Origin: Bacteroidia bacterium
Lineage (GTDB): Bacteria; Bacteroidota; Bacteroidia; Cytophagales; Cyclobacteriaceae
NCBI GenBank assembly: GCA_030430675.1
Contig: JAUIKU010000007.1
Location: forward strand, 1-49,014
DNA length: 49,014 nucleotides
Reading direction: 5' to 3'
Notes under the pieces: model-generated
The model's input: only the letters and a program-made list of their open reading frames with translations
Databases searched by the model: none
Told to the model about the DNA's origin: nothing
Part shown: one piece after another, positions 1 to 49,014 of the stretch
Layout of the letters: each line of letters opens with the position of its first letter
Position numbering within the stretch: position 1 is the first letter of the stretch
Made by a program: the position numbers and the translations under genes

Positions 1-740
1 TTTCCGGCCCGGGTAATACCACCAGCCAGTACCACCAATTCGGGACTGGTGATATTGATTGCGGAAACCAGCCCCAGGGCCAATTTTCTCACGGTTTGCA
101 ACCATACATAAGAAGCCCAGGTATCTCCGGATACATAGGCTGCAACCAGATCTTCTGTCCTGGAAAATTTTCCCAGTGAACGTTTCGGCAAGGTAACTTC
201 TCCAATGGCATCTTCCAGGCTTCCGCTAATTCCGGTGATATCCTGATCCTCCACCGCGGAATTGATGCAGAGGTGGCCCAGGTGCCCTGCTCTTTGCAAA
301 TTGCCCTGGTGTAGTTGTCCGTTCATCAGTAATCCTCCACCTACACCGGTACCCAGGGTTAGCATGATGACGTTGGATATGCCCTCGGCTACTCCCCACT
401 GAGACTCCGCCACCAGGGCAGCATGTGCATCGTTCAGTACCACAACCTTCCGGTCAAGCAGGCCCGACCAATCAAAACCTTCCAGTCCCTGCAAACGGCC
501 TGGCATGCAAATAATCCGGTGGTTTTCAGGATCAGCCACCCCAGGCGCCGACAGGCCCACACCGGATATTTGCCGGTCGCTGTGAGCCAGTAGTTCCTGG
601 AAAATTTCAGCCACAGCTAACTGCCATTGCGGATCGCCGTCCCTGGTATCTTTGGTGGTTTTAGCCACTATACCCTGGTGGTCGATCAAAACTCCTTTGA
701 TAAAAGTGCCACCAATGTCGATACCAACATATTGTCCCAT
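1..740 (-). CDS. ROK-family sugar kinase, C-terminus cut by window edge
   Basis: The first 246 residues or so of a ROK kinase, which phosphorylates a hexose or N-acetyl sugar with ATP in the cytosol. The N-terminus MGQYVGIDIGGTFIKG holds the DxGGT phosphate loop. GVGLSAPGVAD, the VLNDAHAA catalytic-Asp segment and the LGTGVGGG loop follow in family order. After AGHLGHL, where many ROK proteins carry a zinc site of the form CxCGxxGCxE, the sequence reads CINSAVEDQDITG, so the cysteine cluster is missing. The gene starts 4 bases after the SDR gene stops, so it is the last visible gene of an operon SDR/Gfo-Idh/ROK. Family assignment is firm. The sugar is not deducible, and the C-terminus lies outside the window. 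Confidence 0.9.
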   Translation of the reverse strand, partial: MGQYVGIDIGGTFIKGVLIDHQGIVAKTTKDTRDGDPQWQLAVAEIFQELLAHSDRQISGVGLSAPGVADPENHRIICMPGRLQGLEGFDWSGLLDRKVVVLNDAHAALVAESQWGVAEGISNVIMLTLGTGVGGGLLMNGQLHQGNLQRAGHLGHLCINSAVEDQDITGISGSLEDAIGEVTLPKRSLGKFSRTEDLVAAYVSGDTWASYVWLQTVRKLALGLVSAINITSPELVVLAGGITRAG

Positions 741-744
741 AGCG

Positions 745-1530
745 CTATTCACCGCTTTGTCCTTCACTTACGCACCATCCTCCGTCGACAGCCACCACCT
801 GGCCGGTGATAAATCGTCCCTGGTCCGATAGCAACAGGGCGGTAATGCCATCAAGGTCTTCCGGCTGGCCAATGCGACCCCCATTCAAAGGTTGCTTGGT
901 TTGGATAAACTTTTGAATAACCGGGTCATTGGCAGCCCTTTGTGCCATAGGAGTTTCAACCAGGGCTGGAGCTACCACGTTCACCCTGATGTCGTTTCTG
1001 GCATAGTACGATGCCAACGACCTGGAAAAACCAATTATGGCAGATTTGGCAGCGGCATAGGCATGAGTTCCAAAATGAACAGGGGATGGTGAAAACCCCA
1101 GTACCGATCCCATATTTAATACTGTTCCCCCGGAACCCTGTTCAAGAAATGTTCTGATAGCGGCACGGTTGGAAAGAATGAGGGAAGTAAGATTGAGCTG
1201 TAAGGTGCTGTTCAGACCTTCCAGTGATAATTGATCCAGGGGACCATCACCGGCTTTTCGGCCACTGCCACCAGCCACATGATACAGGCCGTTTAATGGG
1301 CCCCAATGCTCCTGGCATTTACCAATGGCAGCCTCAGCCGACCCTTCGTCAGTGGCGTCACCCCGGATAGCGAGGCCATTATGGCCTAGCAGATCACCGG
1401 CCCGGGTACAGGAGTCGGCGTTTCTGCCGGTAACTACTACCCTGGCATTAAGGCTTACAAAATGTCTGGCTGCAGACAAACCCAACCCGGTGGTCCCGCC
1501 GATAATAACAATATTTTTACCTGAAAGCAT
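745..1530 (-). CDS. SDR-family NAD(P)-dependent oxidoreductase
   Basis: A classical short-chain dehydrogenase of 261 residues, a cytosolic alcohol/ketone oxidoreductase. The Rossmann cofactor loop is GGTTGLG near residue 11. VAGG stands at the NNAG position, and the catalytic Ser (NMGSVLGFS) and YAAAK follow. The C-terminal TGQVVAVDGGW is the usual SDR ending. The start codon overlaps the stop of the upstream Gfo/Idh/MocA gene in a TAATG arrangement, which indicates translational coupling, and the ROK kinase follows after 4 bases. The company of a sugar kinase and a Gfo/Idh/MocA enzyme suggests a role in oxidising a sugar or polyol. The substrate is unknown. Confidence 0.92.
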   Translation of the reverse strand: MLSGKNIVIIGGTTGLGLSAARHFVSLNARVVVTGRNADSCTRAGDLLGHNGLAIRGDATDEGSAEAAIGKCQEHWGPLNGLYHVAGGSGRKAGDGPLDQLSLEGLNSTLQLNLTSLILSNRAAIRTFLEQGSGGTVLNMGSVLGFSPSPVHFGTHAYAAAKSAIIGFSRSLASYYARNDIRVNVVAPALVETPMAQRAANDPVIQKFIQTKQPLNGGRIGQPEDLDGITALLLSDQGRFITGQVVAVDGGWCVSEGQSGE

Positions 1531-2726
1531 TAGACAATCTTCTCGGAAATAACCCCGGTAGATTTATTTTTTATTATAACCTTTTTCCTTCCATCCGGAA
1601 GGATTTCATCCTTTATAAGCAAATGGTCGGCATCATAATCCTGGGTTTCTACAGTGTCCGTTAATCCGGTCTGACCTCGCCAGTCATCCAATTCGATGGC
1701 TTCCCATTTTTTGGTTTTAGCAGACCGGTAACAGGCATCCATGATGGCGTTTACCACATATCCGTCGTAAAAAGTTTCCATTGGCGGCTTACCGGATTCC
1801 AACGCGTTGAACATATCGGTAAACATGTCGGGATATCCCAGTTCATGCACTTCGTCGCCCACCGGGAAAAGCCAGCCCTTCTCACTCTCGGCTTTTTCTG
1901 CCACATAACCTTCCATGCCGGCGTCGGTAAACATTTCGAAGCCGGTGCGCAGAAAATGATCCGTTCGAATATTTCCCTCTGTTCCCGCCACTTCATCCCG
2001 TAAGTCCATCCCTCCACGGTAGGTCCAGCTGACTTCAAATTGGCTGATGGCACCATTTTCATACCTGACCAGCCCTATAGCATTGTCTTCAGCTTCAATG
2101 GGTTTAACCTGGGTAGCTGCCCAGCAGATCGCTTCCACCGGTCTTATATCTTTCCCAATGTAGTTACGTCCTATTTCAATACAATGACATCCCAGGTCTA
2201 CGATCGCTCCCCCACCTGACATTTTGGAATCCCAGAACCAGTCGCTATGCGGACCCGGGTGAGCTTCACGGGAGCGGGTCCATAGTACTTTGCCCAAGGC
2301 TCCGTTTTGCACGGATTTAAGGGCTTTTAAGGTTTTAGGAGTATAGGCCAGATCCTCCAGGTAGCCGTGAAATACACCGGCTTTTTCTACAGATTTCAGC
2401 ATTTCCAGGGCTTCGTGGGCTGTTCTGGCCAGTGGCTTGGTGCATAAAATGCCCTTGCCAGCCTCAGCAGCCAGCATCACCGCTTCATGATGCATGCTGT
2501 TGGGCAGGCCAATTACCACAATATCAGTATCGGGATCCTGAATTGCGCCGGCCATGTCCGTATAGGTTTTAGGTATTTGCCATTGTTTGGCAAATGTACT
2601 GGCCCGATCCTGGGTACGGGAATACACCGCATGAACGCGGTCCCTGCTTCTTTGACCATGTAAGCACATGGTGTAAAAGGTACCGATCAGGCCGGTGCCC
2701 AGCATGGTGATCTTTTGTGACTTCAT
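1530..2726 (-). CDS. Gfo/Idh/MocA-family oxidoreductase
   Basis: A 398-residue NAD(P)-dependent oxidoreductase of the glucose-fructose oxidoreductase / inositol dehydrogenase family. The N-terminal Rossmann domain starts with [11 protein letters not shown] (GxGxxG). The usual EKP motif is present as TKPLA: the lysine is kept and the glutamate is replaced by threonine. The C-terminal alpha/beta domain contains [17 protein letters not shown], matching the family's GGG...D.G.H signature. It is the first gene of the operon and is divergent from a cupin-AraC regulator 120 bases away, a layout that fits substrate-induced control. The exact substrate (inositol, glucoside or other polyol) cannot be read from the sequence. 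No signal peptide is present. Confidence 0.94.
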
Positions 2727-2846
2727 ATTTAATACGACTTCCGGTTAACGTGCCTGACCAAATATCCATATTACCACTGGCTCATTCTGATATTTTATTA
2801 TCCTTTTTTTAACAAAATTTCACATCTTTAACCATACCCTTTTATT

Positions 2847-3722
2847 GTGAAACCAATATTGGAAAAGCTTACTACCCTGGAGCCCAGGTATTCATTTGTG
2901 TTGCAAAGGGATCAGTACGACTTTTATCCAACCCCCTGGCATTATCACCCGGAATACGAATTGGTACTGGTGGTTAAGAGTACCGGTCAGAGAATAGTAG
3001 GGGATTCAATGGAAGATTTTGGACCTGGAGACCTGGTATTTATGGGACCGAACCTACCCCATGTTTTCAGCAATGGGCCGGAATATTATCAAGGTCGAAA
3101 GGAGCTTAGAGCAGAGGCCATTGTGATACATTTTAACGAAGAGTTCTCCGGGCATGGTTTTTTCGATTTACCAGAGATGACGGTAGTGAAAAAACTGTTG
3201 TTGAATTCAAGATGGGGGTTGAAAATCCTGGGTAAAACCCGTGAAAGAATAGCGGCTGATATGGAGGCAATGCTGGATCAGCCGCCACCACAAAGACTGT
3301 TGAACCTTTTACAAATTCTGGAATTGTTATCCACCTCTAAAGAATACCGGATGCTGGCCAGCATGGGTTATGTACAAACCGACCAACCTGAGGATACCAA
3401 CCGGATGAACAAGATTTACAGTTATATTATGTCCCGATTCAGGGATCCCATATCATTGTCAGAGGTATCTCAGGTGGCCAATCTCACCCCCCAATCATTC
3501 TGCAGATTCTTTAAGTCAAGAACCAGGAAGACTTTTTCCAGGTTCCTGAACGAAGTAAGAATAGGCTATGCCTGTAAGTTGATGGCAGAAGATCATCTAA
3601 ATATTTCGGACATCTGTTATGAAAGCGGATACAATAACTTATCAAACTTTAACCGACAGTTTAAGCGCGTAGTGAAGAAATCACCATCGGTTTATCGGAA
3701 GGAGTACATGTATAAATTGTGA
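2847..3722 (+). CDS. AraC-family regulator with N-terminal cupin
   Basis: A 291-residue transcription factor. Residues 25-105 form a cupin-like sensing domain (WHYHPEYELV, then FGPGDLVFMGPNLPH, the two histidine-containing motifs typical of these regulators). Residues 185-290 hold a double helix-turn-helix of the AraC type, with ISLSEVSQVANL and ISDICYESGYNNLSNF as the two recognition units. Translation begins at GTG; no ATG is available before the cupin. It is divergent from the Gfo/Idh/MocA-SDR-ROK operon and is the likely local regulator of it. A second protein of the same architecture lies at 39786-40658, with matching motifs at each position, so the two are paralogues. Confidence 0.92.
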   Translation: MKPILEKLTTLEPRYSFVLQRDQYDFYPTPWHYHPEYELVLVVKSTGQRIVGDSMEDFGPGDLVFMGPNLPHVFSNGPEYYQGRKELRAEAIVIHFNEEFSGHGFFDLPEMTVVKKLLLNSRWGLKILGKTRERIAADMEAMLDQPPPQRLLNLLQILELLSTSKEYRMLASMGYVQTDQPEDTNRMNKIYSYIMSRFRDPISLSEVSQVANLTPQSFCRFFKSRTRKTFSRFLNEVRIGYACKLMAEDHLNISDICYESGYNNLSNFNRQFKRVVKKSPSVYRKEYMYKL

Positions 3723-3724
3723 TT

Positions 3725-3749
3725 GAAGTCCCCTGTTGTCGGGAACTTC
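3725..3749 (+). terminator. imperfect hairpin after AraC gene
   Basis: GAAGTCCC (3725-3732) pairs with GGGAACTTC (3741-3749) with one bulged base and an 8-base loop, beginning 2 bases after the AraC stop codon. No T-run follows, so factor-independent termination is doubtful. Confidence 0.25.
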
Positions 3750-3893
3750 AACCACCTCGCGGGTTGACTATTTCGGCTACCAGTGCAACCCATCGAAATC
3801 ATCATACACTGTTATATTTTTTAGTCATTACATATAACCTCAATTTCCACCAATTGTTTCCTCTTTCGTTTGAGTGGTAAATGTGGAGAACAT

Positions 3894-3966
3894 TGAGCTT
3901 GTTTTAAACACTACGTCACCTGCACGCTAAAGGCTGCGTAGCAAGCTCAAGGAGGAATGTCAGGTG
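3894..3966. other. nested inverted repeats (structured intergenic element)
   Basis: TGAGCTTG (3894-3901) is perfectly complementary to CAAGCTCA (3942-3949). Inside it, CTACG (3911-3915) pairs with CGTAG (3937-3941), directly abutting the outer right arm. A further CACCTG (3917-3922) could alternatively pair with CAGGTG at 3961-3966, next to the stop codon of the convergent gene. The element lies between two convergent genes and has no long T-run. It could be a REP-like repeat, a transcript-end structure or a small RNA. The rest of 3723-3893 shows nothing recognisable. Confidence 0.4.
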
Positions 3967-4584
3967 CTAATTAGACAGCGCATTCTGAATCTCTTCGATA
4001 CCGAGCCAGTCCTGCAAAGTTTCAGCTTCAACATCCTGAAAACGAATTACCATTCTTTGAAATTCTTCATCGTCCAGGGCATTGGGGTTGATGAGGTACC
4101 CACGGTTGGTCGGTTGAATAATATAGCCATAGTAATCACGGAGGAATTTCTGCGGAAACAGGTAGGTGGTTTTTACCTGATCCTCCAGGTCCGCCAGCGG
4201 GTAATCGTAGGAATAGACATCGGTTTGACCGGAACTGTAGTGAACAATGGCGAAGGGAGCAGCTCTGGATATTTCTAAGAAGTCAATCAGTTGCAGGCTT
4301 TCAAAGAGGGCTGGCAAAGCATCAAAAAATAGTTCTCCGGATTCCTCATTGCTTAACCGTATGAATTGTTCCACAGCATAGGGGACCTGGTTTCGCCTGG
4401 GATCGGAAGCCAGAACATAAAGAAACAGCAAGGCACATTGAACCGGTACCTGGTCATTTGACCCTTTCTTGCCCTTAGGGAACAGGCCCAGGTCACGTAG
4501 GTCCCGCGCTCTTTCAAAGGGCTTCGACTTGGTGCCAAAAACGGGTTCCAGGATCCCCAGATCAATTAATTCTCTCGGAGTCAT
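3967..4584 (-). CDS. conserved-looking hypothetical protein, 205 aa
   Basis: Not recognised. A soluble, acidic 205-residue protein without signal peptide or membrane segment. The N-terminal 35 residues (MTPRELIDLGILEPVFG...) are rich in charged helices. A hydrophobic stretch QCALLFLYVLASD follows, and the C-terminal half is beta- and aromatic-rich (VYSYDYPLADLEDQV, FLRDYYGYIIQP). The reading frame is continuous, codon use is similar to neighbours, and no overlapping gene competes for it, so it is probably real. It stands alone between a convergent AraC gene and a heptamer-repeat tract, so the context gives no clue to its role. No function is proposed. Confidence 0.7.
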   Translation of the reverse strand: MTPRELIDLGILEPVFGTKSKPFERARDLRDLGLFPKGKKGSNDQVPVQCALLFLYVLASDPRRNQVPYAVEQFIRLSNEESGELFFDALPALFESLQLIDFLEISRAAPFAIVHYSSGQTDVYSYDYPLADLEDQVKTTYLFPQKFLRDYYGYIIQPTNRGYLINPNALDDEEFQRMVIRFQDVEAETLQDWLGIEEIQNALSN

Positions 4585-4638
4585 GACTTAAGATACTAAT
4601 ATGATATTAATTACACAAATCAATCATTGAAAAATGCG

Positions 4639-4820
4639 GCAGAGAGCAGAGGGCAAAGAGCATGGGGCACAGAGCATGGAGCAGAGGGCAAAGAGTATGG
4701 TGCATGGGGCAGAGGGTGCGCCTTAAAAGTGTAGAGTTAAAAGCGTAAAGCACCAAGCGCAAACCACTAAGACCGCGAGCTGCCAACTGCCCACCTCCCA
4801 CTGCCCACCGCTCGCCGCTA
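4639..4820. repeat. degenerate heptanucleotide repeat tract, 26 units
   Basis: From 4639 the sequence can be cut into 26 successive 7-base units without a single phase slip. They begin GCAGAGA, GCAGAGG, GCAAAGA, GCATGGG, GCACAGA, GCATGGA, GCAGAGG, GCAAAGA, continue through TTAAAAG, TGTAGAG, TTAAAAG, CGTAAAG, and end ACTGCCC, ACCTCCC, ACTGCCC, ACCGCTC, GCCGCTA. Several units recur exactly and many neighbours differ by one or two bases. Any open frames in it are low-complexity by-products of the repeat. It fills most of the gap between the 205-residue gene and the tRNA-Gly promoter. Confidence 0.75.
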
Positions 4821-4837
4821 ATTTTTGCCAATTGTCA

Positions 4838-4867
4838 TTGCAAATATCATTGGCTTCTTTAACTTTG
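4838..4867 (+). promoter_or_regulatory. Bacteroidota-type promoter for tRNA-Gly
   Basis: TTG at 4838-4840, a 19-base spacer, then TAACTTTG at 4860-4867. This matches the Bacteroidota -33/-7 consensus (TTTG or TTG, then TAnnTTTG). The -7 box ends 20 bases before the mature tRNA, leaving a short leader. Confidence 0.75.
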
Positions 4868-4887
4868 TGATCCTTTTTGAGGCTTAT

Positions 4888-4960
<73 letters not shown>

Positions 4961-5186
4961 CACAGTTATCCACCAAAGCTTAAATTAGCCGTGGCAGCGT
5001 CACGACATGAATGCAAAAGGTGGATAAATTTTTTGAAAGCATATCAATAGTGGATTACTGGTTGATAGTGGTGCTTCAATACTAACGCCGAACGAGGTGT
5101 TATATGAACTTAATGATTGGTGGGATTTTGGTTCACACTCAGACCTAAATTCACACTTGCCTGCCGCAAGCAGGTTCACTCAATAT

Positions 5187-5273
5187 GCCCAGGTGGTGGA
5201 ATTGGTAGACACGTTGGACTTAAAATCCAATGGCCATCTAACGGCCGTGCGGGTTCAAGTCCCGCCCTGGGTA
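5187..5273 (+). tRNA. tRNA-Leu (anticodon UAA)
   Basis: 87 bases, the long class II form. The acceptor stem GCCCAGG (5187-5193) pairs with CCTGGGT (5266-5272, one G-U at the end), with A as discriminator. The anticodon stem TTGGA/TCCAA encloses loop CTTAAAA (anticodon TAA at 5221-5223). A long variable arm (GGCC...GGCC) and the T arm GCGGG/CCCGC with TTCAAGT follow. The 226 bases separating it from tRNA-Gly hold nothing I recognise, and no promoter of the consensus form is visible just upstream. Confidence 0.96.
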
Positions 5274-5317
5274 CTAGATATTTAGCAGCAGCAACGGTTT
5301 TAGCAATTGCTCAGCGT

Positions 5318-5482
5318 TCACCGAGGGTTTTTAAATTGCCTCTTGTAACCCGTTTTCTTCCTGCGCTCTCGCTCATTTTTCTTTACTTTCATATAGTCAG
5401 TGGGATAACTGGGCCTAACGGGTTTGGTGGTATTGCAACCAAAAAGTGATAATATCAAAAGCGCAAATTTGAGTCTGGTCAT
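5318..5482 (-). CDS. small lipoprotein with basic tail, 54 aa
   Basis: MTRLKFALLILSLFGCNTT is a short lipoprotein signal with an LFGC lipobox, so the mature protein would begin at Cys16. It is followed by about 38 residues with a strongly basic end (KVKKNERERRKKTGYKRQ). The start at 5482 was chosen because GGAGG lies at 5487-5491, four bases before this ATG; an in-frame ATG six codons upstream would put that motif inside the gene. Its function is unknown. A mature lipoprotein of this size with an Arg/Lys tail would lie against the membrane or cell wall. The gene is short, but the lipobox plus strong ribosome site make it believable. Confidence 0.65.
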   Translation of the reverse strand: MTRLKFALLILSLFGCNTTKPVRPSYPTDYMKVKKNERERRKKTGYKRQFKNPR

Positions 5483-5603
5483 ATTACCTCCATTTTTCAC
5501 TGTGGTCAGGTGAACAGCTTAAAATAAATATATTCACCATTCCCTATGGAGGCAAGGATTTTACTGTTGATTAAGTCAGACTACCAAAGGCAATAGACGA
5601 ATG

Positions 5604-5753
5604 TCAACCGGTCGGTGCGTTTGGTTTACCGAACCATCTGGAAAATTGCCACAATACCCTGTCAATCACCAGAAAGGACTGCATGACGGATACCATCAAC
5701 AATACCATAGTCATAAGTACTATTCCCGGAAATTTTGGTTCCTGGTATTTCAT
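5604..5753 (-). CDS. possible small membrane protein, 49 aa
   Basis: MKYQEPKFPGIVLMTMVLL begins a short frame with one clear hydrophobic span (about residues 9-29) and an aromatic/basic tail (LWQFSRWFGKPNAPTG). A longer frame starts at 5813, but its first 20 residues look unrelated to a membrane protein. No good ribosome site is seen at either start. It lies just beyond the 3' end of the thioesterase-bearing NRPS gene, on the same strand. Otherwise the 5501-5861 stretch holds nothing recognised. This could equally be chance. Confidence 0.3.
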   Translation of the reverse strand: MKYQEPKFPGIVLMTMVLLMVSVMQSFLVIDRVLWQFSRWFGKPNAPTG

Positions 5754-5861
5754 GATAAAGATCTTTGCTAAGTACTGGGTCAATCTACACTCCACCTCAA
5801 TCAATTGCATCAAGAAAATGTTAACTTTATGTGGTGTTTTAGCTAGCGTGCTTCACCAAAG

Positions 5862-8318
5862 TCAGGTAGTTGTGTATTTGTAAGTGCTGTCCAGATAATC
5901 CTGCAGACAGCGAGCCAGCGCAATTACATCCGGTTCTTCGAAGCGACTACGGTGAGAGCCGGCTGCTTCAAGCAAATGTACACCACCCTGGGCCAACTTT
6001 TGCCAAACCTGATCATCGTGGTTGTTGATACGTTGTACGTTCTGAGAGGTCTGTATTAGGGTTATTTCACCCGGATATGGTTCCCACTGATATTGAAAGT
6101 ATAAGTTCATGAGATTTTCCTGTAATGACAACAGCTTTCTTTTTCTGGGGTCAAAGCTGTATCTCTGGGTAAGTTGTAACCACCTCTCTTTTGGTCGTTT
6201 TAGCAGTTTAACTACCCTGTCTACCACTACCTTTTCTATGGCCTTTGCCGGATTTGACCTAAAACGTTGTTTGAATCGCTGTTTTCGCACATCCATTGGT
6301 GTGCGAACCTTTTTCCGTGGAAATAAATGAGTGGGAGCAGAATCTACAATTATTAAAGCATGCAGGCCCTTTCCTGCTTGCTCCAGTTGTTGTGCCATCT
6401 CATAGCATACAGGATCACTAAAACAGGTTCCCAGGATTGAGTAGGGTCCCTCCGGCTGTACCTGACGGATTACTTCCAGGTAGTGCCGGGCCATTTCCTC
6501 AATGCTGCTATGTTTTTCCTGATCCCCCTCCAAACCCAGAGGCTGCAGCGCATATACCGGTTGCTCAGAATCCAGGTACCGGGTTAATGGGTGATAGAAG
6601 AAAACATGACCGCCGCCACCGTGAATTACAAACAGCGGTGGCTTCGAACCGCGAGCACGCATTGGTACCAGAGAAGACCAGTTTGATGAATCGGGCTGTG
6701 GCAATGATCTGGCCATGGCTGCAATGGTAGGGTTCTGTATCAGGATTGAAGGCGATATTTTTACTCCGATCTTTTCCTCAATGCGATAAACCAGCTTCAT
6801 AGCCATCATGGAATGCCCCCCAATCTGAAAAAAATCATCGTTAATCCCGATTGGATACTTATCGAAAATCTCTTCCCATATTTTAGTCAACTTAAGTTCC
6901 AGTGAATTGGTTGGCGCCTGATAACCCGGAAAACTGGCGCCGGCGGTAATGTTAGTCTTTATACTGCCATTTCTTTTTGTTTCATGCGTCTGATCGGGTT
7001 CTTCGAGACCCTCTAACAAACTATCCAGGTTTATATCTGCGTTTTGTATTACCCGTTCCAACAACCCGCTGATGCCTTCTGAAAGCCATTTCAACTGGCT
7101 TTCTCCAATGATATTTTTGTCATAGCACCAGACGACTTCCAGCTGGTCGCCTGGCCTAACTACCAGAGTAAGCGGATAGGTAGTAGTCAGGTCACCTTTT
7201 GCCCCTGCTACTTGTAATTCACCTACCTGACGATCTTGCCAAACCAGGTTCTGAATGATTACCAGGGTATTGAACAAAGGTTGATGTACTGGCCAGTCTA
7301 TCCAGCCCATTATCTTATCCTGGTCCACATAATCGTAGGTACCGGTCTCCGCTTGTGTTTTTTGGATGGTACGAACCATTTGGAGAAATGACAAACCCGG
7401 TTTTATATCTTGTCGCACCGGTACTACATTCATGAACAATCCTGTCATCCTATCAATTTCCGGAAACCCGGATGATCGCCCCGAAACGGTGGTTCCAAAT
7501 ACAATATCACGATTTCGTGTCAGCCTAGCCAGCAGGATGCTCCAAATTGAAAGCACCAAACTGCTGAGGGTGATTCGATTGTGTTTCAGGTAGCCGGAGA
7601 TTCCGGCAGTCAGTTCTTTTTCCAGCATTATCGACCGCTGTTGCATATGTATGGATCTGGTCTTGGTGCGGGCTTCTCCAACTAACGTGGGCTGCTCGAG
7701 GTTACCCAGCTGGTTGGTCCAGAAGATTTTGGCTTTTTCAGGATCTTGTTTCTTGAGCCAGTTGAGGTAGGTCCGATATGACGGAGCAGGGTCTTGCTGA
7801 AATGTCTTACCCGCTGAGAGTGCCTGGTAACAGTCGAACAGGTCGGAGAAAATCACACCACTGGACCAGCCATCAAATAGTATATGGTGGCAGGACCAAA
7901 TAAGCACATGTTCATTATCCGAGTATTTTATTAGAGAAAGACGGGTCAGCGGTGCCTTTGATAGTTTAAATCCCTTTCTCTTGTCTTGTTCTCTGAACTC
8001 ACTGAGTAATTGTGCTTGACGGTTTCGAGTTTCTTTATCCCAGTTAAGATACTGCCAGGGAATTTTAGCGGTTGAATGGACCACCATCACCGGTTTTTCA
8101 ATTTGTTCCCAGTGTATTGAAGATTTCAAAACGGGATGGAGCTCAACCATTCGCTGCCAGGAATCCCTTAACAGGTCATAGTTCAATGGCCCTTTCAATT
8201 TGCATTGAACCTGCAAAAAACCCTGATCGCGGTCCTGTGAAAGACTGTGGATCAGCAGTGTTTGCTGCATATAGGTCAACGGGTAAATACCCTTAATGGT
8301 GTCTTTAGTCTTGCTCAT
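5862..8318 (-). CDS. NRPS termination protein, C-PCP-TE without A domain
   Basis: 818 residues. The condensation domain (1-440) starts IYPLTYMQQTLLIHSL and has an intact active site HHILFDGW (His145, Asp149). The PCP (about 475-540) has GGHS with Ser503 for phosphopantetheine. The thioesterase (about 558-818) begins PPLFVIHGGGG. There is no adenylation domain: only about 35 linker residues separate C from PCP. The TE nucleophile elbow reads GTCFSD, with Cys632 where GxSxG enzymes have Ser and Ser634 where the second Gly is normal. Asp659 (IVDSAP) and His789 (AAGSHRS) would complete the triad. As the last gene of the minus arm it should receive the chain from the C-A-PCP protein and release it. 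The PCP is either loaded in trans or used for transfer only. Confidence 0.93.
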   Translation of the reverse strand: MSKTKDTIKGIYPLTYMQQTLLIHSLSQDRDQGFLQVQCKLKGPLNYDLLRDSWQRMVELHPVLKSSIHWEQIEKPVMVVHSTAKIPWQYLNWDKETRNRQAQLLSEFREQDKRKGFKLSKAPLTRLSLIKYSDNEHVLIWSCHHILFDGWSSGVIFSDLFDCYQALSAGKTFQQDPAPSYRTYLNWLKKQDPEKAKIFWTNQLGNLEQPTLVGEARTKTRSIHMQQRSIMLEKELTAGISGYLKHNRITLSSLVLSIWSILLARLTRNRDIVFGTTVSGRSSGFPEIDRMTGLFMNVVPVRQDIKPGLSFLQMVRTIQKTQAETGTYDYVDQDKIMGWIDWPVHQPLFNTLVIIQNLVWQDRQVGELQVAGAKGDLTTTYPLTLVVRPGDQLEVVWCYDKNIIGESQLKWLSEGISGLLERVIQNADINLDSLLEGLEEPDQTHETKRNGSIKTNITAGASFPGYQAPTNSLELKLTKIWEEIFDKYPIGINDDFFQIGGHSMMAMKLVYRIEEKIGVKISPSILIQNPTIAAMARSLPQPDSSNWSSLVPMRARGSKPPLFVIHGGGGHVFFYHPLTRYLDSEQPVYALQPLGLEGDQEKHSSIEEMARHYLEVIRQVQPEGPYSILGTCFSDPVCYEMAQQLEQAGKGLHALIIVDSAPTHLFPRKKVRTPMDVRKQRFKQRFRSNPAKAIEKVVVDRVVKLLKRPKERWLQLTQRYSFDPRKRKLLSLQENLMNLYFQYQWEPYPGEITLIQTSQNVQRINNHDDQVWQKLAQGGVHLLEAAGSHRSRFEEPDVIALARCLQDYLDSTYKYTTT

Positions 8319-11300
8319 CCTGGTCAGAACTTAACTGATCGTACAACCTGTCGAGGTCTTCCTGACTGAGACCAGAATCATCAAAGCTATTCTGATCACC
8401 GCTAGTGACAGAAACAACGTCTGTTTTCGTACCACTGTCACCTTGTTTATTGTCAATGGCCTTTGCCAGTTCCTGTATGCTTTGATACTCAAACAAAAAG
8501 TCGGGAGACATGTGTAAGCCCATTTCCCTGGCTTTAGCTACAATATGGATACTAATAATGGAATCGCCTCCCAGTTCAAAAAAATTATCTGTGGTACTGA
8601 TCGTTTCAAGCTTCAGCGCTTCCTTCCAAATTTCCAATAGTTGCTCTTCGGTCCGGTTGAGCGGGTGTATCCGGGTTGATTGGGTGGTATTTATACTGGC
8701 CGGCTCCGGCAAATTTTTTACAGCTATTTTCCCATTGGGCAACCTGGGAAACTTCTTTACTACCACTATGACAGATGGGACCATATATGTGGGTAATTTA
8801 GCTTTAAGATGGTCCTTGACCACAGCAGAAGTCAGGTCTTCCGAACCACTAACATAACCGATTAATCGTGAGCCTTTGTTTTCCTGGCCCACCTGGTGGA
8901 AAGCCCCCTCATTTGACAAACTGGTGGTAGATATAACCAATGATTCCTTCACTCCCGGGTAGCTATTTAGTGCATTCTCTATCTCTCCGGGCTCTATTCT
9001 GAAGCCCCTGATCTTTAGTTGACTATCAACACGACCCAGGTAGTCAATAGTTCCATCAAGATTAAAAGTGCCCAGGTCACCGCTTTTATACATTTTTGCC
9101 AGGGGTTGGCGGACGAAAGCATCCTTGACAAACTTGGCCTCGGTTAAATGGGGTTTGTTCAGGTATCCGGCGGAAACTCCTTCTCCGCCAATATATAATT
9201 CTCCCGCAACTCCTGGGGGGACAAGCTGTTGGTCCTTATCCAGAATATATATGGGAGCATTGGGCAGGGGTCGGCCGATTGGCACAAATGGGTAGTTGTC
9301 CTGAGCTTTTATGGGCTGCACCGAGCACCACACCGTTGCTTCAGTGGGTCCGTATTCATTAAAAAGCAGGCATTCTTTAAGTTTTTCATGATGCAGCAGA
9401 CCAACTTCAACCGGACATACTTCTCCTGCTACAATCACTGTGTTTAAACACTGTAATTTTTCCGTCTGTCCAAAGGACAGAATTAGCCGGTACAATGAGG
9501 GCAACAACAAGATATGCGTGACCCGGTGTTTTGCAATTAGTCCAATAAGTTTTTCAAGATCTTGCTCGATTTTGTTGTCAGGTAAAATCAGGGTGCTCCC
9601 CACACTAAGCGTCCAGTAAATGCCTGCTACCGAACTGTCAAATGCATAGGAGGACAACAGTAAAAATGCTCCGGGTTGCTTTTGATAATACCTGTGCCTC
9701 GATACCGTGCTGTGCAACAGGTTCCTATGGGTGACTTTTACACCCTTGGGACCGGCGGAGCTTCCGGAGGTATAGATTACATATGCCAGGGAGGTTTGGG
9801 CTATTTCCGGCAAATCAATACTGCCTGTATCTTTGGATTCCTCAACATCTTCGTAGATCATGGCGTCTACTCCTGTCGAAGCAAATTTGTTAGCTAATTT
9901 CTTTTGAACCAGAACCGTATCAATGGCGGCATTCTCAATCATATAGTTGATCCGCTCCTCAGGGTAATCCGGATCAATAGGGATGTAGGCCATTCCCGCT
10001 TTCATAATTCCCAGCATGCCGATCAACATTTCAACCGTTCTAGCAGTGCACAGTCCAATCAATTCCACTTCTTTCGAACCATGATGAAGTAGATACTTAG
10101 CAAAATGTTCGCTCTTTTCATGTAATGCACCATAGGTCAGCTGCTGGTCCGGGGCGATCACGGCAATTTTGCCGGGGCTGTCCACAGCATGCCGGGTAAT
10201 CAGGCTTACGATGTCCGTTTCTTCCAATGAGTATTTGCCAGAGCTGCTCCAATGGTTTACGATTTCATGGTATTCCGATTTTTCCAGCATCGGCAACTTC
10301 CCGATTGGAACAGAAGGATCCTCCAGGACGCCGTTGATTAAATTGGTAATATGGTGCTGTATATTTTCAATGGCCTCTTTGCTGAATAGCTCTGTGGAGT
10401 ATTCTAAGGTTAGATCCAGGGAATGGTCTGATTCTGCTACATAAAATGTCAGGTCAAATTTGGATATGCCCAGATCCATATGCCGATAGGTGATCTCAAT
10501 CTCATCTCCGAACCCTGGTGTTTCCGAATTCCTGTGGTATAGAAACATTACCTGGAACAGTGGGTTAGTACCAGGGTGGCGCTCCGGCTGAAGTTCCTGC
10601 ACCAATAGTTCGAAGGGAACATTCTTGTGTTGAAAACCTTCGATTACTGTTTTCCTGACTTCAGCCAGTACCTGAAGAAAGCCCAGGGATCCGTGAATAC
10701 TGGTCCGAAAAACCAGCGTCTCATTGAAAAAACCTATCATCTTTTCCAACACTGTTCTATCCCTATTGTTGACAGGAGCTCCAACCAATAAGTCCGACAA
10801 ACCGGAATACCGATACAACAGCACCTTATAGACTGACAGTAATAGCACGAACATGGTGCAATCCATCTGTTGACAAAGTACTCTCAGTTTTTTAGTAATC
10901 TCAGAGGATACTTTCCATTCCGATAAACCTCCTTTGAATGTTACAGCCCCGGATCTGTTACTGCGGGCCAAAAGTTTGATTAAAGGTAATTCACCGGAGA
11001 GTTTGTCTTTCCAGTAGGATAGATCCTGCTGAAATACCGTTTGATTGCGCTGCCAATAGGCAAAATCACGGTATTGTACCGGTAGTGTGGATAGTTCTTC
11101 ACCACGGTAGGCCCTGGCCCACTCTTCTCTCATTAGCATGCTCGACCATTGATCGGTAATCATATGATGCAGGGTGAGCACCAGATCAAATTTGAAGTCA
11201 GTTTGTTTAAGCACAGAGATCCTAACCAAAGGGCCCTGTTGTAAATCAAATGGCTTATTCGCTTCCTCTCTGGCCAGCGTGTCGAAGCTTTCAGGTGAAA

Positions 11301-11667
11301 GCATGACCGTAGGGATAATGTTTAGCTCTATCCTTGGCTCAGCATGCACCAACTGAACCGGGGTTCCATCTGTCAAAGGGAAGGTGGTGCGCAGTATTTC
11401 ATGTTTTAATACCACTTTTTCGAAGCTTGCAATTAACCTTTCCAGGTCTGGTTTTCCCGAAAAAGAATATCGTTCTACATAATGATAAAAAGGACTTTTT
11501 GGGTTTAACTCCTGTAAAAAGTAGATTCGTTGCTGTCCGAAAGAAAGTGGAATGCCGATGTCATCCGGGGCCGGACCTATATCCTTGGAATTTCCATCCT
11601 GATTCAGGGATAGCCACTGCTGAAGCAGCTGATCACTTTCCTTCTTCCTGGAATCACCATGGCTCAT
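8305..11667 (-). CDS. NRPS elongation module C-A-PCP
   Basis: 1120 residues. The condensation domain (about 38-470) has HHMITDQW (His168, Asp172), with Gln in place of the usual Gly after Asp. The adenylation domain (about 485-985) has A3 written YTSGSSAGPKG (632-642; canonical YTSGSTGxPKG), then NEYGPTEAT, YKSGDLG, IRGFRIEPGEIE and a terminal NGK. The PCP has FFELGGDS with Ser1036. Pocket residues read by alignment to GrsA give D-S-A-L-I-A-E-V-W-K, which I cannot assign to one amino acid. The C-terminal 25 residues are acidic with a helical LSQEDLDRLYDQL, a plausible docking segment for the next protein, whose start it overlaps by 14 bases. Activates and adds one residue to the growing chain. 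Confidence 0.94.
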   Translation of the reverse strand: MSHGDSRKKESDQLLQQWLSLNQDGNSKDIGPAPDDIGIPLSFGQQRIYFLQELNPKSPFYHYVERYSFSGKPDLERLIASFEKVVLKHEILRTTFPLTDGTPVQLVHAEPRIELNIIPTVMLSPESFDTLAREEANKPFDLQQGPLVRISVLKQTDFKFDLVLTLHHMITDQWSSMLMREEWARAYRGEELSTLPVQYRDFAYWQRNQTVFQQDLSYWKDKLSGELPLIKLLARSNRSGAVTFKGGLSEWKVSSEITKKLRVLCQQMDCTMFVLLLSVYKVLLYRYSGLSDLLVGAPVNNRDRTVLEKMIGFFNETLVFRTSIHGSLGFLQVLAEVRKTVIEGFQHKNVPFELLVQELQPERHPGTNPLFQVMFLYHRNSETPGFGDEIEITYRHMDLGISKFDLTFYVAESDHSLDLTLEYSTELFSKEAIENIQHHITNLINGVLEDPSVPIGKLPMLEKSEYHEIVNHWSSSGKYSLEETDIVSLITRHAVDSPGKIAVIAPDQQLTYGALHEKSEHFAKYLLHHGSKEVELIGLCTARTVEMLIGMLGIMKAGMAYIPIDPDYPEERINYMIENAAIDTVLVQKKLANKFASTGVDAMIYEDVEESKDTGSIDLPEIAQTSLAYVIYTSGSSAGPKGVKVTHRNLLHSTVSRHRYYQKQPGAFLLLSSYAFDSSVAGIYWTLSVGSTLILPDNKIEQDLEKLIGLIAKHRVTHILLLPSLYRLILSFGQTEKLQCLNTVIVAGEVCPVEVGLLHHEKLKECLLFNEYGPTEATVWCSVQPIKAQDNYPFVPIGRPLPNAPIYILDKDQQLVPPGVAGELYIGGEGVSAGYLNKPHLTEAKFVKDAFVRQPLAKMYKSGDLGTFNLDGTIDYLGRVDSQLKIRGFRIEPGEIENALNSYPGVKESLVISTTSLSNEGAFHQVGQENKGSRLIGYVSGSEDLTSAVVKDHLKAKLPTYMVPSVIVVVKKFPRLPNGKIAVKNLPEPASINTTQSTRIHPLNRTEEQLLEIWKEALKLETISTTDNFFELGGDSIISIHIVAKAREMGLHMSPDFLFEYQSIQELAKAIDNKQGDSGTKTDVVSVTSGDQNSFDDSGLSQEDLDRLYDQLSSDQDEQD

Positions 11668-11702
11668 ATTTCTCCCGGTTTTAATGACAGCACTGAAAGG
11701 TA

Positions 11703-12974
11703 CTATACAATTTTGTTCAGGATTTTAGCATAAACTTTCTCCACGAAATTGTCCAATGGCAGATCCACACCCAGGCTGCGATCAAAAAACCAGCTCAGCG
11801 CTACCAGGATTAAAAACATGGAACCATAAACTAACACCGGACGATAAACTATTGTTTTTCGCATCAGAAACAATACAGGAAAAATAATACATACTATCAT
11901 GATTTGCCCTACTTCTACCCCCAGGTTAAATCCCAGCAATGACAATACCATGTAATCTCCACTTAGGCCGATATCGCCCAGTACACTGGCAAAACCAAAT
12001 CCGTGAAAAAGACCAAAAACAAAGGCAATGATCCATTCTTTGCCATGTGAAAGCAGCGGGTATATATTGTGAAACGCCGCTAAGGCAATTGAAAGTGCAA
12101 TAACCGATTCTACCAGAGCTGAAGGAAGCTTGATAATTTCTAACGCAGCCAGGCTGAGCGTAATGGTATGGGCAATGGTAAAAAAAGTAACAATCTTTAT
12201 TACGTAAATAAAAGCTGTTTTAAAGCCGTCAACTGGCTGCCAGGCAGAGGCATAAGGTTTTAAGAACCCCGGGAAAAAGTTGTTAGATGTGCCGGATCCG
12301 GGTATTTCCAGGCCATCGCCAGTATCTCGTCTCACTACCGCCGGCAACAGCAGTGCTAAAAGAAAAAGTATATGATCCAGACCGATGTATATATGATGAG
12401 TCCCGCTTTTAACCATGGCTGTAAATCCATTCATCACCGAAGAGCCGGACAAATCCAAATGTTGACTGGTTTGATCCGGACTGAAGATCAGTGATACATT
12501 GGCTTCGTTGTTGTGAATGCCCGCCTCCCAGTGATACTCGATAACCTGTAGGCCCAGATGGGTACGGTCAATATCGAAGAGAACGCTGTAATCGATATCC
12601 AGTCCCTGGGGAGATTCTTCCATGTTTTGCAGGGAAAAATAAAGACGGACAAAATCACCCAGATCAATGGATAAAATCTCGGAGTCTTCAAATGCTATGG
12701 CATGGCTTCCGGCCGCTGAGCTAAACTGTACATGCTGCTGATAATATCGATGTATTTCCGCCAGGTAGGGTTCGATATCTTCCACCGTGAGCTCCCGTTG
12801 CAGCTTTATTCCAAGGACCCTGCTAAGATCATCGGAGTTGATCTCAAAGTGACCGCCTACGCCATGATCATATATTCGCAGGAAAATATAGCTTTGATTT
12901 GGGGCGTGTGCCAACATTCCGGCAGATGAAATAACTAATAGAAGAATTGTAAATAGTATAATTTTTGTTTTCAC
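11703..12974 (-). CDS. HupE/UreJ-family membrane protein
   Basis: 423 residues: signal peptide 1-22 (ending LAHA), an extracytoplasmic beta-rich domain to about residue 185, then a membrane domain of about seven helices. The start of the membrane part, GTHHIYIGLDHILFLLALLL, and FTIAHTITLSLAAL later are hallmarks of the second HupE/UreJ group. Classical HupE/UreJ proteins are linked to nickel or cobalt uptake, but members of this longer group are mostly uncharacterised. The gene sits 18 bases after the ABC exporter and 35 bases before an NRPS gene, so it is very likely cotranscribed with the biosynthetic genes. Together with the TonB receptor in the other arm it points to metal handling. Metal identity is unknown. 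Confidence 0.85.
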   Translation of the reverse strand: MKTKIILFTILLLVISSAGMLAHAPNQSYIFLRIYDHGVGGHFEINSDDLSRVLGIKLQRELTVEDIEPYLAEIHRYYQQHVQFSSAAGSHAIAFEDSEILSIDLGDFVRLYFSLQNMEESPQGLDIDYSVLFDIDRTHLGLQVIEYHWEAGIHNNEANVSLIFSPDQTSQHLDLSGSSVMNGFTAMVKSGTHHIYIGLDHILFLLALLLPAVVRRDTGDGLEIPGSGTSNNFFPGFLKPYASAWQPVDGFKTAFIYVIKIVTFFTIAHTITLSLAALEIIKLPSALVESVIALSIALAAFHNIYPLLSHGKEWIIAFVFGLFHGFGFASVLGDIGLSGDYMVLSLLGFNLGVEVGQIMIVCIIFPVLFLMRKTIVYRPVLVYGSMFLILVALSWFFDRSLGVDLPLDNFVEKVYAKILNKIV

Positions 12975-12992
12975 GGCACGGGGCTTTATTGG

Positions 12993-14717
12993 TTAGGAGA
13001 GGTTGGCCATCTCTCGAAAGGTTTCATTTTTTTCCAGCAGCTCCTGGTATTGACCAACCGCTTTCAGACGTCCCTGTTCCAGGAAATAAATACAATCCAC
13101 ATGCCTTACAGTAGAAAGTCTATGTGCGATAATTATCACTGTAAGATTTCCTGCCAGGTTCTTTAAAGCCTTTATTACGGCATTTTCGGTGATGCTGTCC
13201 AGTGCGTTGGTGGCCTCATCGAGAATAAGTAGTTGGGGCTCCCGGTAGAATGCCCGGGCCAGACCCAGGCGCTGTTTTTGACCACCACTTAGACGGACTC
13301 CCCGGTCACCAATCAGGCTTTGGTACCTATTTGGCAAATCGTCGACAATAAACTGATGCAGGTTTGCCAATCTGGCGGCGGATTCCACTTTTGATATGTC
13401 AATTTCCTCATCGTTTTGCCCAATGGCGATATTGCGTGCCACTGTATCATCGAATAAGAAGATATCCTGTGGTACATACCCTATTTGAAGGTTCCAGGCA
13501 CGAGAGTTTAGGCTATCAAGTGCATTGTTATCGATTAAAATGCTTCCTTGCTGAGGTTGCAACAAGCCCACTAAAAGATTGACAAGGGTGGTTTTACCAG
13601 CTCCAGTGGGACCAACCAGCGCTATTGTACTACCCTTGGGAATATTCATATTTATATTCGCCAGGATGGGGCTGTTGTCATATCCGAAGCCCAGGTTGTT
13701 TACCTGGATCTGGTTTTGTAGCAGGGGAAGATGCTGGTGGCTTTTTTCCAGAGACTGGTAAACCGGTTCCAGTTGTAGATCGTGAAAGATTTTATCTACT
13801 GTGGGCATGGAATGTCGCAAACTGGCGGCTGCCGCAAAGGCTTTCTGCAATGCCGGTAACAAGCGGTATCCGGCCAAAGCATACAGTGTTAAAATTGGGA
13901 TCAGTGATTTGACATCACCGGAAGTGATCAGTAAATAAAGCGTAATTCCCAGAATACCACCAAAAGCCAGCACCTCTATGAGATATCTTGGAGTTTGAGC
14001 GATAATGTAGACCAGTGGGTGAATTCGGATCAACCTGGAAGAAATTTTCTTATACCGCTCATAGAAAAATGATTCCGCGCCGTAGACCCTTACTGTTTTT
14101 ATTCCGGACAGAACCTCGGTCAGATACTTTAAAAGTCCTTCATTGGCGGCAATTCGTTCTTCCCCTAACCTGCTTAGCAGTTTGCGCGATACCCGGTAAA
14201 TCAATAAATAGGAAACACCCAGTATTCCCAATACGATCACTGCCAATTTGGGATCTACCCATAACAACAGGGCAAAAATTACCAGTACGATCAGGCTTCT
14301 GGCGGCCAATTCTATTATTGGAATAAGCACTTCTGTAGTGAGTCTCATGGCCTCTACCGTGGTTTTATTGAGCAACTCGGAAACACTGTTATTAAGAAAA
14401 TACTCATAAGGGCAGCGCAAATAATTGTGTAAAAGACGAATGCTTACGTTGTGGGCGATCTGCCAGGCAAACTTGTGTTGCAGCCAAACGGTAAAGGCGG
14501 AAAAGGCGTTTCCCAAAGTCAACAGCACTACCACTGAAAACCCGGTACCGATGAGTCTGGAACGGTCGGTATGCAGACCAAGCCAGTAATAAAAATTTCG
14601 TAAGTATTGGTTCTCCGTGATAGTTTCCGGTTCGGCTACCAATTGCATAAACGGAAGAATTGAGGCAATTCCAATCACCTGAAGCAAGGCCATGATCACC
14701 AGCGCCAGGAATAACAT
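12993..14717 (-). CDS. ABC transporter, fused permease and ATPase
   Basis: 574 residues: six transmembrane segments in the first 310, then the nucleotide-binding domain with Walker A GPTGAGKTT (369-377), Q-loop VPQD, signature LSGGQKQR (from 476), Walker B LLILDEAT and switch His532. It is an exporter half-transporter expected to act as a homodimer in the inner membrane, and by position is the likely exporter of the peptide product or an intermediate. The ATG at 14717 is the first available, yet the same frame runs upstream for 23 codons and reads LTSSERLRLG just before it, which looks like the normal amphipathic N-terminus of this family. No ATG, GTG or TTG exists there, so a rare start (for example ATT at 14759) is possible. 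Confidence 0.93.
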   Translation of the reverse strand: MLFLALVIMALLQVIGIASILPFMQLVAEPETITENQYLRNFYYWLGLHTDRSRLIGTGFSVVVLLTLGNAFSAFTVWLQHKFAWQIAHNVSIRLLHNYLRCPYEYFLNNSVSELLNKTTVEAMRLTTEVLIPIIELAARSLIVLVIFALLLWVDPKLAVIVLGILGVSYLLIYRVSRKLLSRLGEERIAANEGLLKYLTEVLSGIKTVRVYGAESFFYERYKKISSRLIRIHPLVYIIAQTPRYLIEVLAFGGILGITLYLLITSGDVKSLIPILTLYALAGYRLLPALQKAFAAAASLRHSMPTVDKIFHDLQLEPVYQSLEKSHQHLPLLQNQIQVNNLGFGYDNSPILANINMNIPKGSTIALVGPTGAGKTTLVNLLVGLLQPQQGSILIDNNALDSLNSRAWNLQIGYVPQDIFLFDDTVARNIAIGQNDEEIDISKVESAARLANLHQFIVDDLPNRYQSLIGDRGVRLSGGQKQRLGLARAFYREPQLLILDEATNALDSITENAVIKALKNLAGNLTVIIIAHRLSTVRHVDCIYFLEQGRLKAVGQYQELLEKNETFREMANLS

Positions 14718-14985
14718 TCCCAGTCGAAGCCTCTCGGATGAGGTCAGTATTTGTCCAATCTTTTCGATTTGCCGTTTAGTTTGGTATCAGTTGATTTCAG
14801 GCTGTCTTTGAAAAAAGACCAGATTGTAAGTTAAGCATATATCCTTTCATATAAAAATGTTCTAATTTATAATTAAAATCGTCATATTTTCATTAACTTA
14901 CCTATCCTTTTGTCCTTAAATCCGGACATTTTATAAACATACTTCTTGGTAAAAGGTTAATAGAAACAGCAATAAATTTTTCAAT
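14718..14985. promoter_or_regulatory. divergent promoter region of the NRPS cluster with inverted repeat
   Basis: 268 AT-rich bases separate the two biosynthetic arms and must hold both promoters. TGTCC (14911-14915) and GGACA (14924-14928) form an interrupted palindrome with an 8-base spacer, a plausible operator size. No exact TAnnTTTG box was found on either strand, so the promoters may use another sigma factor or depart from consensus. The regulator is not identified; none lies inside the cluster. Confidence 0.4.
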
Positions 14986-16080
14986 TTGGAAAAAGCAAAC
15001 GATACCACTTTAATACTTCAGGGGTCGGACGTCGAGTCAATAATTCAGCATCATGGTTTGAATAAAATTATGGATGTCTTAATTGAACGATTGCAAGATG
15101 CCATAGCCTCCTACCTCCCGGATAAAATACAGATTCCGGTACGCTCGGGACTTCACTACCAGCATCCTCATGATGGTTTAATAGAGTGGATGCCCCTGTT
15201 GCATACCGGGGAACAGGCAATAATTAAGGTGGTGGGTTATCACCCATTCAACCCTGAGGTTTATCAAAAGCCCACCATACTTTCGACAGTTTCGTCGTAC
15301 GATGTAAGTACTGGCCATCTGACTGCGGTAATTGATGGTGTTTTGTTGACTGCAATCAGAACAGGTGCGGCCTCGGCAGTAGCCAGTAAATACCTGGCAC
15401 ACCCTCAAAGTTCGGTGCTGGGCATCATTGGGTGTGGCGCGCAGTCAGTAACCCAGTTACATGCACTGGCCAGGGTATTTCCCATTAGAAAGGTCCTGAT
15501 TTATGATATTGACCAGGCTGCGATCAATTCTTTTGCTTCGCGCATTGAACCCTTGCAACTCGATGTTGAGATCGTTGCTAAAGAAGCCAATCAAATAGCT
15601 GAAGAAGTAGATATTTTAGTTACCGCCACCACTGTAGAGGTTGGAGGCCGCCCCTTGTTCGAACAACTAAATACCAGATCCCACCTACATATTAATGCCG
15701 TGGGCTCTGACTTTCCAGGCAAGGTTGAGTTACCACTGGACCTGTTGAAAAGGGGTTTCGTCTGCCCGGACTTCCCGGAACAGGCCCGGGAGGAAGGAGA
15801 ATGCCAGATGCTGCAGGAGCAGGAGATTGGACCTTCCTGGGTGGAGGTTATTAAAAACTACGCAGATTACAAACACCTGCCATCAATGTTGACAGTGTTT
15901 GACTCAACCGGCTGGCCATTGGAGGACCTGGTGCTGATGGAAATGTTCATCGCATACGCCCGGGAGTTAGGCGTGGGACAAAAAGTAGCACTTGAACTTG
16001 TTTTGGAAGATTCGAAAAGCCCATACCAATTTATCAATACCAAGAATGCGCAGATTAAGGTTACTAAATCTGCCGGTTAA
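14986..16080 (+). CDS. ornithine cyclodeaminase family protein
   Basis: 364 residues. Ornithine cyclodeaminases convert L-ornithine to L-proline and ammonia using bound NAD. Seen here are RTGAAS (125-130), the dinucleotide loop GIIGCGAQS (146-154) and GSDFPGKVEL with Asp242, matching the GxDxPGKxEl segment that carries the catalytic Asp in true cyclodeaminases. Translation appears to start at TTG: a later ATG (15071) would remove the conserved first helix, and no ATG lies in frame upstream. First gene of the plus arm, 18 bases before the TonB receptor. Proline supply fits the prolyl-AMP-ligase and prolyl dehydrogenase downstream. The related SbnB enzymes for diaminopropionate are an alternative, but no SbnA-type partner is present in the window. 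Confidence 0.88.
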   Translation: MEKANDTTLILQGSDVESIIQHHGLNKIMDVLIERLQDAIASYLPDKIQIPVRSGLHYQHPHDGLIEWMPLLHTGEQAIIKVVGYHPFNPEVYQKPTILSTVSSYDVSTGHLTAVIDGVLLTAIRTGAASAVASKYLAHPQSSVLGIIGCGAQSVTQLHALARVFPIRKVLIYDIDQAAINSFASRIEPLQLDVEIVAKEANQIAEEVDILVTATTVEVGGRPLFEQLNTRSHLHINAVGSDFPGKVELPLDLLKRGFVCPDFPEQAREEGECQMLQEQEIGPSWVEVIKNYADYKHLPSMLTVFDSTGWPLEDLVLMEMFIAYARELGVGQKVALELVLEDSKSPYQFINTKNAQIKVTKSAG

Positions 16081-16098
16081 CCATAATTAAACACAACT

Positions 16099-18321
16099 AT
16101 GCATAAAAGTGGAATAATACTTGTTTTTGTTATCGTGCTCAGTTGTCATTATGGCATGTCGCAGTCGGTGAATGGTATCGTGGTGGATCAGGCTGGTGAC
16201 GAGATCCCCGGTGCCTATGTAAATCATTTGGGATCTGACCAACATACTCACACCAACGAACATGGCGAATTTTTTATCAAACAGGTAAAAGTACGGGACA
16301 CCCTGGAAGTACGGCATATAGGTTTTGAGACGGTGCAATTTATAGTCAGGGATCTCAATCGGTCGGTTGAGATCAAAATGACTGAATCTTTACTGAGATT
16401 AAGTGAAGTAGTAGTGGAAAAATCCACCAATTCCCTGAGTTTGTTACGCAGAATTGATCTGGTGACCAATCCGGTAAATTCTTCCCAGGAGTTATTGCGC
16501 AAGATACCCGGGTTATTTATTGCCCAGCATTCCGGTGGGGGGAAAGCAGAACAAATCTTTCTTCGCGGATTTGATCTGGATCACGGTACCGACATAAATA
16601 TTACGGTTGATGGTTTGCCTGTAAATATGGTGTCCCATGCCCATGGACAAGGCTATTCCGATCTACACTTTTTGATTCCCGAAACCGTGGAGGCCATTGA
16701 CTTCAGCAAGGGGCCATATCAAACCAATAAGGGTAACTTCACCACCGCCGGATACGTCGATTTCAAAACAAAGCAGGATCTCGACCAGAGTTTAATATCT
16801 GTTAAAGCAGGTCAGTTCAACACCCTGCGAACGGTGGGTTTATTTGATATGGATTTTTCCGAAAATTCCAACGGTTATGTAGCTGCTGAGTACCTGGGCT
16901 CCAATGGACCTTTTGACAATCCGCAAGATCTGACCCGAATTAACCTGGTAGGTAAATTTACCTCCAGTCTGGACGACAACCAGGGAAGAATATCGGCAAC
17001 ATTGATGCATTTTGACAGCAAATGGGATGCTTCAGGCCTTATTCCCCCCCGGGCGGTTGAGTCCGGTATGATCTCCCGGTTTGGGTCCATAGATCCTACT
17101 CAGGGGGGTGAAACCAGGCGTACCTCGGCCATACTTGAATACGACAGAGCGGTGAACGAGCTGACGTTTCTGAAAAACAGGGTATACTATTCCGCCTATG
17201 ACTTCGACCTGTTTTCTAATTTTTCATTCTATATGAATGATCCTGTCAATGGCGACCGGATTCGGCAACGGGAGGATCGTACCATATTTGGTTTTAACAG
17301 TGAATTGACCCGTACAACCTATGTTTCCGGGAAGGAATTGGAACTTCAGGTTGGCATTGGTTTGAGGAACGATCTGGTAGATGACCTATTGCTTTCAGAT
17401 GTAATAGACCGGTACACTGCTAAGGATACCACGCAACTGGGCGACGTTAATGAACTCAATGCATTTACTTATTTGAACGCCGAGCTGGAAATCGGGAAGT
17501 GGCTGTTAAATGGGGGACTGCGATTGGATTATTTCGACTTCCAATACCGGGATCACCTGGGTGCAGACTATCAGCCGCAGACCAGGGATAAGGCCAGGGT
17601 AAGTCCAAAATTGAATTTTATCTACCATCATAGTAGTGATCTTCAATTCTATGTCAAATCGGGTATTGGCTTTCATTCGAATGATACCAGGGTATCGGTT
17701 ACCAACCAGCGGGAGGTATTGCCCGCGGCCTATGGGGTTGATCTGGGAACCATTTGGAAGCCTATCCCACGGTTAGTAGCAGATGTGGCTTTCTGGTACC
17801 TGTTCCTGGACCAGGAGTTTGTTTATGTGGGTGATGAGGGGGTAGTTGAACCCAGTGGACGAAGTCGACGCACCGGGGTGGATGTAGGGCTGAGATATCA
17901 GCTGAGCGACTGGTTGTTCGCCGATGCTGATTTTAACTATTCCAGAGCGAGAAGTGTGGATGAATCGGAATTTAACCAGTTTATTCCATTGGCTCCCGAA
18001 ATCACTGCCATGGGGTCAATCAATGTGATAAAGGGCAATTTTACCGCGGGGATTCAGACCAGGTATTTAAGTGACCGTCCGGCTAATGAGGACAATAGCC
18101 TGGTGGCCGAAGGTTATGTTGTGACAGATCTGAACCTCGGTTATAATTTAAATAAGATACACTTTCAGATAAACGTTGAGAATCTGTTCGATCAGGAGTG
18201 GAAAGAGGCCCAATTCGCTGTGGAGTCCCAACTGCAATCTGAGACCCAACCGGTGGAAGAAGTGCATTTCATACCTGGTACCCCGTTATTTGTAACCGGA
18301 AGTATACAGTACACTTTTTAA
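16099..18321 (+). CDS. TonB-dependent outer-membrane receptor
   Basis: 740 residues: signal peptide (about 1-21, cleaved near GMSQ), carboxypeptidase-regulatory-like beta-sandwich (about 24-105, GIVVDQAGDEIPGAYV), plug (about 115-230) and a 22-strand-type barrel ending in the aromatic GSIQYTF. The plug contains FLRGFDLDHGTDINI and NMVSHAHGQGYSDLHF, a histidine-bearing stretch; I associate this plug type with receptors found near HupE/UreJ-like genes. It takes up a ligand across the outer membrane using TonB energy. Inside an NRPS operon the natural inference is re-import of the metal-loaded product or of a related metallophore. It is 18 bases behind the cyclodeaminase gene and 5 bases ahead of the dehydrogenase gene. 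Confidence 0.93.
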   Translation: MHKSGIILVFVIVLSCHYGMSQSVNGIVVDQAGDEIPGAYVNHLGSDQHTHTNEHGEFFIKQVKVRDTLEVRHIGFETVQFIVRDLNRSVEIKMTESLLRLSEVVVEKSTNSLSLLRRIDLVTNPVNSSQELLRKIPGLFIAQHSGGGKAEQIFLRGFDLDHGTDINITVDGLPVNMVSHAHGQGYSDLHFLIPETVEAIDFSKGPYQTNKGNFTTAGYVDFKTKQDLDQSLISVKAGQFNTLRTVGLFDMDFSENSNGYVAAEYLGSNGPFDNPQDLTRINLVGKFTSSLDDNQGRISATLMHFDSKWDASGLIPPRAVESGMISRFGSIDPTQGGETRRTSAILEYDRAVNELTFLKNRVYYSAYDFDLFSNFSFYMNDPVNGDRIRQREDRTIFGFNSELTRTTYVSGKELELQVGIGLRNDLVDDLLLSDVIDRYTAKDTTQLGDVNELNAFTYLNAELEIGKWLLNGGLRLDYFDFQYRDHLGADYQPQTRDKARVSPKLNFIYHHSSDLQFYVKSGIGFHSNDTRVSVTNQREVLPAAYGVDLGTIWKPIPRLVADVAFWYLFLDQEFVYVGDEGVVEPSGRSRRTGVDVGLRYQLSDWLFADADFNYSRARSVDESEFNQFIPLAPEITAMGSINVIKGNFTAGIQTRYLSDRPANEDNSLVAEGYVVTDLNLGYNLNKIHFQINVENLFDQEWKEAQFAVESQLQSETQPVEEVHFIPGTPLFVTGSIQYTF

Positions 18322-18326
18322 TCTTT

Positions 18327-19478
18327 ATGGATTTTTCCTGGACAGAAGAACAAGTTGCCATTAAAGAAAAAATGGTGGCATTTGCTCAGAAGACCCTGAG
18401 CGATGACGTGATCCAGCGTGATCTGTCCGGGGAGTTTGCCAGAGACCTCTGGAGTAAATGTGCAGATTTTGGGATACATGCATTGTCAGTTCCCTCCCAA
18501 TATGGTGGAGCGGAAGAGGAGGTTGATATTCTTACCGCCATGCTGGCCATGGAGGGACTGGGATACGGATGCAGAGACAATGGTTTGACCTTTGGTTTGA
18601 ATGCCCAGATGTGGACAGTGCAATTACCCATTGTTCAATTCGGTACCGAGGTACAAAAAAGAAAGTTCTTACCTGGATTACTGGATGGAACTTTGATCGG
18701 TGCGCATGCACTTTCAGAACCTGAAGCGGGATCCGATCTTTTTAATTTGCAAATGACCGCCAAAAAAGTAGATGGGGGTTATCTGTTGAATGGTACCAAG
18801 TGCCTGGTAACTTTTGCTCCAATAGCCGACCTAGCTTTGATTTTAGCCAACGTTAATCCGGAGTTGGGAAAATGGGGCATCACGGCATTTTTGGTGGAGC
18901 GGGATACCGAGGGTTATACAGCCGGTCCGGTGAAGAGTAAAATGGGGCTAAGGACTGTACCATTTGGAGAGATCCTATTGGAGGATTGCCTGGTACCGGA
19001 ATCGAATCGACTGGGAACTGAAGGTTCTGGATTTAGCCTTATTAATCATTCGTTAGAATACGAACGATGCTGTATACTGGCCAGCCAGTTGGGTGCCATG
19101 CAAAGACAGTTGGAGGAAGCCCTTGATTTTGCAAAGGAAAGAGTGCAGTTCGGCCAGACCATTGGCAAGTTTCAGTCGGTTTCCAACCGGATTGTTGATA
19201 TGAAGTTGCGGCTGGAAACTTCCCGGTTATTGTTATATAAGGTGGCCTGGCTAAAAAAAATGGAAAAACCGGCCATGCTGGAGGCCGCATTGCTAAAATT
19301 ACATTTAAGTGAATGCTTTCTGGATTCAAGCCTGGATGCCATTAGAACTTTCGGAGGTGGCGGCTATTTATCCGACTGGGGAATTGAACGGGATTTAAGG
19401 GATGCTATCGGAGGCACCCTTTATGCAGGCACCTCAGATATACAGCGGAACATCGTGGCCAAATTGTTGGGATTATAG
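18327..19478 (+). CDS. acyl-CoA dehydrogenase-like prolyl-PCP dehydrogenase
   Basis: 383-residue FAD enzyme of the acyl-CoA dehydrogenase fold. In pyrrole pathways (PltE, RedW, CloN3) such enzymes oxidise prolyl-S-PCP to pyrrole-2-carboxyl-S-PCP. Supporting features are ALSEPEAGSD (128-137), the helix LEYERCCILASQLG with Glu246 placed like the base of isovaleryl-CoA dehydrogenase, and IGKFQSVSNRIVDMKLRLE (279-297), close to what I recall from pyrrole-forming members. The medium-chain-type catalytic Glu near the C-terminus is Ala (YAGTSDIQ), so the base must be the internal Glu. It sits directly before a stand-alone A domain and a free PCP, the classical three-gene pyrrole starter set. An ordinary fatty-acid enzyme is unlikely in this setting. 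Confidence 0.85.
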   Translation: MDFSWTEEQVAIKEKMVAFAQKTLSDDVIQRDLSGEFARDLWSKCADFGIHALSVPSQYGGAEEEVDILTAMLAMEGLGYGCRDNGLTFGLNAQMWTVQLPIVQFGTEVQKRKFLPGLLDGTLIGAHALSEPEAGSDLFNLQMTAKKVDGGYLLNGTKCLVTFAPIADLALILANVNPELGKWGITAFLVERDTEGYTAGPVKSKMGLRTVPFGEILLEDCLVPESNRLGTEGSGFSLINHSLEYERCCILASQLGAMQRQLEEALDFAKERVQFGQTIGKFQSVSNRIVDMKLRLETSRLLLYKVAWLKKMEKPAMLEAALLKLHLSECFLDSSLDAIRTFGGGGYLSDWGIERDLRDAIGGTLYAGTSDIQRNIVAKLLGL

Positions 19479-19488
19479 GGTTAGGAGC

Positions 19489-21051
19489 ATGACCAGAATT
19501 CTTACTCATATGCTTCAGGCCACTACGGAAAAGTATCCGAACCGAGTAGCGTATAAAAACAGCAAAGAGCATTTGACCTATGAACAGCTGGTTTGCCAGT
19601 CAAATCAGCTGGCAAACGTGCTCATCCAGTCAGGCATCAAACCCGGTGACCGGGTGGGTATTTACCTGGACCGTTGCCTGGAAACTGCGGTAGCCGTTTA
19701 CGGCATACTTACTGCCGGGGCGGCTTTTGTGCCTCTGGATCCGGCGGCACCGGCAAATCGGACTCAGTTTTTGTTAGAGGACTGTGCTATCCAACATTTG
19801 ATAACCAGGCAAATCCTGGCATCCAAACTGAAAAACGCACTGCCACCTAACCATAGGATGAGATTGGTAGTAGGGTTTGACCCGGCAGAATCTCCAGTTT
19901 ATATGACCTGGGCACAGTTGAGAGAAGCAGACAGTACGGCACCGGTCATTCAAGTGAAGGAACATGACCTGGCATACATTATGTATACATCGGGATCTAC
20001 CGGCTTACCCAAAGGAATAATGCATACCCACTACAGTGGATATAGTTATGCGAAGTTGGCCGCAGATCTCTATAAGATAAGAGAACAGGATATTATTGGA
20101 GGTCATGCCCCCCTACATTTCGATATTTCGACCATGGCCTACCTCACGGTGCCCTTGGTGGGTGCATCAGCCGTGATTATTTCAGATGCACACACCAAAT
20201 TGCCGGCAAGCCTTGCTCAATTGGTTCATGAAGAAAAATTGACCGTATGGTACTCGGTACCCCTGGCTTTGATCCAGATGCTGAATTATGGACTATTGGA
20301 GGAAAAAGAGATGCTGAATCTTCGGCTGGTGCTTTACGGAGGAGAACCGTTTCCGACCAAGTACTTACGAGAACTAATGCTGAGGTGGCCGCAGGCAAAG
20401 TTTTGCAATGTATATGGGCCTGCTGAAGTAAATCAGTGTACCTATTATTTTATCCCTGAACCTCCAGTTGAGAATAAGCCGGTTCCAATTGGAAAAGTGT
20501 GGCCGGAAACGGAAATGATGGTGATTGATGCATACGATCAGGAGGTTTTGCCTGGCGAACAGGGAGAACTTTTGATTAACAGCACCACCATGATGAAAGG
20601 ATACTGGAACAATCCTGATTTAACAGAAAAATCACTGTTAGCTACAGGCGAGGCCGGTTTGAGTTTCTACCGAACCGGTGATTTGGTAGTTCAGGATGAA
20701 AAGGGAAACCTCCATTTTCATGGTAGAAAAGATCGCCAAATTAAAACCCGGGGCTACCGGGTGGAACTTGAGATGATTGAGACCTTGTTAAAAAGTTTGG
20801 ATGAGGTAAAGGAGGCAATTGTTTTCACAAAGACCGATGAACCGATGGGAACTGTAATTGAGGCAGCTTTCATACCAGAAGAAACCTCCAGTGATATAAG
20901 TTCGTTGGTCAAAGGAAAATTGGCTGAAAAACTGCCCAAATACGCAATTCCCACCAGACTGTATCAGGTAACGCACTTACCAAGAACTACTACGGGAAAG
21001 ATTGATCATCAAATGTTCCGTAAACAGATAGGAATAAGCAGTAAGATATGA
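19489..21051 (+). CDS. stand-alone adenylation enzyme, prolyl-AMP ligase-like
   Basis: 520 residues, one complete A domain with no C or PCP. It activates an amino acid with ATP and loads the free PCP encoded next. Motifs: YTSGSTGLPKG (166-176), APLHFDIST, TVWYSVPLALIQML, YGGEPFPTKYLREL, NVYGPAEVNQCTYY and a terminal TTGKID. The WYSVP, FPTKYLR and (N)xCTYY segments are those I know from PltF/CloN4-type prolyl-AMP ligases. Pocket residues read by eye give D-I-M-Y-L-G-V-Q-C-K, sharing Tyr278, Leu299 and Cys331 with the pyrrole-pathway prolyl code as I remember it. The start at ATG 19489 was chosen over 19402 because TTAGGAG lies just before it. It overlaps the PCP gene by ATGA. Confidence 0.87.
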   Translation: MTRILTHMLQATTEKYPNRVAYKNSKEHLTYEQLVCQSNQLANVLIQSGIKPGDRVGIYLDRCLETAVAVYGILTAGAAFVPLDPAAPANRTQFLLEDCAIQHLITRQILASKLKNALPPNHRMRLVVGFDPAESPVYMTWAQLREADSTAPVIQVKEHDLAYIMYTSGSTGLPKGIMHTHYSGYSYAKLAADLYKIREQDIIGGHAPLHFDISTMAYLTVPLVGASAVIISDAHTKLPASLAQLVHEEKLTVWYSVPLALIQMLNYGLLEEKEMLNLRLVLYGGEPFPTKYLRELMLRWPQAKFCNVYGPAEVNQCTYYFIPEPPVENKPVPIGKVWPETEMMVIDAYDQEVLPGEQGELLINSTTMMKGYWNNPDLTEKSLLATGEAGLSFYRTGDLVVQDEKGNLHFHGRKDRQIKTRGYRVELEMIETLLKSLDEVKEAIVFTKTDEPMGTVIEAAFIPEETSSDISSLVKGKLAEKLPKYAIPTRLYQVTHLPRTTTGKIDHQMFRKQIGISSKI

Positions 21052-21290
21052 AGGAAATAATTACCGCATATATCAATGAGGAAATACTGGGGGGAGCTCA
21101 GGCTGTTGAAGTAAACGCTGAGGATGACCTGTTGGGTAGCGGACTGCTTGACTCACTGGGTATGATGGCATTGGTCGCCTTTATTGAACAGCGATTCAAC
21201 ACCAAAATCCCTCCACAGGACATGACTATCGAAAACTTCCAAACGATTCAATCGATTTCCAATTACCTGAGAAAAAGGGATGTAGCCTGA
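21048..21290 (+). CDS. free peptidyl carrier protein
   Basis: 80 residues, a complete carrier domain. GSGLLDSLGMM places Ser36 (in DSL) for the 4'-phosphopantetheine arm. The size and the DSL form match the free PCPs of pyrrole starter sets (PltL, RedO, CloN5 type), which hold proline while it is oxidised. Overlaps the A-domain gene by four bases (ATGA) and the next NRPS gene by one (TGATG), so the three should be made in fixed ratio. It should be primed by the PPTase at 25435-26124. Confidence 0.92.
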   Translation: MKEIITAYINEEILGGAQAVEVNAEDDLLGSGLLDSLGMMALVAFIEQRFNTKIPPQDMTIENFQTIQSISNYLRKRDVA

Positions 21291-24200
21291 TGATCTCCAA
21301 AACTGGGTATTCCACTTATGATCTAACAAAAAGTCAACTTATGTTGTGGACGGGTCAGGAACTTAATCCTGCCACACCACTCTACAACATGGCTCTGACA
21401 TTCGATATTGAGGGGTCGATTAATCCCGATGTTTTCGGGAAATCATTTCATAAGTTGGTGGAGTATTGTGATGCCATGAGACTCACATTTGCAGTTAAGC
21501 ACGGGGAACCTTTTCAGAAGCTCAACCAGGAAGTACCATATCAGTTTGAATATTTGGACTGGTCCCAAGAGGCAAAACCATTGGTACGATCCGGACAGTG
21601 GGTCCAGGAAAATAGTCGACGCAAGCTGGACCTTTCCCGCTGTGCATTCCATTCGGCACTTATCCGCCTCCACCCCAACCGTCATATTTGGTTTTTGAAT
21701 CAACATCATCTTATCACCGATGCCTGGTCGGTTTCAATCCAATACCGAACCATGGCAGCCATCTACCAGTCATTAATAAATGAACAGTCCCTGCCCAGGC
21801 GTCTGCCATTATATTCCAGTTATATAGCGCATGAAAGCAAAATAAGGAAGGAACAGGCAAATGCCGAAGCGGAGCGGTATTGGCAGGACCAACTCAGTAT
21901 TACACCCGAACTGCCTAAGTTGTATGGTCATTCCCAACCGGTATTTGGCACCACTACCACCAGGGTAACCCTGGATCTTGGAAAAGAAAGATCTGACAGG
22001 TTGCGAGCGCTCACTCTGGAGGAAGATCTTAAGGCCTGGACTCAGCATCTTTCGTTGTATAACATATTTGCTACGGTGTTGTCGGTTTACCTTTTCAGGG
22101 TCACCGCACAGGATAGAATTTCGTTTGGGACTCCTGCCCACAATCGTTCCACCTTACCTTTTAAAAGTACGGCAGGACTATTTATCGAACTGTATCCAAT
22201 CATCTGCAAGCTGGCGCCGGCTCAAACCTTTCAGTCCGTTTTCAGAGATCTTCAGGAACGGATTCATGAGTTTCTTAAAAATGCAAAACCGGGGGTGGCC
22301 TCTGCCAATCTCAACCGCAGTTTTCATGTGATCCTCAATTATATCCACGCTGAATTCTCGGATTTTAATGGACTTCCGGTAAAATCGACCTGGATACATC
22401 CCGGGCATTGTGATCCTCGTCATTATCTGCGGGTCCAGGTACACGATTTTGACGCTTCTGGTAGTATCGAAGTTAACTTCGACCTCAATCACGAAGTATT
22501 CGGAGCGCAGCAATTTGGCAATATTTCACAACATTTTTTGGCCTTGCTGGACGCGTTTATTGAAAACCGGCGACAGACCATTGACAGACCTCCAATTCTT
22601 GCCCCTGAGGAGAAACGAGTCCTGACGGAAGACTTCAATGGAACCTATGCCCCGGAATCGGCCGCTCTGATGAAACAATTTTCATCTGCCTGTCATGACT
22701 ACCGGGACCGTACCGCGATTGAATGGAACGACCAGCGAATGACCTTTGGTCAACTGGAGCAGGAATCCAACCGGATGGCTGAATATCTTATGCATTTGGG
22801 AATAGCTAAAGGGTCCGTAGTGGTAGTAAATTTATATCGTTCTATCGATTATTTCGTGGCGGTGTGGGGTATCTTAAAACGCGGGGCGATATTCATCCCA
22901 TTAGCCAGTAATACGCCCGTTAACCGGTTGAAGCATATAATAGCAGATGTTGAGGCTTCCCTGGTAATCACCGATTCCGTTGCAGCCGGGCACTGGTCAG
23001 CCCTTCGAACAGGTATCGTTACAGATTTCAGGAATAAGCTTGTGCAGTATTCCCCTGGAAAAACCAATGTTAATATCCACAGTGCGGATCCGGCTTATAT
23101 TATTTACACCTCAGGGTCAACCGGCAGTCCCAAGGGAGTAGTTGTCAGTCACGGAGCATTGGTAAATTATTTGGCTTCGTCCAAAAGTATCTATCTGGAA
23201 AATGACAGGCAGCAACAACCTCCTGTTTTTCCGTTTTTCACAAACATTTCGTTCGATCTCACGATAACCTCGGTATTTCTTCCCATACTCACCGGGGGGA
23301 AAGTAATCGTTTATCAAGAACCTAAGGTCGGTCCGGACCTGACATTGTTGAGTGTAGTAAGGGAAAACAAGATCAACGCCATTAAGCTGACCCCGGCACA
23401 TTTGGCACTGCTTAAGGGGCAATCATTTGCTGCTTCCAACGTGAAGCTTCTTATTGTGGGTGGAGAAAATCTAAAGTCCCCGGATGCCAAAAGTGCATTG
23501 CAATCCTTCACTAATGCTCCTGTGTTATTCAATGAGTACGGCCCTACTGAAGCAACGGTTGGTTGTATCGTCCATCAATACCAGGTCGCTGATCTTGAAT
23601 CACCATCGGTGCCTATAGGAAAGCCCATTCAAAATATGAGAGCTTATGTTTTGAACAGTGGTTTAAACCTTCAACCAGTTGGTACCACCGGTGAGTTGTA
23701 TCTGGCTGGAGCAGGGTTGGCCAATGGCTATTGGAATATACCTGATGACAATAGTTTTATTGATGATCCATTTTATCCGGGCACAAAAATGTATGGCACC
23801 GGTGATCTGGTCTTTATGAACAACAGACATGAGCTGGTGTTCCTTGGGAGAAAGGATGAGCAAATTCAAATCGGAGGTGCCAGGGTAGAATTAGGTGAGA
23901 TTGAATCACAAATATCCCAGCATCCACGGATAGACCAATGTGTTGTTGACGTGGATTTAGGCGGGGAAACCGTTGATTCGCCGGAAAGGTATTGTTCAAA
24001 ATGTGGTATTCCGTCTAATTATCCGGGCATCATCTTCGACCAGGAAGGGGTATGTGATTTGTGCCTTTCCTTTGAGCAATACAAGCAAAAGACCGGGGCT
24101 TACTTTAAGCGGAAAGATGAATTGAGGACGCTGTTGTCCAGTGTATCACTGGATGAATCCCGGGAGTACCACTGTATAATGTTATTGAGTGGGGGTAAGG

Positions 24201-25444
24201 ATAGCACTTATGCGCTATCACAATTGGTGGAGATGGACATAAAGGTACTGGCATTTACACTGGACAACGGATATATCTCGGACCAGGCCAAGTCCAACAT
24301 TCAAAGAGTGGTTAATGCCCTTGGTGTCGATCATGTTTTTGGTGAGACCAGGGCCATGAATGAAATCTTCGTCGATAGCCTGGAGCGATTCAGCAATGTA
24401 TGCAATGGATGTTTCAAGACTATTTACACCCTGAGCACAAATCTGGCAGTTACAAAGAATATCCCTTTTATTGTGACAGGCTTATCCAGGGGTCAATTTT
24501 TCGAGACCCGTTTAACCGAAGAGTTGTTCCGAAAGGAGACCATTGGACCGGAAGAAATTGACCAAACCATATTAGAGGCGAGAAAGATCTATCATCGCAC
24601 GGAGGATGCGGTAAACAGGTTGTTGGATGTTTCTGTTTTCCAAAATGACAGGGTATTCGATAAGGTCCGTTTTGTGGATTTTTATCGGTTCTGCGATGTG
24701 AGTATGGATGAAATGATGCAACACCTGGATCAAAAACTTCCCTGGGTACGGCCCACAGATACCGGAAGATCAACCAATTGTCTGATTAACCAGGCAGGGA
24801 TCTATATTCATAAGAAGGAAAGGGGTTATAGCAACTATGCGTTTCCCTATAGTTGGGACGTCCGAATGGGGCATAAAACCCGAGAAACCTCTATGGAGGA
24901 GATCAATGAAGAAATTGATGAACAGCAGGTCCATAAAATCCTAACTGAAATAGGGTATGATCCAGTGGCGGCACATCCGCAACAAAAACAATTGGTGGCT
25001 TATTACCAGTCTGATAAGCCAATTTCCAAAAAAGAAATTCTGGATCACTTATCGAAATTGCTGCCGGATTATATGATTCCGTCAAAATATGTCCAACTGG
25101 AAGAGTTTCCCCTAACTGCCAACGGAAAGGTGGATCGCAAATTGCTAAAAAAGACCGGCAGTGAACGAAAAGCAGAACACAGTAGTAAACCTCCCGTTAC
25201 CATGATAGAAAAGAAAATTCACAGTATTTGGTCAGAGGTGCTAAATACAGATGAATTTGGCATCGATGAGGAATTCATACAGGTGGGGGGAAACTCACTG
25301 GCAGCGATACGAGTGATGTCCAGGATAAATGAATTTTTCAAACTAGGTCTATCCCTCTCCAGTATCTTCGAATTTTCGACTATTGAGTCATTTTCAGGTT
25401 ATGTAGAAGAAACCATCAAACAATTAATCGGACCTCAAACCTGA
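21290..25444 (+). CDS. NRPS C-A-PCP with PP-loop ATPase inserted in the A domain
   Basis: 1384 residues. C domain 1-440: HHLITDAW (His140, Asp144). A domain from about 450: YTSGSTGSPKG, FNEYGPTEAT and A8 at 851-872. After CVVDVDLG the A domain stops and about 345 other residues follow: zinc-ribbon cysteines 902/905 and 922/925, PP-loop SGGKDS (967-972), CNGC (1038-1041) and a later Cys in GRSTNCLIN. The A domain resumes near LVAYYQSDK (about 1233) and ends with NGKVDRK (Lys1280). The PCP has GGNS, Ser1336. Pocket residues read D-L-T-K-I-G-E-V-G-K, one conservative change from the known Asn code. PP-loop enzymes adenylate a carbonyl oxygen and replace it with N or S; zinc-ribbon plus CxxC members include tRNA thiolation enzymes. 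Inferred: loads Asn and performs amidation or thiolation in cis. Confidence 0.92.
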   Translation: MISKTGYSTYDLTKSQLMLWTGQELNPATPLYNMALTFDIEGSINPDVFGKSFHKLVEYCDAMRLTFAVKHGEPFQKLNQEVPYQFEYLDWSQEAKPLVRSGQWVQENSRRKLDLSRCAFHSALIRLHPNRHIWFLNQHHLITDAWSVSIQYRTMAAIYQSLINEQSLPRRLPLYSSYIAHESKIRKEQANAEAERYWQDQLSITPELPKLYGHSQPVFGTTTTRVTLDLGKERSDRLRALTLEEDLKAWTQHLSLYNIFATVLSVYLFRVTAQDRISFGTPAHNRSTLPFKSTAGLFIELYPIICKLAPAQTFQSVFRDLQERIHEFLKNAKPGVASANLNRSFHVILNYIHAEFSDFNGLPVKSTWIHPGHCDPRHYLRVQVHDFDASGSIEVNFDLNHEVFGAQQFGNISQHFLALLDAFIENRRQTIDRPPILAPEEKRVLTEDFNGTYAPESAALMKQFSSACHDYRDRTAIEWNDQRMTFGQLEQESNRMAEYLMHLGIAKGSVVVVNLYRSIDYFVAVWGILKRGAIFIPLASNTPVNRLKHIIADVEASLVITDSVAAGHWSALRTGIVTDFRNKLVQYSPGKTNVNIHSADPAYIIYTSGSTGSPKGVVVSHGALVNYLASSKSIYLENDRQQQPPVFPFFTNISFDLTITSVFLPILTGGKVIVYQEPKVGPDLTLLSVVRENKINAIKLTPAHLALLKGQSFAASNVKLLIVGGENLKSPDAKSALQSFTNAPVLFNEYGPTEATVGCIVHQYQVADLESPSVPIGKPIQNMRAYVLNSGLNLQPVGTTGELYLAGAGLANGYWNIPDDNSFIDDPFYPGTKMYGTGDLVFMNNRHELVFLGRKDEQIQIGGARVELGEIESQISQHPRIDQCVVDVDLGGETVDSPERYCSKCGIPSNYPGIIFDQEGVCDLCLSFEQYKQKTGAYFKRKDELRTLLSSVSLDESREYHCIMLLSGGKDSTYALSQLVEMDIKVLAFTLDNGYISDQAKSNIQRVVNALGVDHVFGETRAMNEIFVDSLERFSNVCNGCFKTIYTLSTNLAVTKNIPFIVTGLSRGQFFETRLTEELFRKETIGPEEIDQTILEARKIYHRTEDAVNRLLDVSVFQNDRVFDKVRFVDFYRFCDVSMDEMMQHLDQKLPWVRPTDTGRSTNCLINQAGIYIHKKERGYSNYAFPYSWDVRMGHKTRETSMEEINEEIDEQQVHKILTEIGYDPVAAHPQQKQLVAYYQSDKPISKKEILDHLSKLLPDYMIPSKYVQLEEFPLTANGKVDRKLLKKTGSERKAEHSSKPPVTMIEKKIHSIWSEVLNTDEFGIDEEFIQVGGNSLAAIRVMSRINEFFKLGLSLSSIFEFSTIESFSGYVEETIKQLIGPQT

Positions 25445-26124
25445 GCAAAAAGATCCCCGTATTTTACTTCTTCAATAACTAACTGGCTCGGAATGGCCTC
25501 TGCTGCTACACACCCCAAGTACTCCTTCCCAAGGGTAAATGGTTTTAAATACCAAAGCCTGTGGTCGTATGTTACCGTTTGATTCTCTACAATAATATCC
25601 TCCAAAGGAATGGAAAGTCCCCGTCCATCCGCTTTTATCACACTTTCTTTTATACTCCAGTACTCAAAGAATTTTTCGAATTGATCAGGATGCCCTTGAA
25701 TTTCATTCCATTGATTACCGTTCATGGTCCGTCTAAAATCATTAAAATCAATTTCTCGTTTCAACTCTATATCCACACCAATCCGATTGTGATAACCCAG
25801 TGCGCAGGTCACTATTTTTCCCGCATGTGCAATATTGAAATCCACAGTTGCACCCGGTAGGTAAGGACGGTTTAAGGAGGTAAGGGACAATTGGTTCAGA
25901 TCAAGATCTTCTTTACAAACCGCCTTCCAGGTTTTTTTAAGCAGCAGTAATCCGTAAAGATGCCTTAGTTTGTCTTCCTTTCTTCTAAACCTCACATTTT
26001 TTGCCATTAAACTTTGGGGCAGAGTTCGCAAAAACCTCTCCACCTGGCTCGATGATGGCTCCGTGATTTTGGTATAGGTAACTACCAAAAGTTTATCATC
26101 ATTTGGCATTTCAGTGGCACTCAT
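25435..26124 (-). CDS. Sfp-type 4'-phosphopantetheinyl transferase
   Basis: 229 residues. Transfers phosphopantetheine from CoA to the carrier-domain serines. Motifs in order: FNIAHAGKIVTCAL, IGVDIELKREIDF (metal-binding Asp-x-Glu) and YWSIKESVIKADGRGL (the W-x-x-K-E motif). The length is normal for the Sfp class used by NRPSs. It is convergent with the interrupted-A NRPS gene and overlaps its last 10 bases, and follows the isoaspartyl methyltransferase gene after one base, so it is transcribed from the 28-kb side rather than with the synthetase arms. It is the obvious activator of the four carrier domains in this cluster. Confidence 0.92.
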   Translation of the reverse strand: MSATEMPNDDKLLVVTYTKITEPSSSQVERFLRTLPQSLMAKNVRFRRKEDKLRHLYGLLLLKKTWKAVCKEDLDLNQLSLTSLNRPYLPGATVDFNIAHAGKIVTCALGYHNRIGVDIELKREIDFNDFRRTMNGNQWNEIQGHPDQFEKFFEYWSIKESVIKADGRGLSIPLEDIIVENQTVTYDHRLWYLKPFTLGKEYLGCVAAEAIPSQLVIEEVKYGDLFAQV

Positions 26125-26125
26125 A

Positions 26126-26830
26126 TCATTTACCCTTTATCATGGGGACAAACCTTACCGGTATGATATCCTTACGGGTGACTTTCCGTGCATTTTTTGT
26201 TAATACCACCAGCTCCTGATAGTGCTTGCCTACAGGTAATACCATACGTCCCCCAATGGCTAGTTGCTCCACCAGATCCTGAGGAATTTCTTCAGGAGCG
26301 GCAGTAACTATTATCCTGTCAAATGGAGCATGCTCAGGCCAGCCCTTATACCCATCACCGTACCTCACCTGAACGTTTTCATATCCTAATTTCTTCAGCA
26401 GTTCTGTGGAGGACTTTGCCAGAGGCTCCACGATCTCCATAGAATAGACGGACTCAGCCAGTTGTGACAGTATGGCCGCCTGATAACCGGACCCGGTGCC
26501 TATTTCCAGTACTTTTTCACTCCCGGTTAGTTCCAGCAGTTCGGTCATTAACGCAACGATATATGGCTGTGAAATGGTTTGATCATAGCCGATTGGCAAT
26601 GGTCCATCCCGATAAGCCATATCCCGTTTAGAAATCGGAACAAAAAGATGTCTGGGGGTAGTGCGCATGGCTGTGAGCACGCGTGTATCACTGACGCCCC
26701 GTTTTTCAATCTGAGACTGAACCATCTTTTCTGCCAGGAGTTGCCATTCACCACCTGTCTGAGCCAAACATTCTCCGACCGATGATGCGGAAATGATCAA
26801 AAGCGATAGCCAAAGTCTCAGAACCTTCAT
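26126..26830 (-). CDS. pcm: protein-L-isoaspartate O-methyltransferase, exported form
   Basis: 234 residues. Methylates L-isoaspartyl residues with S-adenosylmethionine, starting repair of damaged Asn/Asp sites. Family motifs: RHLFVP, AYRDGPLPIGYDQTISQPYIVA, VLEIGTGSGYQAAIL (SAM loop) and IIVTAAPEEIP. The N-terminus is a signal peptide (about 1-23, CLAQ), so the enzyme probably works outside the cytosol, as I recall for some Bacteroidota forms. It lies one base before the PPTase gene. A role in the nonribosomal product, which is predicted to contain Asn, is possible but unsupported; simple operon sharing is the safer reading. Confidence 0.93.
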   Translation of the reverse strand: MKVLRLWLSLLIISASSVGECLAQTGGEWQLLAEKMVQSQIEKRGVSDTRVLTAMRTTPRHLFVPISKRDMAYRDGPLPIGYDQTISQPYIVALMTELLELTGSEKVLEIGTGSGYQAAILSQLAESVYSMEIVEPLAKSSTELLKKLGYENVQVRYGDGYKGWPEHAPFDRIIVTAAPEEIPQDLVEQLAIGGRMVLPVGKHYQELVVLTKNARKVTRKDIIPVRFVPMIKGK

Positions 26831-26887
26831 GAGGTTGTAAAGGAGAGGAGTATTATTATGTCAACTTATGAATACTGCCCAATTAAA

Positions 26888-28021
26888 TTAGGCCACTCCA
26901 TATTGTCCCAATCCATACAGTTTGAAAGCATTGTCCCAATAAAGTTTGTTCAATGCATCTGTGGACAAACCAATTCCGTCAATTTTCCAGTTTCCCTGTA
27001 TAGGAGTGGGGTGATCGAATTGTTTGTCTTCGGTTTGAAAATACCTCCAGTGGGTATTGTAAAACCATTGGTCTTCTTCCCTGGAGAATATTTTGGTTGG
27101 CCCGGCACCCTGCACATCACCCTCTTTACCAAAAATACGATCGGTGCCAAACATCAACCGGTCCTGGTGTTTTTCAAAAAAGGCCTTGCCAGCGGATGCG
27201 GGATGCCTGCCGAATTCTCCCAGTCTGGCACTAGTATCAACATACATATTGGGCATCTGATCCATCCACTGATCAACCACATCCAGATTTTCAGAGAAAT
27301 TGGCGCCATGTACGCATTGAAACTTTAAATCCGGAAATGCTTTGATCACATTGTTGCGCTGATCCAGTACTTCATCACGGGGGGGATAGACAGACCTGTC
27401 GGCAAATGACCAGTCAGGATGCAGCTCCAGTTCCTCCCAGCGTTCGTTGTCAGAATTCCAGGGCTCAAAGAACGCCACCGGGTCTACCGTGTGAAACGCC
27501 ACTAGGCATCCAATGTCCTGAGCGCGTTGCCATATGGGCAACAGCCTTTCGTCGTCGATGCTTACCAGGTTGCCCTGGGGGTCTTTCACGGTTAAGCCCA
27601 GGTTCTTCCATATTTTTACCCCGTGTGCGCCCTGTTCCACGGCTGCCTCCAGCAGGTCCGGTGCCCGGTTGACATAATCAGGGTCTTCCTGCCACTTTCC
27701 CCATTCAAAAATATACATCATACCCAGCCGGTCCTTATGGGGCTGATAGGCTTTTTGGAATTTTTGGAAATTTTCACCACCAATCCCAATGTTCATGCCG
27801 TACCGAATGTGATTTTCATCCATTACCCGCAGGCACCGGTCAATGGTTTCGGCCTGTACATGAAGATGTGAATCAATTACTTTGTTTTCCGTGGGGGATA
27901 TTTCCGGATCCATTGATGCGGTATTAGTACTTTTGTTGCAGCCTCCAAAACCTGTGAGTAAGCTTCCGGTAGCATAAATTCCTGATGTGACAATAAAATT
28001 TCGTCTATTAAGAAGTGTCAT
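26888..28021 (-). CDS. amidohydrolase-family lipoprotein (COG2159-like)
   Basis: 377 residues. The N-terminus NRRNFIVTSG resembles a twin-arginine signal and is followed by a lipobox-like GFGGC, so the protein is probably an exported lipoprotein. The metal-dependent hydrolase barrel begins with VIDSHLHVQAE (HxH), followed by AHGVKIWKNLG, a mid-barrel CLVAFHTVDP, FQCVHGANF and FGTDRIFG with the late catalytic Asp. Family members hydrolyse or decarboxylate small ring compounds. It is 57 bases upstream of pcm on the same strand. Substrate unknown; a role with the NRPS product is not shown. Confidence 0.85.
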   Translation of the reverse strand: MTLLNRRNFIVTSGIYATGSLLTGFGGCNKSTNTASMDPEISPTENKVIDSHLHVQAETIDRCLRVMDENHIRYGMNIGIGGENFQKFQKAYQPHKDRLGMMYIFEWGKWQEDPDYVNRAPDLLEAAVEQGAHGVKIWKNLGLTVKDPQGNLVSIDDERLLPIWQRAQDIGCLVAFHTVDPVAFFEPWNSDNERWEELELHPDWSFADRSVYPPRDEVLDQRNNVIKAFPDLKFQCVHGANFSENLDVVDQWMDQMPNMYVDTSARLGEFGRHPASAGKAFFEKHQDRLMFGTDRIFGKEGDVQGAGPTKIFSREEDQWFYNTHWRYFQTEDKQFDHPTPIQGNWKIDGIGLSTDALNKLYWDNAFKLYGLGQYGVA

Positions 28022-28143
28022 GACAAATACGTGAATTGGTCAATTTACTAAAATTTGTAATAAGTGCACCAGAACGGCCTAATGCTATTACTGGCCCCCC
28101 GGGCACATGGACCAATGAGTCAATAGGTGCTAAACTTAATGGG

Positions 28144-28788
28144 TTATTCCTTTACATGATACAGCACCCCAATATCGAAGGGTGACCAAATGGCGGTCCG
28201 TATCCCAGCTTCCTTCAGTCCCCGGTTTACCCAATTGTTACAGGTGTGAAAACAACTAAAACGACCTTTGGCCAGGTAAAATTTGTCCCGATCGGAATAT
28301 CCCTCCGCCTGAACTGCCAGCAAATCTCCAGCCGAGTCCCGGACGAAGGTATTTTCAAGGTACTTCCTGATTTGTTGCTCCTGTTCCTTACATAGGTTCA
28401 AAGGCACCCAACCCTGGTAGTGGTTTTGCAGCCACACTATATGAAGCGCGGCCTGACCACTATTGAATAATGCTCTAAAAGCGGGCCCCGATCGTAAATC
28501 AGACCAGGTTGGGGTATTGATATAAAAGTCCTTTTCCCCCCAGCCTACTACCATGAATTCCGCCCAATGCGGCGGGTCTAATTTGGCCACCATCTCTGGT
28601 GACAGCTGATCCGGGCGCATAATTAGGTCCAGGTGTACCCCATTCGACCACAAATAGACCACGCGGTCTTTCGCACAGTTTGACTGAGGTGGTTTACTGG
28701 GAATTAATGCCAGCACCAGAGCAACCGCCAGATACAGGAGTACTGAACCTCCTGTCAGGAGCGAAAAATATTTAATAAAACGGAGCAA
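28144..28788 (-). CDS. DUF2459 / TIGR02117-like membrane-anchored protein
   Basis: 214 residues. One N-terminal membrane segment (about 10-32) is followed by a conserved extracytoplasmic domain: VVYLWSNGVHLDLIM, MVVGWGEKDFY, LHIVWLQ and FSCFHTCNNWVNRGLKEAG with a Cys/His arrangement. I recognise this as the DUF2459 (TIGR02117) family, of unknown function, sometimes likened to papain-fold or NlpC-like enzymes because of the Cys and His. It starts 15 bases after the photolyase-like gene ends and so is likely cotranscribed with it and the SDR-DUF2867 gene. Residues 28022-28143 hold nothing recognisable. Confidence 0.85.
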   Translation of the reverse strand: MLRFIKYFSLLTGGSVLLYLAVALVLALIPSKPPQSNCAKDRVVYLWSNGVHLDLIMRPDQLSPEMVAKLDPPHWAEFMVVGWGEKDFYINTPTWSDLRSGPAFRALFNSGQAALHIVWLQNHYQGWVPLNLCKEQEQQIRKYLENTFVRDSAGDLLAVQAEGYSDRDKFYLAKGRFSCFHTCNNWVNRGLKEAGIRTAIWSPFDIGVLYHVKE

Positions 28789-28803
28789 TTTAATCCTGGT
28801 TAA

Positions 28804-30295
28804 TTAAACGTTTTGCTCTCTATCCAGGCCATCAAGAAAGACCTGGGCAGTGTCCATTAGTCCCTGTTGCCGTCCTGTGGACATTTTATCGAAATTTGTA
28901 AGTAACATCTTTAACCTGGGATTTTGTGAAAAGAAATCTCTGTTTACACTCAGAAAACGCCAGAACAAAGCATCCCAGGTTTTCCCAATTGCCACGCTCA
29001 AAGTCACTCATTTTACGCAGGTAATTGCTACCACTAATATAGGGTTTGGTGGCAAACAACCCGCCATCGGCAAATTGGCTCATGCCATAAATATTGGGTA
29101 CCATTACCCAGTCATAAGCATCGATGAACAACTCCATAAACCAACGGTACACCTCATCCGGATCAAATTCGCACAACAACATGAAATTACCAAGGATCAT
29201 CAGCCTTTCAATGTGGTGGCAATAGGCGTACTTCAGGACTTTCCTTATCACCTGATCCACGGGAGTAATTCCCGTTTCTCCCGTATAAAAACTTGATGGG
29301 ATCTTTCGGGTGAACCCCCAGAAATTTTTGGTCCGCTCCATTGGGCCATAATTCTGATATACTCCCCGAACAAACTCTCTCCACCCTAGAATTTGTCTAA
29401 CCAAACCCTCGGTTGAATTAATGGGTATCTCATGCTGTGAGGAGTATTCCAGGATTCTTTCAATAAATTCTCCCGGAGTCACCAGCCCGGTATTAATTAA
29501 GGGTGACATCACACTGTGATGCAATACCAGGGCTCCGCTAACTATGGCGTCCTGATACGTGCCATATTCCCGGAATCTTGCCTCCAAGAACTGGTCCATC
29601 CATTTAACAGAAGTGTCCCGATCCATTGGAAATACCGGCGAATCAGGTATGTCTCCCGGATTTTCCCCGAAATGCTGCTCTACGTATTTTTTAGCATCAA
29701 TGAAATGCTGGGTCTTCTTTGGATAAGTTACTTTCGGAGGTTCACTATGTGAAGGAAATTTTCTTCTGTTTTGAACGTCGTAGGTCCATTTCCCTCCCTG
29801 CGGCTCCCCCTTACCATCGAGCAAAATTCGGTGTAGTTTTCGCTGTTGTTTGTAAAAGGCCGTTTGAAATAGCTTTTTCTTCCCTGACTTGAAATAATCC
29901 AGCTCTTCGATACCATTGATAAACAGGGGCGACTGGTACCGGTGTTGTTTGATTCCGTGCGCGGTACTTCCATGGCTGATCCTGCGAGAGAGCCAGTCAT
30001 CAGTGGGATCCACAAAATGAATTTCTTTTACTCCCTGTTGATGCAGGTGCACTATCAACTGCCGGATATCGGCACATTCATCATGGGCATCGATATAATG
30101 TACTTCATTTCCCGCTGATCGCAATTTCTCTTGATAGGCCTTCATGGAAGTCCTGTGAAACAGAATTTTATGCTTGTGGAACTGGTATTGGCGGAAGAAC
30201 AGGTATTCCTCAATCAAAAAATTGACATGACCATTTCCCACAGCCGGATGGTTTTCAAATAGTTGATGAGGAAAGATCAGGTTAACTTCTGTCAT
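28804..30295 (-). pseudogene. photolyase/cryptochrome-like gene with a frameshift near its 3' end
   Basis: The first frame gives 469 residues of the bacterial photolyase-related (PhrB-like) family: LIFPHQLF at the start, then LVRQILGWREFVRGVY, HHIERLMILGNFMLL, YDWVMVPNIYGMSQFADGG and SKP-like ATKPYISG. At the run of four A (plus-strand T at 28980-28983) the family sequence moves to another frame, which reads TWDALFWRFLSVNRDFF, NPRLKML and a normal ending at 28804. One surplus base, or two missing, explains it. The repaired protein has about 497 residues. The cysteines that bind an iron-sulfur cluster in the PhrB group are not seen in the C-terminal region. Assembly error, real mutation and slippage cannot be told apart here. 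Confidence 0.88.
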
Positions 30296-30332
30296 CTGGT
30301 ATCTCTAAACCTGACGGGTACTGCGAACCTCA

Positions 30333-31772
30333 TTATATTGGATCCAGTGGTTTGGCAGATGCTATTCCCCGGATCATTCTGCTAAACATGATGCTATGGA
30401 TTGGGTACAGCAAATACCAATACAACCGTCCCAAAATGCCCTTTGGTCGAAATGTGGCGGTTTGAAATAGCATCTTGTCCCTAATATCAAAGGCCAGCCA
30501 GGCCTCACCAGGAAGTTTCATTTCGGCATAGAGCAACAATCTTTTGTCCTTTCTGGAAGCCAGTAATACCCGCCAAAAATCCAAACTTTCCCCGGTACTG
30601 ATATGGCTCTGGTTCTTTCGTCCTCTCCTGAGCCCCACACCACCAATAGTTTTATCGAGCAGGCCTCTAATCCGCCACAACCAGTCACCAAAATACCAAC
30701 CCCTGTCTCCCCCAATTGACCAAAGATTGCTTAGCACCCTGGTTTCATCTTCTATTGGCAGGCACCTCTTATCAACCAGACACCCAAAAACCGGAATTTT
30801 CATAAATCTTGCCATGTCGTTTTCAAGATCAATGTTATTCACAGCATCGGTCCAACTGGATATAACTTCCTGCTGGGCGATCTTGTCAAAAGCCCTGGAT
30901 ACGGCCTGTTCATAGGGAGTCAACCGGATATTTAGCGAACGGTGCAAGTGGTTGGGCTGACACACCACCTCCACCTTCATACTATTTACCAGGTTAACAG
31001 CTAACTTATAGGAAGTTGAGGTAACGAAATACAACCAATACGACGATAATTTGGGACTCATCACCGGGACAGTTATGATCGACCTTTGCAGTCCCCTTAC
31101 CTGGGCCATTCTCAGCAGCATATCTTTATAGGTCAGTATTTCCGGACCTCCGATATCAAAGGCCTGGCCGTATGCACCGGGAAATAACAGCACCTTGCTG
31201 AGGTATTGGATCACATCTGCCACTGCAATTGGCTGAGACCGGGTATTGACCCATCTGGGTGCAATCATTATAGGCAATTTTTCCACCAGGTCTCTGATAA
31301 TTTCAAAAGACGCGCTACCGGATCCTACGATGATCCCTGCTCGCAAAGTGGTCAGTTCAAAATTGCCCTTGGAAAGAACGTCCTCAACCCTCTTTCGGGA
31401 TGCCAGATGCTCACTGAGGTGGTCCGAATTTACGATGCCACCGAGATATATTACCTGCTTCACGGAAGTTTGATTCAGCCTGTTCATAAAATTGAGTGCG
31501 CAGGTTTCTTCCAGTTTTCCAAAGTCATCGGTAGAGCTACTCATTGAATGGATCAGGTAATAAGCCGCATCCAGATTTGTAGGAATATTTTGTAAAGTAG
31601 TTTCATCAAGAAAGTTGACAACCACCACGGAAAGGCAGTGGGAGTTGAACTCAGCAGCATCGAAGCGGTGAGGGTCTCTTACCGCACAAATTACCTCATG
31701 TCCCTGCTGAAGCAGTACAGGTAAAAGTCTTTTACCAATATAACCGGTTACCCCCGTTAGAAGAATTTTCAT
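30333..31772 (-). CDS. SDR-family protein with C-terminal DUF2867
   Basis: 479 residues. Atypical extended SDR: MKILLTGVTGYIGKRLLPVL gives the TGxxGxxG cofactor loop, and YLIHSMSSS and QVIYLGGIV follow where the epimerase-type fold expects them. From about residue 330 a DUF2867 domain follows, recognisable from GDRGWYFGDWLWRIRGLLD, VGLRRGR and FDIRDKMLFQTATFRPKG. It is the first gene of a same-strand run with the photolyase-like gene 37 bases on and the DUF2459 gene after it. Such trios are common in Bacteroidota and I associate them with light or oxidative stress. Reaction unknown. The 258-base gap upstream shows no consensus promoter. Confidence 0.9.
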   Translation of the reverse strand: MKILLTGVTGYIGKRLLPVLLQQGHEVICAVRDPHRFDAAEFNSHCLSVVVVNFLDETTLQNIPTNLDAAYYLIHSMSSSTDDFGKLEETCALNFMNRLNQTSVKQVIYLGGIVNSDHLSEHLASRKRVEDVLSKGNFELTTLRAGIIVGSGSASFEIIRDLVEKLPIMIAPRWVNTRSQPIAVADVIQYLSKVLLFPGAYGQAFDIGGPEILTYKDMLLRMAQVRGLQRSIITVPVMSPKLSSYWLYFVTSTSYKLAVNLVNSMKVEVVCQPNHLHRSLNIRLTPYEQAVSRAFDKIAQQEVISSWTDAVNNIDLENDMARFMKIPVFGCLVDKRCLPIEDETRVLSNLWSIGGDRGWYFGDWLWRIRGLLDKTIGGVGLRRGRKNQSHISTGESLDFWRVLLASRKDKRLLLYAEMKLPGEAWLAFDIRDKMLFQTATFRPKGILGRLYWYLLYPIHSIMFSRMIRGIASAKPLDPI

Positions 31773-32031
31773 GGTATACTGATGACGGTCGTTGTTTATG
31801 TGAATAACTCAATCACAGGGATGAATGTTTGTTAGTTCCTGCAATCAAAGCCTTTTAATTGACGACCATTGCTGCACATGGTCCAATGTTAAAAGCGCTG
31901 TATATCAGTCTGTAAGTTTAAATTTTTGTTATTGCTCATTGGATTTAGTACTGGTATACACATATTTGCAGATAAATCGTTAAATTAACTTTTCACTTCA
32001 GCCTCTCGTTAAACAATTCGGGTAGCATCTG

Positions 32032-32346
32032 ATGAATCGGTCTAAAATCTATCATATTTCAAAAATACTGTCCATATGTCTAATGGCGGTCATGTTGATC
32101 AACACCGGTTGTCAGTACCTGGACCTTGATGCCCAGGTAGCTGTTCTCGTTGAAATATGTGATCAATCCGACAGCGAGGCAGAAAGTGATAAAAAAGAAT
32201 CGGGTGCTTCAGATGACCTGTACACTCATCATTCAAGAAGCTTTCATTTTTTCCCAGGCCCGGTAACACCAAACGGGAGCATTACCCTGTTGAATTATCC
32301 TCCCAGCCACCTGGAGATCGTCTCCCCACCCCCGGAACTTTCCTAG
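32032..32346 (+). CDS. hypothetical membrane-anchored or lipoprotein, 104 aa
   Basis: Not recognised. After a basic start, a hydrophobic segment (about 10-25) ends LINTGCQYL, resembling a lipoprotein signal with Cys27, although Asn-Thr-Gly is a weak lipobox. The mature part has an acidic low-complexity stretch (DQSDSEAESDKKESG), a THHSRSFHFF patch and a proline-rich end (VSPPPELS). It lies 100 bases before the SulP transporter gene on the same strand. It may be a small surface protein; the chance that the frame is real is moderate because it has a coherent signal and an uninterrupted frame. Confidence 0.55.
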   Translation: MNRSKIYHISKILSICLMAVMLINTGCQYLDLDAQVAVLVEICDQSDSEAESDKKESGASDDLYTHHSRSFHFFPGPVTPNGSITLLNYPPSHLEIVSPPPELS

Positions 32347-32446
32347 ATAATAGTGCTCATTGAGTGGCCATTAAAGGCTTCACCCACATGCTCTGTAATG
32401 GGGCGAAAAACATACTTGGTAATACAAAAATAAACGTAATAGATTC

Positions 32447-34342
32447 ATGAAAAAATCATTAGGACTTGATTTTTCAAATTTTCGAGGAGACCTGTTAGGA
32501 GGTATAACTGCCGGAATCGTGGCCTTGCCACTGGCGCTGGCTTTCGGTTTACAATCTGGTTTGGGAGCAGCAGCGGGGCTTTACGGTGCAATTTTCATCA
32601 GTTTTTTTGCTGCCTTATTCGGTGGGACCAATACCCAGATCTCCGGCCCTACCGCACCCATGACCGCGGTGAGCATGGTGGTAATTGCCGGGATCATCGC
32701 TGCCTGCGAAGGTAATATCGAGCGCGCACTTCCGCTGATACTGATAGTATTTCTACTGGCGGGACTGATACAAATAGGATTGGGTTTAATTAAGATTGGC
32801 GCTTACATCAGGTACATCCCATATCCGGTGGTTTCAGGGTTTATGACAGGAATTGGAGTGATAATAATTATTACTCAGATTTTGCCTTTGCTGGGATACT
32901 ACCCCAAGGAAGACCAGGAGTTCGTATCGCACTATATCCCTCAGGCTGAGGAGGTTTTACTGGAAAGAATCCTTAGAGAAGAGGCTGAAGAGGAGATACT
33001 GGTTTTGGAAGATTTTAAAGAAACGGTCAGACGTGCCGGCAATATTACAGAGGATGAGATCCAACAGGAAGCCACGGTATTGGCACAGGGGGATGCTGCG
33101 GGAGTGATTGGTTCATTGAAGGTTACCGGGAGAGCTTTTGGTAATATCAATTTTATTGATCTATTACTGGGGCTACTAACCATCGCTATAATTTATGGCT
33201 GGAAACGTATCAATAAGACCATACCCAGCCAGTTAGCGGCATTGCTAATCGTAACAATCGGAGCTTTTTTTCTTATTCCCAACTATCGCACAATTGGTGA
33301 AATTCCCGCTGGATTTCCGGAATTGAACCTGGGGATTTTTAGCAACTTTAGTTTGCCTGAGATAAGACCTTTTATTGTCAGCGCATTTTCACTGGCTTTT
33401 CTGGGGGCCATTGATTCCCTGCTTACCTCCATTGTGGCCGACAATTTAACCAAAACCAAACACCGTCCCAACCAGGAGTTGATCGGGCAGGGAATAGGTA
33501 ATTCCATTGCTGCGCTTTTCGGCGGTATTCCCGGTGCTGGCGCTACCATACGTACGGTAGTAAATATAGACGCTGGTGGAAAAACCAAGATTTCCGGTAT
33601 GATAGCGGGATTGCTGCTATTACTCATTTTATTATCATTAGGGCCATTGGCTTCCAAAATACCGGCGGCGGTACTGGCGGGAATACTGATCACCGTGGGC
33701 ATTGGCGTGATGGACTGGAAGGGATTAAAGCAGATTAACAAGATGCCTTCAAAGGAAGTTGTGGTCATGTTACTGGTGTTGGGATTGACCGTGTTTATAG
33801 GATTGATCGAAGCAGTGGCAGTGGGTATGATATTGGCTTCTATACTGTTTATGAAAACTATTTCAGATGTAATTGACCGTCGTACCCTCAGCGCGCCATT
33901 AAAGCATTTCTCCAGAGAAATCCCCTGGTCGGATGAGGGTGATATCATCGATCGTGTGGGCAATAAAGTTTACATCAAACACCTGGACGGGCCATTGTTT
34001 TTTGGATTCGCTTCACGCTTCCAGGATATGATAAAAGCACTGCCTGAAATAGAGGTGGTAATCATCAGAATGGATAAGGTACCCTATGTGGATCAATCGG
34101 GTCTTTATGCCATGGAAGATGCTATTTTGGATCTGCAGGCCAAAGGAATTAAGGTGGCCTTTACCGATCTTAAGGACCAACCACTGGCAATTTTTGAAAG
34201 ATTCAATCTCATTCCAAGGCTGGTTGAACGCGACTACTGCTTTCCGGGCTTTAAGGAAGCTTCTGAGTGGCTGGAAGGCTACCTGCAGGATAAAAACTTC
34301 CAGCCTAAAAAGCACGAATCGGCAGTAGCAGAGAAAGGGTAA
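32447..34342 (+). CDS. SulP-family inorganic anion transporter with STAS domain
   Basis: 631 residues. A membrane transporter of sulfate, bicarbonate or similar anions. The first segment has GDLLGGITAGIVALPLALAFG, then the substrate-site stretch SGPTAPMTAVSM. Between the early helices and the second half, residues about 155-230 form a charged insert (EEAEEEILVLEDF). The C-terminal STAS domain (about 500-605) has GPLFFGFASRF and PYVDQSGLYAMED with the conserved Ser. The gene is followed directly by a perfect inverted repeat. Bicarbonate and sulfate cannot be separated by eye, and no carbonic anhydrase gene is adjacent. Confidence 0.93.
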   Translation: MKKSLGLDFSNFRGDLLGGITAGIVALPLALAFGLQSGLGAAAGLYGAIFISFFAALFGGTNTQISGPTAPMTAVSMVVIAGIIAACEGNIERALPLILIVFLLAGLIQIGLGLIKIGAYIRYIPYPVVSGFMTGIGVIIIITQILPLLGYYPKEDQEFVSHYIPQAEEVLLERILREEAEEEILVLEDFKETVRRAGNITEDEIQQEATVLAQGDAAGVIGSLKVTGRAFGNINFIDLLLGLLTIAIIYGWKRINKTIPSQLAALLIVTIGAFFLIPNYRTIGEIPAGFPELNLGIFSNFSLPEIRPFIVSAFSLAFLGAIDSLLTSIVADNLTKTKHRPNQELIGQGIGNSIAALFGGIPGAGATIRTVVNIDAGGKTKISGMIAGLLLLLILLSLGPLASKIPAAVLAGILITVGIGVMDWKGLKQINKMPSKEVVVMLLVLGLTVFIGLIEAVAVGMILASILFMKTISDVIDRRTLSAPLKHFSREIPWSDEGDIIDRVGNKVYIKHLDGPLFFGFASRFQDMIKALPEIEVVIIRMDKVPYVDQSGLYAMEDAILDLQAKGIKVAFTDLKDQPLAIFERFNLIPRLVERDYCFPGFKEASEWLEGYLQDKNFQPKKHESAVAEKG

Positions 34343-34343
34343 C

Positions 34344-34398
34344 AGCAACAGCATACAGCATACAGCATACAGCTACTGGTATGCTGTATGCTGTTGCT
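34344..34398. terminator. perfect 20-base inverted repeat made of heptamers, convergent gene end
   Basis: The left arm 34344-34363 (AGCAACAGCATACAGCATAC) is exactly complementary to 34379-34398, with a 15-base loop. The arms are themselves tandem heptamers: GCATACA three times on the left, GTATGCT twice on the right. It starts 2 bases after the SulP stop and lies before the end of the convergent MFS gene, so it could end transcription from both sides, although no T-run follows. It could also be an expanded simple repeat. Confidence 0.55.
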
Positions 34399-34461
34399 CA
34401 TTCACAAATTTTTCGGGTTGTGGTTGTATTGGCACCAGTGTATAACAGGCTAATGTCAGGT

Positions 34462-35643
34462 TTAATCATAGGTTGGTTCAACTGGTCTTTTACTAACCTG
34501 AAAGAAATGCAGGAGCAGGAAACTGAGAGAAAGCAGGAATAAAATTACTGCTGCGATCATAAAAATTGTGGGCAGTTCAAAGGATTTAGACAGGGGTAGT
34601 GTCAACACCGGTGACAGAAACTGACCCATGAACCAGAACATGGTAAGTTTACCGATTTCCCGGCCTCGAATTTCAGGCGGTACGATCTGCATTATCCACA
34701 GGTTGGTATTGGGAATCATCATACCAATGCCAAACCCGGAGAACATCATGGCAATTACCACCACAACATAACTGTGGGCCAGGGCAGTTATCACCAATCC
34801 AATAGCCATTATCAGATACCCCATAAAGAAAATGGTATAATAGCTAAACTTACCTTTGATCCGGAAATAGGAAAATGAACTTATTGCAGAAAAAAAAGTG
34901 CTGATTGCTACTGCAATTCCTATGAGAGAGTTTTTTTCTACTCCTAACACTTTTAAATGAAAAGGTAAGTGTACAGGCAGTATGAAGAACAAAATCCACA
35001 TTACCATGGTATTGATAATCAAGAGCCAGAGCAATGGAGGAGATTTTGTTTTATTACCATCTTTTGTTACGGCCTTAATGACCTGAGGCTCATACAGATG
35101 GATCACAGCCATTGGTAAGAATGCAAGTGAAAGCAGGTAAATCAGGAATGGTGCCCTCCAGGTGATGTCGGCAAGAAAGCCCCCCAGACTTACCAGGATA
35201 ATTCCTCCGATTGACATGAACGCCACCTGTATTCCGGTAAATTTTTTCCGTTCCTCTCCCTCGAAGTAGTCAGCGATCAGTGTAATGACAATGGTCATTG
35301 ACAACCCCACGGCAATGCCCAGTACCGCCCGACTTGCCAGAATATAGTACAAATTATCCAGGTAATATCCGGCAGTGCCAGCTATGGCATAGAGTACCAT
35401 GGCTCCGTAAAGAAGTTTCATCCGGCCATACCGGTCAATAAGCAAGCCCGCTACCGGTGAGGTGATTGAAATGAACAGCGCCGGAACAGTAAGCACCATC
35501 TGCACGATAAACTGGCTGTTGGGCACATTTTTAAAGTGTGAGGATATTGCCGGTAGCGCAGGAGAAATGGTAATTACCGACATTATGGTAAGGCTGCTTA
35601 CCAATAACACAGTGAGTTTCAGTGCTGCATTATTCTTCGACAT
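34462..35643 (-). CDS. MFS transporter, 12 transmembrane segments
   Basis: 393 residues with about 12 hydrophobic spans. The first-half MFS signature is present as PVAGLLIDRYGRMKLLYG between helices 2 and 3, and AVLGIAVGLSMTIVITL fits helix 4. A cytoplasmic loop near the middle carries VIKAVTKDGNKTKSPP. The overall form suits a drug/H+ antiporter or a small-molecule efflux carrier. Single gene, convergent with SulP and separated from the next gene by 277 bases in which I see nothing distinctive. Substrate unknown. Confidence 0.9.
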   Translation of the reverse strand: MSKNNAALKLTVLLVSSLTIMSVITISPALPAISSHFKNVPNSQFIVQMVLTVPALFISITSPVAGLLIDRYGRMKLLYGAMVLYAIAGTAGYYLDNLYYILASRAVLGIAVGLSMTIVITLIADYFEGEERKKFTGIQVAFMSIGGIILVSLGGFLADITWRAPFLIYLLSLAFLPMAVIHLYEPQVIKAVTKDGNKTKSPPLLWLLIINTMVMWILFFILPVHLPFHLKVLGVEKNSLIGIAVAISTFFSAISSFSYFRIKGKFSYYTIFFMGYLIMAIGLVITALAHSYVVVVIAMMFSGFGIGMMIPNTNLWIMQIVPPEIRGREIGKLTMFWFMGQFLSPVLTLPLSKSFELPTIFMIAAVILFLLSLSFLLLHFFQVSKRPVEPTYD

Positions 35644-35920
35644 TCCGGGGATTCACAGGCATGAAACTGATTTTCAGGTAGTACAATATAGGAAATAAGA
35701 AATACCCAACAGAAATAAACATCAAAATAAAGCAGACCGGGTATCGGGAAATGAGAAATCAATACATATTCTCATTTTAGCAGGTCGATGCCGTTTAACA
35801 ATACCCCAAAACCCTACATCAGTAGGTAATGGAATTCATCTTCATTGAAAATCAGGTGCTTAACATAGAATTTTAAGGCTGATTGAAATATTCCAATTGA
35901 TATAAGTAATTGACAGGATC

Positions 35921-37621
35921 ATGAAAAGGATACTAGTTCCGGTAGTAATGCTGGTGGCGGTTTGTTTGTTTGAAAGCTGTACTTCAGGAAAACAGGCTTA
36001 CCAAAAAGGAAATTATGACGATTCGGTGCTGAAGGCGATATCCCGGCTCAGAAAGAGTCCCAACAATAAAAAGGCCGCTCAGACCCTGATGGAAGCATAC
36101 CCCATGACTATCAGCTGGCATCAGGACAATATTGACAGGGCCAAGCAATCAGGGGATGATTTTAAATGGGAAAGAGTAGTAAGTGAGTACAAACAGGTGA
36201 ATTATTTGTACGATCAACTCAGCCGGTGCCCGGCCTGTCTTCGACTAGTCAGCAATCCAGTACACTATGTAAGTGAGTTAAATCAAGCCAGAGAGACGGC
36301 AGCTGCAATTCGCTATCAGCGAGGGGAAGAATTATTGACCAGGGCCCGCAGTACCCACAACCGGAACGAAGCCATCGAAGCCTATAAGCATTTCCAGATA
36401 GCTTGTAATCTGGTAGGAGAGTACAAGGATGCGCGGGATAAACTGGCAGAAGCCAAATTTTTGGCTACACTAAAAGTGGTGGTAGAACCTATTCCTGCTC
36501 ACAGAAACCTGGAAATATCTCATGAATTTTTCGAAAACAAGATACTGGAGTTTGTGGAATCCATGCAGGTTAATGAGTTTGTGCAGTTTTACTCATTTAC
36601 CGAAGCGCAAAACGTAGGACTGGAACAGCCCGACCAAATAATACAACTTCAGTTCGATGAATTTGTATTGGGACAGGTATATATGAAGGAGAAGGAAATC
36701 CAGTTGAGTAAAGATAGTGTAGTATTGGCGGTGATCAAGGCACAAAACGAGGTGGAGCATTCAGATGCATTAGTATTGAATCATCCCAAGGATCAACTGG
36801 CCGGAGTATTGAGATATCGGGAAGCCAGTCCGGTTATTGCCAGCCCCGTATTCTACACCGGAGGCGGAAAACAGAAAAAAGTGACGGTATGCCATAAGAT
36901 TCCCAACAGCCTGGGGAAAGCACAAACTTTGAGTATTTCACAAAGCGCCCTCCAACATCATCTGGACCATGGTGATCTACAAGGTTCTTGTAATGGTGAA
37001 AGCAATACCAACCAGGCCGAGGAAGGAAACAAAACCAATAGTAACACCAATACCAACGGTAATTCCAACAACAACGGTACTTCACAACAATCTCAAAATA
37101 CCACTATCACTACTACTTATCCATCTACCAGCAGTACCCAGACGACCGGGTCCACCCAGTCCAATAATAAAACTGATAAAACCGAGGTGCAAAGAAGCAG
37201 TAGTGGGTATCAGGCTGTGGATTTAAGCAATATTCAAAATGGCAGTAGCTCAGAAAATGTAAATACAGTTACCGCTCAGAATGATCCCGAACCTGCGGAA
37301 CGAAAAGTATATGGTACGGTAAAAGCTACCGTTCATGTATTCAATAAATCGCTGACCTCTCGTGGAATCCTGGACTTCAAGATTATTGATGCTCATAATC
37401 AAAGAGTACTTTCCCAGGAGAAGATGCCCGGTGAATTTGTATGGTACACAGAATGGGGATACTTTAACGGCGATGAGAGGGCCCTGGATGAGTACTTCCT
37501 GGAGGTAGTGAAGTTGAAAGAAGCTTATCCTCCGCCACCACAAGATCTTTTCGTGGCGTTTACCCAGCCAATATTTGGCCAGGTAACCAGTAAGATCAGG
37601 GACTTTTACAGGGGTTATTAG
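35921..37621 (+). CDS. repeat lipoprotein with a VCHK/HLDHGD motif domain
   Basis: 566 residues. The lipoprotein signal ends CLFESCTSG (Cys20). Residues 25-200 are helical with TPR-like character (AYQKGNYDDSVLKAISRL). Near residue 325 lies a short domain VTVCHKIPNSLGKAQTLSI...HHLDHGDLQGSC, a form I know from secreted Bacteroidota proteins, normally VTICHKPPG...HLAHGD...GPC. A Ser/Thr/Asn-rich linker (about 365-435, runs such as NTNTNGNSNNNGT) leads to a C-terminal beta domain (VYGTVKATVHVFNKSL). Likely anchored in the outer membrane, facing the surface. Function unknown. Confidence 0.82.
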   Translation: MKRILVPVVMLVAVCLFESCTSGKQAYQKGNYDDSVLKAISRLRKSPNNKKAAQTLMEAYPMTISWHQDNIDRAKQSGDDFKWERVVSEYKQVNYLYDQLSRCPACLRLVSNPVHYVSELNQARETAAAIRYQRGEELLTRARSTHNRNEAIEAYKHFQIACNLVGEYKDARDKLAEAKFLATLKVVVEPIPAHRNLEISHEFFENKILEFVESMQVNEFVQFYSFTEAQNVGLEQPDQIIQLQFDEFVLGQVYMKEKEIQLSKDSVVLAVIKAQNEVEHSDALVLNHPKDQLAGVLRYREASPVIASPVFYTGGGKQKKVTVCHKIPNSLGKAQTLSISQSALQHHLDHGDLQGSCNGESNTNQAEEGNKTNSNTNTNGNSNNNGTSQQSQNTTITTTYPSTSSTQTTGSTQSNNKTDKTEVQRSSSGYQAVDLSNIQNGSSSENVNTVTAQNDPEPAERKVYGTVKATVHVFNKSLTSRGILDFKIIDAHNQRVLSQEKMPGEFVWYTEWGYFNGDERALDEYFLEVVKLKEAYPPPPQDLFVAFTQPIFGQVTSKIRDFYRGY

Positions 37622-37686
37622 GCATTCAATTATAGATTTTTCCAGGTCGGTCCCTGCATGTCTGGTACTGCCTGTGAGCCATCAGC

Positions 37687-38775
37687 TTAAAAAGCTGATT
37701 CAATGGGAGCTCCCACCGATTGCCGGTTGACATATTCCAAACCCAGGAATTTGGCCAGGGTGGCCGCTACCTGGTTCTGATAAAGCTGCTGTTCCGAGGT
37801 AATCATACCCAGAGCCGGAGTATCAGGTCCTATAACCGCCACCCAGATCTGGTCAGTACCGCTAATTTTTGACCCGTGATGACGCCAGCTTTCCTTAGGA
37901 ACGGTACCCCTGCCATGATCTGTTGTTATGATTAGGGTGGTTTTATCCCTGTAACCGGGGTCTGCCTGTATATATTGCCAGATCTCTGCTATAAAAGCAT
38001 CGGTTTGATGAGCGGAACGGAGGTAGGCATCGTAATGGCCCTCATGAGCAAAGTCATCCGTTTCACCATAGGCTATGTAGACAACATTCGGATGATTTCT
38101 CTTGATAAATTCCAATGCATAGTGATGGGTAAAGGCATCAAGCCGTACCGTGGGCCAGGGGCTGGGAATTTGTTCCTGCAACGTATTGAGAAATTGCTCT
38201 TTGTCCGTTATACCCGATCCGGTACTTGGCTCGAATCCTGCATTTACCGGGATTCCACTGCGCTCCTCATTGATAATAAAGGGAAATACATCCCAGGAAC
38301 CAAAGGCGGCCACTGATCCCTTGAAATGAGGTTGGTTATTGATAAACTCCAGTACTGTGGTATTGGGATTATTGAACTTGTTGTTGCTGTCAATCCTTTC
38401 GTCATCGGAAAATCCACAAAGGATCTCACTGTATCCGGGGTAGGAAAACCAGTGTTTATTGGAACAATTCACCTTATTTCCGGCATCCCGGTTGCCGTAT
38501 AATTGTCCTTTCTGCGCCAGCGTATTCCAAAAAAAGGGCATAAGAGTTTCCCTTCGTTGCTTTTTATTGTCCTTCCAAAACTCTTGTCTTAGATCCTCAG
38601 GGTCTTTAACGAATTCTTTATCACCGATTAGTTCCGCGTCGGCCCCGCCATACAATTCCTGCCATCGCAAGCCATCGAATGTGATCAAAATTACGTTTTC
38701 TGTTTTCAAGGCATCCTGTGACCACCCACAGAATGACAGGAACAGGAATAAACAACAGCTTAGTAGGCCTTTCAT
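37687..38775 (-). CDS. alkaline phosphatase superfamily (type I phosphodiesterase-like) enzyme
   Basis: 362 residues with a signal peptide (about 1-19, GWSQ). Metal sites of the superfamily appear in order: VILITFDGLRWQEL (first Asp), WFSYPGYSEILCG with a Ser or Thr nucleophile region, YIAYGETDDFAHEGHYDAY (Asp and His ligands) and LIITTDHGRGT (DHG). The pattern matches type I phosphodiesterase / nucleotide pyrophosphatase-like or sulfatase-like hydrolases acting outside the cytosol. It converges with the CHK-motif lipoprotein gene, with 65 bases between them. Substrate not deducible. Confidence 0.87.
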   Translation of the reverse strand: MKGLLSCCLFLFLSFCGWSQDALKTENVILITFDGLRWQELYGGADAELIGDKEFVKDPEDLRQEFWKDNKKQRRETLMPFFWNTLAQKGQLYGNRDAGNKVNCSNKHWFSYPGYSEILCGFSDDERIDSNNKFNNPNTTVLEFINNQPHFKGSVAAFGSWDVFPFIINEERSGIPVNAGFEPSTGSGITDKEQFLNTLQEQIPSPWPTVRLDAFTHHYALEFIKRNHPNVVYIAYGETDDFAHEGHYDAYLRSAHQTDAFIAEIWQYIQADPGYRDKTTLIITTDHGRGTVPKESWRHHGSKISGTDQIWVAVIGPDTPALGMITSEQQLYQNQVAATLAKFLGLEYVNRQSVGAPIESAF

Positions 38776-38900
38776 ATTGAGTATGTTTGGTAGGATTCAA
38801 ATTTTACAATTTCCCTTTCACCATCAATTAAGATAAGTTCAAATGATTGTTAATTTAAAGCGATTCCCTGACTCACCAAACTGATACTTATATAAATAAA

Positions 38901-38926
38901 AAAAGGCTCCACTTTAGGAGCCTTTT
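38901..38926 (-). terminator. intrinsic terminator of the small secreted protein gene
   Basis: AAAAGGCTCC (38901-38910) and GGAGCCTTTT (38917-38926) form a perfect 10-base stem with a 6-base loop. Read on the minus strand the hairpin is followed by TTTTTTTATTT, so it should end the transcript of the gene at 38966-39565. Confidence 0.85.
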
Positions 38927-38965
38927 CGACCAAAACTAATAAACTAAACCAAACTAAATTCTTAT

Positions 38966-39565
38966 CTATTCATCTATGGTGATCGTTTGAGAATACCTTT
39001 GTCCGTTGCAGGTCATACTGATCAGGTAGTTGCCTGGTTTTGCTTGCGAAAAATCAAACTGCTTACCCAGTGTGACAGCACCTCTTAAGTTGCTCTGCGA
39101 TAATAGATCATTGTTTTCTGTATCGTAAACCAATATTTTCAAAGGCCCTCTCTTGGTATTCAGCATATTGATGCTTACTGTAGTGCCCTTTTGAGAAACT
39201 ATAGGCTTAAAGTATTCCACCATCTGAGATTGATCCAAAACTACTGAAGTGGTTCTGATCTCAACCGGTAATATTTGATGCTTGGTAGGGTATTCCAGCT
39301 CCAGTTTATAATTGCCCGTAGGAAGTGAGGATACATTAAATACCCTTTCATAACTCACCGGTCCGTCAATTGCCTCCTCATATAAGGTGAATCCAGATTG
39401 ATCGACTAATCTCAATTGTATATTTTTGGCATTATCCTGAAGGGTAAGCCTGAAGGTTTTACTTCCGGTGACATTTGTGCCTACCACCTCGATGGAATCA
39501 GAGTGGCTGCTGAATGGTATTAGCATACCCAATACCATTGCTGTGACTTTAATCATTGTTTTCAT
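38966..39565 (-). CDS. small secreted beta-sandwich protein (DUF3244-like)
   Basis: 199 residues with a signal peptide (about 1-22). Two repeats of a beta-sandwich type follow: FRLTLQDNAKNIQLRLVDQSG...LPTGNYKLELEY in the first half and VSINMLNTKRGPLKILVYDT...KPGNYLISMTCNGQRYSQTI in the second, with the GNY turn repeated in both. This resembles DUF3244 or the C-terminal sorting-type beta domains of Bacteroidota, but it lacks catalytic features. It has its own promoter (TACCTTTG on the minus strand) and terminator, so it is a single-gene transcript. It probably lies at the cell surface or in the periplasm. Confidence 0.75.
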   Translation of the reverse strand: MKTMIKVTAMVLGMLIPFSSHSDSIEVVGTNVTGSKTFRLTLQDNAKNIQLRLVDQSGFTLYEEAIDGPVSYERVFNVSSLPTGNYKLELEYPTKHQILPVEIRTTSVVLDQSQMVEYFKPIVSQKGTTVSINMLNTKRGPLKILVYDTENNDLLSQSNLRGAVTLGKQFDFSQAKPGNYLISMTCNGQRYSQTITIDE

Positions 39566-39605
39566 GTCAGTAAAAAAGTTAAAGGTTAACTATTTAAGTT
39601 CACTA

Positions 39606-39613
39606 CAAAGGTA
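39606..39613 (-). promoter_or_regulatory. -7 box of the small secreted protein gene
   Basis: Minus-strand TACCTTTG matches TAnnTTTG, about 40 bases upstream of the start codon at 39565. About 18 bases further upstream lies a T-rich GTTTTTC that could stand in for the -33 element. Confidence 0.55.
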
Positions 39614-39653
39614 TGGGGTGGCATGCTGGTGAAAAACGCCATTCTTGCCATAT

Positions 39654-39715
39654 TTATGTCCTATATTAACAACTTAACATGTTACCAAATCGTTAAATGT
39701 CAATATAGGACATAA
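39654..39715. promoter_or_regulatory. perfect 14-base inverted repeat with nested palindrome in a divergent promoter region
   Basis: TTATGTCCTATATT (39654-39667) is exactly complementary to AATATAGGACATAA (39702-39715). Between them lies the self-complementary TAACATGTTA (39675-39684). The right arm runs into a TAACTTTG box (39713-39720). The element sits between the small secreted protein gene and the cupin-AraC gene, and is a good candidate operator for that regulator or another dimeric regulator. Confidence 0.6.
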
Positions 39716-39756
39716 CTTTGTTAATAGAATTGCAACCTAATATCATTTCTGACCGG

Positions 39757-39764
39757 TAACTTTG
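39757..39764 (+). promoter_or_regulatory. -7 box of the second AraC gene
   Basis: TAACTTTG matches the Bacteroidota -7 consensus, with TTG at 39730-39732 as a possible -33 element (24-base spacing, somewhat long). It ends 21 bases before the ATG at 39786. An identical box at 39713-39720 is an alternative. Confidence 0.5.
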
Positions 39765-39785
39765 CATTGATCAAATAATACTAAC

Positions 39786-40658
39786 ATGAAATCGACCAGA
39801 CCGTCACTAGAAAAAATAAATCCACCGTTTGGCAGTTCAATCCTGGTAAAACGATTTTCGGAGCCCTGCAACAATCGGCAGCCAATCTGGCATTTTCATC
39901 CTGAATTGGAGCTTGTATATGTAAATGGAGGTAGCGGTAAGCGGCACATAGGAAACCACCTGTCTTACTTTGGGAACGGTGAATTGATATTTATAGGATC
40001 CAACTTGCCCCATTATGGATTTACCGACAGGTTATCGGGGAACAAATCAGAGACTGTGGTGCAAATGAAGCCCGATTTTATGGGGGATGTCTTTTTTGAT
40101 CTCCCTGAAATGCAGGCAATCGGCAAATTAATAGAACGTGCCAGGATGGGTATTTCATTTCATGAGCAAAGTCGCGATCTGCTCGGTCCCAGAATAGAGC
40201 GACTGAATGAGTTGGACCCTTTCAACCGGTTGCTGGAAGTGGTTTCAATACTTCATGCCCTGGCCACTGCTCAGGACTACAGCATACTCAATGCCCAGGG
40301 ATTGGTACTGGAGATAAATATGCAGGACAATAATAAGGTCAATGTTATCTACGATTTCGTCAGGGATAATTTCACCCGTCCTATTGCCCTGGAAGAAGTG
40401 GCCGACCTGGTGAGCATGACGGTTCCGGCATTCTGCAGGTATTTCAAGAAAATATCGGGTAAGACCTTTACCAGGTTTGTAAACGAGTATCGCCTGGTAC
40501 ATGCTTCCAAACTTCTGGCGGAACATCCTTCCAGCATTACCGAGATATGTTTTCAAAGCGGCTTTAACAATTTCTCCCACTTCAATAAGAAATTCAAGGA
40601 GTTCATCGGAAAGAGTCCATCCGATTACCGGAAACACATCAGGCATTTGGTAGCCTGA
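39786..40658 (+). CDS. AraC-family regulator with N-terminal cupin
   Basis: 290 residues. N-terminal cupin with WHFHPELELVYV and FGNGELIFIGSNLPH. The C-terminal AraC DNA-binding pair has IALEEVADLVSM and ITEICFQSGFNNFSHFNKKF. It has the same domain order, length and motif spacing as the protein at 2847-3722, so it is a paralogue. It is divergent from the small secreted protein gene across a region with a perfect inverted repeat, and 68 bases upstream of the c-heme dehydrogenase-like gene, either of which could be its target. The ligand is presumably a small organic molecule. Confidence 0.92.
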   Translation: MKSTRPSLEKINPPFGSSILVKRFSEPCNNRQPIWHFHPELELVYVNGGSGKRHIGNHLSYFGNGELIFIGSNLPHYGFTDRLSGNKSETVVQMKPDFMGDVFFDLPEMQAIGKLIERARMGISFHEQSRDLLGPRIERLNELDPFNRLLEVVSILHALATAQDYSILNAQGLVLEINMQDNNKVNVIYDFVRDNFTRPIALEEVADLVSMTVPAFCRYFKKISGKTFTRFVNEYRLVHASKLLAEHPSSITEICFQSGFNNFSHFNKKFKEFIGKSPSDYRKHIRHLVA

Positions 40659-40726
40659 AACATGATTCATCAGGATTGCTGAATTGGCTTTTGGTCTATA
40701 TTTGTAAAAAGATCATTACTAGTCAG

Positions 40727-43700
40727 ATGTTATCAAAGCCATCCCTTTACCAATTGTTATTGGTATTGATTCTCATTAACTGTACCTCTGGTACCAACCA
40801 CCACCCGGAAACCTCAGTTAACGAAGAAGAGTATTTGGCATGGTCAATTGAGGAACGACGAAATCCTGAAAATGCCACGGCTTCCTTTGAGTTAGCCCAG
40901 GGTACCGATATCGCTTTGTTTGCCTCAGAGCCCATGGTAGTTAACCCGACAAACATAGATATCGATCATAGGGGTCGGGTGTGGGTGCTGGAATCACCTA
41001 ACTATGGCAGACCCAGGGACCAGCGTTTACCGGGAGGAGGCAGGATTACCATTCTGGAGGATACCGATGGTGATGGCAGGGCGGACCACAGCAAGTTGTT
41101 CTATCAGGGAGAGGACGTGGAGACAGCCCTGGGTATTGCGGTGCTGGGAGAAAAGATATACGTAACCCGCAGCCCGAATCTGTTGGTTTTTACCGATGCA
41201 AATGGAGACGATCAGCCAGACTCCAAAGAAATACTGTTGACAGGTATGGGAAGCCCGGGAGACCATTCAGCACATGCGCTGGTATTTGGACCGGATGGCA
41301 AGTTTTACTGGAATATGGGGAACTATGCGGGCCCGGTTCAGGATCCGGACGGTACAACTATTATCGATAAGATGGGCAACCCGGTAGCGCAGTACGGGGA
41401 GCACTATTTGGGGGGAATGGTATTCCGGTGTAATCCCGATTTCACAGAGTTCGAGGTTCTGGCCCATAACTTTAGAAACAACTATGAGGTGACAGTTGAT
41501 TCATATGGCAATATGTGGCAGTCGGACAATGATGACGATGGCAACAAATCTGTCCGCATCAACTATGTAATGGAATTTGGCAACTATGGCTACCTGGATG
41601 AGATCACCAGGCAGGGCTGGGGGGCTTATCGAACCAATCTGGAAAAACAAATACCGCGACGCCACTGGCATCAGAACGACCCGGGAGTGGTACCCAATCT
41701 GCTGATTACAGGTGCGGGTTCACCTACGGGCATTACCGTCTATGAAGGAGAATTATTGCCACCGGAATTCAGAGGCCAGGTACTCCATACCGATGCCGGC
41801 CCTAATGTGGCCCGCGCCTACCCTGTAGCCAAGTCGGGTGCCGGTTACACTGCCACTATGCTTAATTTGGCTAAAACGGATTTGGATCAGTGGTTTCGGC
41901 CCACCGATATCGCGGTGGCACCGGATGGATCGTTGTTTATTGCTGACTGGTACGACCCTCTGGTTGGGGGCGCCGCCGCCGGTGAATTTGAAAAAGGGAG
42001 AATTTTTAGGGTAGCCCCTGATATAACCCAGTATCGTTTCCCGGAAAGAGATTGCTCCGTGTTATCAGGAGCCATGGAAGCCATAAAAAGCCCCAATATG
42101 GCAACCCGTTATCTGGCCTGGAACACTATTCATTCCCAGGCGGAGGAAGCAGAGAAAGCTCTGCTGGAACTTTTTCAAAGTGAAAACCCTGTTTACCGGG
42201 CGCGAGCCCTTTGGTTATTGGGTAAAATTCCCAGTAAAGAACTTAAATATCTCGATCTGGGGCTGGCAGACGAGAATCCTGATATCCGGGTTACTGCGGT
42301 GAGGCTGGCCAGGCAGATAGCGGTCGATTTCCTGGAAATTGCCGGTAAACTGTCACAAGACCCGGCGGTGGAGGTTCGAAGGGAACTGGCTATCGGGTTG
42401 CACGCTTTCAATTCGAGAGCTGCAGCAGAAGTATGGGCCGATTTGGCTTTGCAGCACAATCCCGGAGATCGCTGGTACCTGGAAGCTCTGGGCATTGGAG
42501 CAGCCAATAACTGGACAAAATGTCTTCAGGCCTGGAAAGACCGGAGAGAAGGCAGGGACCTCACCGCAGCTGACAGAGATATAATCTGGAGGTCTCGTGC
42601 CCCCGAGACGCTGAACCTTTTGTCGGGGCTTATTGCCGATCCATCAACTGGGGAGGAGGAACGACTGCGGTTGTTCAGGTCATTCGATTTCTTGAGTTTC
42701 GATCAAAAGAATGATGTATTGATCGGTCTTTTGGAAGGAGATCATCCCGAGCAGAACCAGATCAGAGTACTGGCTTTGCAGCATATAGACCCGGAGTCCG
42801 CGCACATGACCAGCCAACTGAAAGCTTCCATCGACAAAGCGCTGGACCAGGTGTGGGAAACGCCTGAGTATATCAATCTGGTCAGTAGATTTGATTTAAT
42901 AGACAAGACCCCGGAACTACTTGAACTAACTATTGCTCATCCAGGGGAAGACATCGGCATCGAGGCCTCTAAGGTTATCCTTAATCAATTCGAAAATGCT
43001 ACCATCATAACCCAAGCTTTGAGCAGGAATCAGCAAAATGCACTGGACATAATTGCCTGTATTCAAAGCCATGGAGGTTCGAAGCCTTCCTTGGATATAA
43101 TGCGGGAAGTGGTGTTGGATCAACGGTATGACATGGAGGTACGTAAAGCAGCGGTGTTGGGGCTGGGCAAAAGCTGGCCGGGAGAAACTGTGCTTCTGGA
43201 GTGTGTGAAAGCGGATTCGTTTGAGCGGAATGAGTTAGGCCCGGTAGCAGGCAGTGTATTATTCAATGTATACCGCAGGGAGCTGCAGAAAGAGGCGGCC
43301 GAATACCTGGAGCAGCCCGGTTCATCACAAGGGGCGCCTTTACCTCCCATCCGCACACTGGTGGCCAGTACCGGGAATACAAAAAATGGCAGGCAAACTT
43401 TTGATACTTATTGTAAAACCTGTCACGTGGTGCAGGATGACGGCACGAATTTCGGCCCGGCATTAACGGAAATTGGCAATAAACTTTCCAGAGAGGGCTT
43501 ATTCCGGGCCATTATTTTTCCCAATGAGGGAATTAATCACGGTTATCATGGCTGGCTGGTTAAATTAAAAGATGGCACTAATACCGTTGGGATTCTTGAG
43601 TCTGAAACCCCTGAATTTATTGAGATCCGGTTGATGGGTGGCGTGAGGAATAAAATTATGCGCAGTGACATCGAAAGTATGGAAGAAAGCTCACAATCAC

Positions 43701-43783
43701 TGATGCCGAATTTATCAACTACCATGAGTGAAGAGCAGCTGGTAGACCTGGTAGCATACCTGAGTAGCCTGAAAGCTGGTTAA
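40727..43783 (+). CDS. PVC-type heme-binding dehydrogenase-like lipoprotein
   Basis: About 1018 residues from the chosen ATG. An in-frame TTG 51 bases upstream would give 1035, but MLSKPSLYQLLLVLILINC is a better lipoprotein signal with nothing before it. Residues 60-430 form a beta-propeller-like membrane-bound dehydrogenase domain (VWVLESPNYG, EDTDGDGRADHSKLFYQG, SLFIADWYDPLVGG). The middle holds HEAT-like helical repeats. The C-terminal 130 residues hold a c-type cytochrome motif CKTCH (about 896-900), followed by FGPALTEIGNKLSREGLF, a TIGR02603-like heme domain. Expected at the outer membrane or periplasm as an oxidoreductase of sugars or related compounds. Follows the AraC gene. Confidence 0.88.
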   Translation: MLSKPSLYQLLLVLILINCTSGTNHHPETSVNEEEYLAWSIEERRNPENATASFELAQGTDIALFASEPMVVNPTNIDIDHRGRVWVLESPNYGRPRDQRLPGGGRITILEDTDGDGRADHSKLFYQGEDVETALGIAVLGEKIYVTRSPNLLVFTDANGDDQPDSKEILLTGMGSPGDHSAHALVFGPDGKFYWNMGNYAGPVQDPDGTTIIDKMGNPVAQYGEHYLGGMVFRCNPDFTEFEVLAHNFRNNYEVTVDSYGNMWQSDNDDDGNKSVRINYVMEFGNYGYLDEITRQGWGAYRTNLEKQIPRRHWHQNDPGVVPNLLITGAGSPTGITVYEGELLPPEFRGQVLHTDAGPNVARAYPVAKSGAGYTATMLNLAKTDLDQWFRPTDIAVAPDGSLFIADWYDPLVGGAAAGEFEKGRIFRVAPDITQYRFPERDCSVLSGAMEAIKSPNMATRYLAWNTIHSQAEEAEKALLELFQSENPVYRARALWLLGKIPSKELKYLDLGLADENPDIRVTAVRLARQIAVDFLEIAGKLSQDPAVEVRRELAIGLHAFNSRAAAEVWADLALQHNPGDRWYLEALGIGAANNWTKCLQAWKDRREGRDLTAADRDIIWRSRAPETLNLLSGLIADPSTGEEERLRLFRSFDFLSFDQKNDVLIGLLEGDHPEQNQIRVLALQHIDPESAHMTSQLKASIDKALDQVWETPEYINLVSRFDLIDKTPELLELTIAHPGEDIGIEASKVILNQFENATIITQALSRNQQNALDIIACIQSHGGSKPSLDIMREVVLDQRYDMEVRKAAVLGLGKSWPGETVLLECVKADSFERNELGPVAGSVLFNVYRRELQKEAAEYLEQPGSSQGAPLPPIRTLVASTGNTKNGRQTFDTYCKTCHVVQDDGTNFGPALTEIGNKLSREGLFRAIIFPNEGINHGYHGWLVKLKDGTNTVGILESETPEFIEIRLMGGVRNKIMRSDIESMEESSQSLMPNLSTTMSEEQLVDLVAYLSSLKAG

Positions 43784-43790
43784 GCAAACC

Positions 43791-45293
43791 TTACTCTCCC
43801 CGTGAAATCCGATCAAATATATTCTTGGTCATTTGCTGTACACGCTGGTCGTTTTTTCTGAAATCGATGGTTCGTTCAGTGAATAGTCCTTTAGGGTTTT
43901 GCGGATAGGGAAAACCTGGCGGGGTAGACAAAAGCATATTCCACCAGCAGGTAGCGGCGTTGAAAACGAAATTCCCTTTAGGGGTTTCGTAATAGGTGGC
44001 GGCATAAAAGTTACCGGAATCCGGCTCGAACATACTCCCGGTAGCCAAAACCTGAAGTCCATCAATATCTCCCAAAGGATAGCCGTGATATTCCCAACCC
44101 ACCAGGTCGGGGATAACATCTCCCTGTTTCATTCCGGTGCCCCGGAAGATCCAGTGATCCGGTTGTTCGCATCTCCAATCGGCCAGACCCACGCCGTACG
44201 AAGTGGCCCCCATCAACTGGTTTTCATCGGGGAACCATTCGATCCGCCCGAAAACCCGGTCGGCTGTCCCCGATGTGCTTGACTTTAAACCAATTCTTCC
44301 GAAAACGGAATTACCTCCCAGGAACAAAAGATTAAGTCCTCGATCCCTGGCGGCGGATACATTATCGAACATTTGCCCGGTCCAGTATTCATCATGTCCC
44401 ACCGACAAGAAACCCTTTGCCCTGTCGAGGGTTTGGCCATTTCCATGAGTATCTAAATTGGAAATATAAGTGACGTCGTATCCCTGTGACTCCATCCAGA
44501 AAGCCAGTGGAAATTCCCAAAGCAGGAATTCACCGGATCCGTAGGTCAATGGCATCAGACCTGCCGGCAAGCTGTTCATATAAGATCCATAGGGCCTGTC
44601 AAAACTGACGTCCGCGCCTACCCTGACATGCCAGGGATTGTGATTATCCGTTCCCTCATAAGTCCAATCGTAAAGGGACCGCCATTCAGGCCAACGGTTA
44701 TAAGATTGCCAGGTGAGGTCAGAACACTGAAAAATGAAGTCGGCAGGGCGGTTATCCCTAACAATAAACACAACATAGGATTGCAGTCCACTGCTTATCG
44801 CGGTCATTTTACCCAGGTAAACTCCACTGATCCAGTGATCGGGAATCTCAATTTCGAAACCCGGCTCCCAATTGCATTCAATCAGTTGGTTATTTCCATC
44901 TTCGGGAACCGGTTGGGTCATGCCCTCGAAGGGACCCAATGTAGCTATGCTGCGTGCCCCTGTGCCCTGGTAATACCCCATACGGAAAATCTCCACCTGG
45001 TATGCAGATGGCGGATCGGTACTGACAAATACCTCCAGCACATCCCCGGCCTCAACGCTGGTGGCGGAACAATACCCTTCGATAGGTTTACTGCGACAAA
45101 GAAACATTTCAGGATAAGGCTCAGTAATTCCACAAGTGTCAGTCACAGTACTGGTGAGCATCCAGTCGGTGGTGCCGGTCTTATTGTTTTCCTCAACAAT
45201 GAGATTTTGGGATAAGGTATTATGTGGTGAATTGCAATTGCAGATCACCATTGCCAAGAATACTGTGGTACCAATTTGTAAAAGGGATTTCAT
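43791..45293 (-). CDS. N,N-dimethylformamidase beta-subunit-like lipoprotein
   Basis: 500 residues with a lipoprotein-like signal (CNCNS). The body matches the dimethylformamidase large-subunit-like family: VSTDPPSAYQVEIFRMGYY in the beta-sandwich part, then DLTWQSYNRWPEW and YDVTYISNLDTHG leading to SVGHDEYWTGQM, and VFNAATCWWNMLL near the end. The metal site of the real enzyme uses Tyr/Glu residues, and the HDEYW segment fits. Most members are not shown to act on formamides, so substrate assignment would be a guess. It converges with the heme protein gene (7 bases) and lies 19 bases after an amidohydrolase gene on the same strand. Confidence 0.82.
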   Translation of the reverse strand: MKSLLQIGTTVFLAMVICNCNSPHNTLSQNLIVEENNKTGTTDWMLTSTVTDTCGITEPYPEMFLCRSKPIEGYCSATSVEAGDVLEVFVSTDPPSAYQVEIFRMGYYQGTGARSIATLGPFEGMTQPVPEDGNNQLIECNWEPGFEIEIPDHWISGVYLGKMTAISSGLQSYVVFIVRDNRPADFIFQCSDLTWQSYNRWPEWRSLYDWTYEGTDNHNPWHVRVGADVSFDRPYGSYMNSLPAGLMPLTYGSGEFLLWEFPLAFWMESQGYDVTYISNLDTHGNGQTLDRAKGFLSVGHDEYWTGQMFDNVSAARDRGLNLLFLGGNSVFGRIGLKSSTSGTADRVFGRIEWFPDENQLMGATSYGVGLADWRCEQPDHWIFRGTGMKQGDVIPDLVGWEYHGYPLGDIDGLQVLATGSMFEPDSGNFYAATYYETPKGNFVFNAATCWWNMLLSTPPGFPYPQNPKGLFTERTIDFRKNDQRVQQMTKNIFDRISRGE

Positions 45294-45312
45294 CCAGAAC
45301 GTTGATTATTGA

Positions 45313-46596
45313 TCATGGCTGATCCTTATAAATTACTCCATCCTTCATAACAAAAATTACCTGTAGCATATTATTGATGTCCCGGACGGGATCACCGGTT
45401 ACAGCCACCAGATCAGCCAGTTTTCCCACTTCAATACTGCCAAGCTGTTCGGTTACACCCAGGAGTTCCGCAGTGACCCAGGTGGCAGATCGAATGGCCT
45501 CCATTGGTGGCATACCATTATCTACCATATATATAAATTCTTTGGCATTTTCACCATGAGGTGATACCCCGGTATCGGTACCAAAAGCGATTTTCACTCC
45601 TTTTTTATAGGCAGACTCAAAAGTGCTTTTCATAACCTGACCAACTTCCAGGGCCTTGGTCGCCACTACCTCCGGGTAGTACCCTGGAACCCTGGCCTTT
45701 TCACTTACGAACATTCCGGCAGCAATGGTAGGAACGTAGTAGGTGCCATTCTCAACCATTAGATCCATTACCTCTTTGGTCATGAAAGTTCCGTGCTCAA
45801 TAGAAGTAACTCCCGCCAATACCGCTCTTTTCATCCCTTCAGCACCATGGGCATGAGCTGCTACGTGCATATTATAGTCATTTGCGGTATTTACAATAGC
45901 CTCGATTTCTTCCATGGTGAATTGGGGATTTTGTCCACTGGAAGCCAGGCTCAACACTCCTCCGGTAGCGGTTATCTTGATCAAATTGGCACCTTGCTTG
46001 TAGCGGTATCTCACTGCTTTCACGGCTTCTTCAGGGCCGTTGATTACGCCTGCCGCAGGACCTGCGTCAAAAGTGAGATCGGAGCGTAAACCGTTGGATG
46101 GGTCGGCATGCCCACCGGTAGTAGCAATACTCTTGCCCGAGGTATGGACCCTGGGGCCTTTTGCCCACCCCTGTTCGATGGCTTTTGACAGCGAAATATT
46201 TACACCGGAGCCTCCCAAATCCCTTACCGTGGTGAAGCCTGCCATCAATGTTCTCTCGGAGTATACTGCTGCGCGAAACGCCAGGTCTTCTTTGTTCAGT
46301 GTGAACCTTTCCAGGTAGGCACTGGGGCTTGATTCAAACTCAAGGTGTACATGCATATCCATTAAGCCTGGCAATAAGGTGTGTGATCTTAGGTCGATTA
46401 CTCGGCCATCGGTATCCAGGTAACCCTCTTCAACCGCAACAATTCTATTGCCTTCCACTATTACCGTCATTTCATCTTTCACGGTGGAATTGGCCACGTC
46501 AATAAGCCTTCCGGCATGAATGGTTATTTGCTGTGCGGCCACCTGCTGGCTTAACGACAGGAGAAAGAGCACCAGCAGTTTTTTATAGTGATTCAT
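45313..46596 (-). CDS. secreted metal-dependent amidohydrolase (prolidase/imidazolonepropionase-like)
   Basis: 427 residues with a signal peptide (about 1-21, VAAQ). Metal ligands are seen as LPGLMDMHVHLEFE (HxH), ANLIKITATGG (candidate carboxylated Lys), VAAHAHGAEGM, TSIEHGTFM and IAFGTDTGVSPHG (Asp). This order is that of the binuclear amidohydrolases related to Xaa-Pro dipeptidases and imidazolonepropionase. Probably periplasmic and acting on acylated amino acids or dipeptides. Same strand as the dimethylformamidase-like gene, 19 bases after it in transcription order, and divergent from an M20 peptidase gene across 75 bases. Confidence 0.9.
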   Translation of the reverse strand: MNHYKKLLVLFLLSLSQQVAAQQITIHAGRLIDVANSTVKDEMTVIVEGNRIVAVEEGYLDTDGRVIDLRSHTLLPGLMDMHVHLEFESSPSAYLERFTLNKEDLAFRAAVYSERTLMAGFTTVRDLGGSGVNISLSKAIEQGWAKGPRVHTSGKSIATTGGHADPSNGLRSDLTFDAGPAAGVINGPEEAVKAVRYRYKQGANLIKITATGGVLSLASSGQNPQFTMEEIEAIVNTANDYNMHVAAHAHGAEGMKRAVLAGVTSIEHGTFMTKEVMDLMVENGTYYVPTIAAGMFVSEKARVPGYYPEVVATKALEVGQVMKSTFESAYKKGVKIAFGTDTGVSPHGENAKEFIYMVDNGMPPMEAIRSATWVTAELLGVTEQLGSIEVGKLADLVAVTGDPVRDINNMLQVIFVMKDGVIYKDQP

Positions 46597-46619
46597 TAGT
46601 AATGCGCTGTTAACTGAGG

Positions 46620-46644
46620 AAGATAGGCAAAATTATCCTATCTT
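46620..46644. promoter_or_regulatory. 8-base inverted repeat between divergent hydrolase genes
   Basis: AAGATAGG (46620-46627) pairs with CCTATCTT (46637-46644) with a 9-base spacer, in the 75-base gap separating the two divergent hydrolase genes. It could be an operator shared by both, or a leader hairpin of the plus-strand gene. Confidence 0.4.
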
Positions 46645-46671
46645 TTTCCACATCATATTTATAGAACATTT

Positions 46672-48114
46672 ATGCGCATCATAATCTTTACAGGGTTGTT
46701 AATACTGCCATTTACCTGGGCATATGCCCAGAAAAAAGGAAAAATAGGCAAAAACCAAAAAGCAGTAATTGCCTCTATCGACAGCGACCAGGAAGCTTTA
46801 ATTGCGCTCAGTGATAAAATTTGGTCCTTTGAGGAGGTGGCTTTCAGGGAGGATCGGTCAGCCAAGGCTCTGGCTGATTATGCCGCATCCCGGGGTTTCC
46901 AGGTAAAGACAGGAGTAGCGGAAATGCCTACCGCACTGGTAGCGGAGTTTGGCTCCGGGAAACCGGTTATAGGGATTATGGGAGAATACGATGCTTTACC
47001 GGGCTTGTCACAAAAGACGGTATCGGAAAAGGATCCGGTACACCCGGGAGCCCCAGGCCATGGCTGCGGACACAACTTGTTCGGTACGGCTTCTTTAGGG
47101 GCAGCGGTGGCCATAAAGGAACTAATTGAAAGAGGGGACCTGAAAGGAACTGTTCGTTTCTATGGGACACCGGCAGAGGAAAAATTCTTTGGTAAGCTTT
47201 GGATGATAAGGGCGGGATTGTTTGATGATGTGGATGTGATGATGGACTGGCATCCGGGAGCCAAAACCGAAGCACATGTGCAAAGCTCGTTGGCACTGGT
47301 TGATTTCATGGTGGAGTTCTACGGCCAGGCTGCCCATGGAGCATCGGATCCCTGGAACGGACGTAGCGCCGGCGATGCACTGGAGTTGTATACCAATGGT
47401 ATTAATTACCTCAGAGAACACGTAAGGCCCTCAGTAAGAATGCATTATCATATTCAAGATGCTGGCAAGGTGGTCAACGTGGTACCGGACTATGCCAGGA
47501 TCATGGTAAGGGTGCGGGATTCAGACCGGGAAGGTATGCAACTGGTATGGAAGCGAGTGGAAGAGATGGCGGAGGGAGCGGCCATCATGGCCAATGTCGA
47601 TTACCAGGTTTCTCTAATATCAGGGATTCATGAGGTACTGGTCAACCGCACCGGGGGAGCACAGATGCAAAAGAACCTGGAATACCTGGGCCCTATAATC
47701 TACACGGCGGAAGAGGTAGAATTTGCCAGGCAGATTCAAAAAGCCACCGGTAAGGAAGAGGTTGGGCTGGATGCCAGTATCAATCCACTGAGGGCAACAG
47801 AAGAACATCCCTCCGGAGGCTCCACAGATGTTGGTGATGTCAGCTTTGTGGTGCCCACCGTTAGGTTGAGTGTAACCACTGCACCAGCCGATACTCCCTG
47901 GCATTCCTGGGCCGTAGTGGCTTGTAGCGGTATGTCTATTGGCCATAAGGGTTTGCTGTACGCAGCCAAGACACTGGGCATGACCATGGTAGACCTTTTC
48001 GAAGATGAGAAATTGCGGCAGGAGGTGCGCGAAGAATTCCTGGAGCGAAAGGGAGATTATGTTTATCAGGGAATGTTGCCGGAGGGACCGCCACCCCTGG
48101 AGTATGCCGATTAA
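46672..48114 (+). CDS. secreted M20-family amidohydrolase (AbgB-like)
   Basis: 480 residues with a signal peptide (about 1-18, AYAQ). Metallopeptidase/amidase features: GIMGEYDALPGLSQ, APGHGCGHNLFGTASL (HGCGHN metal motif), YGTPAEEKFFGK (Glu pair) and STDVGDVSFVVPT in the second half. The dimerisation domain lies near residues 205-320 (GQAAHGASDPWNGRSA). Closest in form to the aminobenzoyl-glutamate hydrolase subunit B group, which cleave N-acyl amino acids. Together with the divergent secreted amidohydrolase it suggests extracytoplasmic recovery of acyl amino acids. The exact substrate is not deducible. Confidence 0.9.
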   Translation: MRIIIFTGLLILPFTWAYAQKKGKIGKNQKAVIASIDSDQEALIALSDKIWSFEEVAFREDRSAKALADYAASRGFQVKTGVAEMPTALVAEFGSGKPVIGIMGEYDALPGLSQKTVSEKDPVHPGAPGHGCGHNLFGTASLGAAVAIKELIERGDLKGTVRFYGTPAEEKFFGKLWMIRAGLFDDVDVMMDWHPGAKTEAHVQSSLALVDFMVEFYGQAAHGASDPWNGRSAGDALELYTNGINYLREHVRPSVRMHYHIQDAGKVVNVVPDYARIMVRVRDSDREGMQLVWKRVEEMAEGAAIMANVDYQVSLISGIHEVLVNRTGGAQMQKNLEYLGPIIYTAEEVEFARQIQKATGKEEVGLDASINPLRATEEHPSGGSTDVGDVSFVVPTVRLSVTTAPADTPWHSWAVVACSGMSIGHKGLLYAAKTLGMTMVDLFEDEKLRQEVREEFLERKGDYVYQGMLPEGPPPLEYAD

Positions 48115-48123
48115 ATTTTGAAT

Positions 48124-48172
48124 GTCGAACGTCGAACGTCGAACGTCGAACGTCGAATGTCGAACGCCGAAA
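48124..48172. repeat. tandem heptamer GTCGAAC repeats, 7 units
   Basis: Seven in-phase heptamers from 48124: GTCGAAC four times, GTCGAAT, GTCGAAC and GCCGAAA, with a partial unit TTTGAAT before them. Located 10 bases after the M20 gene stop. The rest of the gap to 48368 shows nothing else recognisable. Confidence 0.85.
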
Positions 48173-48367
48173 GCTTCCCGGCCCGGGCGAGATATAACAA
48201 TGAATGATGCAATAGTTTTTGGTTTAAGCACTGCCATCAGCTAAAACCTAAGAACTGAACAATTTAAAACTGCTCCTAAACATTACACGGGTTACCCAGA
48301 TCCTGAATTACCACGGATAAGCCCTGTCTGATTCACTAATTTGCTACTTCATTTATCACCGTGAATT

Positions 48368-49014
48368 ATGAAAAAGGCCCTGAATTGTTTGCTGGCAGTA
48401 CTTTTTGTCATTGTCCTGACCGTTGAGGTCAAGGCCCAGAAATTCCATGTCGGGGTTACCACCGGCGTTAACACTACTTTCTTACTGGACAAAGGTCTGG
48501 CAGATGATCCCCGGTACAATGCTACTTACACTTACTCATTTTCGCCGGTAGGATTGGCTGGTGGGGTAGATTTCAGCCCTAAATTCGGCTTACAACTGGA
48601 GACTATCCTGACCAACCAGGAGCAGATTTATGAAGTGATCGACGTGGCGAAAACCGTAGTGGGAGAAAGACACATCGATTTACAATCCATCAATATCCCA
48701 CTGTTGTTTAAATTTATGAGCGGAGGCAGTAGCCGGGCCCGAATGAATTTTTCGCTGGGCCCTCAACTAGCCATCCTGACCAAAGGAACTGAAACACTGG
48801 AATATGCAGCTTCGACCCAGCAGATCCCCAGTAGTGTAGCCATTCCGGCGGGTGCCATCGAGAACGGAGATGGAACCTACCAGGTGCCGGATCAACCCAA
48901 AACGGAACTACTTAGTATATCCGCAGAAAACTCTCTGGCGGAGTTTAAGAAAACCCAGGTACAGTTTGCTGCCAATTTAGGGGCAGACATAGATCTGACC
49001 AGCAACCTGTATCT
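48368..49014 (+). CDS. outer-membrane beta-barrel protein, truncated by window end
   Basis: The first 215 residues or so of a protein with a signal peptide (about 1-23, VKAQ) and alternating short strands: FHVGVTTGVNTTFLLD, SFSPVGLAGGVDFSPKFGLQLE, SINIPLLFKFMSGG and RMNFSLGPQLAIL. This is the pattern of small Bacteroidota porin-like or PorT-like barrel proteins with an outer-membrane barrel of 8-12 strands. The frame is still open at the window edge. No catalytic motif is present. It is probably an independent gene downstream of the GTCGAAC repeat tract. Confidence 0.8.
   Translation, partial: MKKALNCLLAVLFVIVLTVEVKAQKFHVGVTTGVNTTFLLDKGLADDPRYNATYTYSFSPVGLAGGVDFSPKFGLQLETILTNQEQIYEVIDVAKTVVGERHIDLQSINIPLLFKFMSGGSSRARMNFSLGPQLAILTKGTETLEYAASTQQIPSSVAIPAGAIENGDGTYQVPDQPKTELLSISAENSLAEFKKTQVQFAANLGADIDLTSNLY

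What the first reader, a model, noticed from the sequence alone, without database searches (positions are those of the whole stretch)
23950..24990. NRPS adenylation domain interrupted by a zinc-ribbon PP-loop ATPase
Seen: the A domain of the 1384-residue NRPS keeps A1-A8, then about 345 foreign residues intervene (CxxC 902/905, CxxC 922/925, SGGKDS 967-972, CNGC 1038-1041, a later lone Cys), then A9-A10 resume and a PCP follows. Known: interrupted A domains carry methyltransferases, oxygenases or ketoreductases at the same A8/A9 site; PP-loop enzymes replace an activated carbonyl oxygen with N or S. Inference: the insert modifies the residue held by this module, giving a thioamide, thiocarboxylate or new amide. 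I do not recall such an insertion being described, so this is the strongest novelty candidate in the window.
Basis: partly seen in the sequence, partly recalled or inferred. Interest (0 to 1): 0.95.

Follow-up and report, generated by a model that had tools for sequence, protein, structure and literature searches.

The report
Known asparagine-modifying domain inside an NRPS
A peptide-building enzyme carries, inside its asparagine-selecting part, a second enzyme of an already described kind that most likely turns the bound asparagine into a nitrile; a likely iron-sulfur site and a wide spread are the added points.

Summary
The 1384-residue NRPS (21290-25444, +) is C-A-[insert]-A-PCP. A zinc-ribbon PP-loop domain of about 327 residues sits between A8 and A9. 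It is no misassembly: A core and insert share one ORF in all 80 genome loci kept, from many phyla.

The claim of novelty falls. This fits the AMDH (aminomutase/amide dehydratase) domain of cystobactamid CysH and the AANH insert of albicidin AlbIV (PMC7966384, PMC12283262). CysH converts carrier-bound L-asparagine to beta-cyanoalanine (-18 Da) or isoasparagine. The host A domain reads DLTKIGEVGK, a code PMC12283262 links to beta-cyanoalanine. The genome shows no CysJ-type (TauD) hydroxylase, so dehydration to the nitrile is the best guess, not a thioamide.

Two points add to what I read. First, 81 of 81 inserts keep three cysteines (C1038, C1041, C1164) in the pattern that holds an open-site [4Fe-4S] cluster in NcsA and CtaC. 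None of 37 more distant WbuX-like homologs has the CxxC pair. This could explain the brown colour of CysH, whose authors found no CxxCxxxC motif. Second, the window's cluster type (HupE/UreJ, prolyl-type A/PCP/dehydrogenase, AMDH-NRPS, TonB) recurs widely, product unknown. CysH and AlbIV themselves were not aligned.

The parts
21290..25444 (+). NRPS, 1384 aa, C-A-[AMDH]-A-PCP
21314..22624 (+). Condensation domain (residues 9-445)
   Evidence: PF00668, 224 bits
22685..23947 (+). A-domain core through A8 (residues 466-886); code reads DLTKIGEVGK
   Evidence: PF00501 and TIGR01733; code; link to beta-cyanoalanine from PMC12283262
23984..24964 (+). Inserted AMDH-type zinc-ribbon PP-loop (AANH) domain (residues about 899-1225)
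   Evidence: TIGR03573 130.6 bits (whole protein) and 135 bits (insert alone), below its 203.2 cut-off; in an A-domain ORF in 80 of 80 loci kept; model pLDDT 91.2
23993..24064 (+). Zinc-ribbon tetracysteine C902, C905, C922, C925
   Evidence: 81, 80, 80 and 81 of 81 rows for C905, C902, C922, C925 (L111 has Tyr at 922, L078 a gap at 902); the same motif binds zinc in LpNASAT (PMC10607449 passages)
24188..24205 (+). PP-loop SGGKDS (residues 967-972), ATP site
   Evidence: SGGKDS columns invariant in A2 and A4
24401..24412 (+). CNGC (C1038, C1041), first two cysteines of the proposed [4Fe-4S] triad
   Evidence: 81 of 81 rows; the CxxC aligns with a CxxC of MmLarE 8cnz
24779..24781 (+). C1164, distal third cysteine of the proposed [4Fe-4S] triad (DTGRSTNCLIN)
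   Evidence: 81 of 81 rows; 17 of 17 in A2
24965..25159 (+). Rest of the A-domain C-terminal subdomain with A9 (LPDYMIP) and A10 (NGKVDR)
   Evidence: PF13193 residues 1235-1280; motifs read
25214..25405 (+). PCP (residues 1309-1372)
   Evidence: PF00550
21048..21287 (+). Stand-alone carrier protein, 80 aa
   Evidence: PF00550, 37.1 bits
19402..21051 (+). Stand-alone adenylation enzyme, likely prolyl (pyrrole starter)
   Evidence: TIGR01733, 351 bits; substrate inferred from the neighbouring dehydrogenase
18327..19478 (+). Prolyl-carrier-protein dehydrogenase-like flavoenzyme
   Evidence: NF053553 PigA 417 bits (cut-off 500), NF045652 352.4 bits (cut-off 650)
14986..16080 (+). Ornithine cyclodeaminase / mu-crystallin family protein
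   Evidence: PF02423
16099..18321 (+). TonB-dependent receptor
   Evidence: PF00593, PF07715
11703..12974 (-). HupE/UreJ family membrane protein
   Evidence: PF13795
8305..11667 (-). NRPS C-A-PCP
5862..8318 (-). NRPS C-PCP-TE, no A-domain hit
25435..26124 (-). 4'-phosphopantetheinyl transferase
   Evidence: PF01648

Best explanation
The insert is an AMDH domain. The A domain selects L-asparagine and loads it on the module's own PCP. The PP-loop of the insert then uses ATP to activate the oxygen of the side-chain amide (I assume as an adenylate, as is usual for PP-loop enzymes; the published proposal for albicidin is a phosphorylation), and loss of the activated oxygen gives carrier-bound beta-cyano-L-alanine. 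Isomerisation to isoasparagine is the known alternative outcome. The residue is joined to an upstream acyl group, probably pyrrole-2-carboxyl from the neighbouring prolyl-type A/PCP/dehydrogenase set, and passed on. The insert has two metal sites: a structural zinc ribbon, as in N-acetyl sugar amidotransferases, and a [4Fe-4S] cluster held by C1038, C1041 and C1164 whose open iron could bind the amide or the departing group. Shown here: anatomy, A-domain code, conservation, predicted fold. Shown by others for CysH: asparagine loading, -18 Da, dependence on the AMDH domain. Inferred: that this protein does the same, the activation step, the cluster and its role, the upstream acyl group.
For: Same kind of place (inside an A domain), size and superfamily as the inserts described for AlbIV (342 aa, AANH) and CysH (38 kDa, SGGKD), whose BLAST homologs the authors found all in Asn-specific A domains. 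The host code reads DLTKIGEVGK, which PMC12283262 calls compatible with beta-cyanoalanine, a residue it found only in albicidin. 78 of the 81 A domains (window plus 80 loci) could be read at the first eight positions; all are DL[TS]K[IV]GE[VI], 71 of them DLTKIGEV. No TauD-type enzyme in the whole genome at E<=0.001, while the control rings in E. coli; PMC7966384 reports that dehydration mainly occurs without CysJ. A solved PP-loop enzyme named nitrile synthetase ArtA (9lei) is among the nearer folds, Z 13.6, rmsd 2.8, 163 aligned. For the cluster: the triad is kept in 81 of 81 rows (window plus 80 loci) and 17 of 17, with [4Fe-4S] LarE 8cp4 (Z 13.7) and NcsA 6scy (Z 13.3) among the nearest folds; purified CysH is dark brown.
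Against: CysH and AlbIV sequences are in no collection I could reach, so kinship with them rests on described features, not an alignment. The three-cysteine pattern is also that of CtaC, a carrier-dependent thioamide synthetase, and of tRNA thiolases, so it could be read as sulfur chemistry. The authors of PMC7966384 looked for an Fe-S motif (CxxCxxxC) in AMDH and reported none; they left the mechanism open. The fold match to [4Fe-4S] enzymes is no better than to cluster-free PP-loop enzymes (NAD synthetase 1xng, Z 13.7). The genome is in 368 contigs, so a missing TauD gene is not certain.
Confidence: 0.87

Rival explanations
1. The insert is an AMDH domain that mainly isomerises carrier-bound asparagine to isoasparagine rather than dehydrating it. 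(A variant of the best explanation, which names both outcomes.)
For: The same domain does both in CysH; deleting it abolished the isoasparagine and the cyanoalanine linkers.
Against: In the CysH model the methoxylated isoasparagine linker comes from the substrate hydroxylated by CysJ; no TauD-family protein is found in this genome. But a cysJ deletion still gave some isoasparagine beside asparagine and cyanoalanine.
Confidence: 0.2
2. The insert is a carrier-dependent thioamide or thiocarboxylate synthetase like CtaC, using the [4Fe-4S] cluster to deliver sulfide.
For: CtaC is an AANH protein on PCP-bound substrates with C154/C157/C284 and D77/S78; here C1038/C1041/C1164 and D971/S972 have similar spacing (CxxC to distal Cys 123 against 127 residues).
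Against: The described inserts in Asn-type A domains give nitrile or isomer, not sulfur. In loci such as L142 and L146 the insert sits in an A-PCP protein with no C-domain hit in its ORF, so no backbone amide need exist at that stage there.
Confidence: 0.07
3. The insert is a true N-acetyl sugar amidotransferase relative that replaces the amide oxygen by ammonia to give an amidine.
For: Its own-domain NCBIfam hit is TIGR03573; closest solved structure is LpNASAT 8wex, Z 21.0, rmsd 4.7, 303 aligned; shared zinc tetracysteine.
Against: 130.6-135 bits against a cut-off of 203.2; none of 37 more distant WbuX-like homologs read has the CxxC pair; no glutamine amidotransferase hit among the ten window proteins scanned between 5.8 and 26.1 kb.
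Confidence: 0.03

Closest known systems
AMDH domain of CysH (cystobactamid) and the homologous insert of AlbIV (albicidin)
   Same: PP-loop/AANH domain of about 38 kDa with SGGKD inserted in an Asn-selecting A domain with a T domain; a code linked to beta-cyanoalanine, DLTKIGEVGK (PMC7966384, PMC12283262)
   Different: CysH and AlbIV are described as stand-alone A-T modules; here the module also has a C domain and sits in a different cluster (HupE/UreJ, TonB, prolyl-type A). No CysJ-type hydroxylase found in the genome. Direct alignment not done.
N-acetyl sugar amidotransferases (WbpG/WbuX; LpNASAT 8wex)
   Same: fold over 303 residues, zinc tetracysteine, SGGKDS
   Different: below the family cut-off; the CxxC and distal Cys columns hold no cysteine in the 37 WbuX-like homologs read
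[4Fe-4S] AANH sulfur enzymes: CtaC, NcsA, TtuA, MmLarE
   Same: PP-loop; three-cysteine CxxC...C pattern (CtaC and NcsA positions read); CtaC also acts on PCP-bound substrate
   Different: they are sulfur enzymes; CysH AMDH removes water; fold match covers only 157-198 residues
Methyltransferase-interrupted A domains (TioS, 5wmm)
   Same: insertion between A8 and A9 (PMC11355689 passages), host A domain intact; model aligns over 469 residues
   Different: the inserted enzyme is unrelated
ArtA nitrile synthetase (9leh, 9lei)
   Same: PP-loop fold, named nitrile synthetase; Z 13.6
   Different: known to me only from the entry titles; no paper found or read

Membership tests
AMDH domain (CysH/AlbIV type) | insertion within an A domain | tested here: met
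AMDH domain (CysH/AlbIV type) | host A domain has an Asn-type specificity code | tested here: met
   DLTKIGEVGK; code compatible with beta-cyanoalanine in PMC12283262
AMDH domain (CysH/AlbIV type) | about 38 kDa with ATP motif SGGKD | tested here: met
   about 327 residues, SGGKDS 967-972
AMDH domain (CysH/AlbIV type) | sequence homology to CysH or AlbIV | not tested
   neither sequence was obtained; supplementary motifs not seen
AMDH domain (CysH/AlbIV type) | dehydration or isomerisation of carrier-bound L-Asn | not testable with these tools
   needs intact-protein mass spectrometry
N-acetyl sugar amidotransferase (TIGR03573) | score over the curated cut-off (203.2 bits) | tested here: not met
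   130.6 and 135 bits
N-acetyl sugar amidotransferase (TIGR03573) | tetracysteine zinc motif and SGGxDS | tested here: met
   one member (L111; L064 shows the same change) has lost one zinc cysteine
[4Fe-4S] AANH sulfur enzymes (CtaC/TtuA/NcsA) | three conserved cysteines, CxxC plus distal Cys | tested here: met
   sequence pattern only: 81 of 81 rows; the cluster itself is not shown
[4Fe-4S] AANH sulfur enzymes (CtaC/TtuA/NcsA) | whole-length fold or sequence membership | tested here: inconclusive
   Z 11.9-13.7 over 157-198 residues, tied with cluster-free PP-loop enzymes
[4Fe-4S] AANH sulfur enzymes (CtaC/TtuA/NcsA) | sulfur insertion | not testable with these tools
   needs an assay
Interrupted A domain, A8/A9 type | A8 before and A9-A10 after the insert, A fold intact | tested here: met
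   window; in the 80 loci an A8 pattern in 79, a strict A10 pattern in 62, a hit to the A C-terminal part in 77

The most novel reading that the evidence does not exclude
AMDH domains are iron-sulfur enzymes: a PP-loop ATPase that joins the zinc ribbon of sugar amidotransferases to the open-site [4Fe-4S] cluster of the tRNA thiolases and CtaC, and uses it not to deliver sulfur but to dehydrate (or isomerise) a carrier-bound amide. This would explain the brown colour of CysH and give an unexplained nitrile-forming and isomerising reaction a testable mechanism, in a domain seen here in many phyla.
Probability: 0.65. Interest if true: 0.6.

Novelty: new member of a known kind. Interest (0 to 1): 0.45.

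Why it matters
It moves the finding from a supposed new NRPS chemistry to a described one, and adds a handle. The AMDH mechanism was left open in the paper that named it, where no CxxCxxxC motif was found although the protein is brown. The invariant CxxC...C triad makes an iron-sulfur mechanism testable by simple mutants. The domain also marks a widespread cluster type (HupE/UreJ, prolyl-type A/PCP/dehydrogenase, often a TonB receptor) for which I found no product, and which might make pyrrole-capped peptides with beta-cyanoalanine or isoasparagine.

Tried and rejected
Misassembly or two fused genes: rejected, since 80 of 80 loci kept and 17 of 390 family genomes show the insert in a long single ORF.

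Thioamide reading: at first favoured because of the CtaC-like triad; dropped to a rival once PMC12283262 and PMC7966384 showed the known chemistry.

Getting CysH or AlbIV for a direct alignment: not achieved. A sample of the class of G796 (a gammaproteobacterium by its record title) gave 1 of 369 genomes at E<=1e-40, the starting genome itself. Plasmids gave 3 records, of which I read two. I did not look further for the albicidin genes of their crop-pathogen producer.

Cysteine geometry in the model: no coordinates were laid in the box, so distances are untested.

Stachelhaus reading: the MAFFT reading misplaced position 331 by one; I read it from YGPTE as G. The motif script picked a wrong first FD in some rows and failed on 8 of 100; I rely for positions 235-330. 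In one search, 3 of 81 insert rows had no readable A3 (L108, L124, L153).

Distant homologs: one search read only 14 of 38 loci because my motif was too narrow; one search read 37 of 38 (L048 not). These are ORFs of 370-806 aa; some are therefore longer than a bare WbuX, and I did not annotate them. Several match the profile only up to position 122, so their register at the CxxC is weak.

Alignment A4 holds the window and 54 of the 80 loci, picked by me for spread; L111, which lacks one zinc cysteine, was not among them. therefore recounts all 80.

Papers: Lundy 2020 on interrupted A domains is not held and was not read. Cociancich 2015, Baumann 2014 and Labby 2015 were seen only in reference lists. 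Six terms searched inside PMC13185837 gave nothing of use. Searches without a useful hit: 'N-acetyl sugar amidotransferase' with 'nonribosomal peptide', 'interrupted A domain' with 'PP-loop', HupE with NRPS, copper, nickel or metallophore terms (listings only). I saw no mention of an Fe-S cluster in AMDH in the listings; this does not prove there is none.
Full report
What is there. The window has one 1384-aa ORF at 21290-25444 (+) with a condensation domain (9-445), an A-domain core (466-886), a resumed A C-terminal part (1235-1280) and a PCP (1309-1372). Between core and C-terminal part lies a zinc-ribbon PP-loop domain, residues about 899-1225, with C902/C905/C922/C925, SGGKDS 967-972, CNGC 1038-1041 and C1164.

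It is real and common. In a relatives search 13 of 59 genomes matched the insert, five of them (own included) at 1e-88 or better. In the same family 17 of 390 genomes, own included, match at E<=1e-40, all in open frames of 914-1429 aa. In 80 of 80 the A core and the insert are in one ORF; a hit to the rest of the A domain follows in 77, an A8 pattern precedes in 79, and a strict A10 pattern follows in 62. Of the three without the downstream hit, two ORFs end with the contig (L080, L131), and in L154 that short part gave no hit. Record titles include Bacteroidetes, cyanobacteria, Acidimicrobiia, Anaerolineae, Acidobacteria, Gemmatimonadetes, Pirellulaceae, Nitrospirae, Microvirga and Bradyrhizobium. 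In the class of G796, a gammaproteobacterium by its record title, 1 of 369 sampled genomes had it at E<=1e-40, namely G796 itself.

Structure. The insert folds with mean pLDDT 91.2. Its nearest solved structure is the Legionella N-acetyl sugar amidotransferase 8wex (Z 21.0, rmsd 4.7, 303 aligned), then a tied group at Z about 12-13.7 that includes [4Fe-4S] LarE 8cp4, NAD synthetase 1xng, the nitrile synthetase ArtA 9lei and [4Fe-4S] NcsA 6scy. The model of residues 455-1384 (pLDDT 84.6, pTM 0.60) aligns with the methyltransferase-interrupted A domain 5wmm over 469 residues, Z 47.9, rmsd 2.0. 5wmm is TioS as I take it: its title is cut at 'Ti', and PMC11355689 (passages) lists TioS as interrupted between a8 and a9.

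Known counterpart. PMC12283262 (passages read) states that beta-cyanoalanine was found only in albicidin, that its activating domain has a 342-residue insertion probably of the AANH superfamily, which suggests conversion of Asn in situ by AlbIV, and that the code DLTKIGEVGK is compatible with this residue. PMC7966384 (abstract and passages read) names the corresponding 38-kDa domain of CysH (69% identical to that of AlbIV) AMDH. CysH loaded with L-Asn goes from +114 to +96, which needs the AMDH domain. Deleting the domain removes the isoasparagine and cyanoalanine linkers. SGGKD is conserved. All homologs their BLAST found sit in Asn-specific A domains, none linked to a known metabolite. The review PMC8949500 (passage read) reports the same and gives, for albicidin, phosphorylation of the side-chain amide oxygen; I think adenylation likelier for a PP-loop enzyme (inference). 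The window's A domain reads DLTKIGEVGK, and 78 of 81 related A domains that could be read agree closely. So the finding is a further member of a described kind. The gap: neither CysH nor AlbIV was aligned, and the exact insertion site in them was not checked.

Which outcome. PMC7966384 reports that dehydration mainly occurs without the hydroxylase CysJ, a SyrP-like protein; I took TauD (PF02668) as its family from recall. The whole genome (368 contigs) has no PF02668 match at E<=0.001, with a positive control in E. coli. I therefore favour the nitrile. A cysJ deletion still gave some isoasparagine, so that stays open.

What is added. PMC7966384 notes that purified CysH is dark brown but found no CxxCxxxC motif, thought a radical mechanism unlikely, and left the mechanism open. 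In NcsA the [4Fe-4S] cluster is held by three cysteines only (C142, C145, C233), with presumed zinc sites at the ends (PMC10067955 passages); in CtaC the residues are C154, C157 and C284 (PMC6772006, parts 1 and 2 of 3 read). The inserts have this pattern in 81 of 81 rows, the window and all 80 loci, and in 17 of 17 of the family set. The Roseovarius and Streptomyces plasmid copies have it too. Of 38 more distant WbuX-like loci, 37 could be read; none has cysteine at these three columns, while 35 keep all four zinc cysteines; the register there is weak for some. HMMER aligns the CxxC with a CxxC of MmLarE 8cnz, which I take to be its cluster ligands (not checked). This is a sequence argument; no cluster has been shown.

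Surroundings. Next to the NRPS lie a stand-alone carrier protein, a stand-alone A enzyme, a PigA-like prolyl-carrier dehydrogenase, an ornithine cyclodeaminase family protein, a TonB receptor, a HupE/UreJ protein and two more NRPS genes, plus a phosphopantetheinyl transferase. Among the 47 of 80 loci with at least 7 kb on both sides of the ORF, HupE occurs in 35, a prolyl-type A enzyme in 35, TonB in 30, the dehydrogenase in 24 and the cyclodeaminase in 20 (rough counts from one query each). In Microvirga and Bradyrhizobium loci the set is smaller: A-AMDH-A-PCP, dehydrogenase, thioesterase. A pyrrole-2-carboxyl cap and a role in metal uptake are guesses from the neighbours.

Verdict. Observation confirmed; novelty claim not upheld; chemistry most likely amide dehydration. 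The iron-sulfur reading is the part a specialist might find surprising.

Noticed in passing
window 5862-26124; L078-L157: A recurring cluster type: HupE/UreJ, ornithine cyclodeaminase family, prolyl-type A enzyme, carrier protein, PigA-like dehydrogenase, AMDH-NRPS, TonB receptor. HupE in 35, prolyl-type A in 35 and TonB in 30 of the 47 loci with good flanks (rough counts). No product found in the searches made.
   Followed up: partly
L159:11953-14133: Streptomyces plasmid copy (38.7% identical): the AMDH domain is not inside an A domain but leads a protein annotated as condensation domain-containing; the gene before it is a complete A-PCP by eye, and asnB is next to that. A trans-acting AMDH would be a variant of the described form.
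   Followed up: partly
window 8305-11667; L160:9418-17466: The second-module A domains of the window and of Roseovarius both read, by hand, DSALIAEVW; I do not know the residue.
   Followed up: no
window 5862-8318: C-PCP-TE protein without an A-domain hit, so its carrier must be loaded in some other way or skipped.
   Followed up: no
L066, L027 (G017): A 46%-identical insert in a 974-aa protein that begins with the A domain, between two large ORFs (2873 aa and over 1200 aa, not annotated by me).
   Followed up: no
L064 (G009) and L111: One zinc-ribbon cysteine is replaced by Tyr, while the three-cysteine triad is kept.
   Followed up: no
L158 / L141 (G796): Only locus titled gammaproteobacterial among the 80; 1 of 369 sampled genomes of its class.
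   Followed up: no
window 35921-37621: 566-aa ORF without a Pfam match at 0.001.
   Followed up: no
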